Below are positions 1-43,061 of a DNA stretch of 43,061 nt, piece after piece; position 1 is the stretch's first letter, and each line of letters starts with the position of its first letter. The notes under the pieces are model-generated. The model was not told the DNA's origin and did no database searches. It was given only the letters and a program-made list of their open reading frames with translations. This stretch comes from an uncultured Alphaproteobacteria bacterium (GTDB taxonomy: Bacteria > Pseudomonadota > Alphaproteobacteria > RF32 > CAG-239). The DNA lies in NCBI GenBank assembly GCA_944391405.1, contig CALXTN010000012.1, positions 1 to 43,061 of the forward strand. The letters are read 5' to 3'. Both the position numbers and the translations under genes were made by a program.

Positions 1-45
1 GTGGGTGAAGCGGTTCGTGATACATTTGATAAGAGGAAACTATGA
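1..45 (+). CDS. C-terminal tail of an ABC transporter permease (YejE-like), partial
   Basis: Only the last 14 codons are present; the gene enters from the left edge. The visible residues contain GEAVRDTFDKRK followed by TGA. This resembles the usual C-terminus of YejE/DppC-type peptide permeases, which end in a GEAVRDAFDPR-like stretch. The stop codon overlaps the ATG of the following ATPase gene in an ATGA arrangement, which fits translational coupling inside a yejABEF-type operon. The permease assignment rests on this short tail plus the neighbour, so it is an inference. Confidence 0.65.
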   Translation: MGEAVRDTFDKRKL

Positions 46-1634
46 GTGAACCAATTTTGAATGTTAAGAGCTTAAATGTTCGATTTATTGGTGAAAATGG
101 AACTTTGTTTTCGGCTGTATATAATAGCTCTTTTTCGGTGGAAGAGGGCGAAATTTTGGCTATTGTTGGTGAGTCAGGATCTGGTAAGTCTGTTACAGCT
201 TTGTCTATCTTAGGGCTGATAAATCCTCGTAAAGTTTTGTATAAAAGTACCAATTCTATTTTGTTTGAAAATCGTGAGTTGACAGCTTTGTCTGAACAAG
301 AATGGCAAGATATTCGCGGTAATCGAATTAGTATGATTTTTCAGGAACCGATGAGCTCGCTTAATCCTCTTGTAAAAGTTGGACAACAGGTGGCGGAAAT
401 TATTAAAGTTCACAAACAAGTTTCAGATAAAAAGGCTTGGGCTAGGGCCCGATATCTACTGCGATTGGTCGGGATTGAAAACGCTGATGAACGCATGAAT
501 GCTTTTCCGTTTGAACTGTCTGGCGGACAACGACAACGCATTATGATTGCTATGGCGGTTGCTAATCATCCCAAAATACTTATCGCAGATGAGCCGACAA
601 CAGCTCTTGATGTTACTGTGCAAAAGCAAATTTTGGAACTTATTCTTAAGCTTAAACAAAAATTTGGTATGGCGGTTATTTTTATTTCTCATGACTTAAA
701 TCTGGTGCGTAAAATTGCCAATCGTGTTTTGGTGATGAAGCAGGGGGTTATTGTTGAACAAGGGAGTGTCGGAAATATTTTTAATGCGCCAATACATCCG
801 TATACAAAAAGTTTGTTGGCGGCTTTTAAACATTCTTCTTTTAGACAAGATTTTGTTTCCAGAAAATTGATGGAAGCGCGTGATTTGTCTGTGGAGTTTC
901 CAATTAAAAAGAATTTTTTCGGGAAAACTGTTAAAAGTATTAAAGCTTTGGATAGAGTGTCTTTGGCCCTTTATGAAGGGAAAACTTTGGCGGTTGTCGG
1001 TGAATCTGGTTCAGGGAAAACAACCTTGGGAATGTGCTTGGCTAATTTGATTAAATATGAGGGTATGATTTTAACTTCTAAATCCGTTCATATAAAAAAT
1101 GAACTTGATTTTCGGAAAAATATTCAGGTTGTTTTTCAAGATCCTTATAACTCTCTTAATCCTCGTATGACTATTGGTGAAATTGTGTCGGAAGGGATTA
1201 AGGTGCATTTTCCAAAATTGAAGAAAAAAGAAATTTTAGAAAAGGTTAAAAAAGTTTTGGTTGATGTGGGGCTGAAAGATGATGATATCTTAGATAAATA
1301 TCCGCACGAATTTTCTGGAGGACAACGACAACGTATTGCTATTGCCAGATCGTTAGTGATTGAACCGAAAATTATTATTTTAGATGAACCAACTTCTGCG
1401 CTTGATGTAACTGTTCAGGCAGAGATTTTGACTCTGCTTAGAAAAATTCAAGAAACTACAGGAATTGCGTATTTGTTTATTTCTCATGATATGCGTGCGG
1501 TTAAATCTATTGCGCATGATGTTTTGGTTATGAAATCCGGTAAAATTGTTGAGAGGGGGAGTGTGCGTGATGTATTTGAGAAACCTCAATCTCAGTATGT
1601 GCGTGATTTAATTGATGCTGTTTTTATAATTTAG
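42..1634 (+). CDS. yejF: Peptide ABC transporter ATP-binding protein with two fused nucleotide-binding domains (YejF/DppDF type)
   Basis: This 530-residue cytoplasmic protein should power uptake of short peptides through a YejB/YejE permease pair. It holds two complete ABC ATPase domains in tandem. Domain 1 has Walker A GESGSGKS at 43-50, Q-loop near 101, signature LSGGQ at 159-163 and Walker B ILIADEP near 179-185. Domain 2 has Walker A GESGSGKT at 320-327, signature FSGGQ at 424-428 and Walker B IIILDEP near 444-450. A fused DppD-DppF layout of about 530 residues is typical of YejF. The start is supported by AGAGGAAA upstream and by the overlap with the permease stop. It could also serve an oligopeptide or microcin-C-like substrate; the sequence does not settle which. 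Its 3' end overlaps the convergent gene by 11 bases. Confidence 0.9.
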   Translation: MSEPILNVKSLNVRFIGENGTLFSAVYNSSFSVEEGEILAIVGESGSGKSVTALSILGLINPRKVLYKSTNSILFENRELTALSEQEWQDIRGNRISMIFQEPMSSLNPLVKVGQQVAEIIKVHKQVSDKKAWARARYLLRLVGIENADERMNAFPFELSGGQRQRIMIAMAVANHPKILIADEPTTALDVTVQKQILELILKLKQKFGMAVIFISHDLNLVRKIANRVLVMKQGVIVEQGSVGNIFNAPIHPYTKSLLAAFKHSSFRQDFVSRKLMEARDLSVEFPIKKNFFGKTVKSIKALDRVSLALYEGKTLAVVGESGSGKTTLGMCLANLIKYEGMILTSKSVHIKNELDFRKNIQVVFQDPYNSLNPRMTIGEIVSEGIKVHFPKLKKKEILEKVKKVLVDVGLKDDDILDKYPHEFSGGQRQRIAIARSLVIEPKIIILDEPTSALDVTVQAEILTLLRKIQETTGIAYLFISHDMRAVKSIAHDVLVMKSGKIVERGSVRDVFEKPQSQYVRDLIDAVFII

Positions 1635-4104
1635 TATATGAATCTATTATATTTATGTCTTTTATACTGTCGTCTTGCCAATGAGCTGCGATATTGCGAA
1701 GGTACTTTAAATCATTAGGCGTTATGGTGGAACTCATTTGCGCGATATATTTGATTTGTTTAGATATATCAATATTTTCTGTAAATAATTTTACGAGTTC
1801 TGTAGGTGAAATTTTTAATATTTGTGAAACTTCATTTGGATGATTTGAGGGAAGTTCTTGTTCTAAAAAATTTAATGCTTTTTTGCGAATTGTTGCATCT
1901 TTTAAAGCTGATATGAAGATATCTTTAGGCGTATTTGTGTTTATATTGGGGTAGTCATGTTTTAGTTTTTTATACATTAGTGGATAAGAGGTTTGTATGT
2001 CTTTGCTTATTGTAAAAAGTTTTGTGAGTTGTTCTGCTTGGCTTAAATTGGTATAAATTAGTTGTGATTTAATTTTAAATTCAGGGGGTAATAAAGTTGA
2101 TTTTATGGATAAAATTATTTCAATAGTTGCCAGTAATTGCTCATCTATCGTGAAGCTGTTATTAATAATTATGCTATTGTTGTTGCGGTTATAGAGGGCT
2201 GCAATTGGTATTTGTTTTGAAGTTAAACCTCGTGTTTCTACAAAAATTATGTTCTTATGCTGAATATATGCAAATAGTTCATTAAATGATAATGATTGTT
2301 GAGCTATGTCTTGTAAATTAGATGTGTAGTGTATGTGGCGCAGAGGAAGATTTTGGTAGGTGTATGTTTTGGTTTTTATGCGCGCAGTACTGAAATGTTT
2401 ATTTCCTGGGATAATCTTGGCATCTCCTATTTTTAAACCGTGTTTATCCTTTTTGTTGGTTATTCGTTGTATTTGACGATTTATATATTCTATGCTGTTG
2501 TCGTTTAGGTTTTGTGTTTGATTGATTGTATTATTAAGATGTGTGTAGATATCATCTGTTAACGTTAGTATCTGTTGAGGAATTTTGTTTAGGTCTAAAT
2601 AAAAATATTCAAAGATCTTTAAATTATTTGTTTTTACTATATCTTCGGGGGGGATTGTATCTGTGATAGAATTTGTTTTATTCTGTTCTTTGTTTAGGAT
2701 ATTTAAGCATAATGTTCTTTTGTAATATTCTCCAAAGTCTTTATTCCAAGCTAGAGCAGCGGCATTTAATGCTTTTAATATGTCATTTGTGGTATTTAAG
2801 GTTAAACTATATGCGCGTTGCATATAAGGTGTTTTGCTTAATAATGTATGGTATATGTCTGGATATATTTCTTTTATGTCATGGCTAAAGGCGCATGTGC
2901 AGGCTAATGCATCACATTCTTTTAGACATTTTTGTAAAAGAATGTTGCTTACATTTGAGGTATTTTCAAAATTTTTATCTGAAGTTTGAAGAGCGTGTTT
3001 TGATTCATATATTATTCTGGCCATTAGCAAATTTGATTTGTAGGGGCTGTCTGATAGGTCTGGCAGTGTGATTGTGTTATTGATGTAGGTACTTTGCGTG
3101 TGCTGAATGTTATTTTGGGGTACAATAATATATTTGGTTTCTTTTATTAGGCTTTGGTGAATTATATAGCGACCTATTTCTGAATATTCACATATTGTGT
3201 TTAGTAATTGGATGAGATATTGTTTTTGCTCGGCTGTCCCAGTTATTTGATTATTTTGTATGGCTTTATTGACGACTTCATCGTGGTAGTCGGTTGTTAG
3301 AATTTGTTTATTATAATAGGTTATAAATTTCTCTCGTTTAAGAGCTAGTGTGGCTTGTGTTTGGTTAATGGTTTGACTTAAATGTTCATTTTCACTGCTT
3401 AAAAACTCTATTTCTTTATTAATACGTTCGTATTCTTTTTGTAGATTGTTTGTATCGTATTTTTCCATAATTTCTTTTTTTATTGTTTTTATGGAACGAG
3501 TTATATCAAAACGAGCTTCAAATTCTTTATATTCACTGTTTGTTTGGAGGAATTCATCGTAAAATTTTTGAATGTGTTGGCTGTATAAAATCCTTTTTAT
3601 TTTTTCTTTAAGATTTTGTTTTTGTGGGTTCATTCCTGGGGCATAATTTGTGTGTGGATCAGAATGGTGTGTTTGTGGTGGTGTTATTACTTCTTTGTAT
3701 TCTTCATGGCGATTTTCTAAAATAAATTTGTTTAGGAAGTTTTCGCCTTCTTTATAATAGCAACGAGGTAAATAGCTTAATAAATGTGTTCGAAAGGCAC
3801 ATACACGGTCTAGCCATGCAAATTCTTGTTTAATTTGAAATTGTTTATTGGAAATTGTGCCTTCTACAGATTTTAAGCGCTGTATGTCTTTTTCAAGTTT
3901 TTGAGTGTTTTCCGCTTGTTTTATGCGGAGTTGTGTGATTTTTTGAGGTTCTTCAATTTGTTTTAAAAATTCAGTTAAGGCCTGATTTTTATCAAAATGG
4001 TGTAAAGGTTTGAGATTTTTGCGAATATAGTCCAAATCTTCAAAGGTGATGGTATCAGATTTGGTGTATGGGGTATTGATGCTGTTGTTTTGCTCGTTAA
4101 TCAT
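1624..4104 (-). CDS. Large unknown protein with two degenerate metallopeptidase-like modules and a coiled coil
   Basis: I do not recognise this 826-residue protein. It has no signal peptide or membrane segment and is rich in N, I, T and K. Residues about 205-260 look like a coiled coil. Residues about 300-460 contain YESKH (366-370) and a later KECDALA (395-401). These line up with the HESIH and RKCDTFA motifs of the protein at 34695-35795, but the first metal-binding His is Tyr. Residues about 620-760 look like a second, more decayed copy (ending YPLMYKKLK, then a DIFISALKDA helix matching DILKALNAAA in the first copy). The C-terminal stretch IAQMSSTITPNDLKYLR also resembles the 34695 protein. 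No Shine-Dalgarno is visible before the ATG. I infer a catalytically dead member of the same family; its role is unknown. Confidence 0.75.
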   Translation of the reverse strand: MINEQNNSINTPYTKSDTITFEDLDYIRKNLKPLHHFDKNQALTEFLKQIEEPQKITQLRIKQAENTQKLEKDIQRLKSVEGTISNKQFQIKQEFAWLDRVCAFRTHLLSYLPRCYYKEGENFLNKFILENRHEEYKEVITPPQTHHSDPHTNYAPGMNPQKQNLKEKIKRILYSQHIQKFYDEFLQTNSEYKEFEARFDITRSIKTIKKEIMEKYDTNNLQKEYERINKEIEFLSSENEHLSQTINQTQATLALKREKFITYYNKQILTTDYHDEVVNKAIQNNQITGTAEQKQYLIQLLNTICEYSEIGRYIIHQSLIKETKYIIVPQNNIQHTQSTYINNTITLPDLSDSPYKSNLLMARIIYESKHALQTSDKNFENTSNVSNILLQKCLKECDALACTCAFSHDIKEIYPDIYHTLLSKTPYMQRAYSLTLNTTNDILKALNAAALAWNKDFGEYYKRTLCLNILNKEQNKTNSITDTIPPEDIVKTNNLKIFEYFYLDLNKIPQQILTLTDDIYTHLNNTINQTQNLNDNSIEYINRQIQRITNKKDKHGLKIGDAKIIPGNKHFSTARIKTKTYTYQNLPLRHIHYTSNLQDIAQQSLSFNELFAYIQHKNIIFVETRGLTSKQIPIAALYNRNNNSIIINNSFTIDEQLLATIEIILSIKSTLLPPEFKIKSQLIYTNLSQAEQLTKLFTISKDIQTSYPLMYKKLKHDYPNINTNTPKDIFISALKDATIRKKALNFLEQELPSNHPNEVSQILKISPTELVKLFTENIDISKQIKYIAQMSSTITPNDLKYLRNIAAHWQDDSIKDINIIDSYTKL

Positions 4105-4177
4105 GGTTTTGCAGTTAAGTATTTGCTTAGATTTCGTTTATTTTAAAATAAATTATTTAAAATTTTGTTATTAAAAA

Positions 4178-4207
4178 TTGACTTGAATGGGATGTTGTAT
4201 TTATAGT
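4178..4207 (+). promoter_or_regulatory. Predicted sigma-70 promoter for the LpxA-like gene
   Basis: TTGACT at 4178-4183 and TATAGT at 4202-4207 are separated by 18 bases, each one mismatch from consensus. The expected transcription start lies about 20 bases before the ATG at 4234. Confidence 0.55.
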
Positions 4208-4233
4208 GATATTGTCGCTATGGGGGATGTGTA

Positions 4234-5040
4234 ATGAGTGAATTTATAGAAAAAAATGCAGAAATTGCTCAGGATGTTGTAATCGGACCTTGTTCTATTG
4301 TTAAAGCCGGAGCTAAAATAGGAAAAGGTTCTGTTATTGGGGCTTTTTGTTTTATTGATTCAAATGTTTGTATCGGGGAAAATAATTATATCGGAAATTC
4401 TGTTCATCTTTTAGGAAAGGTACAGATAGGGAGAGGTAATCATATTCAAGATAATACAGTAATCGGATTACCCAGCAAACATATCGGATATCATTTTTAT
4501 CAAGGACGTGTGATTATCGGAAATGGTAATTTTATAGGTAACGGATGTACGATTGATTGCGGAAATAATCACCTTTCTGATAAGCATCCTGAGTTGTTAT
4601 CTTATTTGTCGGTCGATTTGAAATCTGGTGAAAATTTTGAAGATGCGACTATTGTCGGAGATAGGTGTTATATCTTAAATAATGTTACAATTCATCATAA
4701 TTGTCGTGTTGGGTTGGGTAATTTAAAAGATTGTGACGGAGATTATGATACTGTTATTTGTACAGGATGTTGCTTAAATGGTTTTGTGCAGGTGCGTAAA
4801 GGTTCTGAATTAAGTAGTGGTACTTATCTTAGAGAATTTTCCTCTTTGGGCGAAGGGTGCTTTACGGCGATGTCTTCTCATATTGTTAAAGATTTATTGC
4901 CGTTTAGTTCTGTTTTGAAAAATAAAAATATTGGTTTGGCGGATAAGTTAATTCAAAAATTCCATTGTTCTGAAAATGATGTTTTGCAATTAAGGGAGAT
5001 TTTCGGTTCTAAAAGAAGTGGGCGTTTGAAACTTTATTGA
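4234..5040 (+). CDS. LpxA-like hexapeptide-repeat acyltransferase
   Basis: This 268-residue protein is built of left-handed parallel beta-helix hexapeptide repeats, for example the I-G-x-G/N-x-x-I turns through residues 17-110. The overall plan matches LpxA, the UDP-GlcNAc O-acyltransferase that starts lipid A synthesis: repeat domain, a His in the later coils, and a short helical C-terminal tail. TIHHNC at 152-157 aligns with the region of the LpxA catalytic His. It departs from LpxA by an extra loop of roughly 25 residues at about 110-138, several extra Cys residues, and a short C-terminal domain. It is not next to lpxD, fabZ or lpxB. It may therefore be a divergent LpxA or a paralogue acylating another sugar nucleotide. 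The ATG follows a purine-rich GGGGGATG segment and a good promoter. Confidence 0.75.
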   Translation: MSEFIEKNAEIAQDVVIGPCSIVKAGAKIGKGSVIGAFCFIDSNVCIGENNYIGNSVHLLGKVQIGRGNHIQDNTVIGLPSKHIGYHFYQGRVIIGNGNFIGNGCTIDCGNNHLSDKHPELLSYLSVDLKSGENFEDATIVGDRCYILNNVTIHHNCRVGLGNLKDCDGDYDTVICTGCCLNGFVQVRKGSELSSGTYLREFSSLGEGCFTAMSSHIVKDLLPFSSVLKNKNIGLADKLIQKFHCSENDVLQLREIFGSKRSGRLKLY

Positions 5041-5081
5041 TATATCTTAAATCGAATTTTTTGATTTTTTTGTAAAATATA

Positions 5082-5110
5082 TTGCAAAATATTTTATCGC
5101 GTTTTATAAG
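5082..5110 (+). promoter_or_regulatory. Predicted promoter for tRNA-Arg
   Basis: TTGCAA at 5082-5087 and TATAAG at 5105-5110 have a 17-base spacer. The predicted start is about 5 bases before the mature tRNA end, so the primary transcript would have a very short 5' leader. Confidence 0.65.
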
Positions 5111-5121
5111 ATTGTTGTTGT

Positions 5122-5198
5122 GTCGGCGTAGCTCATCAGGATAGAGCAACAGTTTCCTAAACTGTGGGTAGTGGGTTCGAGTCCCGCCGCTGACACCA
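5122..5198 (+). tRNA. tRNA-Arg(CCT)
   Basis: A complete 77-base cloverleaf can be drawn. The acceptor GTCGGCG pairs with CGCTGAC (one G-T pair). The anticodon stem ACAGT/ACTGT encloses the loop TTCCTAA, giving anticodon CCT, which reads AGG arginine codons. The T arm is GTGGG-TTCGAGT-CCCGC. Discriminator A and CCA (5196-5198) are encoded. The gene stands alone between its own promoter and a hairpin terminator. Confidence 0.95.
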
Positions 5199-5207
5199 TT
5201 TTTATAT

Positions 5208-5236
5208 AAAAACAGCGCTGTTTATCAGCGCTGTTT
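5208..5236. terminator. Bidirectional intrinsic terminator between tRNA-Arg and malQ
   Basis: AAACAGCGCTG (5210-5220) and CAGCGCTGTTT (5226-5236) form a perfect 11-bp stem with a 5-base loop. On the minus strand it is followed by a T run, so it can end malQ transcription; on the plus strand it can end the tRNA transcript. Confidence 0.8.
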
Positions 5237-5254
5237 GGGTTTATAGGGAATAAA

Positions 5255-7465
5255 TTATTTGCGTTCCGTCTGTATAAGGTCAAACATTGCTTTGAAACGA
5301 TTGTCTTTATCCATATCGTCTACGTCAATTGTTAATTTTATTCTCCAGTTTGGATATTCTGCTATTGTCCCGGGGACATTTTCCATGGCTATTTGTCCAT
5401 AAATGTCTTCAATACGTTGTAAGAAAATAGCACTATTGGAACGAGCTACATATTTATTGACGGCATATTCTAATTTCTCTGGAACACTCTTGCCATCTAA
5501 TTTTGCTTCTGCATCTTGTTTGCATGCTTCTGATGGGAATGTTTGTTGCTCGTTAAAGGCCTTAATTAACAATGCACGTTCTTTGGCGCGGATGTCCAAG
5601 TTATTTTGATATTGCTCCTCATTAACATATAGATGACATGCTTTGAAAGTGTTAATATCTTCATCAAGCCAATATCCGTAAGCTGTTGCTTGGTCGTGGG
5701 TGCTGGCTTGGGCTAATGATAAATATTGATATTTTTCTGGAGCTAAAAATGTGCCATCTTTATCTTTTTGGCGGAAAAATACCTTGTTAGAGATGAGGCC
5801 GTGTTCATACATATATTCTCTAAAGCCGGCTGGCACTGTACCCAAATCTTCGCCGATGACCATGCATTTTGCACGGTGACTTTCTATGGATAAAATGGCT
5901 ACCATTTCACGCATGTTGTAATATACGTACGCACCTTGTACAACCGGATTATTTTCAACAAAGTATACCCAGAATAAACGCATTAAACCCATGGCGTGGT
6001 CTATACGCAAGGCTTTGGCGTGTTGCATATTTTCTCTGATTAAAGAGATGAACGGTGCGTAGTGAGCTTGGCGTAATTTTTGTGGGTGATATGGTGCAAA
6101 ACCCCAGCTTTGGCCTCTTGGGCGCATTGGGTCTGCGGGGGCTCCAATACCCATGTTTTCTGCGAATAATTCTCTGTTTTCCCAGACTTCAACGCCACTT
6201 GCGGCGGCACCAATTGGAGAGTCAAGGTATAAGCCGATTTTCATATTTAATTCTTTACATAAATCTGCTGCTTCGGCTAATTGTTGGTCGGCAAGCCAAT
6301 GGCAATATGCGTAAAATTGAATTAAATCTCGATTGATTTGTTTAAAGTCTTTGGTATGGAACGAATTGATTTTATCATAATTGTTCGGCCAAAAGCGCCA
6401 ATCATTGTGCATGCCGTTTTCGTTGTGTTTTTCTAAAATTGCCTCGAATAGACATGTATTTGCCAAAGGTTTGCCTTTCGAGGTTACAAATTTTTGGAAA
6501 GCGACACCTCTTGCAGTTAAGCCTTTCATGGGATTTAAATGTTCTTGTTTGAAGAAGGTGTACATTGTTTTGAGCAATTTGATTTTTAATCTGTATACGC
6601 CGAGATAATCAACTTTATCTAAACTGCGTAGATGCTCAATCTGTTTTTTGATTTCTGGAGTGGAAATTAAAGCTTGCACTTCGGCGGAATTTTCATATTC
6701 AGGAACAGCTTTTAGGTCAATGTAGCCGTAGTTTAAAAAGGCTCTGGTTAAAATGCGATAAGGGGAAACATCGTCTCTGCTTTCCGGAAATGAGGCTCCT
6801 AGAGGGTTAACTCCAATAACATCTCCTCCGTTTTTGGCGACCAATTTGATGATGTTTTTTAAATCTGTGAAGTCGCCGATACCCATGTTGTTTTTGGAGC
6901 GTAAAGCGTAGAGTTGGATGGCTAACCCGTATACACGGAAAGTTTCTTCTGCTATACCTTCTTCCAGGTAACATTTAGGCAGCGCCATAATTATCAATGT
7001 TTCAAAAGTTTTGTTGTTTATGCTGGCCCTTAATTTGTAATAACCTGGGGTAAGGGTTGTGAAAAATTGTGCTTTGATGATTACGAAATTGGTGCCATCA
7101 ATGTTTTTGCTTTCTTCTATTGGGAGTGATGAAAGAGATATTTCTCCGTGCGTTTTTTCTCCTTGTTCATTTTCAAGTTCAAATGAAACGGAACTGTTCT
7201 TATCGGTTTCAGGAATGTATAGTTTGATACTTGTGTCGGTTTCATCTGTAAAGAAAGAATTGACATAATCAAATCCCTCTTTCCAAACTCTTTCGTCGAG
7301 TTTTTTTATGTTAGAGTCAAGTTCCGACTCCGAATCCGTCTTATAGCCCATGTCTTTTAAAAAACAGCGACGAACGTCATCTGTCGTATAATGCGTTTGA
7401 CCGGTTTTGTCTATATATTCTGATGATATGCCAGAAATTTTGGCTAATTCTTCTAATTTTGACAT
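5255..7465 (-). CDS. malQ: 4-alpha-glucanotransferase (amylomaltase)
   Basis: MalQ transfers maltosyl or longer alpha-1,4-glucan units between maltodextrins and releases glucose; it is a cytoplasmic GH77 enzyme. The 736-residue product has the long N-terminal extension of the E. coli-type enzyme and all three acidic catalytic residues in context: the nucleophile Asp489 in LRIDHAMG, the acid/base Glu539 in IGEDLGTVP, and Asp591 in STHDQAT (more often THDLPT). I start at 7465 because GGAG sits 5 bases upstream of that ATG; an ATG at 7486 and a TTG at 7495 lie in frame upstream but lack a good ribosome site. It is divergent from a maltokinase gene, and together they point to maltodextrin or glycogen metabolism. 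Confidence 0.93.
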   Translation of the reverse strand: MSKLEELAKISGISSEYIDKTGQTHYTTDDVRRCFLKDMGYKTDSESELDSNIKKLDERVWKEGFDYVNSFFTDETDTSIKLYIPETDKNSSVSFELENEQGEKTHGEISLSSLPIEESKNIDGTNFVIIKAQFFTTLTPGYYKLRASINNKTFETLIIMALPKCYLEEGIAEETFRVYGLAIQLYALRSKNNMGIGDFTDLKNIIKLVAKNGGDVIGVNPLGASFPESRDDVSPYRILTRAFLNYGYIDLKAVPEYENSAEVQALISTPEIKKQIEHLRSLDKVDYLGVYRLKIKLLKTMYTFFKQEHLNPMKGLTARGVAFQKFVTSKGKPLANTCLFEAILEKHNENGMHNDWRFWPNNYDKINSFHTKDFKQINRDLIQFYAYCHWLADQQLAEAADLCKELNMKIGLYLDSPIGAAASGVEVWENRELFAENMGIGAPADPMRPRGQSWGFAPYHPQKLRQAHYAPFISLIRENMQHAKALRIDHAMGLMRLFWVYFVENNPVVQGAYVYYNMREMVAILSIESHRAKCMVIGEDLGTVPAGFREYMYEHGLISNKVFFRQKDKDGTFLAPEKYQYLSLAQASTHDQATAYGYWLDEDINTFKACHLYVNEEQYQNNLDIRAKERALLIKAFNEQQTFPSEACKQDAEAKLDGKSVPEKLEYAVNKYVARSNSAIFLQRIEDIYGQIAMENVPGTIAEYPNWRIKLTIDVDDMDKDNRFKAMFDLIQTERK

Positions 7466-7581
7466 AATTGCTCCTAAACCCTTCATTTTTATCAACAGTT
7501 TTTGTTTTTTTCCTAAATTTATATTGAAATCTACTCTATTCGCTCCAATTTAGATTCATTATAATAGATAGGAGATTTTTT

Positions 7582-9189
7582 ATGAAAGGAAATAATGAAC
7601 TTATTAACTACATTCATGCACAAAGGTGGTGTGGTTTCAAACAAGAAATAGCCGACGGAAAAGTGACGGATGTTGATTTAGATGCTATTCCGTTTGATAA
7701 CGGAAATAAGTTCTTTACTTTGGGGACTGCAAAATTTTCTGATGGTACAAAAAAGAAGTTCTTTATGCCATTGGCTAAAGGTCATATGGATGGTATTGAA
7801 AGCGTTACAATTGATGGTCAAGAATATTTTGACGCTATGAAAGCTCCAGATTATTGGAAGTCTTTGATGAACTTTTTTAAAGAAAATCATAACTCTGTTA
7901 AATTTCAAGATGGATCTGTTGTTAAATATCATAGCATCGGTGGAAAAGAGGTTGTTCAAGATAATTTAGATGCTTCATCAAAACCATTGAATGTGGAACA
8001 AAGTAATACGACTATTCGTGTTGGCGATGATATTGCTTTTAAACAAGATCGTATGATCGAAAGTGATTATGGTGTTAGTGTTGAAGTGGAAATGAATGCT
8101 AAGTTGATGGAAACCGGGTGTTCGGCTATGCCAAAAACTTATGGCGCATTTATTATGAAAGAGCCTAGTGGGGAAATCGCTACATTAGGTGTTGTTCAGG
8201 AGTTTGTTCCTAATCAAGGAGATTTGTGGTCTTATGCCAGTAAGTATTTAGTAAATGCTTTGCGTGATGCTCAGGCTAAAGGACAAGATAAAATTAATGT
8301 TTTTGAGCATAAAGAATTTCTTAAAATGATGCATGATTTAGGACGTAAAACAACAGAAATGTCTGAATGTTTGGCACGCCCAAATGGTAATCCTGATTTT
8401 GAACCAGTTCCGGTAGATGAGGCCTATCTCTATAAATATGAGAAAAATTTAGCAGTCTTATTGTATCAGACAGAGAAGACTATTGAGCAGAATCTTCAAA
8501 GTCTGGATGGTGATACTAAAAAGCAAGCCGAAAATTTGTTACAAAATTGGGATAATTTAACTCATAATTTTGTTCAATATCAGGTTAAGAAAATAAATAA
8601 TGGTGAAGTTCAAAATAATATTGTTCGTGTTCATGGTGATTTTCATCTAGGACAAGTTTTGGTTACTAAAGATAATGATTTGAAGTTTTTGGATTTTGCC
8701 GGTGAACCGGGATTGTCTGTTAAAGAAAGAAAATCTAAATATCCTGAAACACGTGATTTTGCTGGAATGTATCGTTCTATCAGTGGATATTTAGGGCCGG
8801 TTGTTGCTGAGACTTTTGCGGCTACAGGTGAAATTGTTAAACGTGCGAATGGTTCTGAGAAGAAAATTACAAATCCAGAACAAGAAGCTTGGGCTAATCA
8901 AGCTGTTATTCCAATAATTGAAGCGGCAACACAAGCTTTTTTGGATGGGCGCAGTGAACAGGAGCCAATGTTGGCTTTGGAAATTTTGCGTAAAAATTTG
9001 TATGAAGTTCAATATGAGGTTGGCAATCGTCCGGATATGGCACATATTCCAGTTAAAGGTTTGGTTAATCTTCTGAACCAAGATCTTGAGATGGAAAATG
9101 TTCATGACAATGTTATTGCTCAGAAACAAATCAATGTTGCCGATTTAGTGCGCGCCGTTTGGTTGCATAAAAACGGTCGCGATATGTAA
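7582..9189 (+). CDS. mak: Maltokinase-like protein (GlgE-pathway Mak/Pep2 family)
   Basis: The family phosphorylates maltose with ATP to maltose 1-phosphate, the donor used by GlgE. The 535-residue sequence has the family's N-terminal cap with an RW-x-G-x-K start (RWCGFK). It also has the APH-like kinase catalytic loop HGDFHLGQVL (H351-G-D353), and the metal-binding LDFAGEP (Asp371) followed by ERKSKYPETRDFAGMYRS, which closely follows the maltokinase pattern of FEGEP and RDVAGMLRS. It is longer than typical maltokinases of about 450 residues. AGGAG lies 7 bases before the ATG. The gene is divergent from malQ; no glgE or treS is in the window, so the fate of any maltose 1-phosphate cannot be read here. 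Another sugar substrate within the same kinase fold remains possible. Confidence 0.8.
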   Translation: MKGNNELINYIHAQRWCGFKQEIADGKVTDVDLDAIPFDNGNKFFTLGTAKFSDGTKKKFFMPLAKGHMDGIESVTIDGQEYFDAMKAPDYWKSLMNFFKENHNSVKFQDGSVVKYHSIGGKEVVQDNLDASSKPLNVEQSNTTIRVGDDIAFKQDRMIESDYGVSVEVEMNAKLMETGCSAMPKTYGAFIMKEPSGEIATLGVVQEFVPNQGDLWSYASKYLVNALRDAQAKGQDKINVFEHKEFLKMMHDLGRKTTEMSECLARPNGNPDFEPVPVDEAYLYKYEKNLAVLLYQTEKTIEQNLQSLDGDTKKQAENLLQNWDNLTHNFVQYQVKKINNGEVQNNIVRVHGDFHLGQVLVTKDNDLKFLDFAGEPGLSVKERKSKYPETRDFAGMYRSISGYLGPVVAETFAATGEIVKRANGSEKKITNPEQEAWANQAVIPIIEAATQAFLDGRSEQEPMLALEILRKNLYEVQYEVGNRPDMAHIPVKGLVNLLNQDLEMENVHDNVIAQKQINVADLVRAVWLHKNGRDM

Positions 9190-9216
9190 TTTATTGCTAT
9201 ATATCATTTTAATTGT

Positions 9217-9245
9217 GAGCCATACTTTTGTGTGGCTCTTTTTTG
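9217..9245 (+). terminator. Intrinsic terminator after the maltokinase gene
   Basis: GAGCCATAC (9217-9225) pairs with GTGTGGCTC (9230-9238) through one G-T pair and is followed by a T run. Confidence 0.8.
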
Positions 9246-9374
9246 CTTTTGGGAGGTTACTTTTATACGAATAAATAAAAAACTTCGATTTCTGGCTTGA
9301 TTTTTTATAAGTATTTTGATACTAACTAGCTTAGTGTTGATATTATTTAAAAATTAATCTAAAAATTATTGGGT

Positions 9375-9740
9375 ATGGAAAAAAATCAGTTTAGGCTGAT
9401 GGCCAGAAGTGTTGTCAGCACAAGTGTGGTGATATTTATTCTTTCGTTTGAAATCGGAAAAATAATTTCTCTTTTTTTTCTGTCTTTTGCTGTTATTGGA
9501 ATGATAGAAATATTTATTTTGGGTTTAAAGTATAGCAAATCTTGGAATGCAAAATTACTACATTTGGTTTTGTTGCTTTTGTTTTGCGGACGTTGGTTTA
9601 TGATTTTTGAGTGTCCTCAGGTTGCAAGTTGTTTCTATATAGCAGTGTTGCTATTAGGCGCATTTTTTGTGCTACGTGGAGCTTTCTATCTAAACAAATA
9701 TTGTGGTCCAAATGCGGAAAGCAAACTTGATGAACTATAG
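9375..9740 (+). CDS. Small multi-pass membrane protein of unknown function
   Basis: This 121-residue protein has about four hydrophobic segments (roughly residues 12-28, 30-52, 62-78 and 85-104) and charged ends, so it is an inner-membrane protein. I see no family motif; the size and layout resemble small DUF-type membrane proteins such as HdeD-like ones, but I would not assign it. I start at the ATG in ATGGAAAAAAAT rather than the in-frame TTG six bases upstream. No Shine-Dalgarno sequence is visible. It stands alone between two hairpin terminators, a pattern shared with the genes at 22711, 31026 and 31732. Confidence 0.7.
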   Translation: MEKNQFRLMARSVVSTSVVIFILSFEIGKIISLFFLSFAVIGMIEIFILGLKYSKSWNAKLLHLVLLLLFCGRWFMIFECPQVASCFYIAVLLLGAFFVLRGAFYLNKYCGPNAESKLDEL

Positions 9741-9751
9741 TGTCATGTCTT

Positions 9752-9785
9752 CCCCTTGCCTTAGGGCTAAGGGGATTTTTTTGTT
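9752..9785 (+). terminator. Intrinsic terminator
   Basis: CCCCTTGCC (9752-9760) pairs with GGCTAAGGGG (9765-9774) with one bulged base, followed by an A and a T run. It closes the single-gene unit at 9375-9740. Confidence 0.75.
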
Positions 9786-9812
9786 GCTGATATATAAAAT
9801 TTGTGCTATAAT
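9784..9812 (+). promoter_or_regulatory. Predicted promoter for the gene at 9854
   Basis: TTGCTG at 9784-9789 and a perfect TATAAT at 9807-9812 are separated by 17 bases. The ATG follows about 40 bases downstream of the -10 box. Confidence 0.65.
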
Positions 9813-9853
9813 TTGTATGTAATAAAGCTAAATATGTTTCTTTTGAGGGTGTT

Positions 9854-10831
9854 ATGGCTAACTCAATGGGTGATTTTGAAAGATTTTTGTATGCTAATTA
9901 TCCCGATGATTATCGGCGTGCAACGGCTGATGATGTACCTGATGATGTGCTTAATGCTATTCTTTCTAAACATGAAAGACATTATCAGATTTGGAGACAT
10001 ATTCCTGAATGGATTAAAAATGAATATAGAGATGTTATTCCAGCAGAAGTTTTGAATGGTAATGAAACTGTACGAGATTTTGTTGAGGAAGAACAACAGA
10101 AGTTAGCTAATGACGAAAAAGAAACTCAACAACTCTTAAATTATAGTGTTACCCTTTTGGCTTTGGGTTATGCGGCAGAAACTGTTGCTGTTATGGTCGA
10201 AAATAGACGACAAAGAGATGCTTTGTTGGCTGCAGCTCAGGGTGGTCCTTTATCTGAGGAGCAAATGAAACTTTGGTTGCAAACTCGTGAAAGTGATCAA
10301 AAGGCTATTCAAAGAGATTGGAAAGAAAATCATCCGGAAAAAATTATCGTTCATTTGTTTAAGGAAATTGATAGAGAAAAGCGTCGTATGACACGAAATG
10401 GCGAAAATGTTAATTCTACTCTTAAAATCAACCGAATGGAAAATGAAGTTGCACAATTGTTACTACAGCTTTCAGATATGGATAAGAAAAAAAATTTGGT
10501 TGAATATTTACGCGAACAGCCTCAACAAGTTGCTTTGAAACGTATGAATCCTGAAGTTAGACAGAGATTTGTTGATATGTTACGAAAAAATGGTATTGCG
10601 GTGGAAGATAAAAATTTTGCTCAGGTTAATCGAGAGAATTTGGCTCAAAGTTTAAGACGTAATTTTGAAGATTGTCAAAAGCGCGAAAGTATTCTTTGTT
10701 CTAAATATCAGTATCAAAACCAAACGTTTGACAGAGTTTCTGCTAAACAAGTTTTGGAACGTGCTCAAAGTTTGGATATTCGTGCTTTGTTAGCGGCGCG
10801 TTGTGCCGGACAGCAAGAGACCAAATCTTAA
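9854..10831 (+). CDS. Helical cytoplasmic protein of unknown function
   Basis: I do not recognise this 325-residue protein. It is strongly charged, predicted mostly helical, rich in E, Q, R and K, and has no signal peptide. One short hydrophobic stretch (about residues 95-112, LLNYSVTLLALGYAAETV) is too weak to call a membrane anchor. The ATG has GAGGG about 6 bases upstream and a strong promoter further up. It is a single-gene unit facing the minus-strand envelope cluster. It shares a loose style, not clear homology, with the 173-residue protein at 21026. Confidence 0.75.
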   Translation: MANSMGDFERFLYANYPDDYRRATADDVPDDVLNAILSKHERHYQIWRHIPEWIKNEYRDVIPAEVLNGNETVRDFVEEEQQKLANDEKETQQLLNYSVTLLALGYAAETVAVMVENRRQRDALLAAAQGGPLSEEQMKLWLQTRESDQKAIQRDWKENHPEKIIVHLFKEIDREKRRMTRNGENVNSTLKINRMENEVAQLLLQLSDMDKKKNLVEYLREQPQQVALKRMNPEVRQRFVDMLRKNGIAVEDKNFAQVNRENLAQSLRRNFEDCQKRESILCSKYQYQNQTFDRVSAKQVLERAQSLDIRALLAARCAGQQETKS

Positions 10832-10853
10832 ACTCTCTTGAAGTTTATTTTTT
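10829..10853 (+). terminator. Possible weak intrinsic terminator
   Basis: TAAACT (10829-10834) pairs with AGTTTA (10842-10847) and is followed by six T residues. The stem is short and AT-rich and includes the stop codon, so the call is weak. Confidence 0.4.
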
Positions 10854-10879
10854 GTAAAAACTTATTGGAAACGGTCTAT

Positions 10880-11290
10880 TTATAATGCAACGCAGGCATT
10901 GCCTTTCCATTGCCACGATGTGACTATGTTGTTTTTTAGATAAAAATCTGTTTTGCAATAATCTGTTATGGTTTCTCCCATGTAATTTCCGATCGGTATT
11001 TCGTCTCCGCCATAGGTGAAGGGGTAAAACATTTCATCTTCGGTCATGAAATCGTTGTTAAAATAGTAGTTCGGATCGGGGATGATTTGGTAGTTGATGC
11101 TTATATATGTTATAATTTCATCGCCATTGGCTAATTTTTTTATCTTTGCTGGTTGTCCCATGCTACGGATGAGTTGTTCTGAGGTTTTTCCCAATTCTTG
11201 GTTGAGTTGATTATTATATTTTTGAGGGGAGGCGCAGGCGCTGATATTTAATATTAAGCCCAATAGCATCATTTTGAAAATCTTCGTCAT
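10880..11290 (-). CDS. Small lipoprotein with a SmpA/OmlA-like segment
   Basis: The 136-residue product has a lipoprotein signal peptide: a charged start, a hydrophobic core, and the lipobox ISAC with Cys19 as the lipidated residue. The segment TSEQLIRSMGQPAKIKKLANGDE is followed by a YISINY strand, the pattern of small SmpA/OmlA-type outer-membrane lipoproteins. Cys118 and Cys133 may form a disulfide. GGAGAAT precedes the ATG. It lies about 70 bases downstream of rodA on the same strand and may be read from the mre/mrd operon. Its task is unknown; envelope or barrel-assembly support is a guess from family style only. Confidence 0.7.
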   Translation of the reverse strand: MTKIFKMMLLGLILNISACASPQKYNNQLNQELGKTSEQLIRSMGQPAKIKKLANGDEIITYISINYQIIPDPNYYFNNDFMTEDEMFYPFTYGGDEIPIGNYMGETITDYCKTDFYLKNNIVTSWQWKGNACVAL

Positions 11291-11358
11291 ATTTATTCTC
11301 CGATTATTAACTTATCGGTGAATGTATGTCTTATTATTCTCTTTTCAATAGTTTGGAT

Positions 11359-12492
11359 TTATTTTTTTAATTCCCGGTCGCGGTTGACGTAGAAAGATTG
11401 CATGATGCCAAAGCTTGCCATTACCGAAATAATCACGGTTCCTCCATAGCTGATGAGAGGAAGCGGTATTCCTACAACTGGAAGTAAGCCTATCACCATG
11501 GCAACATTGATGAACACGTATAGGAAGTAATTAGTGTTTAGTCCTAAGATGACCATTTTTCCAAAATAGTTGGAAGGATGTATTCTGAATGCAAACCAAT
11601 AGCCGTAACTAATTAAAACTAAGTTTAAGAATAAAATTACAATTCCGCCCATCATGCCAAATTCTTCAGAAAACATTGTAAAAATAAAGTCGGTATGTTT
11701 TTCTGGTAAAAAGTTTAAATGGCTTTGAGTCCCCGATAAAAAACCCTTACCCCATGCTCCACCAGATCCTAAGGCTATTTTGGCTTGTATAATATGATAG
11801 CCTGCTCCTTGCGGGTCTCGTTCAGGATCTAAAAAGGTTAGAATACGATTTTTTTGATAGTCGTGCAGAAAATGCCAAAGTATCGGAGCAGCGGCTGCAA
11901 CTCCTCCAATTGCTAGTCCAAATTTCCACCACTGTACTCCGGCAAGGTAAAATAGAGCGGTGGCGCAGAATAGAACCATTAAGGATGTGCCTAAATCTGG
12001 TTGTATCATTATGAATGCTACAGGAACAGCTACAAGGACAATCGGAATAATGATACCTTTAATGGTGCGAATTTCATCGTACGGTGTATTACTAAAATAG
12101 CGGGCTAATTGTAGTACAATGGCTAGTTTCATTAATTCAGATGGTTGTAACTTAAAAAAGCCTAAATTTATCCAACGTTGCGCACCCATACCAGTATGTC
12201 CTGCGATGTCCACGATTAAAAGGAGCAATAATGTAAATAGATAAAAAGGAGTAGCTATTTTATAATAAAATTCCGGTGGAAGCATTGCTGCTACTATCAT
12301 TATGCCTAGTCCCATGCCGAAGCGGATGCCTTGATTTAGTGCCCAAGGTGTTATTTTTCCTCCGGCGGCGGAATATAGTGTTATACAGCCGATACTTGCT
12401 AGAATAGTTAAAATGATTATAAATGTGAAATTCATATTAAAGAAGCGTTCTTTTAGACTTAATTCTTGATTTTGATTTAATAGTATGGCCAT
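11359..12492 (-). CDS. rodA: Rod-shape peptidoglycan glycosyltransferase RodA (SEDS family)
   Basis: RodA polymerises lipid II into glycan strands during lateral wall growth, working with PBP2. The 377-residue protein shows the expected multi-pass membrane pattern and SEDS signatures: QPSELMKLA, IMIQPDLGTS, the extracellular loop HFLHDYQKNRILTFLDPERD, GKGFLSGTQ, LPEKHTDFIFTMFSEEFG, and VGIPLPLISYGGT near the C-terminus. The Asp in HTDFIF and the Asp of QPDLG are in place. AAGGAT precedes the ATG. It follows mrdA by 17 bases, as expected for an elongasome operon. Confidence 0.96.
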   Translation of the reverse strand: MAILLNQNQELSLKERFFNMNFTFIIILTILASIGCITLYSAAGGKITPWALNQGIRFGMGLGIMIVAAMLPPEFYYKIATPFYLFTLLLLLIVDIAGHTGMGAQRWINLGFFKLQPSELMKLAIVLQLARYFSNTPYDEIRTIKGIIIPIVLVAVPVAFIMIQPDLGTSLMVLFCATALFYLAGVQWWKFGLAIGGVAAAAPILWHFLHDYQKNRILTFLDPERDPQGAGYHIIQAKIALGSGGAWGKGFLSGTQSHLNFLPEKHTDFIFTMFSEEFGMMGGIVILFLNLVLISYGYWFAFRIHPSNYFGKMVILGLNTNYFLYVFINVAMVIGLLPVVGIPLPLISYGGTVIISVMASFGIMQSFYVNRDRELKK

Positions 12493-12509
12493 CTTTTTAT
12501 CCTTTATTT

Positions 12510-14321
12510 TTATCTAATGTCTAATTTTATTGCTTCTTCTAATATTTGGGAGGCAATTGGAGCGGCAACGCCGGCGCCGGAACGACCGTGCTCAACAATT
12601 ACGGCTACTGCATATTTAGGTTTGTCGTGTGGTGCATACGCCATGAACCATGCGTGGTTGCGGTATTTCCATGGCAGGTCTTCATCTTTTTTGATGCCTT
12701 CGGCGCGTTCTTTTAAGCTAATACGACGGACTTGTGTGGTTCCGGTTTTGCCCCCCATTTTTACACCGTCAAGTTTAAGTTTTGCTCTGGTTGCCGTTCC
12801 TCCCTTGCCGTTGACAACTTCATACATTCCTTGTTTAACCAATTCAATATCATACGGATTTAGATGTATAGATTTTGGTTTTTCCGTATGTTTTTGTTTG
12901 ATGAATGTCGGAGTTATTTCGTATCCTCCGTTAACAACGCGAGCCAGCATTGTTGCCAATTGCATAGGCGTTACTAATACATATCCTTGTCCAATTCCGG
13001 CAATCACAGTTTCTCCTTGTTGCCAATCGGCTTTGAAACGTTGACGTTTCCATTCTTTATCTGGAATGACACCACTTTTTTGATTTTCTATTCCTAAGTC
13101 ATAGGTCTTTCCCAATCCAAGTCTTCGACTCATCGCTGCTATTTTTTCAATACCCAGTTCTAAGGCTGTTTCATAAAAGTATATGTCGCAAGAGTTTTTT
13201 AGTGCTTCTATAAGAGTTTGACGTCCATGTCCATAGTGTTTCCAGCAATGGAAAAGGTGGTTGCCTAATTTCATTTTTCCTGAGCAATAATAATTTGTTT
13301 CGGAGTTAATAGCTCCTGCTTCTAATGCAGCTAGTGCAACAACAACTTTAAATGTTGAGCCCGGAGAATATTGCCCTGAAATTGCTTTATTGGTTAAAGG
13401 TGTCTTTTCATCATATAACAAAGCGTTCCAGTTTTTTTGCGAGATGCCATCTACAAATAAATTTGGATCAAATGAGGGGACAGATACTGAGGCTAATATT
13501 TCTCCTGTATGTATATCTAATACAACAGCCGCTCCTGCTTCATCTCCAAATGCGTCATAAGCTGCCTTTTGTAGACGGATATCAATGGTTAAATCAAGGT
13601 CTTTGCCTTTAGTGCCTTCAATCTTTTCTATTTCGCGCATAATGCGCCCATAGGCGTTGACTTCATATTTTAGATTTCCTTCTTGTCCTCGTAAACTTTC
13701 ATCATATGTTTTTTCAAATCCTGATTTACCAATCTTAAATCCGGGAACTTGAAGTAAAGGAGCATTAGATTGTTGTAAGTCTTTTTCAGAAACAGAGCCT
13801 ACATAACCTATAGGATGCGCTGTGTATTGCTTAAATGGATAGTAGCGAATTAGACCTTGGTCAATGATTAATCCAGGCCAACGATGGTTGTTTAGCATTA
13901 GGGTTGATACTTCTTCCCAGCTTAGATTATCTTTGATTTTAACGGGAACAAAGCGGCGGTGATTTTTTATGTCTTTTTGTATTTGTTCTATATCTTTTGT
14001 GTTTAGGTTTAAAATCGGTGCAATTTCTTCCAAAAGTTTGTTGATGTCGCCACGGACTTGTTCTGCAATCAATAGAGCTTGGAAGTTTTGAATATTTGTG
14101 GCTAGTTCGACGCCGTTTCTATCGTTGATACTACCACGCGGTGGTACTAAAAGACGAGTGGAAAAACGGTTGCTGTCTGCTAGTAGAGCGTATTTTTCTT
14201 TTTGATAGATTTGCAGATAATATAAACGACCAACTAATACAAAAAAAAGAAAAATGTTGGCACTGAAGATAATTAATGAACGCTTTAATAATATACGGAG
14301 TTTTTCGTTAGATTTTTTCAT
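12510..14321 (-). CDS. mrdA: Penicillin-binding protein 2 (elongasome transpeptidase)
   Basis: PBP2 crosslinks new peptidoglycan in the rod complex. The 603-residue class B PBP has a single N-terminal membrane anchor (about residues 13-33), a non-penicillin-binding dimerisation region, and a transpeptidase domain. The active-site motifs are SxxK at Ser322-Thr-Phe-Lys325, SxN-type motif NSCD at Ser377 (SCD replaces the usual SSN, common in PBP2), and KTG at Lys525. The length fits the family. GGAGG lies 8 bases before the ATG. Its start overlaps the end of mreD by 14 bases, so the two are likely translationally coupled. Confidence 0.96.
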   Translation of the reverse strand: MKKSNEKLRILLKRSLIIFSANIFLFFVLVGRLYYLQIYQKEKYALLADSNRFSTRLLVPPRGSINDRNGVELATNIQNFQALLIAEQVRGDINKLLEEIAPILNLNTKDIEQIQKDIKNHRRFVPVKIKDNLSWEEVSTLMLNNHRWPGLIIDQGLIRYYPFKQYTAHPIGYVGSVSEKDLQQSNAPLLQVPGFKIGKSGFEKTYDESLRGQEGNLKYEVNAYGRIMREIEKIEGTKGKDLDLTIDIRLQKAAYDAFGDEAGAAVVLDIHTGEILASVSVPSFDPNLFVDGISQKNWNALLYDEKTPLTNKAISGQYSPGSTFKVVVALAALEAGAINSETNYYCSGKMKLGNHLFHCWKHYGHGRQTLIEALKNSCDIYFYETALELGIEKIAAMSRRLGLGKTYDLGIENQKSGVIPDKEWKRQRFKADWQQGETVIAGIGQGYVLVTPMQLATMLARVVNGGYEITPTFIKQKHTEKPKSIHLNPYDIELVKQGMYEVVNGKGGTATRAKLKLDGVKMGGKTGTTQVRRISLKERAEGIKKDEDLPWKYRNHAWFMAYAPHDKPKYAVAVIVEHGRSGAGVAAPIASQILEEAIKLDIR

Positions 14322-14838
14322 AGCGATCCTCCAAGTGTATGTAGCGGCGTTCTATCCAAATGTAGCAACTGGCTAGTAGTGGATAAAGAGTGATTGTCAG
14401 CATCAGTTCTAATGTTGTGGCATTTAAAGGAATCCACATGCGATTGAATATGCTGGTTATTAGAAACTTGAACGATATGGTTATTAAAATGGTGAAGGCA
14501 AATAAAAGCCATGAATATGAGAATTTTTTGATATTGAAGTAAGATGGTAATCTGCAGGAAAGGAAATATAGGAATAAAAATGTCATAATATTTATTCCTA
14601 ACGGAGTATTGCTCATAACGTCTGCAAATAGACCTAATAGAAACGCTGTTATACCGTTAAAAGCGTCAGAACGTTGCGAACTCCAAAAGTATATACCTGT
14701 ATAAAAAGGTACAAGACGGATAAAATTCCAAATTTCTGAAGATCGTGGAATATAAAATAAAAGGTCAATAAGAATAATGCTTACCGGTGGTATGGTATAA
14801 GTTGCCAAAGTGGTACAGAAATTTTTTGTTTCTGCCAT
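14308..14838 (-). CDS. mreD: Rod-shape determining protein MreD
   Basis: The 176-residue product has about five membrane segments and contains the MreD-like sections PRSSEIWNFIRLVPFYTGIYFW and ITAFLLGLFADVMSNTPLG, the latter being the best conserved region of the family. MreD is an inner-membrane partner of MreC in the elongasome. Its ATG overlaps the mreC stop in a TAATG arrangement, and its end overlaps mrdA by 14 bases. Confidence 0.9.
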   Translation of the reverse strand: MAETKNFCTTLATYTIPPVSIILIDLLFYIPRSSEIWNFIRLVPFYTGIYFWSSQRSDAFNGITAFLLGLFADVMSNTPLGINIMTFLFLYFLSCRLPSYFNIKKFSYSWLLFAFTILITISFKFLITSIFNRMWIPLNATTLELMLTITLYPLLASCYIWIERRYIHLEDRYEKI

Positions 14839-15701
14839 TACTCTAGCTCCTTGGATGTTGTTTTATCAGGCACGATATCATATGCGATGATTTTGACAAT
14901 TTCTAATTCAGATGGGGAGAATAGGGGAATTGCTGTAATCGTATCAACGCCGGCTCTTTTGATTTTTGCTACCGGAATATCTGGTGGTAGGCCGCCTCCA
15001 GTTCCTGAAGTGACGAGTATATCTCCTTTGTGCAATTCTGCCATTAACGGCGGAAAAATCAAATTCATTTTGCGAGTGTTATTGCCAACTAAAATACCTC
15101 TGTCGCGGCTCTTTTGTGATACGACCGGAATTTTTGAGTTAATATCTGTTATTAATGTTACACGTGCATATTTGCCACTTACAATGTCTATTCTTCCAAT
15201 TAATCCTGAGGGGGTAACTACAGCATAACCCGTTTTGATAAAATCAGAGGCGCTTCCTAAGTATAGCAATAGAGAATTGCTGAAAGCATTATTATTTTCG
15301 GCAATGACACGCGCGGTGTAACTTCTTGTTTGCGGAACATCAATGTGGTGTAAGAGTTTTTTTAAAATTCTGTTTTCAGCTTGTAGGGCGCGCATATGGT
15401 CTTTGAGCAAGTATAATTCAGAATTTTCTTGGCGTAGATGTTCGTTTTCTTCATAGACGTGCATGATTTCCGATAGCTTTTTATAACTATAACTTAAACC
15501 TTCTGCCGGCAGAGAGACGATATGTATTAGAGGTGAACTAATATACATGATGCCTTGAGTAACTCCGGATACAATGCTTATATCTATTTTGTGTACTAAA
15601 ATTAGCAGCAGGGCTATAATGAACAGCCCTGCTAAGAAGAAGTTCTTTAAAACTCGTAATACATAGTTTTCTTTAAGAAATAATACTCTTTGGCGTTGCA
15701 T
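14838..15701 (-). CDS. mreC: Rod-shape determining protein MreC
   Basis: MreC is a periplasmic scaffold that activates PBP2. The 287-residue protein has an N-terminal membrane anchor (about residues 17-36), a coiled-coil region (about 65-110, YEENEHLRQENSELY onward), and the double beta-barrel with ARVIAENNNAFSNSLLLYLG, TPSGLIGRIDIVS, and VTSGTGGGLPPDIPVAKI. AAGGAT precedes the ATG. It sits 21 bases after mreB and overlaps mreD by one base. Confidence 0.95.
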   Translation of the reverse strand: MQRQRVLFLKENYVLRVLKNFFLAGLFIIALLLILVHKIDISIVSGVTQGIMYISSPLIHIVSLPAEGLSYSYKKLSEIMHVYEENEHLRQENSELYLLKDHMRALQAENRILKKLLHHIDVPQTRSYTARVIAENNNAFSNSLLLYLGSASDFIKTGYAVVTPSGLIGRIDIVSGKYARVTLITDINSKIPVVSQKSRDRGILVGNNTRKMNLIFPPLMAELHKGDILVTSGTGGGLPPDIPVAKIKRAGVDTITAIPLFSPSELEIVKIIAYDIVPDKTTSKELE

Positions 15702-15722
15702 TTGGCATCCTTAGTCAGGAAA

Positions 15723-16772
<1,050 letters not shown>

Positions 16773-16812
16773 CTATAATTACATATTGCTTTCTTTTTTA
16801 AGGATAATTCGT

Positions 16813-17793
16813 TTATTTTGCAAGAATTTTATACCTCTTTTGCAATTTATCAACAAGTTCATCAACAAAAAAATTATCTTTTTCGCTATTGCTTCCAAAG
16901 CATTCTTCATAGATGGAATCGGCTTTAAAACGGTTGTTAAACCATGTACTCTGACGTTTGGCATATTGACGCGTATGCAGCTTACCTAATTCAATGGCTT
17001 CTTCTAATGTTTGGCGATTTTCTATGTAATTTTTTAATTCTTGTACTCCGAGCGCACGCATCGCCGGTAGAGAATCTGATAGCTGTTTGGATAGAAGTCT
17101 TTTTACCTCTTCTAAAGCGCCCATTTCCATCATTTTATCAAAGCGGATGCGGGCGCGTTTATCCAACTCGTTTCTTTGTGGCTTTATGTATATTTTGAAA
17201 AAATTTTGTACTGGATAAAAAGGTTTGGGAGAGATGTTGTGCCAATAAGATAACGGTTTATTGGTATCTAGCCAGATCTCTATAGCGCGGCGAATTCTGG
17301 TGCTGTCGTTTGGGCTTAGTTTTTGTGCAGTTTCAGGATCGGTTTCTTGGATAATTTGATAGAGATGTTCCAATCCGTTTTCTTGCAGCATGTTTTCAAC
17401 TTTGTTTCGTATGGCTTGAGGTGTCTCCGGTATTGGAGTTAAGCCATTAATTAATGCGTCAATATACATTCCCGTGCCACCGATAATAATCGGAGTTTGA
17501 TTGATGTTGCGCGCTTTATCAATTTCTTGTCGGCAAAGTGTCAGCCAATCCATTACATTGCCTCGGTTTGAGGCTTCATATATTCCGTATAGCTTATGCG
17601 GAATTTCCGCTTGCTCCTCAGAACTTGGTGTGGCGGCAAGGATGGGAATTTCTTTATACACCTGCATGGAATCGGCATTGATGATGACGCCGTTTAATCG
17701 TTTGGCCAATTCTATGCCTAGTCCTGATTTTCCAGAAGCAGTAGGACCGGCGATGATGATGATGGGGGAAGTGTCTATTTTAGTGTGCGACAT
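16813..17793 (-). CDS. miaA: tRNA dimethylallyltransferase
   Basis: MiaA adds a dimethylallyl group to A37 of tRNAs reading UNN codons. The sequence has the P-loop IAGPTASGKS, the substrate-binding INADSMQVYKE, PHKLYGIYE, IIIGGTGMYIDALINGL, DSTRIRRAIEIW, ALGVQEL and the C-terminal RQYAKRQSTWFNNR. I start at 17793 (326 residues) because GGAAGAAG lies upstream and the P-loop then begins about 11 residues in; an ATG at 17820 would add nine residues. Either start overlaps the end of ddl, so the pair is probably coupled. Confidence 0.94.
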   Translation of the reverse strand: MSHTKIDTSPIIIIAGPTASGKSGLGIELAKRLNGVIINADSMQVYKEIPILAATPSSEEQAEIPHKLYGIYEASNRGNVMDWLTLCRQEIDKARNINQTPIIIGGTGMYIDALINGLTPIPETPQAIRNKVENMLQENGLEHLYQIIQETDPETAQKLSPNDSTRIRRAIEIWLDTNKPLSYWHNISPKPFYPVQNFFKIYIKPQRNELDKRARIRFDKMMEMGALEEVKRLLSKQLSDSLPAMRALGVQELKNYIENRQTLEEAIELGKLHTRQYAKRQSTWFNNRFKADSIYEECFGSNSEKDNFFVDELVDKLQKRYKILAK

Positions 17794-18686
17794 GAAGCTT
17801 CTTCCACTAGATTTTGACATAAGTCTTCATATGAAACACCGATGTATTTTGCTTGTTCTGGCACAAGAGATAACGCAGTCATTCCGGGGTGGGTGTTGAT
17901 TTCTAAAAAGACAACGCCGTCTTCGGGATTATAGCGAAAATCACATCTGGATACGGTTTTGCAACCTAATTTGTTATGCATGGTTTCGGCGTAGGATAAA
18001 CAAGTTTCCGTGACATCTTTAGGTAAGTTTGCCGGTAGAACATGGAAGGTTTCTCCGGAGGTGTATTTGTGTTCATAGTCGTAAAATCCGTCTTTCGGCT
18101 TTAGTTCGGTAACGACGTGAGCTTTACCTTGGTAGCACATGACGGTTAGTTCTTGTCCGGGAATGTATTTTTCTACCAATAATTCTGTTTCCGGGTCATT
18201 GTAACGGATTTTGAAAATATCTTCAGGGTTGTTGACAATAAATACACCAACAGATGAGCCGTCTGAAACAGGTTTGACAACGAATGGGCGTGCTATAGTG
18301 GCGCCGATGGTTATAAATTCTTTTGCAGTCATTTTACGTCCGAAAGCGGTTTTGATATTGGCTTTTTCGGCGATGAGTTTGCATATGTATTTGTTCATGC
18401 CAATGCAAGAAGCTGTCATACCAGAGTGAGTGTAGGGGATTTGCAATAAGTCAAGGAGTGCCGGAATTGTACCGTCTTCACCCCAATTACCGTGAAGAGC
18501 GTTAAAAACCACATCTGGTTTTTGTGTGTTTAAGGCTTTAATGAGTTTTTGGGTATCCGTTAAATCGTGTGTATGTACTTCATAGCCTTTGTTTTTTAAG
18601 GCTGTGGCGATGCTTTTTCCGCTTTGTAGGCTTACTTCTCGTTCTGATGAAAAGCCTCCCATCAAAACCATTATTTTTTTAGTCAT
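17775..18686 (-). CDS. ddl: D-alanine--D-alanine ligase
   Basis: Ddl joins two D-alanines for the peptidoglycan precursor. The 303-residue ATP-grasp protein has the N-terminal MGGFSSEREVSLQSG, ALHGNWGEDGTIPALLDLL, PFVVKPVSDGSSVGV, the PGQEL grasp loop, CDFRYN and the metal-binding EINTHPGMT. Length matches the DdlB type. It opens the minus-strand envelope run ddl-miaA-mreBCD-mrdA-rodA. The upstream sequence has AAGGGG about 9 bases before the ATG. In many Alphaproteobacteria ddl sits with murB and ftsQ; here it is with mre. Confidence 0.95.
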   Translation of the reverse strand: MTKKIMVLMGGFSSEREVSLQSGKSIATALKNKGYEVHTHDLTDTQKLIKALNTQKPDVVFNALHGNWGEDGTIPALLDLLQIPYTHSGMTASCIGMNKYICKLIAEKANIKTAFGRKMTAKEFITIGATIARPFVVKPVSDGSSVGVFIVNNPEDIFKIRYNDPETELLVEKYIPGQELTVMCYQGKAHVVTELKPKDGFYDYEHKYTSGETFHVLPANLPKDVTETCLSYAETMHNKLGCKTVSRCDFRYNPEDGVVFLEINTHPGMTALSLVPEQAKYIGVSYEDLCQNLVEEASCRTLK

Positions 18687-18766
18687 TATTTAACCCCTTT
18701 TATGTTATGTCTTGTTTTCATGTGGATGAATTTAAATGAAAAAATTTAAGAAAGGCTAAAATTTTC

Positions 18767-19561
18767 GTGAAAAAAGTATTTTTATTTTTGTTGTTTTTAT
18801 TCGGAATATACGGACGTGCTTATGCAAAGGGGTTTCAACAGACATTGGATGTTAGCATCGGAATTTTTGATGCGGCAACAATTGTACTTGATTATAAGGC
18901 GATGCCTGAGGAATATAAGATTAGTGCGGAAGTGAAAACCGCTAACTTTTTTGATACTTTGTATCCTTTTATAGGACGTTATTCCAGCAAGGGTAGTGTT
19001 TTTGAAACTAAAGGGAAAGTTCGGGATATTTTGCCCGAAATTTATCAGACTTATACGAAATCTCGTAGTCATGTACGCACAAAAACAATACTCTATAATG
19101 ATGATGGTTATGCTTATCAGCGTATTTCTACAAAAGATGAAAAGAAAAATGTTGTGCCGATTACAGGTGTTCCCCAAACGGCAGATGCAGCGGATTTACA
19201 AACTATTTTTGCTGAACTTATCGGAAATTTTAATCAGACACGGAGTTGCCATTTAGAACGGGAAGTTTATGACGGCAAAAAACATTATAAAGTTATTGCT
19301 CAAGATCAAGGTTCAGAGAATCGGTATTTTGATTTACTTAAACGTACAGAAAATTCATACAAATGCTCCTTTTATATAGAAAATCTGAAGGACAATAATG
19401 ATAATATTTTATGGGATGTCAGTGCGGAAACGCCGATTTATTTTTGGATTGGAGTTGAACAAATGTCAAAATTGCCTTACGTGCTTGAAATAAGGATTGA
19501 CTCCACGCCTCTTGGAGCGTTAAAAGTAATACCAACGAGTTTAAAAATTGTAAAGGATTAA
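18767..19561 (+). CDS. Exported DUF3108-type protein
   Basis: The 264-residue product starts with GTG and a signal peptide ending about AYA-KGF (residue 20). The mature part is beta-rich and fits the DUF3108 pattern: YKAMPEEYKISAEVKTANFF near the start, SRSHVRTKTILYND, a central DLQTIF segment, and a final strand PYVLEIRIDSTPLGALKV. These proteins are periplasmic or outer-membrane associated and their function is not established. It is divergent from ddl and lies 4 bases before trhP, so the two are likely cotranscribed. The family assignment comes from pattern recall. Confidence 0.75.
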   Translation: MKKVFLFLLFLFGIYGRAYAKGFQQTLDVSIGIFDAATIVLDYKAMPEEYKISAEVKTANFFDTLYPFIGRYSSKGSVFETKGKVRDILPEIYQTYTKSRSHVRTKTILYNDDGYAYQRISTKDEKKNVVPITGVPQTADAADLQTIFAELIGNFNQTRSCHLEREVYDGKKHYKVIAQDQGSENRYFDLLKRTENSYKCSFYIENLKDNNDNILWDVSAETPIYFWIGVEQMSKLPYVLEIRIDSTPLGALKVIPTSLKIVKD

Positions 19562-19565
19562 AAAT

Positions 19566-20960
19566 ATGCATAATGCGGAACTTTTGTTGCCGGCCGGTTC
19601 TTTGGTTAAATTGAAAACAGCCCTTCTTTATGGCGCTGATGCCGTGTATGCCGGTACACCGGATATGAGCCTTAGAACGCAATCTAAGTTTTCTTTGGAA
19701 GAGTTGGAAGAAGGGATTAAAATTGTTCATGATATGGGTAAGAAAATTTATTTGACGCTTAATCTCTATATCCATAATGAAGAAGCTGAAAAGTTGCCGC
19801 AATTTGTGGAAACTCTTAAAAAGCTTCGTCCGGATGGCGTGTTAGTGGCAGACCCAGGGGTGTTTTATTATTTGAAAGAACATGCTCCGGAACTTAATCG
19901 TTTTGTATCAACACAGGCTAACATCTGTTCGGCGCAAACGGTTAAGTTTTGGCAATCTATGGGGGCGAAACTTTGTGTGCTTGGGCGTGAAGTTACTTTT
20001 GCGGAAATGGAAGAAATTCGTAAACAATGTCCAGATATTGAATTAGAGTGTTTTATGCACGGAGCTATGTGTATGTCTTATTCGGGGCGTTGTTTGATTT
20101 CTAACTTCTTGGCAGATAGAAGTGCTAATAAAGGTAAATGTGCACATTGTTGCAGATGGCATTATAAATTGCATATTCGTATGAAAGACGGAACTATTCG
20201 CGAACTCGTTATTAATGATGAAAATAAAAATAATTTTGAGTATTTGATTGAAGAAGATTTTCGTCCTGGGGAATATTATGAAGTTGTGGAAGATGAACAT
20301 GGCAGTTATCTTCTCAACTCCAAAGATATGTGTTTGATGCCGCGTTTAAATGATTTGCTACGAATCGGTATGGATTCACTTAAAGTCGAGGGACGTAATA
20401 AGACTGAATATTATGCAGGGGTTGTTGCCAGAGCTTATCGTCAGGCTATAGATGATTATTATGCAAATCCTGACGCTTGGTCATGTGATGAATATATGCC
20501 GGAATTAATGACATTACAAAATCGTGGTTATTGCTTAGGTTTTCATGATGGAAAAATTACCAATATTAGCCAAAACTATGAATATACAAGAACTTTGGGT
20601 GAGTGGTTGTTTGCCGGCTCTATTGTGGAATGGCAAGGAAATGATGCTATTTTTGAGTTAAGAAATTATATTGAAGCAGGTGAAAACATCCAGTTTCTGA
20701 TTCCGCATGGTTTGGAAAATTTGGATTTGGTTTTGCAAAGTTTTGAAGATGCTGATACCGGTGAAATCACCTCTAAAGTTTCAGCTGGGCAGGGAAAGAA
20801 AATTCGTATTCGTCCAGAAATGTGGGACAGAGATATTCAGGAAATTAAAAAACTTTTGCCGCAATATGTTATTGCACGTAAACATCAGCCACTTAAAGGG
20901 GAAAATGAAGTAATGTATCAGCATAAATTAAATGAGTTTCAGACGCTTTGTCAGCGTTGA
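19566..20960 (+). CDS. trhP: U32-family tRNA hydroxylation protein TrhP (YegQ)
   Basis: TrhP/YegQ proteins take part in prephenate-dependent formation of 5-hydroxyuridine at tRNA position 34. The 464-residue protein follows E. coli YegQ through its length: LLLPAGSLVKLKTALLYGADAVYAG at the start, STQANICSAQTVKFWQSMGA, FMHGAMCMSYSGRCLISNF, the Cys cluster CAHCCRW, then NSKDMCLMPRL, SLKVEGRNKTEYYAGVVARAYR and NRGYCLGF. The four conserved Cys residues expected to bind a cluster or metal appear present. RlhA, a paralogue acting on 23S rRNA, is longer and less similar. An ATG follows the DUF3108 stop by 4 bases. Confidence 0.88.
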   Translation: MHNAELLLPAGSLVKLKTALLYGADAVYAGTPDMSLRTQSKFSLEELEEGIKIVHDMGKKIYLTLNLYIHNEEAEKLPQFVETLKKLRPDGVLVADPGVFYYLKEHAPELNRFVSTQANICSAQTVKFWQSMGAKLCVLGREVTFAEMEEIRKQCPDIELECFMHGAMCMSYSGRCLISNFLADRSANKGKCAHCCRWHYKLHIRMKDGTIRELVINDENKNNFEYLIEEDFRPGEYYEVVEDEHGSYLLNSKDMCLMPRLNDLLRIGMDSLKVEGRNKTEYYAGVVARAYRQAIDDYYANPDAWSCDEYMPELMTLQNRGYCLGFHDGKITNISQNYEYTRTLGEWLFAGSIVEWQGNDAIFELRNYIEAGENIQFLIPHGLENLDLVLQSFEDADTGEITSKVSAGQGKKIRIRPEMWDRDIQEIKKLLPQYVIARKHQPLKGENEVMYQHKLNEFQTLCQR

Positions 20961-20966
20961 TTATGC

Positions 20967-20995
20967 TTGTTATACGTTTTTATTTATGATATAAT
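20967..20995 (+). promoter_or_regulatory. Predicted promoter for the gene at 21026
   Basis: TTGTTA at 20967-20972 and a perfect TATAAT at 20990-20995 have a 17-base spacer, placing the start about 25 bases before the ATG. Confidence 0.65.
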
Positions 20996-21025
20996 CATTT
21001 TATAGAAAATTATTGGAGACGATTT

Positions 21026-21547
21026 ATGAGTAAAATTAATCCGGAATCTGTGGTTGCTATGGGGGCTTCATTGGCAGGGATAGGGCAGTCTCAAGTTGAA
21101 AAACAAATTATTAATCAGACAGCGATTTCATGGGAAGATGCTCAAAAGAAGGTTCTTGTGGCGGAATTAAAAGCGCAGTGTTCGTATATGAGCGATGGGG
21201 TGCGCAGAGTGCTTGAAGTTTATCGGGCTGATGAACCACTGGAAGTACGCGAAGCCTTAAAAATTGATGCTCAAAGATTAAATTATATGATTAGTGGTAA
21301 TCAGTATTTTTTAAGTAGTGGATTTGGTAATACACCGTTTAATATGGAAAATGTTAAAAATGAAAGAAATCATTTTCAGCTGTCTGCTGCAGAAAATTAT
21401 AGTGATTTCAATGTGTTTGTGGAAAAGGAGCCTATGCAATTTATGGAAATGGAGAATTCTTCAAAAACTATTAATAAAGTTGAAAATGAGGCTGAAATTA
21501 ATGCTACTATGCTCAAAGCAATGATGAAACAGCGTATGGTGCGTTAA
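21026..21547 (+). CDS. Unknown cytoplasmic protein
   Basis: I do not recognise this 173-residue protein. It has no signal peptide or membrane segment. Residues 1-95 look helical (SWEDAQKKVLVAELKAQCSYM and SDGVRRVLEVYRADEPLEVREALKIDAQRL); the rest, with many N, E and M residues, looks loosely folded. GGAGAC lies 6 bases before the ATG and a strong promoter is upstream. A hairpin terminator follows, so it is a single-gene unit between trhP and rplQ. Confidence 0.75.
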   Translation: MSKINPESVVAMGASLAGIGQSQVEKQIINQTAISWEDAQKKVLVAELKAQCSYMSDGVRRVLEVYRADEPLEVREALKIDAQRLNYMISGNQYFLSSGFGNTPFNMENVKNERNHFQLSAAENYSDFNVFVEKEPMQFMEMENSSKTINKVENEAEINATMLKAMMKQRMVR

Positions 21548-21604
21548 TGTTTTTAGTTTAAGTGCTGAAAATACTTTACAAATTTAATTTAATAGTGTAT
21601 TAGT

Positions 21605-21645
21605 GAGCCAGATTTTTGAGAATCGTGAAAGTCCGGCTCTTTTTT
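21605..21645 (+). terminator. Intrinsic terminator after the gene at 21026
   Basis: GAGCC (21605-21609) pairs with GGCTC (21635-21639), with further pairs inside and one mismatch, followed by six T residues. The loop is large, so efficiency is uncertain. Confidence 0.55.
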
Positions 21646-21721
21646 ATGGATATAAAATTGTATCTGTTTGAGGCGGGGTTTCTTGCTTTTTCAAGATTTT
21701 TTTCGCATTCATGAAGGTGGT

Positions 21722-21757
21722 GCGGAAGGTGTTTTTATCCGCTCCGGGCTCCGGAGC
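21722..21757 (+). promoter_or_regulatory. Two overlapping hairpins in the rplQ leader
   Basis: GCGGA (21722-21726) pairs with TCCGC (21738-21742), and GCTCCGG (21741-21747) pairs perfectly with CCGGAGC (21751-21757). They share two bases, so they compete. They end about 10 bases before the Shine-Dalgarno GAAAGG (21768-21773). The GC content is far above the surroundings. A role in L17 autoregulation is an inference. Confidence 0.4.
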
Positions 21758-21781
21758 TCAGTTAATAGAAAGGTTTATACA

Positions 21782-22234
21782 ATGAGACATGGTGATGCAC
21801 ATAGACGCTTTAATATGCCGAAAAGTCAAAGAAGAGCGTTGTTTGCTAATTTAACTAATGCTTTGTTCACTCATGAACAAATTACTGTTACTCTTCCACG
21901 TGCGAAAGAATTAAGAACTTTTGCTGATAGCATGATTACTTATGCCAAAAAAGGTGATTTGAATTCTCGTCGTTTGGCTTTGTCTTTCTTGCGCAATAAC
22001 GAAGTAGTTGCTAAACTCTTTTCTGTTTTGGCTGAGCGTTATAAAGAACGTAATGGCGGTTATACTCGCGTTTTGAAAGCTGGTTACAGATATGGTGACT
22101 GCGCTCCAATGGCTATTATCGAACTTGTTGACAGAGATGTTAATGCTAAAGGTTTGAAAGATATTGAACGCGTTAAGGCTGAAAAAGCTGCTGCCGAAGC
22201 TGCTCAAAAAGCTGAAGAAGCTGCTGCCGCTTAA
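21782..22234 (+). CDS. rplQ: 50S ribosomal protein L17
   Basis: L17 is a core large-subunit protein. The family start MRHGDAHRRFNMPKSQRRALFANL is unmistakable, followed by LPRAKELRTFADSMITYAKKG and GGYTRVLKAGYRYGDCAPMAIIELVDR. I start at this ATG (150 residues), with GAAAGG upstream. An in-frame ORF reaches back to 21668, but the extra 38 codons match nothing in L17. The C-terminus carries an Ala/Glu/Lys-rich tail that is common in alphaproteobacterial L17. Unusually, the gene is alone: rpsM, rpsK and rpoA are not next to it. Confidence 0.97.
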   Translation: MRHGDAHRRFNMPKSQRRALFANLTNALFTHEQITVTLPRAKELRTFADSMITYAKKGDLNSRRLALSFLRNNEVVAKLFSVLAERYKERNGGYTRVLKAGYRYGDCAPMAIIELVDRDVNAKGLKDIERVKAEKAAAEAAQKAEEAAAA

Positions 22235-22251
22235 GCTCAACAGTATAATTT

Positions 22252-22284
22252 ACAAAAAAGCGTCCGAGAGGGCGCTTTTTTTGT
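22252..22284 (+). terminator. Intrinsic terminator after rplQ
   Basis: AGCGTCC (22259-22265) pairs with GGGCGCT (22270-22276) around a GAGA loop, with flanking A and T runs extending the stem. Confidence 0.85.
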
Positions 22285-22333
22285 AACAAGAAAACTATCG
22301 GTTAAGTTGGGTGGAATTATGTGAACGTTATAA

Positions 22334-22558
22334 TTAATTTGCTTTTTGTTGTTGCATATCATTTCTCATATCCTCAATGGCTGAGGATGCATCATTTTTC
22401 ATATCTTTTAATGTCTTTATGCTTTCATCCTTAACTTCTGTGGCTGCTTGTCCAATGGTTGTATTTGAATTTATTTCTCCCGTAAAAGATGCTCGTATAA
22501 AGGCATATATTACTATGGCTATTAAAAAATAAATGATGTAACTGATTACTTTTCCCAT
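22334..22558 (-). CDS. Small single-pass membrane protein
   Basis: This 74-residue protein has one hydrophobic segment (about residues 4-24) and then a hydrophilic, helical tail rich in D, E, K, M and Q (DESIKTLKDMKNDASSAIEDM), possibly a short coiled coil. A strong GGAGGAG lies just before the ATG, which argues that it is real. It stands alone, with no recognisable family. Such proteins can be accessory subunits of envelope complexes, but nothing here says which. Confidence 0.65.
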   Translation of the reverse strand: MGKVISYIIYFLIAIVIYAFIRASFTGEINSNTTIGQAATEVKDESIKTLKDMKNDASSAIEDMRNDMQQQKAN

Positions 22559-22634
22559 GTCTCCTCCTGTCTTTTGGGGTTGAAACTACTTATTATATAA
22601 TTCGTTAAATCGCTTTTTTAAAGGGATAAAATGT

Positions 22635-22662
22635 TTGACTTATAAAAAGTTTATTTTATATT
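22635..22662 (+). promoter_or_regulatory. Predicted promoter for the gene at 22711
   Basis: TTGACT at 22635-22640 and TATATT at 22657-22662 have a 16-base spacer. The leader to the ATG would be about 40 AT-rich bases. Confidence 0.55.
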
Positions 22663-22710
22663 AATGATAGTTTTATCAATTATTGTCTAACTTATTAAAT
22701 CTTATTTTTT

Positions 22711-23502
22711 ATGGAAACAAAATTTGTACCCCTGTATGGGGAACCAAGAGCAGTTGTCCTTAATGAAACTTTAGGTGGTTATGGAGAAGTTGTAGGTGTT
22801 AAAAAGTTTGAAAACGGCTTTTTTGCGCTTCGTTATGAGAATGGTGTTGTCTTGTATGATAATGCCGGTCAGGTAATTGATACTGATTTGGAGGATGTTT
22901 TTGTTTTTAAATTCGGTTACAGACTGTTTAAAAAAATAAATTCTTCTTATTGGTATTTGGTTGATCCTAACGGAAATTCCGAACTTTGCCATGTGAAATG
23001 TGAGGCAGAAAAATTTCATCTCAGCGGAAATGTTGTGGCATTATGTGATGCTCGTAAAATGTGGCGAGTATTTCAGCTTAGTAATACTGCTCCTGTGATT
23101 GAATATATCTTGCTTTCTAATTCGGTAGGGGCTTTTGGTTGTGAAGATGTTCAAGTTTTTCAGAATAAAAATTCTAATAATTTTGTAGTTGTTTTTTATC
23201 GAAAAGACGGGACTATTCTTTTGCATCACAGACAAGCTATGTCAACTCGTGTTGATAAGGTTTTGGCAGAATATAATGATTTTCGTTATCTTGCAAATGG
23301 GAAATTCGTTTGTTCTACTAAGAAACTTGAGGAATATCCTCAGGAAGGTGGAATACTTGGAATTAGAGTTAAAGATGGTGGAACGTTTACTCTGTTTGAT
23401 GAAAATTTGAATGTTCTTAACAAGGATATGGAAGAGCTTTTTGTTTGTGAAGATGGCTCTTTTGCTAATATGCAAAAGTATCAAAAGGTTTCTTTAGCGT
23501 AA
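22711..23502 (+). CDS. Unknown beta-rich protein, WG-repeat-like style
   Basis: The 263-residue protein has no signal peptide and no known motif. It alternates short beta strands with turns such as FENGFFALRYENGVVLYDNAGQ and VKDGGTFTLFDENLNVLN, a style seen in WG-repeat and beta-propeller proteins, but the repeats are too diverged to define. The ATG, in ATGGAAAC, has no Shine-Dalgarno and follows a T-rich leader. A predicted promoter is upstream and a perfect hairpin terminator downstream, so it is its own transcription unit. Confidence 0.7.
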   Translation: METKFVPLYGEPRAVVLNETLGGYGEVVGVKKFENGFFALRYENGVVLYDNAGQVIDTDLEDVFVFKFGYRLFKKINSSYWYLVDPNGNSELCHVKCEAEKFHLSGNVVALCDARKMWRVFQLSNTAPVIEYILLSNSVGAFGCEDVQVFQNKNSNNFVVVFYRKDGTILLHHRQAMSTRVDKVLAEYNDFRYLANGKFVCSTKKLEEYPQEGGILGIRVKDGGTFTLFDENLNVLNKDMEELFVCEDGSFANMQKYQKVSLA

Positions 23503-23516
23503 ACTTGTAAAATTAT

Positions 23517-23545
23517 GGCGATAGTTAAAGACTATCGCCTTTTTT
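23517..23545 (+). terminator. Intrinsic terminator after the gene at 22711
   Basis: GGCGATAGT (23517-23525) and ACTATCGCC (23531-23539) form a perfect 9-bp stem with a 5-base loop, followed by six T residues. Confidence 0.9.
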
Positions 23546-23676
23546 ATACTTGCTAAGAGTTCTTTGTTATTTTTGTTCAACGCAACTATTTTTGTATTGC
23601 TATGTATGTTATATGTCATTTTTTGTTTTGTGTAGCTTTGTTCTTTATTGAGCAATAATAGCGCTAATGCTGTTGA

Positions 23677-24315
23677 TTAGGATACTCTTATTTTTTTGCG
23701 ATTTAATATTTCTGTATAGGCGGATAGTGCCGGTATGATAATATAATCAATTAATTCTATTTGTTGCGGGGTAAGTCTTTCTGTGAAAAGTTCCCGTTTT
23801 TCATCTATCATTTTGGCGGTAATAGGTTGTTTGCCGCGGTCTATGGTTATTTTTGTTTTTTTATTTTGCGCTTCGGCGTAAAAAGCATAACTTTCTACCG
23901 GATGATCGTATTCATAGGTTTCTTTAAAAGTATAGTCACTGGCCGTTTCATATTCTTCTTCATTTTCAAAGAACGGAATAATGTTATAAATATTCTCATC
24001 GTATTGTAAAAGGCCTCCGATACTTTGTTCTTTGAAATGCTTAAAAGAGTTTATAATCAAATAGTTTAATTCATTGTATTCAATGATTGCTACAAAATTA
24101 TGGATTAGGCTATTTTCACTATATGCCGTTTCATTTGGTGCAAGGATGTGTAACTTGTTTTCTTCTTGAGAAACTATGTTATCATATAATGGGTGTCCAG
24201 GGTGGATGAAATTGACTTCGATTTGGTCTCTTTTGGCTTTAATGAACTTTTGCGGTTTGATATAAAGTTCATCCTTGCTATTGATGGATTTTAACCAACT
24301 TGAAATTTTATTCAT
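23677..24315 (-). CDS. Unknown cytoplasmic protein
   Basis: I do not recognise this 212-residue acidic protein. It lacks a signal peptide and membrane segments. The middle looks beta-rich (EVNFIHPGHPLYDNIVS, FVAIIEYNELNYLIINSF), while residues about 165-205 look helical. A strong GGAGAG precedes the ATG. It lies about 90 bases downstream of the exported protein at 24407 on the same strand and may share its transcript. Confidence 0.7.
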   Translation of the reverse strand: MNKISSWLKSINSKDELYIKPQKFIKAKRDQIEVNFIHPGHPLYDNIVSQEENKLHILAPNETAYSENSLIHNFVAIIEYNELNYLIINSFKHFKEQSIGGLLQYDENIYNIIPFFENEEEYETASDYTFKETYEYDHPVESYAFYAEAQNKKTKITIDRGKQPITAKMIDEKRELFTERLTPQQIELIDYIIIPALSAYTEILNRKKIRVS

Positions 24316-24406
24316 TGTTCTCTCCTTGCTTTTTTATCAGTATAGCATAAAAAGCATTGTGCTGTAAATATATTTTTATTCTAGACGATGGATACTTAGC
24401 AAATTC

Positions 24407-24853
24407 CTAATTTTGAGCACGAATTGATAAAAAATTATCTATTTTTTCGGTGAGCATTTGCGTGTATGATGGGATGTCATCTATTCCATCGGTTAAATTG
24501 GTTATTTTTTCATATCCGAATGATGCTCCGTCTGATATGCGAATTAGCACTAGGTTTAGTGTGGTTGATAAATTGAAAGCAGAGATAAATTCAGGATGTC
24601 GGTTGATGTCAATGAGGTAGGTGTGTATTTTGCTTTGGTAGTTGTTTCTTAAAATGTTGATTATTAAATTTATGGTTGGGGTATTCTCTGGATTGGAATT
24701 GGCTGAGTCATAAAAAATGATAATCTCAGGTAGAGTTTTTCCTTCGGGGTTTATATATAAATTTTCGAGTGTCGGTTCCGCGTGTATGCCGGTAAAAGGA
24801 GTGATACAAAGGGCACATATTCCGGTAAAACAGGCAATGATTTTTGAAAACAT
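24407..24853 (-). CDS. Exported thioredoxin-fold-like protein without catalytic cysteines
   Basis: The 148-residue product has a signal peptide ending about HA-EPT (residue 26). The mature part follows the thioredoxin-fold order: strand LPEIIIFYDSANSNP, helix TPTINLIINILRNN, strand KIHTYLIDINRHPEFISAFNL, and strand TLNLVLIRISDGASFGY. Where a CxxC would sit after the first strand there is SANSNPEN, so it cannot act as a classic oxidoreductase. GGAGGAG precedes the ATG. The fold is my inference from pattern; a chaperone or binding role in the periplasm would fit but is unproven. Confidence 0.65.
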   Translation of the reverse strand: MFSKIIACFTGICALCITPFTGIHAEPTLENLYINPEGKTLPEIIIFYDSANSNPENTPTINLIINILRNNYQSKIHTYLIDINRHPEFISAFNLSTTLNLVLIRISDGASFGYEKITNLTDGIDDIPSYTQMLTEKIDNFLSIRAQN

Positions 24854-24899
24854 TTCTCCTCCTCAAACGGTTTATAGATATATGCTTTACTTATGGTTT

Positions 24900-26576
24900 T
24901 TAAAGAGGTGCGCAGGCAAATCTTAACCACTCCAATTCTTGACGTGTCAGATATTTTTTCAGGCTTAAAAAGACTTGGCGGTGGTAGCGATTGAGCCAGT
25001 TGATTTCATCCGTAGTTAATAGATTTTTATTGATTAAGTTCTTATCTATTGGTGCTAAAGTTAAAACTTCAAAGTGTAAAAATTTTGGATTTTTACTCGG
25101 TTTTACCATATAGAGATTTTCTATGCGGATACCAAAAGCGTTTTCTTTGTAATATCCTGGTTCAATAGAGGTTATCATACCGGCTTTGTATTCGGCACTT
25201 CTTTTAGCGTGAATGGAAATACGTGCGGGACCTTCGTGCACATTTGAGAAAAATCCGACTCCATGACCAGTACCGTGTTCATAGTCTAAGCCTTTTTGAT
25301 AAAGAGGTTGACGAGCAATTAAATCTAATTCATCGCCGGAGGTTTTGTGTGGGAAAACGGCACTGGCAAGGGCTATGTGAGATTTTAATACCAGTGTATT
25401 TTTTTCTATCATATCTGCTGAGGGGGCGCCAATGGCAATAGTACGAGTAACATCCGTTGTGCCGTCGTAGTATTGACCGCCGCTATCTATCAATAAAACA
25501 GAGTTCTTTTTTAATGTCGCATTACTCTGTTCGGTTGCATGATAGTGTACAATGGCTGCGTTAGAACCGCTGCCGGCAATTGTGGCAAAGCTTTCTGAGT
25601 GGAAATTTAATTCTTTTTTGCGGAAAGATAAAAGTTTTTCTGAAACATCAATTTCGGTTTTGCCTTTATAGTTTTTGGATAGCCAATACATAAATTTACT
25701 TAAAGCTACACCATCTCTTAAGTGTGCATTACGAATGCCTTTTAATTCAACGGCGTTTTTAACAGCTTTAAGCGCGGTTATTTCATCCGAAATGTTTTTA
25801 AGCTTGTTGTTAAAGGTTTTGATAATGGCCGGTGCGGTGTTAAAGTCTGCGCCGAGTTTGTCATATTGAGCCAGATGTTCTTGCAATTTATCAAAGCTCA
25901 AAGCTTGTTCATAATCGCAATGTTCGGCAAAGACTTTATATGTTCCGTTTTTTTCCACCAAAACGTATGCTCTGAATATAGGCGTGTAGGGGAGTGCATT
26001 GGAACGTAAATTCAATAACCAAGAACTGTTGGAAGCATCGGTTACTAAGTAGGCATCTAATCCCAATTTTTTGATATGGCTGGCAAATGATGCTATTTTA
26101 TCCTTAGATACGTGACCGGTGAATTTTTTCAGATGAGTGAACACTTTTATTTTTTGAGTGCTCAGCAATTTGGGAGGATTTTCTGTCGGTATGAATTGTG
26201 CAAGAGGCAGGAGTTTTTGTAAGTTATCCAAAGCGCTTTGGCTGATAACCCAGGGATTGTAACTTAAGCGGGCTGCTGTTTTCGCATAGTTGTTTTTTAA
26301 CCATTCAAAAAAGCTAATTTCTGATAATTTGACGATTTCCACTTGTCTTAAATTGACTTCCTTCTTGGCTTGGAGTTCGTAGCGTCCGTCCACAAATAAA
26401 TAGGCCTTTGATTGGGTTATGAATAATAAAGCGTACGAGCCACTAAATTTGGTTAATTCTAAAATTCGATTTTCTTCCGGCAGAATATCTTCATTAATGA
26501 ACATGTTACCGAGGGTGAAAATCCGGCCGCTTAGTTTGGCTGTTTTTAATTCTTTTTGTACGCTTTTTATATCCAT
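24900..26576 (-). CDS. pepP: Xaa-Pro aminopeptidase (M24 family, three-domain type)
   Basis: The enzyme removes an N-terminal residue that precedes proline. The 558-residue protein has two creatinase-like N-terminal domains and a C-terminal M24 pita-bread domain. Metal ligands are in place: LLIDSGGQYYDGTTDVTRTI (two Asp), GTGHGVG (His), TSIEPGYY (Glu) and GIRIENL (Glu). The length fits the long alphaproteobacterial and eukaryotic APP type, not the 440-residue E. coli PepP. I start at 26576 because AGGAG precedes that ATG; a frame reaching 26639 would run into prmA. It follows prmA by 35 bases, a common alphaproteobacterial pair. The symbol is used in the broad sense. Confidence 0.92.
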   Translation of the reverse strand: MDIKSVQKELKTAKLSGRIFTLGNMFINEDILPEENRILELTKFSGSYALLFITQSKAYLFVDGRYELQAKKEVNLRQVEIVKLSEISFFEWLKNNYAKTAARLSYNPWVISQSALDNLQKLLPLAQFIPTENPPKLLSTQKIKVFTHLKKFTGHVSKDKIASFASHIKKLGLDAYLVTDASNSSWLLNLRSNALPYTPIFRAYVLVEKNGTYKVFAEHCDYEQALSFDKLQEHLAQYDKLGADFNTAPAIIKTFNNKLKNISDEITALKAVKNAVELKGIRNAHLRDGVALSKFMYWLSKNYKGKTEIDVSEKLLSFRKKELNFHSESFATIAGSGSNAAIVHYHATEQSNATLKKNSVLLIDSGGQYYDGTTDVTRTIAIGAPSADMIEKNTLVLKSHIALASAVFPHKTSGDELDLIARQPLYQKGLDYEHGTGHGVGFFSNVHEGPARISIHAKRSAEYKAGMITSIEPGYYKENAFGIRIENLYMVKPSKNPKFLHFEVLTLAPIDKNLINKNLLTTDEINWLNRYHRQVFLSLKKYLTRQELEWLRFACAPL

Positions 26577-26611
26577 GGCTACTCCTTTCTTAAGGGAAAT
26601 ATCGGACGGGA

Positions 26612-27484
26612 TTATTTTTGCAATAATGCTGCACGCCAATTTTCCATTTGATATGTTTTTATGACTTTAAAGCCAACTTGCTTATGATGTTCTATAATAT
26701 CGTTTTCTTGATTGTCAATAAATCCCGAAATTAAGTAACAGCCTCCTTGATTTAAATTTTGATATGCGGATAATGTCATTTCTTTTAGGGGATTGGCTAG
26801 AATATTTGCAAATATGATGTCGTAGGGTGCGGTTTTATTGATTTCCGGATTGTTGTAGCCGTCGCTTAAAATTGCTTTCATGGAATCTTCAACATTGTTG
26901 GTGATTGCATTGTTGTTGGTAACGTCTACGGCTTCATCATCGATATCGGCTGCTAAAATTTTAACATCTTTGTTCCAGATTTTTGCGGCGGCAATAGAGA
27001 GAATCCCTGAGCCGGTTCCCATATCTAAGATGCGATGCGGTTTGGCTATTGTTTGATGAAGTTCAGAAATGGCTGTTAAGCACATTTTGGTGGTTTGATG
27101 CTCTGAGCCAAATGCGGTGGCGGCATAAACTTGTACCGGAATTTTTGTGGTTTTAGGACAGCTGGCTTCATGTATGCCGTATATCATAAAATCTCTTATT
27201 TCAAATGGAGCGAATTTAATGACATTTTCTTTGAGCCAGTTTTTGCTTTCTAAAACTTCTTCAGTATAGGGAGGGAGTTTTAATTCTTGTGTTTGTATGG
27301 CAGATTTTAGAGTTTCTGCGTTAAATTCCAGCGGCGCATAGCAAACGTATTCTTCTTTGCCGTCATCGGTATAATTTATGGCGACAACATCAAAGGTTTC
27401 TTCTAAGTATTCGTTTTCTCTTTCGGGTAATGTTTCTACCGGTTTAAAACGAAATAATTTACAACTTTTTCCAAGGTTATGCAT
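26612..27484 (-). CDS. prmA: Ribosomal protein L11 methyltransferase
   Basis: PrmA trimethylates ribosomal protein L11 with S-adenosylmethionine. The 290-residue protein has an N-terminal substrate-binding domain and a Rossmann methyltransferase domain: AFGSEHQTTKMCL at 124-136, the SAM loop LDMGTGSGILSIAAA at 153-167, ILAADIDDEAV and the active-site FANILANPL. GAGG lies 8 bases before the ATG. It is the first gene of the prmA-pepP unit and is divergent from the lipoprotein at 27576. Confidence 0.93.
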   Translation of the reverse strand: MHNLGKSCKLFRFKPVETLPERENEYLEETFDVVAINYTDDGKEEYVCYAPLEFNAETLKSAIQTQELKLPPYTEEVLESKNWLKENVIKFAPFEIRDFMIYGIHEASCPKTTKIPVQVYAATAFGSEHQTTKMCLTAISELHQTIAKPHRILDMGTGSGILSIAAAKIWNKDVKILAADIDDEAVDVTNNNAITNNVEDSMKAILSDGYNNPEINKTAPYDIIFANILANPLKEMTLSAYQNLNQGGCYLISGFIDNQENDIIEHHKQVGFKVIKTYQMENWRAALLQK

Positions 27485-27575
27485 AGGTTTGCCTCAAATC
27501 TATTTTTTTTGTTTACAACTTTTTTTTCAAGATGCATAAATATTAGTGAGGAAAACGTTAAAAAGAGATTATATT

Positions 27576-28358
27576 ATGAAAAAAATATTTATCGGTTTGG
27601 CTGTTTTAGCTGTGGCTTCCTGTTCTTATTATATGAAGGGAGATTATACTCTCGGGAAGCGAAATACTTTTAATGACTTCTTTTATACTTATAATATTCG
27701 TTATTATGATACCGGTGAGTTTTCTTCTGTTGCTAAGGAAACAGAAACAATAAGTGATTATGAAGCAGGTGTTATTCGCCATGCTGTTCCGGGGGGAATT
27801 GTCGTTTCTTCTAAAGTCTTGGAAAAAGAAGTTTATTCTGATGAAATTGTGAGACCAACTAAGAAGGGTGGTTTGGTTTCTTATACTGTTCCAGTAGAAT
27901 TTTCTGATGAAAAAGTGTATAAAATTATTGGTGAAGTGCAAATTAATGAGCATTTTTATCGTTTGGTTGAGCCGAATCGATTGGGGGATATAGTTCTTTT
28001 AGACGATAATGGAAATATTTATCCTCGTGTTGGGAGGATTTATAATGATAGGTTAGCCCTACTTGAAACGGCGTTTCTGTTAGAACCTGCTGATTTGAAG
28101 TTTGTTAATGAACGTACAAGACAGGTTGATGATAACGAGCATCTTATTTCCAGTTTTGAGGTTCGTTATGCGGGTATAGAAGACTACAAAATGGTCTTTA
28201 AATATAAAACTGTTCATAATGATCGAGGAGAACCAATTGAAGAGAATAAAACTCTTAAATTCCCAATGTATGATAAAAATGTTACTTTAGGAACTATTCA
28301 ATTGGAAATCTTAAATGTCGATGACACAGGTATTGAATATAAAATTCTAGCTTTATAA
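27576..28358 (+). CDS. Lipoprotein of unknown function
   Basis: The 260-residue product has a lipoprotein signal peptide MKKIFIGLAVLAVASC with lipobox AVASC (Cys16). The mature part is beta-rich and acidic, without a motif I know. Asp or Glu follows the acylated Cys only later (SYYMKGD), so by the +2 rule it would probably be sent to the outer membrane, if that rule holds here. I start at the ATG at 27576, not the in-frame GTG 30 bases upstream, because the signal peptide begins there. A hairpin terminator follows. Confidence 0.75.
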   Translation: MKKIFIGLAVLAVASCSYYMKGDYTLGKRNTFNDFFYTYNIRYYDTGEFSSVAKETETISDYEAGVIRHAVPGGIVVSSKVLEKEVYSDEIVRPTKKGGLVSYTVPVEFSDEKVYKIIGEVQINEHFYRLVEPNRLGDIVLLDDNGNIYPRVGRIYNDRLALLETAFLLEPADLKFVNERTRQVDDNEHLISSFEVRYAGIEDYKMVFKYKTVHNDRGEPIEENKTLKFPMYDKNVTLGTIQLEILNVDDTGIEYKILAL

Positions 28359-28381
28359 AATTATTTGTGAGGTAGATGAAG

Positions 28382-28412
28382 AAACGAGCTTTTTGTAACG
28401 GCTCGTTTTTTT
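28382..28412 (+). terminator. Intrinsic terminator after the lipoprotein gene
   Basis: AAACGAGC (28382-28389) pairs perfectly with GCTCGTTT (28401-28408), with an 11-base loop and a T run. Confidence 0.75.
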
Positions 28413-28488
28413 GTATCTAGACTAAAATTTAGGTTTAAACTTTATAACGGCACCCTATATCATTAGTATATTATCGATGGAGGAAAAA

Positions 28489-28800
28489 ATGCGTTTTGTT
28501 AGACCTGAGAGCTTGCATAATGGTGCAATTATTTTAGATGTCAGAAGTGAAGAGGAGTATGCTCATGAAAGGTTGGCTTTACCTCATATTGTTATTCGGG
28601 CAGATAAAATAAATCCTGATAAATTTATGGCTGAATATAATCCTAATGGGGAGAAACTTGTTAATATTTTGTGTACATCCGGTGGGGTTTCATCTGAGGT
28701 TGCGGAAAAATTTGAGGAAGCTGGATATTCTAATGTTGCTGTTGTGGTCGGTGGAATTATTGAAGCAGAATATGAAGGGTTAAAAGTGCTTAAAAATTGA
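28489..28800 (+). CDS. Single-domain rhodanese-like protein
   Basis: The 103-residue protein covers one rhodanese domain: ILDVRSEEEYAHE (15-27) in the first half and the active-site loop at Cys62 in NILCTSGGVSSEVA. Rhodaneses carry a persulfide on this Cys. The loop CTSGGVS lacks the Arg usual at position five of CxxGxR, so sulfur-transfer specificity may differ. I start at the second ATG (28489) because GGAGG (28479-28483) sits 5 bases before it and overlaps the first ATG at 28477. Confidence 0.85.
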   Translation: MRFVRPESLHNGAIILDVRSEEEYAHERLALPHIVIRADKINPDKFMAEYNPNGEKLVNILCTSGGVSSEVAEKFEEAGYSNVAVVVGGIIEAEYEGLKVLKN

Positions 28801-28864
28801 GAAAAATCTTGTCTTATTCGTTGTCACTGCTATTATCTCTTATAGTTTTATAGGAGATTTTTTT

Positions 28865-29506
28865 ATGCCTGATTTTGCTTTGGAAGATGAATTTGACGGG
28901 GTGGTTGCCGGTGTTGATGAGGCCGGACGGGGGCCTTGGGTTGGACCGGTTGTTGCCGGTTGTGTGGTTTTTATTGATAGAGATGTTCATCCGTTTTTGC
29001 TTGAAAATCTTAATGATTCTAAAAAGTTATCAAAGAAAAAAAGAGAGAAACTATTTGAAATTTTACAAGAAGAAGCTCAAAAAGGATATATTAAAATCGG
29101 TATAGGACAAGCATCTGCGCAAGAAATTGATGAAATAAATATTCTAAACGCTTCTTTTTTGGCCATGAAACGTGCAATTGAGGCAGCGCAGATAAAACCT
29201 GATATGGTGCTTGTGGATGGAAATCGGCTGCCTAAAAATTTTGCATATGCCACAACAGCGGTTGTTAAGGGTGATGCAAAGTCTTATTCTATTTCTGCAG
29301 CGTCTATTTTGGCGAAAGTTTATCGTGACAGATTGATGGAAAAAATGGCTTTACAATATCCGGGGTATGGGTTTGAGAAAAATGCTGGTTATGGTACTAA
29401 AGCGCATATTGAAGGATTGAAAAAGTTGGGAGTTACTCCGGAACATCGTCAATCTTATGCGCCGATTAAAAAATTTTGTGATAATAACAAGGTGAGGTTG
29501 GGATGA
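28865..29506 (+). CDS. rnhB: Ribonuclease HII
   Basis: RNase HII cuts RNA in RNA-DNA hybrids and single ribonucleotides in DNA. The 213-residue protein has GVDEAGRGPWVGPVVAG with catalytic Asp18 and Glu19, the third acidic residue in LVDGNRLP (Asp118), and the fourth in KVYRDR (Asp155). SAASILAK and PGYGFEKNAGYGTKAH are also typical. GGAGA precedes the ATG. Its stop overlaps the start of folA by four bases (ATGA), so they are coupled. Confidence 0.96.
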   Translation: MPDFALEDEFDGVVAGVDEAGRGPWVGPVVAGCVVFIDRDVHPFLLENLNDSKKLSKKKREKLFEILQEEAQKGYIKIGIGQASAQEIDEINILNASFLAMKRAIEAAQIKPDMVLVDGNRLPKNFAYATTAVVKGDAKSYSISAASILAKVYRDRLMEKMALQYPGYGFEKNAGYGTKAHIEGLKKLGVTPEHRQSYAPIKKFCDNNKVRLG

Positions 29507-30084
29507 CTGTTGTTGCAATGTGGTGTCGCCATGAAGGCGATGATGTTATCGGGATTGGTAAGCATATTCCATGGAATGTACCGAGCGATGCCAGACATTT
29601 TTTAGATGTTGTGGATGGTCAAACTGTTGTTTGTGGTCGATTGACCTATGAGAGTTTTCCTAATCGAACCATAGAAGGTTGTCGGATTTTTGTGTTAACT
29701 TCAGATGAAAATTATGAAGTTAGCGATGAAACTCATCATTGTGTTATTTCTTCACAAAAAGCTTTAGCTGATTTGGATGAAGATATTTATGTTGCCGGTG
29801 GGGCTGCTGTTTATCATTTATTTATGACTGGTAAAGAAAAGCTAAAACCTCAAATTGTGGTGGATTGTGTATATATGGGAGAGCTACAGAAATGTGATGG
29901 AGAACCGGTTTCTATTGCAGACAGTGTGGCGGTTTTGCAAAAAAATTATCGGCGTGTTTCGCCTTTTTATGTGCAGGATAATGTGAAAAGTGCAATTTTT
30001 CTTAAAAAGGGCGATTTTGTGGAACAAAGTGTGCTAAAACGTTTGATTGGTATTTTGGAGAAAAATGCGGAAATTCGCTGGTGA
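29503..30084 (+). CDS. folA: Dihydrofolate reductase
   Basis: DHFR reduces dihydrofolate to tetrahydrofolate with NADPH. The 193-residue protein has the family signatures VIGIGKHIPWNVPSDARHF (the Asp in PSD matches the catalytic acidic residue of E. coli DHFR), VVCGRLTYESFPNR, RIFVLTSDE, and VAGGAAVYHLFM. It is about 30 residues longer than E. coli FolA, at the C-terminus. It overlaps rnhB by four bases; a thyA neighbour, common elsewhere, is absent. Confidence 0.92.
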   Translation: MTVVAMWCRHEGDDVIGIGKHIPWNVPSDARHFLDVVDGQTVVCGRLTYESFPNRTIEGCRIFVLTSDENYEVSDETHHCVISSQKALADLDEDIYVAGGAAVYHLFMTGKEKLKPQIVVDCVYMGELQKCDGEPVSIADSVAVLQKNYRRVSPFYVQDNVKSAIFLKKGDFVEQSVLKRLIGILEKNAEIRW

Positions 30085-30189
30085 AGTTATACATTTTTAC
30101 TTATTCACAGTAGTGGTTTTTTTGTTGCTTGATTATTTTTTGTTTTTACAATTTTCTCATCTTTGTTTAATGGACTAAGGACTTGTGAA

Positions 30190-30849
30190 ATGAAAAAAAT
30201 ATTTATGTCGCCGCTCTTTATGCCAATTGCTTTTATTGTGTTGTGGAGCGCTTTTATGGCAGGTGTATATTATTTGTATCCGAATGATATTTTAAAAATT
30301 ACCGATGAAGGTGGGGAAATTGAGGATATTACGCACTTTGGTTATGTCATTTTGATTGCGGTTTTGCTTATTCGCAGTGATGATTTTGGTGACAGGGTTA
30401 AAACTTGGGCAACACTCTTTTTCTTGGCTATGTGTGCTTTTTTGCGGGAACAGGGAATTCAGCATCATTTATCGCAAACCGATACAACCCCGTTTAAGTC
30501 CAGATTTTTCTTGAACCCGAATAATCCACTGAGCGAGAAAATTATTTTTGGTACCGTTTTGTTGATTGTTGCCGGTGCGGTGATTTATTTGGCGATTAAA
30601 TATTCTAAACATTTAATACGTTCTTTCTTTCAATTTAATCCAGTAACATGGTCGATAGCGGTCTTATGTACAGTTGGCGTTTGTGCTAAGCTTGTTGATA
30701 GATTTCCTTCTAATTGGAAAAAAGCTCATAATGGGGTTTCGCTTCCAGAACAAACCTATGCAATTTGTCAGTTGCTGGAAGAATCGAGTGAGATGTTCTT
30801 GCCTTATATTGCTGTTGGGGTGCTCTATCAGTTTAAGTTGCAAAAGTAA
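30190..30849 (+). CDS. Multi-pass membrane protein of unknown function
   Basis: The 219-residue protein has about six hydrophobic segments (near residues 8-29, 45-63, 72-86, 118-140, 150-166 and 192-212). Between them are loops with conserved-looking polar groups, REQGIQHHLSQTD and DRFPSNWKK, and the final helix begins QLLEESSEMFLP, with acidic residues inside or at the membrane edge. I do not recognise the family. The ATG at 30190 has AAGGA upstream and is preferred to a TTG at 30163. A perfect 11-bp terminator follows. Confidence 0.75.
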   Translation: MKKIFMSPLFMPIAFIVLWSAFMAGVYYLYPNDILKITDEGGEIEDITHFGYVILIAVLLIRSDDFGDRVKTWATLFFLAMCAFLREQGIQHHLSQTDTTPFKSRFFLNPNNPLSEKIIFGTVLLIVAGAVIYLAIKYSKHLIRSFFQFNPVTWSIAVLCTVGVCAKLVDRFPSNWKKAHNGVSLPEQTYAICQLLEESSEMFLPYIAVGVLYQFKLQK

Positions 30850-30886
30850 GGTTGGAATGCTTAATTAAAACTTTTGTATGGTGTAG

Positions 30887-30918
30887 AGGATTGAAACCAT
30901 TAGTTTCAATCCTTTTTT
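30887..30918 (+). terminator. Strong intrinsic terminator
   Basis: AGGATTGAAAC (30887-30897) and GTTTCAATCCT (30903-30913) form a perfect 11-bp stem with a 5-base loop and a T run. Confidence 0.9.
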
Positions 30919-30950
30919 GGTGTAAAATGTACATTTTGCCAAAAAAACTA

Positions 30951-30979
30951 TTGCTCTATGTTTAAAACCGTGATATAGT
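30951..30979 (+). promoter_or_regulatory. Predicted promoter for the gene at 31026
   Basis: TTGCTC at 30951-30956 and TATAGT at 30974-30979 with a 17-base spacer; the -35 box is weak, the -10 good. Confidence 0.45.
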
Positions 30980-31025
30980 AAAGAAGCTTTTGATAAATTT
31001 ATGTTTAATTTTTAATTTTATTTTT

Positions 31026-31580
31026 ATGGAAAAAAGAAAAGAGAGTGTTTTTACAACACCTGTTTTGAAAGGGTCAAATTTATTTTTGAGTAGTAAAAGC
31101 AATACTCCATTTATGGTGGGGGTTGCAAAGGTAACAGTGGGGTCTAAGTCCAACAGAATTGAAATGCTGGATGGTCAGGTATATGAGTATACGCCTGATT
31201 GGCAGACATTACTTGCTTATACTGGGCAAAAGACGGCTCAAATACGGAATTTCCGTGTAGAGTCTGATGAAGAACTTGAAGTTCTTTCTGAATATGACCT
31301 TGTTAAAGGTCATGGCCTGAAGGTGATAAACGAACACGGTATGGTTCTGCACAAAAATGTGCGGGCATTTATGTTCATTAATGATCGTATCTATCTCATC
31401 CGTGAAGCGGATGGGGGATGGAATGTCTGCTATGCTGCGATAGGTGTTGCATGCAGAGAGAAACCTCTATCGAGAACAAATCTCTCTGCAGGCAGAAAAA
31501 AGATGTTATTTGATGAAAGGGGGAAACTCCACCTTAATCAGTGGTCTCCTCTTTATTGCGATAATCTTTACTTTGATTAA
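31026..31580 (+). CDS. Unknown protein, stand-alone unit
   Basis: I do not recognise this 184-residue protein. It has no signal peptide; it alternates strands and turns (RIEMLDGQVYEYTPDW, GLKVINEHGMVLHKNVRAFMFINDRIYLIRE) in a manner similar to the 263-residue protein at 22711, though I cannot align them over any length. I start at the ATG in ATGGAAAAAAGA because the region upstream to an in-frame TTG is AT-rich leader. No Shine-Dalgarno is seen. Confidence 0.7.
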   Translation: MEKRKESVFTTPVLKGSNLFLSSKSNTPFMVGVAKVTVGSKSNRIEMLDGQVYEYTPDWQTLLAYTGQKTAQIRNFRVESDEELEVLSEYDLVKGHGLKVINEHGMVLHKNVRAFMFINDRIYLIREADGGWNVCYAAIGVACREKPLSRTNLSAGRKKMLFDERGKLHLNQWSPLYCDNLYFD

Positions 31581-31605
31581 TCGTAATAACTTTCATCGCT
31601 TTTTT

Positions 31606-31633
31606 AGGGGCTGCTTCGGCGGCTCCTTTTTTT
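31606..31633 (+). terminator. Intrinsic terminator with a TTCG tetraloop
   Basis: AGGGGCTGC (31606-31614) pairs with GCGGCTCCT (31619-31627) with two G-T pairs around TTCG, followed by a T run. Confidence 0.9.
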
Positions 31634-31660
31634 ATGGCTTGCGAAGTGTTTGTATGAAAC

Positions 31661-31689
31661 TTGACAAAAGATGAATTGGGGAATATTTT
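31661..31689 (+). promoter_or_regulatory. Predicted promoter for the gene at 31732
   Basis: A perfect TTGACA at 31661-31666 and TATTTT at 31684-31689 with a 17-base spacer. Confidence 0.55.
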
Positions 31690-31731
31690 GAAGTTGGTTA
31701 ACGATTATTAGGAACTTTAAATTTAAGGATT

Positions 31732-32130
31732 ATGGAAAAAATTTTTAGCAAAATTTGGTGGCCGTATCTATTTATTATCGGTCAGTTATGTATTGTTGGG
31801 CTTGTTGGCTTGGCCTGTGGCATAAATGTGTTTTGGTTGCCATGGTATAGTCTGGGTGTGGTTATGTTGCTAGGGCTTTTGCTGGTTACGCTGCAATTTC
31901 TGGATTTATTTCGGAGTGCCTATAAGCTCGAAGGGCTTGCGGTTGTTATGTATTTAGTAGCGATTTTTTGCGTGCTGAGTGTTATCAGCTTTTGTTTTGC
32001 ACCATCTGGTGGACCAGTAGGTAATTTTAAACACGTAGGGGTTCTTTTGATTGCATCCGCAATATGGTGGGTGAGTGCTTTATTTTTTCTCCCGAAAATG
32101 TGCTATATTAGGGATTTGAAGATTGCATAG
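31732..32130 (+). CDS. Four-helix membrane protein of unknown function
   Basis: The 132-residue protein has four hydrophobic helices (about residues 12-31, 36-59, 68-89 and 100-122). The loops are short and hold no recognisable catalytic residues. The start context is AAGGATT-ATGGAAAAAATT, with at most a poorly spaced Shine-Dalgarno. It has its own predicted promoter and a hairpin terminator. Size and topology resemble the 121-residue membrane protein at 9375, but no clear sequence match is seen by eye. Confidence 0.7.
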   Translation: MEKIFSKIWWPYLFIIGQLCIVGLVGLACGINVFWLPWYSLGVVMLLGLLLVTLQFLDLFRSAYKLEGLAVVMYLVAIFCVLSVISFCFAPSGGPVGNFKHVGVLLIASAIWWVSALFFLPKMCYIRDLKIA

Positions 32131-32202
32131 TGATGGGTATAATTCGTATTTAGTACAGAACTTTGTGGTAAAGTCGGCTAACAGCGTAATTAAATTAAGT
32201 AT

Positions 32203-32227
32203 AAACGCCTCTTGAAAGGGGCGTTTT
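32203..32227 (+). terminator. Intrinsic terminator after the gene at 31732
   Basis: AAACGCCTC (32203-32211) pairs with GGGCGTTT and its flanks (32218-32226) with one G-T pair. Only a short T tract follows, and the hairpin is about 70 bases beyond the stop codon. Confidence 0.6.
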
Positions 32228-32292
32228 GCTTTATGTATAAGTCTGCTAATTGATGATAGAGATATTTTTCTTTAGTTTGATTTTGAGAATTA

Positions 32293-32320
32293 AAAAAGCC
32301 TGCTTTAATGCAGGCTTTTT
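32293..32320. terminator. Bidirectional intrinsic terminator downstream of ftsH
   Basis: AAAAAGCCTGC (32293-32303) and GCAGGCTTTTT (32310-32320) are a perfect 11-bp stem with a 6-base loop and A/T runs on both sides; it lies 10 bases after the ftsH stop. Confidence 0.9.
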
Positions 32321-32329
32321 GTGTTGCGT

Positions 32330-34195
32330 TTATAGTTCCGGGATGGATGCTTTTGTGCGCTTTTCTTCCGGAACCGGTGCGTCCTTGTTTTTATCAACTA
32401 CTTTACCGGCTAAGACATCTTTGATTTCATCTCCGGTCAAGGTTTCATATTCCATCAACGCTTGGGCTAAAGTTTCCCAATCTTGTTTGTGTTTTTGCAA
32501 AATCTTTTTGGCTTCTTCATAACCATCGGTTACAAGTCTTTTGATTTCCGCATCAACCAAACGAGCAGTTTCTTCACTCATATTCTGATTTTGAGTTACC
32601 GAACGGCCTAAGAAAACTTCATTAGAGTTTTCTGAATAACGAATCGGTCCCAATAAATCACTCATGCCCCATTCGGTTACCATTGCTCGTGCCAAATTTG
32701 TTGCAGCATTGATATCCGATGATGCTCCAGAAGTTACCGCATCATAGCCGAATTTTAGCTCTTCTGCGACACGACCACCCATCAATATGGCTAAACGAGA
32801 CAGCATTTGTGCTCGGGTATAAGAATATTTATCTTTTTCCGGTAACTGCTGTACCATACCCAATGCTCGACCTCTTGGAATTATTGTGGCTTTGTGTATC
32901 GGGTCGGTGTCTTTAACATTTAATGAACAAATCGCGTGTCCGGCTTCGTGGTAAGCGGTCAATTGCTTTTCCTTCTCATCCATAGCCATAGATTTACGCT
33001 CGTTGCCCATTAGCACTTTATCTTTGGCCGCGTCAAAATCTGCTGAACTTACTTTCAACTTATTTTTGCGTGCTGCCAAAAGGGCTGCTTCGTTGACTAA
33101 ATTGGCTAAGTCTGCTCCAGAAAATCCAGGAGTGCCACGGGCTACAACGCTTAAATCAACGTCTTTTGCCAAGGGTACTTTACGCGTATGTACTTTCAAA
33201 ATTTCTTCGCGTCCCTTAACATCCGGATTGTTTACCGTAACTTGACGGTCAAAACGTCCAGGTCTGAGCAGAGCAGGGTCTAATACATCCGGACGGTTAG
33301 TTGCTGCAATAATGATTACATTTTCGTTGGGTTCAAAACCATCCATCTCAACCAATAATTGGTTTAAGGTTTGTTCGCGCTCATCATTACCTCCGCCTAA
33401 GCCTGCGCCACGATGGCGACCAACTGCATCAATTTCATCAATAAACAGCAAGCATGGAGCGTTCTTTTTGGCTTGCGCAAACATATCTCTTACACGTGAT
33501 GCCCCAACACCAACAAACATTTCTACAAAGTCTGAACCCGAAATGGAAAAGAATGGAACGTTTGCTTCGCCGGCTACTGCTTTGGCCAGTAAAGTTTTAC
33601 CTGTTCCTGGAGGACCGACAAGTAAAACACCTCTTGGAATCTTACCTCCTAAGCGTTGAAACTTTTGCGGATCTTTTAAAAAGTCAATAATTTCTTCTAA
33701 TTCTTGTTTGCTTTCATCCGCTCCGGCAACATCAGCAAAAGTAACTTTTTTGGTGTTTTCAATTAATCTTGCTCTGGACTTGCCGAAACTCATAGCCTTA
33801 TTATTGCCGGAATTTGCTTGGCGCATGAAGAATATCCATACTCCGATGAGCAATAACATTGGGAACCACGATATAACTATTCCCCAGAACGTGCTTTCGG
33901 ATGTATCAATCGGTCGGGCTTCTATCTTTACGCCTAGTTTACGCAAGGTCTCTACCATGCTTGGATCAAACGGTGCGTAGGTTCTGAATTTACTGCCGTT
34001 GTTGTAGTTTCCGTAGATATCATTGCCGACAATCGTTACTGACTCTACTTGACTGTTTTCGGCTTTATCCATAAATTCCGAAAAGGCTATCGGTGTGGCT
34101 GCATTTTGACGTGCACTTGGTGTGAAGTTGTTCATTATCACACTGAGCACTATAAATGCAATCAACCAAAATATCATGCTTTTCATCGGTTTCAT
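32330..34195 (-). CDS. ftsH: ATP-dependent zinc metalloprotease FtsH
   Basis: FtsH degrades membrane and short-lived cytoplasmic proteins. The 621-residue protein has two membrane segments (about 7-22 and 107-124) flanking a small periplasmic domain. The AAA module has Walker A GPPGTGKT at 194-201, Walker B LLFIDEID at 249-256 and the second region of homology ending RPGRFDR. The protease zinc site is HEAGH at 416-420. The C-terminus is acidic and disordered, as usual. A GGGA lies a little far from the ATG (about 13 bases); a second Met three residues in is possible. A promoter with a TATATAAT -10 box is upstream. The neighbours tilS, folP and glmM common elsewhere are absent. Confidence 0.97.
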
Positions 34196-34261
34196 TTATT
34201 TTCATTTCCCTTTTATCTTTGCCCAATGTTGGGCTTATATCGCTTAAATTTTTACAATTAT

Positions 34262-34292
34262 ATTATATAGAGCGAACTCGTCTAAAACTCAA
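34262..34292 (-). promoter_or_regulatory. Predicted ftsH promoter
   Basis: On the minus strand TTGAGT (34292-34287) is followed after 17 bases by TATATAAT (34269-34262), which contains two overlapping -10 choices. It lies between the upstream RNA's terminator and ftsH, so ftsH need not depend on read-through. Confidence 0.6.
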
Positions 34293-34360
34293 TAGCTATT
34301 TTTATTTTAAGGAAAATTTGGGGGTAGATTGGCTTGTATTTCTAGATGAAATTTTTATAT

Positions 34361-34389
34361 AAAAAAATGCCCGCAGTTATAAGGCGGGC
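34361..34389 (-). terminator. Intrinsic terminator of the candidate RNA
   Basis: On the minus strand GCCCGC (34389-34384) pairs with GCGGGC (34374-34369) around a 9-base loop, followed by A and seven T residues (34367-34361). Confidence 0.85.
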
Positions 34390-34542
34390 GGATGTTCAGA
34401 AACCGTAAGCAATTGACGGCTCGACTTATTTGATGAATCTTATTCGTCGACATCCGTCCGAACGTGACTTTATCTTTTACCTTTTATGTCCATTGCTTAA
34501 GGGATTCTGATGCCCTGAACTTGATGTTTTATCAAATTCAGC
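34361..34542 (-). ncRNA. Candidate structured small RNA of unknown family
   Basis: A 180-base unit sits in an otherwise gene-free stretch (34196-34694), with a promoter on one side and an intrinsic terminator on the other. Reading the minus strand: an 11-bp hairpin with one G-T pair (34541-34531 with 34525-34515); an 8-bp long-range stem TAAGCAAT (34499-34492) with ATTGCTTA (34413-34406). Inside it, GACGG/CCGTC (34458-34454 with 34419-34415), TCGAC/GTCGA (34450-34446 with 34425-34421) and GAAT/ATTC close a stacked arm. The terminator stem GCCCGC/GCGGGC ends it. I tested it by eye against 4.5S SRP RNA, 6S RNA, tmRNA and RNase P RNA, and found none of their conserved sequences. No ORF of note lies within. 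Confidence 0.6.
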
Positions 34543-34546
34543 TGTG

Positions 34547-34575
34547 ACTATATATTAGGTTATATGTTTTTGCAA
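34547..34575 (-). promoter_or_regulatory. Predicted promoter of the candidate RNA
   Basis: On the minus strand TTGCAA (34575-34570) and TATAGT (34552-34547) have a 17-base spacer. The layout and -35 box are the same as in the tRNA-Arg promoter at 5082-5110. Confidence 0.65.
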
Positions 34576-34694
34576 TATTTTTTTTGTTTTTTATGTTCGA
34601 AAGTGTAAAAATCTAAATTTATGCTAATTTTTTTACTGGCGGAAAATTATTTAATGGGGGTGTTGTATTGAATGTGATATCAGTTTTATTTGTG

Positions 34695-35795
34695 TTATAG
34701 CTTCGTTGCTTTTTTATCTTGTTTTTTCATGAATATTTTTAAAGTGTTGTCGCTGTTTATGTATTCTCTTAAAGAACTGAAACAGCCTTGTTGCATACAA
34801 TGTTGTATAATTGAATTTTGGATTAAATCTGTATGACATAAGCAGGGTTTATTGATTAGTTTTGTAAATTCTTTCAGTTCTTTATGGGGGAATTCTGGTT
34901 CTTGCGTTAGTTCACAGGTCAGTCTTATTAAATCTTCATCGTTATTAGGGATTGTTTCCGGAAGTCTGGCGTATTGGGATAATTTTTGGTATGTGTTTGG
35001 CATAAGGTATGTCATTGTGCCATTTTTTATGCTGCGTTGATATTCGTTGCTCTGTTCTTCTTTCCCGTACATGTTTTTTAGCGTGTATCCTATTTTGGAA
35101 CGTTGCATGTTGTATATGTCATAGATGATTTGCGCATGTTGAGGATATTCTTTCATAACTTTCAAAAGTGCAAAAGTATCACATTTTCTTTCATCAGTTG
35201 TCCCCATTGTTATATGAATGCTTTCGTGGTAGAAACCTCGTTTATAAATGATATCTAATCGTTCTTCGAGGACAATACTCTTAAATTTTTCAATTTTTTC
35301 TTGTGCAAGTCCCTCTATGTTGCGGGGGGAAGCCGTGTCTTTTTTTATTTCTAAACATAGAATTTGCATATTTCCAATGTGTCTATCAAAAAAGCAGGTA
35401 TTGGATAGCGCATTCTGATATATTATTGAAGCATAAAATTGTTCTCGAGTGACGTTGTTAAACAGTATATCGTTTTTGTTCTTTTCATATGTCAAATCAA
35501 TGTTGTTTTGTTGTAAAAAATCAAATACAGTGCGGGCTTGAGCTTCTGTATTTGACATTGTAGGGTGGATTTGTTTGTAACGCTTGAATTTTTTTTCAAA
35601 TTCAAGGGCTGATGCTATTCCTATATTGGTGGATAAACCAATATCTGCATCTTTTTCCATAGTTCCCAGATTATAATTAGGATGTTCTTGATTTGTAGGG
35701 AGGGTTGGTTTTAGTGTCTTTATTATAATTGCCAACTGTTGTAGGTAATTCTTCTGTCCTTGTATAAAATTTTCGTATATGTTGTTGGTATTCAT
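34695..35795 (-). CDS. Putative soluble metallopeptidase (HExxH protein)
   Basis: The 366-residue protein has no signal peptide or membrane segment. HESIH at 190-194 is a zinc-protease HExxH motif. It is followed after seven residues by DERKCDTFALL (201-211), where Glu202 or Asp206 could be the third ligand; an E-x-x-x-D-x-x-A-type arrangement is seen in several HExxH families. The C-terminal part (KLSQYARLPETIPNNDEDLIRL) resembles the end of the 826-residue protein at 1624-4104, so the two belong to one family. The substrate is unknown. The closest style I can recall is uncharacterised putative metallopeptidase domains of gut Alphaproteobacteria. AGAGAA lies upstream of the ATG, and the gene is followed by the candidate RNA on the same strand. 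Confidence 0.7.
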   Translation of the reverse strand: MNTNNIYENFIQGQKNYLQQLAIIIKTLKPTLPTNQEHPNYNLGTMEKDADIGLSTNIGIASALEFEKKFKRYKQIHPTMSNTEAQARTVFDFLQQNNIDLTYEKNKNDILFNNVTREQFYASIIYQNALSNTCFFDRHIGNMQILCLEIKKDTASPRNIEGLAQEKIEKFKSIVLEERLDIIYKRGFYHESIHITMGTTDERKCDTFALLKVMKEYPQHAQIIYDIYNMQRSKIGYTLKNMYGKEEQSNEYQRSIKNGTMTYLMPNTYQKLSQYARLPETIPNNDEDLIRLTCELTQEPEFPHKELKEFTKLINKPCLCHTDLIQNSIIQHCMQQGCFSSLREYINSDNTLKIFMKKQDKKATKL

Positions 35796-35887
35796 TGTTT
35801 AATTCTCTATATTTCTTGGGGAAATTATACTTTTTTGTGAGCTTTTTTAGTCAATAATAGAAAATTTGTTGTTCTTTTAAGGGCTAG

Positions 35888-36820
35888 TTAAGCATGACGA
35901 AGCTTGAATACGCCATCTTCGTATCCTTGGATGGTTTTATCGGTTTTTGCCATTTCTAATCTTTTTTCTGCAAGAGCTACATATTCTTTTTCACGCTCAA
36001 TGCCTACATAGTGACGTCCTAATTTGGCAGCGGTTACCGATGTTGTTCCGGAACCTAAAAATGGATCAAATACCACGTCTCCTTCATTACTGGAGGCTAA
36101 AATTAATTTGGCAATCAATTTTTCCGGCTTTTGAGTTGGGTGAGGGGTGTTCTCTGACATCGACCAAAACGGAATAGAAATATCGGTCCATAAATTTGAC
36201 GGGGCAGTTAAACGATATTTTTTGCCTTCTTCTTCATCGTCTTCTTGCCAATCTTTCGGAATCCCATTATCATCTTTGTATGGTGCTAATACGGGACGTT
36301 TTAGTTTAACTGCATCTAAATTAAAGGTATATTCGCTAGATTTTGTGAAAAACCAGATGTCTTCAATGCAGTTTTTCCAGTTATTGCCAGAACTACGACC
36401 TTTTTCTCGTTCCCAAGTAATTCTGTTTTTTAGTAAAAAGTATTTGCCGGCAATTTCCGGTATAGCTATGGATGTATTCCAATCTGAGCAGATGTATAAA
36501 CTACCATTGGGTTTTAATGATATAAAAACCTCAGCCAGCCATTTATCCATCCAACGCTTATAGTCGTTCCAGTCCATCGACTTAAATTCTTTGGTCCCAA
36601 ATTTTTTTGTTAAATTATATGGTGGATCAACTACTACTAAATCTGCAAAATTAGCTGGAAGAAATTTAAGCGCATCAAAGGTGTCTTGCCAAATGGTGCG
36701 GTTTAAAATTTCACTGACTTTTGCTTTTTTAGTCAGCGTTATTGCTCTTGATGAATATTCATCGGCTTCTTGGTCACTTAAGACAATGGTTTTGTTACGG
36801 GGAGCCGGAGTGTTGGTCAT
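35888..36820 (-). CDS. Beta-class DNA adenine-N6 methyltransferase
   Basis: The enzyme should methylate adenine in a specific DNA site using S-adenosylmethionine. The 310-residue protein has motif IV DPPY at 65-68 and motif I FDPFLGSGTT at 251-260, so catalytic precedes SAM motif: the beta-class order of CcrM, HinfI, RsrI and MboII enzymes. HPTQKP at 227-232 is also typical. It lacks the roughly 80-residue C-terminal domain of CcrM, so I do not call it CcrM. No restriction gene is adjacent. Its ATG overlaps the HPr stop codon by four bases, so it belongs to the PTS operon. The target site cannot be read from sequence. Confidence 0.9.
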   Translation of the reverse strand: MTNTPAPRNKTIVLSDQEADEYSSRAITLTKKAKVSEILNRTIWQDTFDALKFLPANFADLVVVDPPYNLTKKFGTKEFKSMDWNDYKRWMDKWLAEVFISLKPNGSLYICSDWNTSIAIPEIAGKYFLLKNRITWEREKGRSSGNNWKNCIEDIWFFTKSSEYTFNLDAVKLKRPVLAPYKDDNGIPKDWQEDDEEEGKKYRLTAPSNLWTDISIPFWSMSENTPHPTQKPEKLIAKLILASSNEGDVVFDPFLGSGTTSVTAAKLGRHYVGIEREKEYVALAEKRLEMAKTDKTIQGYEDGVFKLRHA

Positions 36821-37095
36821 TGGTTTTCGCCAAACCTGTTGTTTACGAGTTCGGTTATGTTGGTAATGGCTTGCGCTGCGTCTTGACCACTTGCCGATAC
36901 TTTTATTGTGGTCCCTTTAGATGCTGCTAACATCATTAAGCCCATGATGGAATTACCTTCAACCGTTTGACCTAATCTTTCTACTTCTACTTCCGCATTT
37001 AAGCCGTCTATGGCTTTTACAAAACTTGCGGCTGCTCTGGCATGTAAGCCTCTTTCGTTTATGATATTTAATTCTACGCAGATTTTATCGCTCAT
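36817..37095 (-). CDS. ptsH: Phosphocarrier protein HPr
   Basis: HPr passes a phosphoryl group from enzyme I to EIIA proteins. The 92-residue protein has the phosphorylated His18 in ERGLHARAAASFVK and the regulatory-site Ser49 in EGNSIMGLMMLAASKG, the residue used by HPr kinase where present. I start at 37095, one base after the EIIA stop, with GGGAAAA upstream; an earlier in-frame ATG at 37122 would run inside EIIA. Its stop overlaps the methyltransferase start. Confidence 0.95.
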   Translation of the reverse strand: MSDKICVELNIINERGLHARAAASFVKAIDGLNAEVEVERLGQTVEGNSIMGLMMLAASKGTTIKVSASGQDAAQAITNITELVNNRFGENQ

Positions 37096-37096
37096 C

Positions 37097-37495
37097 TTAT
37101 TTTCCCAGTAATTCTGATGCAATGGTTATATATTTTATTCCGGCTTCTTTGGCGCCACTGACAGCTTCTTTTAAGCTCTTTTCTTTGCGCAAAGTATTTA
37201 ATTTGACGAGCATTGGTAAATTGATACCGGCAATGACTTCCACGTTTGCTCTGTCCATAATGGATATGGCTAGATTTGATGGAGTGCCGCCAAACATGTC
37301 AGTCAATACAATAACTCCTTCTCCACTATCTACATTTTGAACTTTAGTCAATATGTCTTCACGGCGTTCATTCATGTCGTCGTTTGGACCGATGCAGGCT
37401 GTTTCAATTTGTTCTTGAGGACCAACAATGTGTTGCATTGCGGACTTGAATTCATCGGCTAGGCGACCGTGAGTGACCAACACTATTCCTATCAT
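37097..37495 (-). CDS. PTS EIIA component, mannose/fructose family (ManX-like)
   Basis: The 132-residue protein is a stand-alone EIIA(Man) domain: phosphorylated His9 in VLVTHGRLADEF and the conserved LTDMFGGTPSNLA. With no EIIB, EIIC or EIID genes nearby it probably acts in regulation, as the ManX/EIIA proteins of alphaproteobacterial PTS-Ntr systems do. Its ATG overlaps the stop of the upstream gene by four bases, and HPr follows after one base. An hprK gene, the usual partner in this cluster, is not in the window. Confidence 0.93.
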   Translation of the reverse strand: MIGIVLVTHGRLADEFKSAMQHIVGPQEQIETACIGPNDDMNERREDILTKVQNVDSGEGVIVLTDMFGGTPSNLAISIMDRANVEVIAGINLPMLVKLNTLRKEKSLKEAVSGAKEAGIKYITIASELLGK

Positions 37496-37911
37496 TTATT
37501 TGCTCCACTTTTCCAGATTTTAACTGCACCAAAAGCTTCTATAATTTCTTGTTTGCTTTTAATGCGTTCTAATTCGTCGGCGCGAGTTTGACGGCCTTTG
37601 AATGAGAATTCTTCTACGGTGTCTACCGGTACACCATAAGTGCGTTCTACGGTTTCTCCGTTAATTTCGACTATCATCACAAATTCAGACTCGGCTAATA
37701 CTGAACCAGTTTCACTGTTTATCCCTTCTAATTTTACTGCAATCTTGCCGTCCCTTTTTAATATGGCTGTGTTTTTGCCATCATATTCCAACATCGGATT
37801 TACAGGATCATCTTTGCGGGCATCTATGAATATTGCCAATTCTCCGAATTTATTTTCAATGATTTCAAAAAAATCTTGTTTTTCAATTAATGTGTAGTAC
37901 TGATTTTCCAT
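37492..37911 (-). CDS. Unknown protein coupled to the PTS genes
   Basis: I do not recognise this 139-residue acidic protein. It looks like a beta-rich domain (residues 20-100, ELAIFIDARKDDP to ESEFVMIVEINGE) followed by a helix (ADELERIKSKQEIIEAFGAV). It occupies the place where hprK stands in many alphaproteobacterial clusters, but it lacks a P-loop and is half the length of HPrK. The stop overlaps the EIIA start by four bases, so coupled translation is likely and a role with EIIA or HPr is a reasonable guess. Confidence 0.75.
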   Translation of the reverse strand: MENQYYTLIEKQDFFEIIENKFGELAIFIDARKDDPVNPMLEYDGKNTAILKRDGKIAVKLEGINSETGSVLAESEFVMIVEINGETVERTYGVPVDTVEEFSFKGRQTRADELERIKSKQEIIEAFGAVKIWKSGANK

Positions 37912-37995
37912 GTTTCGGCTCTTGTCTTGTTAATGTTACCAACGCTGTCTAGAATATCACAAAGTTTTATAAGTGTCAATTAAGTTTATCCTGAC

Positions 37996-38778
37996 TTAGT
38001 CGTTTTCTTTGTTGTCATTATAATGTAGGGGGGGATTTTGTTTTTTATTCATTTCTTTGATTTGTTCGGAGAGCTTTGGAGTAGGAGCTCGGCGACCGGA
38101 TTTTTTTAGAATTAATTTGGCTAATTTATTTTCATCGTGTTCTTCGGCAAAATCTTTTAAATCTTCCGTTGGTAGATTTTTTAGTTCTTCGGAGGAGAAA
38201 TTTTTTTGAATATTTTTAAGTCCTTGAATGCTTTTTTCTAGGTTTTCATCAGAAATATCTCCTTCTAAATTTAACGGTTTAACTACTTTTTGTTTTAGGA
38301 TTTGGCGACGTGTTTCTGCCGGAGTATATTCTGAAGAATTTAATAGGCGTGCATCTTCTTTTGTGGGGGAGTTTGCTTGTCCTGCTGCTTTAGCGGCCAT
38401 ATTTGCACTCATTACGGCACCTAATTTACCGGCCATGTGTTGTTCTTGTGTTATCTTGATGGTTTCTTTTTCTTGACGAGTGCGGATTTGTTCTTCATTG
38501 TAGAGTTCTTCACTATCTAACAGATTGATGTTAAAAAAAGAGTTTTCTTCTTCATCATCTTCTTCGTCATAAACTTCTTTTATTTTTTTACGCAAGCGGT
38601 TTAGAGCTTTAGGTGAAGGCGAGGCTGGTTTACGTAGATTGGCGGTATTATCGGTGGAGGCTTCGTCTTCTAATTCTGCGCGTCCTTCTAGTCTTTTGCT
38701 AATTCTGGAGGCATCTGAAATACTCTTTTTTTCCCAATTTATTAATTTTTTTTTGTTAGGGGCGAGTTCTTCTGTCAT
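37996..38778 (-). CDS. Highly charged, probably disordered protein
   Basis: The 260-residue protein is dominated by E, K, D, N and S, with acidic patches (YDEEDDEEEN near 70-79) and only short predicted helices. One less polar stretch, MAGKLGAVMSANMAAKAAGQA (about 115-135), may be a helix that binds a partner. No domain is recognised. AGGAG precedes the ATG, 30 bases after the PAS gene stop, and 84 bases separate it from the next gene. Its place between the PAS array and the PTS genes suggests a regulatory or scaffold role, which is only context. Confidence 0.7.
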   Translation of the reverse strand: MTEELAPNKKKLINWEKKSISDASRISKRLEGRAELEDEASTDNTANLRKPASPSPKALNRLRKKIKEVYDEEDDEEENSFFNINLLDSEELYNEEQIRTRQEKETIKITQEQHMAGKLGAVMSANMAAKAAGQANSPTKEDARLLNSSEYTPAETRRQILKQKVVKPLNLEGDISDENLEKSIQGLKNIQKNFSSEELKNLPTEDLKDFAEEHDENKLAKLILKKSGRRAPTPKLSEQIKEMNKKQNPPLHYNDNKEND

Positions 38779-38808
38779 TTGTTTTCTCCTATGGTTGCGC
38801 TGATAGAC

Positions 38809-40431
38809 TTATTCGCGGTGATATGTAATCATTAAGCATGTATCTGCCAATATGACAGGAGTTACTTTTAATTTTTGCTTATTTCGCATTTTTAGAGTGA
38901 ATGCGGTACAGGTGCTAATGTGCTTTAACATATCTTCGCGGAATGTTTGCCAATCTTCTAGTTCTGGTAATTTCTTTTTTTGTTTGTCAAGTATATCTCG
39001 GATGTTTGGAGAATCTTGAATTTCAGTTTCGGCTATTCCCCAAAGGCTTAAGAAAGAGCTGTTATATGTTTTTAGACGTAAATTTGGGGTGAAAATAACT
39101 ATAGAATCGTCGATATTATCTAAAATATCGCGCTGAACAGCGATTAAATCACTTAGATGGCGGGCAGCTGCCAGACGGTCGGTAATATCTTCATAGGCGA
39201 TAATGGTTCCGTCTGGATGTGGTGCGCGGATGCGACGAAAGGTTCTGCCGTCAGGAATATATAATAGGTCTTCACGCTGTTCTGTCAATGAATCAAAAGC
39301 TTTATTTTCTTCATCTTTGTATACCTTAAAATCTGATACCTCGGGCAAAGTTTTTTGTTCCCGAATTTTATCTAAAAAGATATTGTAGTGAGGTGTGTTG
39401 TCTAAAAAGTTATTGGGGAGATTCCATAGTTTTAAAAATGCTGTATTTCCAAATGTAAACTCATGTTTTGTGTTTATAATGCAGAAAGCTGTATCTAATG
39501 AGCTTAAAATATCTAAATGGGTGTCTAGATGTACTTGGTAGTTGCGCTTAATTTCATCAAAGCCTGTTATGTCTATTAAAGAACCGATAATATGGGTTGT
39601 TTTTAATGATGAATCATAATATGGGGTTTCTGTGATTTCGTATTTTTTCAAATCGCCATGATTTAAAATATTAATTTGTTTCTTTTGAGGTGTATTTGAT
39701 TCTTTTGCTATTTTGGCTAAATCAAGTAGATTTGATGTATTTCCTAAATCTCGTAATATACTGTTTTCCGCAGTGAGGTCTTTGAAATTTTTTAATCCGA
39801 GTAAATCAAGATATTGGCGGTTTAGTATGCGTATATTTAATGTAGAATCGCGAAGCCATATCGGATAGGGAAGATTGTCTATCAATATTCTAAAATCTTC
39901 AACTTCTTTACGGCTGGATATGGCTTCTTCTGTTGCACGGTCGATAAAATTGGTTTCACGGGTGATGTCTCTAAACCAAAGGCAATTGCTGTTTATTTGC
40001 GAATCGGATGAGTTTATACGTACGCCACTTACAACAAAAGTCTTATGATTGTTGCTATGGGTTAATATTTCAAAACTTAATCCTTTGTTTTTTAGAGCGT
40101 TAAACATACTACTTAATTTTTCCGAATCTGTACGGGTAAAAGTTGAAAGTATGTCATTTAATGTGCTTTGTTCTCCGTTGGGTAGATTTAGTAGGGTTGC
40201 TAAACGGCGAGAGCAGTATTGGTATTCTTTGTTTTTATATATAGATAGTGTTAGGTAACCGTCTTTTGAGGCATAAAGCATTTCCTCATAATGTCTAGTG
40301 GCGATGTCTTGTTTGGATAAATCACTTTTTAGTTTGCGATTGCGGCGGATTAAAATAACGGCAAGCAAAGGAAATACTAAACTTATGGATAACCATATAT
40401 ATAGCAAGGTTGTTAATGTTTCTATTGTCAT
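38809..40431 (-). CDS. Membrane-anchored PAS array without a kinase domain
   Basis: The 540-residue protein has a membrane segment at about 7-28 and four PAS-like domains: about 45-165, 180-300, 312-435 and 445-540. The third carries LYIPDGRTFRRIRAPHPDGT and YEDITDRLAAARHL, the pattern of PAS domains in alphaproteobacterial DivL-like histidine kinases. In those kinases this region is followed by HisKA and HATPase domains. Here the protein stops right after the last PAS strand (CLMITYHRE), and the next gene encodes something else. It could be a natural sensor without kinase or the remnant of a truncated kinase. GGAAAG precedes the ATG. Confidence 0.8.
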   Translation of the reverse strand: MTIETLTTLLYIWLSISLVFPLLAVILIRRNRKLKSDLSKQDIATRHYEEMLYASKDGYLTLSIYKNKEYQYCSRRLATLLNLPNGEQSTLNDILSTFTRTDSEKLSSMFNALKNKGLSFEILTHSNNHKTFVVSGVRINSSDSQINSNCLWFRDITRETNFIDRATEEAISSRKEVEDFRILIDNLPYPIWLRDSTLNIRILNRQYLDLLGLKNFKDLTAENSILRDLGNTSNLLDLAKIAKESNTPQKKQINILNHGDLKKYEITETPYYDSSLKTTHIIGSLIDITGFDEIKRNYQVHLDTHLDILSSLDTAFCIINTKHEFTFGNTAFLKLWNLPNNFLDNTPHYNIFLDKIREQKTLPEVSDFKVYKDEENKAFDSLTEQREDLLYIPDGRTFRRIRAPHPDGTIIAYEDITDRLAAARHLSDLIAVQRDILDNIDDSIVIFTPNLRLKTYNSSFLSLWGIAETEIQDSPNIRDILDKQKKKLPELEDWQTFREDMLKHISTCTAFTLKMRNKQKLKVTPVILADTCLMITYHRE

Positions 40432-40598
40432 TTTGTTCTTTCCGTTTCATATTCTTGCGTGCACAGGGCAAAGACTAATAAAATAAATTTAATTTTAGAG
40501 CTAAAAATTTCGGTTGTTTGTTTTTTTGTTTTATTATATAGCTAGTTTTATGATATTTGTTTGGTGATAGCAAATTAAAAATTGAAAGAGTGAACAAT

Positions 40599-41255
40599 AT
40601 GTATACTTTAGTTTTTGATACGACCGGTAACGGGTTGTCTTTGGCTCTTTATCAAGATGAGCATTGCGTGCAAAAAATTGAAAAAAATGAAGAGTTTGGA
40701 CAAGCAGAACATTTGGCTGTCGGAACAGCGCAAATTCTTAAGGAAAATAATATTAAAATGGCAGATGTCGGGCTGCTAGGGGTTTGTACGGGACCGGGAT
40801 CGTTTACCGGTGTGCGCTCAGGACTTGCTTTTGCCAGAGGTTTGGGGTTAGGTTGTCCTCAATTGAAATTGACAGGGGTATCTGCGTTTGATGTTTATGC
40901 CAATATGCTTAAAGAAAAAGACAGAGCTTTTTATAACGCGGTTGTGATTGAAACAAAACGTGAGGATTTTTATTTTCAATTATTTGATGAAAATTTAAGA
41001 AAAGTCTCTGAACCATTGGCATTAACTCGTGAGGAAATTGCTCATAAACTCAGAGGCTACCAGGTTAGTTTGGTTGGGGATGGAGTGGAAAGATTGCTTT
41101 CTATTTCGTTGGGATTGCAAATTAAACAAGTTGAAATTGTGGATATGATGGATGTGGAAGCTCTCTTTCGTACAGTTTATCAAAAATATTTGCAGAAAAT
41201 GCTTGATTTTCCGAAACCGCTGTATATAAGAGGGGCTGACACTTGTGTAAAATAA
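40599..41255 (+). CDS. tsaB: tRNA threonylcarbamoyladenosine biosynthesis protein TsaB
   Basis: TsaB is the non-catalytic partner of TsaD in making t6A37 of ANN-reading tRNAs. The 218-residue protein has the ASKHA-type N-terminus YTLVFDTTGNGLSLAL, then EHLAVGTAQILKEN and the well conserved GVCTGPGSFTGVRSGLAFARGL. I start at 40599, where AAAGAG lies upstream; an in-frame extension to 40557 adds 14 codons unlike the family. rimI, its frequent neighbour, is absent; ihfB follows after about 90 bases. Confidence 0.93.
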   Translation: MYTLVFDTTGNGLSLALYQDEHCVQKIEKNEEFGQAEHLAVGTAQILKENNIKMADVGLLGVCTGPGSFTGVRSGLAFARGLGLGCPQLKLTGVSAFDVYANMLKEKDRAFYNAVVIETKREDFYFQLFDENLRKVSEPLALTREEIAHKLRGYQVSLVGDGVERLLSISLGLQIKQVEIVDMMDVEALFRTVYQKYLQKMLDFPKPLYIRGADTCVK

Positions 41256-41348
41256 ATAAAAAATTATAGATATGTTGTAAAATTGGTGTTAGATACCTAA
41301 TTTAATGGAAATTGTTTATGTTTATCTTATTTATGAAAGAGGTTTGCC

Positions 41349-41630
41349 GTGACTAGATCTGAATTGATTGAAAGTATTGCTAAAAAAAATCCTAATTTGT
41401 TGTTGAGCGATATTGAAAGAATTGTTAGTGTTATTTTTTCTAGCATGACTAGTGCTTTGGCTAAAGGCGATCGTGTTGAGTTTAGAGGTTTTGGAGTGTT
41501 TTCTATTCATAAACGTTCACCGAGAATCGCTCAAAATCCGAGAACCGGTGATAAAGTGAAAATTGGTAATCGTAATATTGTTCATTTTCGCGTAGGTAAA
41601 GAATTGCACGAAAGAATGAACGAAAATTAA
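41349..41630 (+). CDS. ihfB: Integration host factor subunit beta
   Basis: IHF-beta pairs with IHF-alpha to bend DNA at specific sites. The 93-residue protein has the family length and motifs: TRSELIESIA at the start, GDRVEFRGFGVFSIHKR and the DNA-intercalating Pro64 in AQNPRTGDKV, then FRVGKELHERMN. It starts with GTG, with AGAGG upstream. lapA follows 28 bases later, the usual alphaproteobacterial order. Confidence 0.93.
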   Translation: MTRSELIESIAKKNPNLLLSDIERIVSVIFSSMTSALAKGDRVEFRGFGVFSIHKRSPRIAQNPRTGDKVKIGNRNIVHFRVGKELHERMNEN

Positions 41631-41658
41631 TCTTTGTTTCTTCCTGATTGGAGGTCGT

Positions 41659-42048
41659 ATGTGGCTGATTAAAATTTTGCTTATGGCGTTGTTTTTTGTT
41701 TTTTTGGTTCAAAATAACGAAATGGTTAATGTTTGGCCAATACCAAAAGATGATTTGACTATTGCCGTTAGTGTTGTTTATTTAATTCTGTTTTGCGTGG
41801 GATATCTTTGTGGCAGATTATCTGCTTGGGCAGCTTATGCTCCCCTTCGGGTTATGGTTAGAAAACAGAAAAAGGAAAATAAATTACTCTCTAAAGAGCA
41901 CGAAAAGTTGAATCAAGAACACGAAAAACTTAATCAGCAAATTACTTCTTTGCAAGAAGAGGCCGAGAAAAATGAGAAAACAAGCGGGTTCTCTCTTAAC
42001 AGAAAAATTAAAGGGTGGTTTTCTAAACCCTCTGTGGAAGATAAATGA
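41659..42048 (+). CDS. lapA: LapA (DUF1049) family membrane protein
   Basis: The 129-residue protein has two membrane segments (about 4-19 and 33-54) and the DUF1049 pattern FLVQNNEMVNVWP. A charged coiled-coil tail follows, with a short tandem repeat EHEKLNQ-EHEKLNQ (near 80-93). In E. coli LapA works with LapB in controlling LPS synthesis; whether that holds here is not shown. TGGAGG precedes the ATG. Confidence 0.85.
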   Translation: MWLIKILLMALFFVFLVQNNEMVNVWPIPKDDLTIAVSVVYLILFCVGYLCGRLSAWAAYAPLRVMVRKQKKENKLLSKEHEKLNQEHEKLNQQITSLQEEAEKNEKTSGFSLNRKIKGWFSKPSVEDK

Positions 42049-42078
42049 GTAATAAAAAGAACTAAAGCGAGGTAAATT

Positions 42079-42942
42079 ATGAATTGGTTAACTGATATTG
42101 TCAGACCGAAAATTAAGAAGACAACCCCGAAAGAAATTTCTGATGATTTATGGGTTAAATGTCCGGAATGCGGGCAGATGCTTTTCTCAAAAGAGTTGAA
42201 GCAGTCTATGTATGTTTGTACAAAGTGTGGTCATCACTTGCGTCTTTATGTAGATAAACGCTTAAAGCAGTTGTTTGATGACGGAATTTATTCTGAGTTG
42301 GCTTTGCCTTCTGTTAAAGAAGACCCGTTGAAGTTTAAAGATACTCAGCGTTATACCGATAGACTCAAAGTTTATCGCAAAAAGACCGGCAGTAATGATG
42401 CTATTAAGGTTGGTACAGGTAAAGTTGCTGGTATAGATACAGTTGTTGCAGCTATGGATTTCTCTTTTATGGGGGGCTCTATGGGGACGGCTGTCGGTGA
42501 AGGGATTGTTAAGGCTGCGGAATATGCTTATGAGCATGATTGTCCGTTGATTATAGCCAGTGCATCCGGTGGTGCTCGTATGCAGGAAGGTATGCTTTCT
42601 TTGATGCAAATGGCTCGTACTACTGCAGCTATTAATCGGGTTAAAGAAAAAGGTTTGCCTTATATTTCTATCTTTACAGATCCAACAACCGGTGGTGTTT
42701 CGGCTTCTTTTGCGATGATTGGGGATGTTCATATTGCTGAAAAAGGCGCTATGATTGGTTTTGCTGGTAAGCGCGTGATTGAACAGACTATTCGTGAAAA
42801 ATTGCCAGAAGGTTTCCAAACAGCTGAATATCTTAAAGAACATGGTATGGTTGATATTGTGGTTGAGCGTAAAAACTTGAAAGAAACTGTTGATAGAGTT
42901 TTGAGTCTTTTAATGGCAAATCATAATAAGATAGCAGCTTAG
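42079..42942 (+). CDS. accD: Acetyl-CoA carboxylase carboxyltransferase subunit beta
   Basis: AccD with AccA transfers carboxyl from biotin to acetyl-CoA to make malonyl-CoA. The 287-residue protein has the N-terminal zinc ribbon with Cys28, Cys31, Cys47 and Cys50, then FSFMGGSMGTAVGEGI, SASGGARMQEGMLSLMQM, TDPTTGGVSASFAMIGD and FAGKRVIEQT. GAGGT lies upstream of the ATG. trpF, trpB and trpA, which usually lie between lapA and accD in Alphaproteobacteria, are missing. A terminator directly follows, so folC is not cotranscribed. Confidence 0.96.
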   Translation: MNWLTDIVRPKIKKTTPKEISDDLWVKCPECGQMLFSKELKQSMYVCTKCGHHLRLYVDKRLKQLFDDGIYSELALPSVKEDPLKFKDTQRYTDRLKVYRKKTGSNDAIKVGTGKVAGIDTVVAAMDFSFMGGSMGTAVGEGIVKAAEYAYEHDCPLIIASASGGARMQEGMLSLMQMARTTAAINRVKEKGLPYISIFTDPTTGGVSASFAMIGDVHIAEKGAMIGFAGKRVIEQTIREKLPEGFQTAEYLKEHGMVDIVVERKNLKETVDRVLSLLMANHNKIAA

Positions 42943-42962
42943 TGTTGTTTGAAAAAAATGTG

Positions 42963-42990
42963 AAAGCGGGGGTTCGTCTCCGCTTTTTTT
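42963..42990 (+). terminator. Intrinsic terminator after accD
   Basis: AAAGCGGGGG (42963-42972) pairs with TCTCCGCTTT (42977-42986) with G-T pairs around a TTCG loop, followed by a T run. Confidence 0.88.
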
Positions 42991-43001
42991 TGTATTCTGA
43001 A

Positions 43002-43024
43002 AACCACGCGTTAGACGCGTGGTT
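43002..43024 (+). repeat. Perfect hairpin, possible left end of an IS200/IS605-like element
   Basis: AACCACGCGT (43002-43011) and ACGCGTGGTT (43015-43024) form a perfect 10-bp stem with a 3-base loop and no T run, so it is not a terminator. It comes just after the accD terminator. Subterminal hairpins of this size mark IS200/IS605 ends. A reading frame begins ATGACAAAACGCTC at 43048 but is cut by the edge, so no transposase can be confirmed. Confidence 0.35.
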
Positions 43025-43061
43025 CAGTAAAGCTTATAGCGGTGAGGATGACAAAACGCTC

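Follow-up and report, generated by a model that had tools for sequence, protein, structure and literature searches.

What does the largest gene-free region in a stretch of DNA from an uncultured Alphaproteobacteria bacterium (RF32; CAG-239), situated directly upstream of ftsH, encode? The window, by which we mean the whole stretch of 43,061 nt analysed (contig CALXTN010000012.1, assembly GCA_944391405.1), had been the subject of a preliminary description, which placed in this region a separate minus-strand gene for a structured RNA of no recognised family. The observation was confirmed, while the interpretation proved to be half right. The region (34196-34694) is indeed the longest gap between called ORFs, 499 bp against 214 bp for the next one, and the signals described in it were recovered (Table 1). 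The RNA promoter box, TTGCAA-17-TATAGT, is similar to the box TTGCAA-17-TATAAG upstream of tRNA-Arg at 5122, the RNA is richer in GC (0.41) than its flanks (0.27 and 0.24), and the unit ends in a GC-rich terminator made of a 6-bp GC stem, a 9-nt loop, an A and seven T residues. The terminator scan reported 0 sites, because its loop limit was 8 nt. Since the promoter scan of the 701-bp region gave 6 promoter-like sites against 3.1 +/- 1.8 in shuffles, the promoter box alone is weak evidence, and its conservation in nine genomes, described below, is the better evidence for an RNA promoter. As had been claimed, a promoter-like site of ftsH follows the terminator. It contains a T(A/G)TTG(A/T)GTTTT box, which we take to be perhaps a promoter of the heat-shock type; the box is common to 16 of 17 ftsH upstream regions and is present also where the RNA is missing. 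On the other side of the RNA lies a 366-aa ORF with no Pfam match (34695-35795, minus strand), and in the genomes G002, G003, G016 and G017 another ORF occupies this place, ending, as judged by eye, like the DNA methylase of window positions 35888-36820.

Table 1. Features of the minus-strand unit upstream of ftsH and of its surroundings, in window coordinates
Feature	Position	Strand	Observation
Promoter-like TTGCAA-17-TATAGT of the RNA	34547..34575	-	79-97% identity in the other eight ftsH-linked copies
Proposed full-length RNA, about 186 nt	34361..34546	-	z -4.44; ftsH-linked relatives 60-91% identical
H0, 5' hairpin, 34539-34531 with 34525-34517	34517..34539	-	6/9 pairs double-changed in 9 ftsH copies
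PA hairpin AGGG/CCCT, loop carries the P0b 5' strand	34500..34516	-	4/4 pairs double-changed in 51 copies
P0b pseudoknot, 34510-34505 with 34401-34396	34396..34510	-	4/7 pairs double-changed, 97% paired
P0a pseudoknot, 34498-34492 with 34413-34407 (P3 loop)	34407..34498	-	at least 6 pairs in 47/47 parsed copies
Core matching RF02221 positions 1-87	34378..34459	-	34.1 bits, cut-off 53
P1 closing helix, 34459-34451 with 34394-34386	34386..34459	-	core covariation
P2 hairpin, 34450-34446 with 34425-34421	34421..34450	-	core covariation
P3 hairpin, 34419-34417 with 34405-34403	34403..34419	-	core covariation
Terminator-like stem 34389-34369, T run to 34361	34361..34389	-	5' arm shares 4 nt with P1
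ftsH promoter-like site TTTAGA-18-TATAAT	34257..34286	-	related box before ftsH in 16/17 genomes
ftsH, 621 aa	32330..34195	-	

The minimum free energy (MFE) of the window RNA is -54.2 kcal/mol, compared with -36.8 +/- 3.9 for 200 shuffled sequences, none of which was as low (z -4.4). Both the 11-bp 5' hairpin (H0) and the 8-bp long-range stem of the preliminary description are present in the MFE structure, and the comparison with relatives makes the latter a part of the pseudoknot P0a. The likeness to the tRNA-Arg promoter would suit one of the known housekeeping RNAs (6S, 4.5S, tmRNA, RNase P). Such an identity is hardly credible: as the absence of their conserved features had already indicated, no Rfam match of these RNAs was obtained up to E 10 in 34200-34700, and the 6S RNA (RF00013) of this genome, above its cut-off, lies on another contig (C9:3799-3957).

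At the curated (gathering) thresholds of Rfam only tRNA matched in the window, and nothing in the RNA feature. With a permissive filter, the best of 4227 families for the window RNA was RF02221 (sRNA-Xcc1). The 3' 82 nt of the RNA aligned to all 87 positions of the model, end to end, with 34.1 bits, where the curated cut-off is 53 (E 3.1e-4 when 501 bp were searched, 2.5e-4 for one genome), and the consensus fold of the family, a closing helix round two hairpins, is formed. When the nine ftsH loci introduced below were searched together, RF02221 reached E 0.01 in 3/9, and the window copy was not among these. Among 57 relatives 32 were matched at E up to 0.1, none above the cut-off, while 0/14 control genomes were matched. 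When 20 chosen loci were scanned, 8 more distant copies of the same architecture exceeded the cut-off (59-76 bits); Pasteurella phage Pmp1 contributed one of these, and the other 7 came from genomes labelled as the same phylum. Since such intermediates link the window RNA to RF02221, yet the family's own cut-off is not passed, we would call it a diverged, sub-threshold relative of this family; the earlier statement that it belongs to no recognised family does not hold.

A BLAST search with the window RNA found two further copies of its 3' half in its own genome and many in relatives. A covariance model, R1, was built from 67 cores, the window copy being among the training sequences, and it matched at least 29/31 genomes of the window's family (E 0.001), at least 59/385 genomes of the class Alphaproteobacteria (E 0.01) and 38/398 genomes across the phylum (E 0.001). 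As 11 candidates were scored per genome in the class and phylum searches, copy numbers from these are lower bounds. From the relatives' set three weak rows (23-25 bits) were left out and two copies found by BLAST only were added, which gave 81 copies; 64 further copies from the class search and 26 from the phylum search were examined. In its own genome three copies besides that of the window were examined and a fifth R1 match was counted. DNA similarity against phages and plasmids consisted mostly of short weak matches, with two useful records. A 16-mer scan of viral contigs returned 9 stretches, with an R1 match in 0/9; the same scan of genome contigs returned 109 stretches, 80 of them listed, and R1 matched 33 of the 46 submitted, the other 34 listed being mostly from other phyla by title.

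In order to follow the fold through the family, 67/79 cores (A1) and 51/56 full copies (A2) were aligned. Homologues, for which the preliminary description had proposed a covariation check, display strong compensatory change in the core and in the pseudoknots. In the core, where P1 closes the hairpins P2 and P3, 18/21 pairs are double-changed in the 67 sequences, 91% of cells are paired against 31-42% in slid versions, and the covariation is 0.386 compared with 0.177 +/- 0.008 when shuffled. Upstream of the Rfam model stands the hairpin PA; P0b is formed between its loop and the strand after P3 (97% paired in 51 copies), and P0a between the P3 loop and a further upstream strand. The sequence of P0a varies between copies and its complementarity stays: leaving aside 4/51 copies unparsed for P0a, the mean is 8.9 bp against 4.1 for mismatched partners, a difference reached in 0/10000 permutations. 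The same holds in 26 distant copies from the phylum search, 21 outside the window's class and 5 within it, where the upstream strand fits its own core better than those of others (8.3 against 6.1, 0/10000), and in 40 copies fetched from the genome G774 (P0a 7.8 against 3.9, P0b 6.8 against 3.3, 0/10000 each). Duplex-energy tests agree in direction with these run-length tests, but they are noisier: upstream, the own partner was best or tied in 34/81, and in a second test in 8% of 26 and in 3% of 145 downstream, with the own mean reached in 4/5000 and 0/5000 permutations. The relatives share a double pseudoknot, which extends beyond the 5' end of the Rfam model by about 100 nt.

The surroundings of the relatives were compared next to those of the window copy. 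An ORF of at least 40 aa starts 8-75 nt behind the core in 144/171 copies, at 36-52 nt in 108 of these, a count that is weak by itself because 52% of random positions pass. The stricter count, an ATG with a Shine-Dalgarno sequence 8-75 nt downstream, was therefore the trusted measure; it gave 118/171 copies, compared with 1/171 when the opposite strand was read in the other direction and 134/3420 random positions. In relatives, the Shine-Dalgarno of the downstream gene has its complement in the closing helix or in the P3 loop. Where P1 ends in CATCC, GGATG stands in the Shine-Dalgarno region of 31/45 genes, against 4/721 other ORFs of the same loci; the cores of G774 read ACTTCC at the end of P1, and GGAAGT follows in 36/40. 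In the 26 distant copies the pre-gene region matches both the own P3 loop (6.0 against 4.9, 0/10000) and the own P1 end (6.5 against 5.2, 0/10000). Because of this spacing and of the complementarity between P1 and the Shine-Dalgarno, most copies of the family look like cis-acting 5' leaders, and the plain reading is a leader with one strand contested by the pseudoknot and the Shine-Dalgarno. If so, the Shine-Dalgarno would be free (on) when the pseudoknot is formed, and the freed strand would cover it (off) when the pseudoknot is lost. Since TATAAT, with up to one mismatch, was found directly before 22/51 leaders, where 26.5 are expected from shuffles, no promoter is claimed at this place.

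The genes behind these putative leaders are very mixed. The Pfam scan, which covered 121/144 partner proteins, gave outer-membrane beta-barrel (7), PEGA (6), HTH_3 (5), autotransporter (3), PilS (2), Mrr (2) and SymE (2) domains, and the genes behind the three other examined copies of the window's own genome encode an autotransporter, a PEGA lipoprotein and an outer-membrane protein. The genome G774 (1.6 Mb) holds at least 81 R1 matches; 38 of the 40 loci fetched from it (L407-L446) encode a pilin-like N-terminus, GRS(M/I)IE(M/I)LGVLAI, and the P0a strands differ before almost every pilin-like gene. This would make up a very large pilin-like gene family in which each member has its own RNA leader. 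In a 9.3-kb record deposited as 'Bacteriophage sp.' (MT836653.1), a leader of 84.5 bits at 649-733 precedes an adhesin-like ORF (771-3443), accompanied by two recombinase-like ORFs. In Pasteurella phage Pmp1 the above-cut-off RF02221 match (3985-4068 of the record) lies about 30 nt before the ORF annotated as the anti-repressor Ant. In phages, the c4-type antisense RNA is located just before an antirepressor gene and is complementary to a ribosome-binding site, which resembles this arrangement, although its fold differs from that of the family; with the c4 model nothing was matched in 34200-34700 up to E 10.

The window copy differs from these leaders. A copy before ftsH was found in 9 of the 15 congeners examined for this region, is absent from the remaining 6/15, and occurred in 0/2 more distant genomes. 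The nine ftsH-linked copies score 76-79 bits with R1, whose training set includes seven of them, the window copy being one. Behind none of the nine does an ORF begin at a distance of 8-75 nt; the distance to the ftsH start is 120-183 nt, 182 nt in the window, and no GGATG is present in the ftsH start region of the window. Hence the window copy shares with translational riboswitches neither the position nor the coupled Shine-Dalgarno, whereas its relatives resemble these in both, being structured 5' leaders with a closing strand complementary to the Shine-Dalgarno. Compared with the window copy, the other eight are 79-97% identical in the promoter and 60-91% in the RNA, but only 16-59% in the upstream flank, and the 6/15 congeners that lack the RNA keep the promoter-like box before ftsH. 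These results speak for a separate RNA gene and not an ftsH leader, as had been proposed.

They also bear on the possibility of a transcription attenuator of ftsH, in which P1 and the terminator would compete and a stabilised pseudoknot would permit read-through from the upstream promoter into ftsH. The RNA is on the ftsH strand and on the same side of the gene in all nine copies, P1 shares 4 nt with the terminator, and the family members elsewhere look like leaders. We nevertheless think attenuation unlikely, since a promoter-like ftsH box lies within the 120-183 nt that separate RNA and gene, most of P1 co-exists with the terminator in the core MFE structure, and the copies of G002, G017 and G011 have no separate terminator stem, P1 being followed by a T run only. 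A decaying relic, a leader that has lost its gene, would account for the absence of a coupled gene at the window copy and for its degenerate version of the leaders' GTC hairpin, and orphan leaders do occur elsewhere (27/171 copies are without a nearby ORF start, nine of these being the ftsH copies). Decay is, however, still harder to accept than attenuation when promoter and RNA are, in the eight other genomes, better conserved than the flank and the P0 pairs are intact and invariant, 13/13.

This invariance is part of the basis of the reading that we put forward. All 13 pairs of P0a and P0b are identical in the nine ftsH-linked copies, within which double changes occur only in H0 and in one PA pair; in contrast, where a similar lipoprotein gene of the congeners G000, G004 and G009 is preceded by leaders, these have three different P0a. 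Since the P0 strands do not vary, they would be held by something other than self-pairing, which suggests action in trans. The window RNA would then be a diverged double pseudoknot of the sRNA-Xcc1 type without a downstream gene, a free small RNA that is likely to be trans-acting, and we consider the chances of this explanation to be evenly balanced. Comparison of the sequences shows the fold with its pseudoknots, the existence of a multi-copy family and, for the relatives, both the close spacing to the gene and the Shine-Dalgarno complementarity; trans action of the ftsH-linked RNA we infer from strand invariance. Most plausibly, such an RNA would hold a cellular partner common to it and the leader copies, or would present to other RNAs its fixed strand, which runs from the P3 loop to P1. 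The ftsH-linked copy would have split from a gene with such a leader and then have been kept as a free RNA. All nine genomes with an ftsH-linked copy contain at least one further R1 match; because congeners without this copy also hold R1 matches, a decoy role would not be obligatory. The search for targets of the window RNA in its own genome gave nothing convincing: the match numbers were near or modestly above those of the backward-read control (61 against 42; 42 against 25), and of the 7 top-ranking non-self matches that were inspected, 5 fall inside ORFs and 1 is 47 nt upstream of a 92-aa ORF. Further points against a free RNA are the 4 nt common to P1 and the terminator, an arrangement known from attenuators, the three copies of nine with no terminator stem of their own, the scarcity of double changes within the nine, the lack of the RNA in 6/15 congeners and the weak RF02221 match, at E 0.01 in 3/9 ftsH loci.

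The 2011 paper on sRNA-Xcc1 reportedly describes it, in its title, as a trans-acting, integron-encoded sRNA. The sRNA-Xcc1 of Xanthomonas is about 100 nt by Northern and was mapped at 88 nt (PMC2996969), whereas the window RNA, proposed at about 186 nt, carries roughly 100 nt of extra upstream structure in front of the common core. According to other articles, the most widespread Xanthomonas integron cassette has sRNA-Xcc1 upstream of symE (PMC12444791), just as SymE is found among the partner proteins here (2/121 scanned); Xylella has seven copies, five of them close together (PMC12189769); and one Aeromonas salmonicida strain has 15 (PMC8780938). Two additional covarying pairs are listed for sRNA-Xcc1 in Rfam 15 (PMC11701678), and sRNA-Xcc1 is among the deleted genes listed in Haemophilus (PMC11932112); in PMC6557892, PMC8876359 and PMC4909258 the matches are confined to the reference lists. 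Our literature search, whose scope excluded subscription papers and preprints, found no paper recognisable as describing sRNA-Xcc1 in the role of a 5' leader or switch with a pseudoknot.

The RNA upstream of ftsH is thus a free-standing, ftsH-linked variant of a known RNA family, and the variant is new. In a wider and more tentative view, for which we see somewhat less than an even chance, sRNA-Xcc1 would be only the visible part of an extensive class of RNA gene switches in Pseudomonadota. Its members, up to 81 in a genome, would each carry a double pseudoknot competing with the Shine-Dalgarno of the next gene, with pairing strands that are specific to the locus like barcodes, and the ftsH RNA would be their freed, sequence-frozen, trans-acting counterpart. 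For the family the larger finding is the likely leader function. RF02221 is filed as an sRNA gene and looks misfiled: most of the copies examined look like cis-acting leaders with a conserved double pseudoknot, standing before adhesin, outer-membrane, pilin, SymE and antirepressor genes. This reading would change how RF02221 annotations, for example that of a virulence sRNA, should be read.
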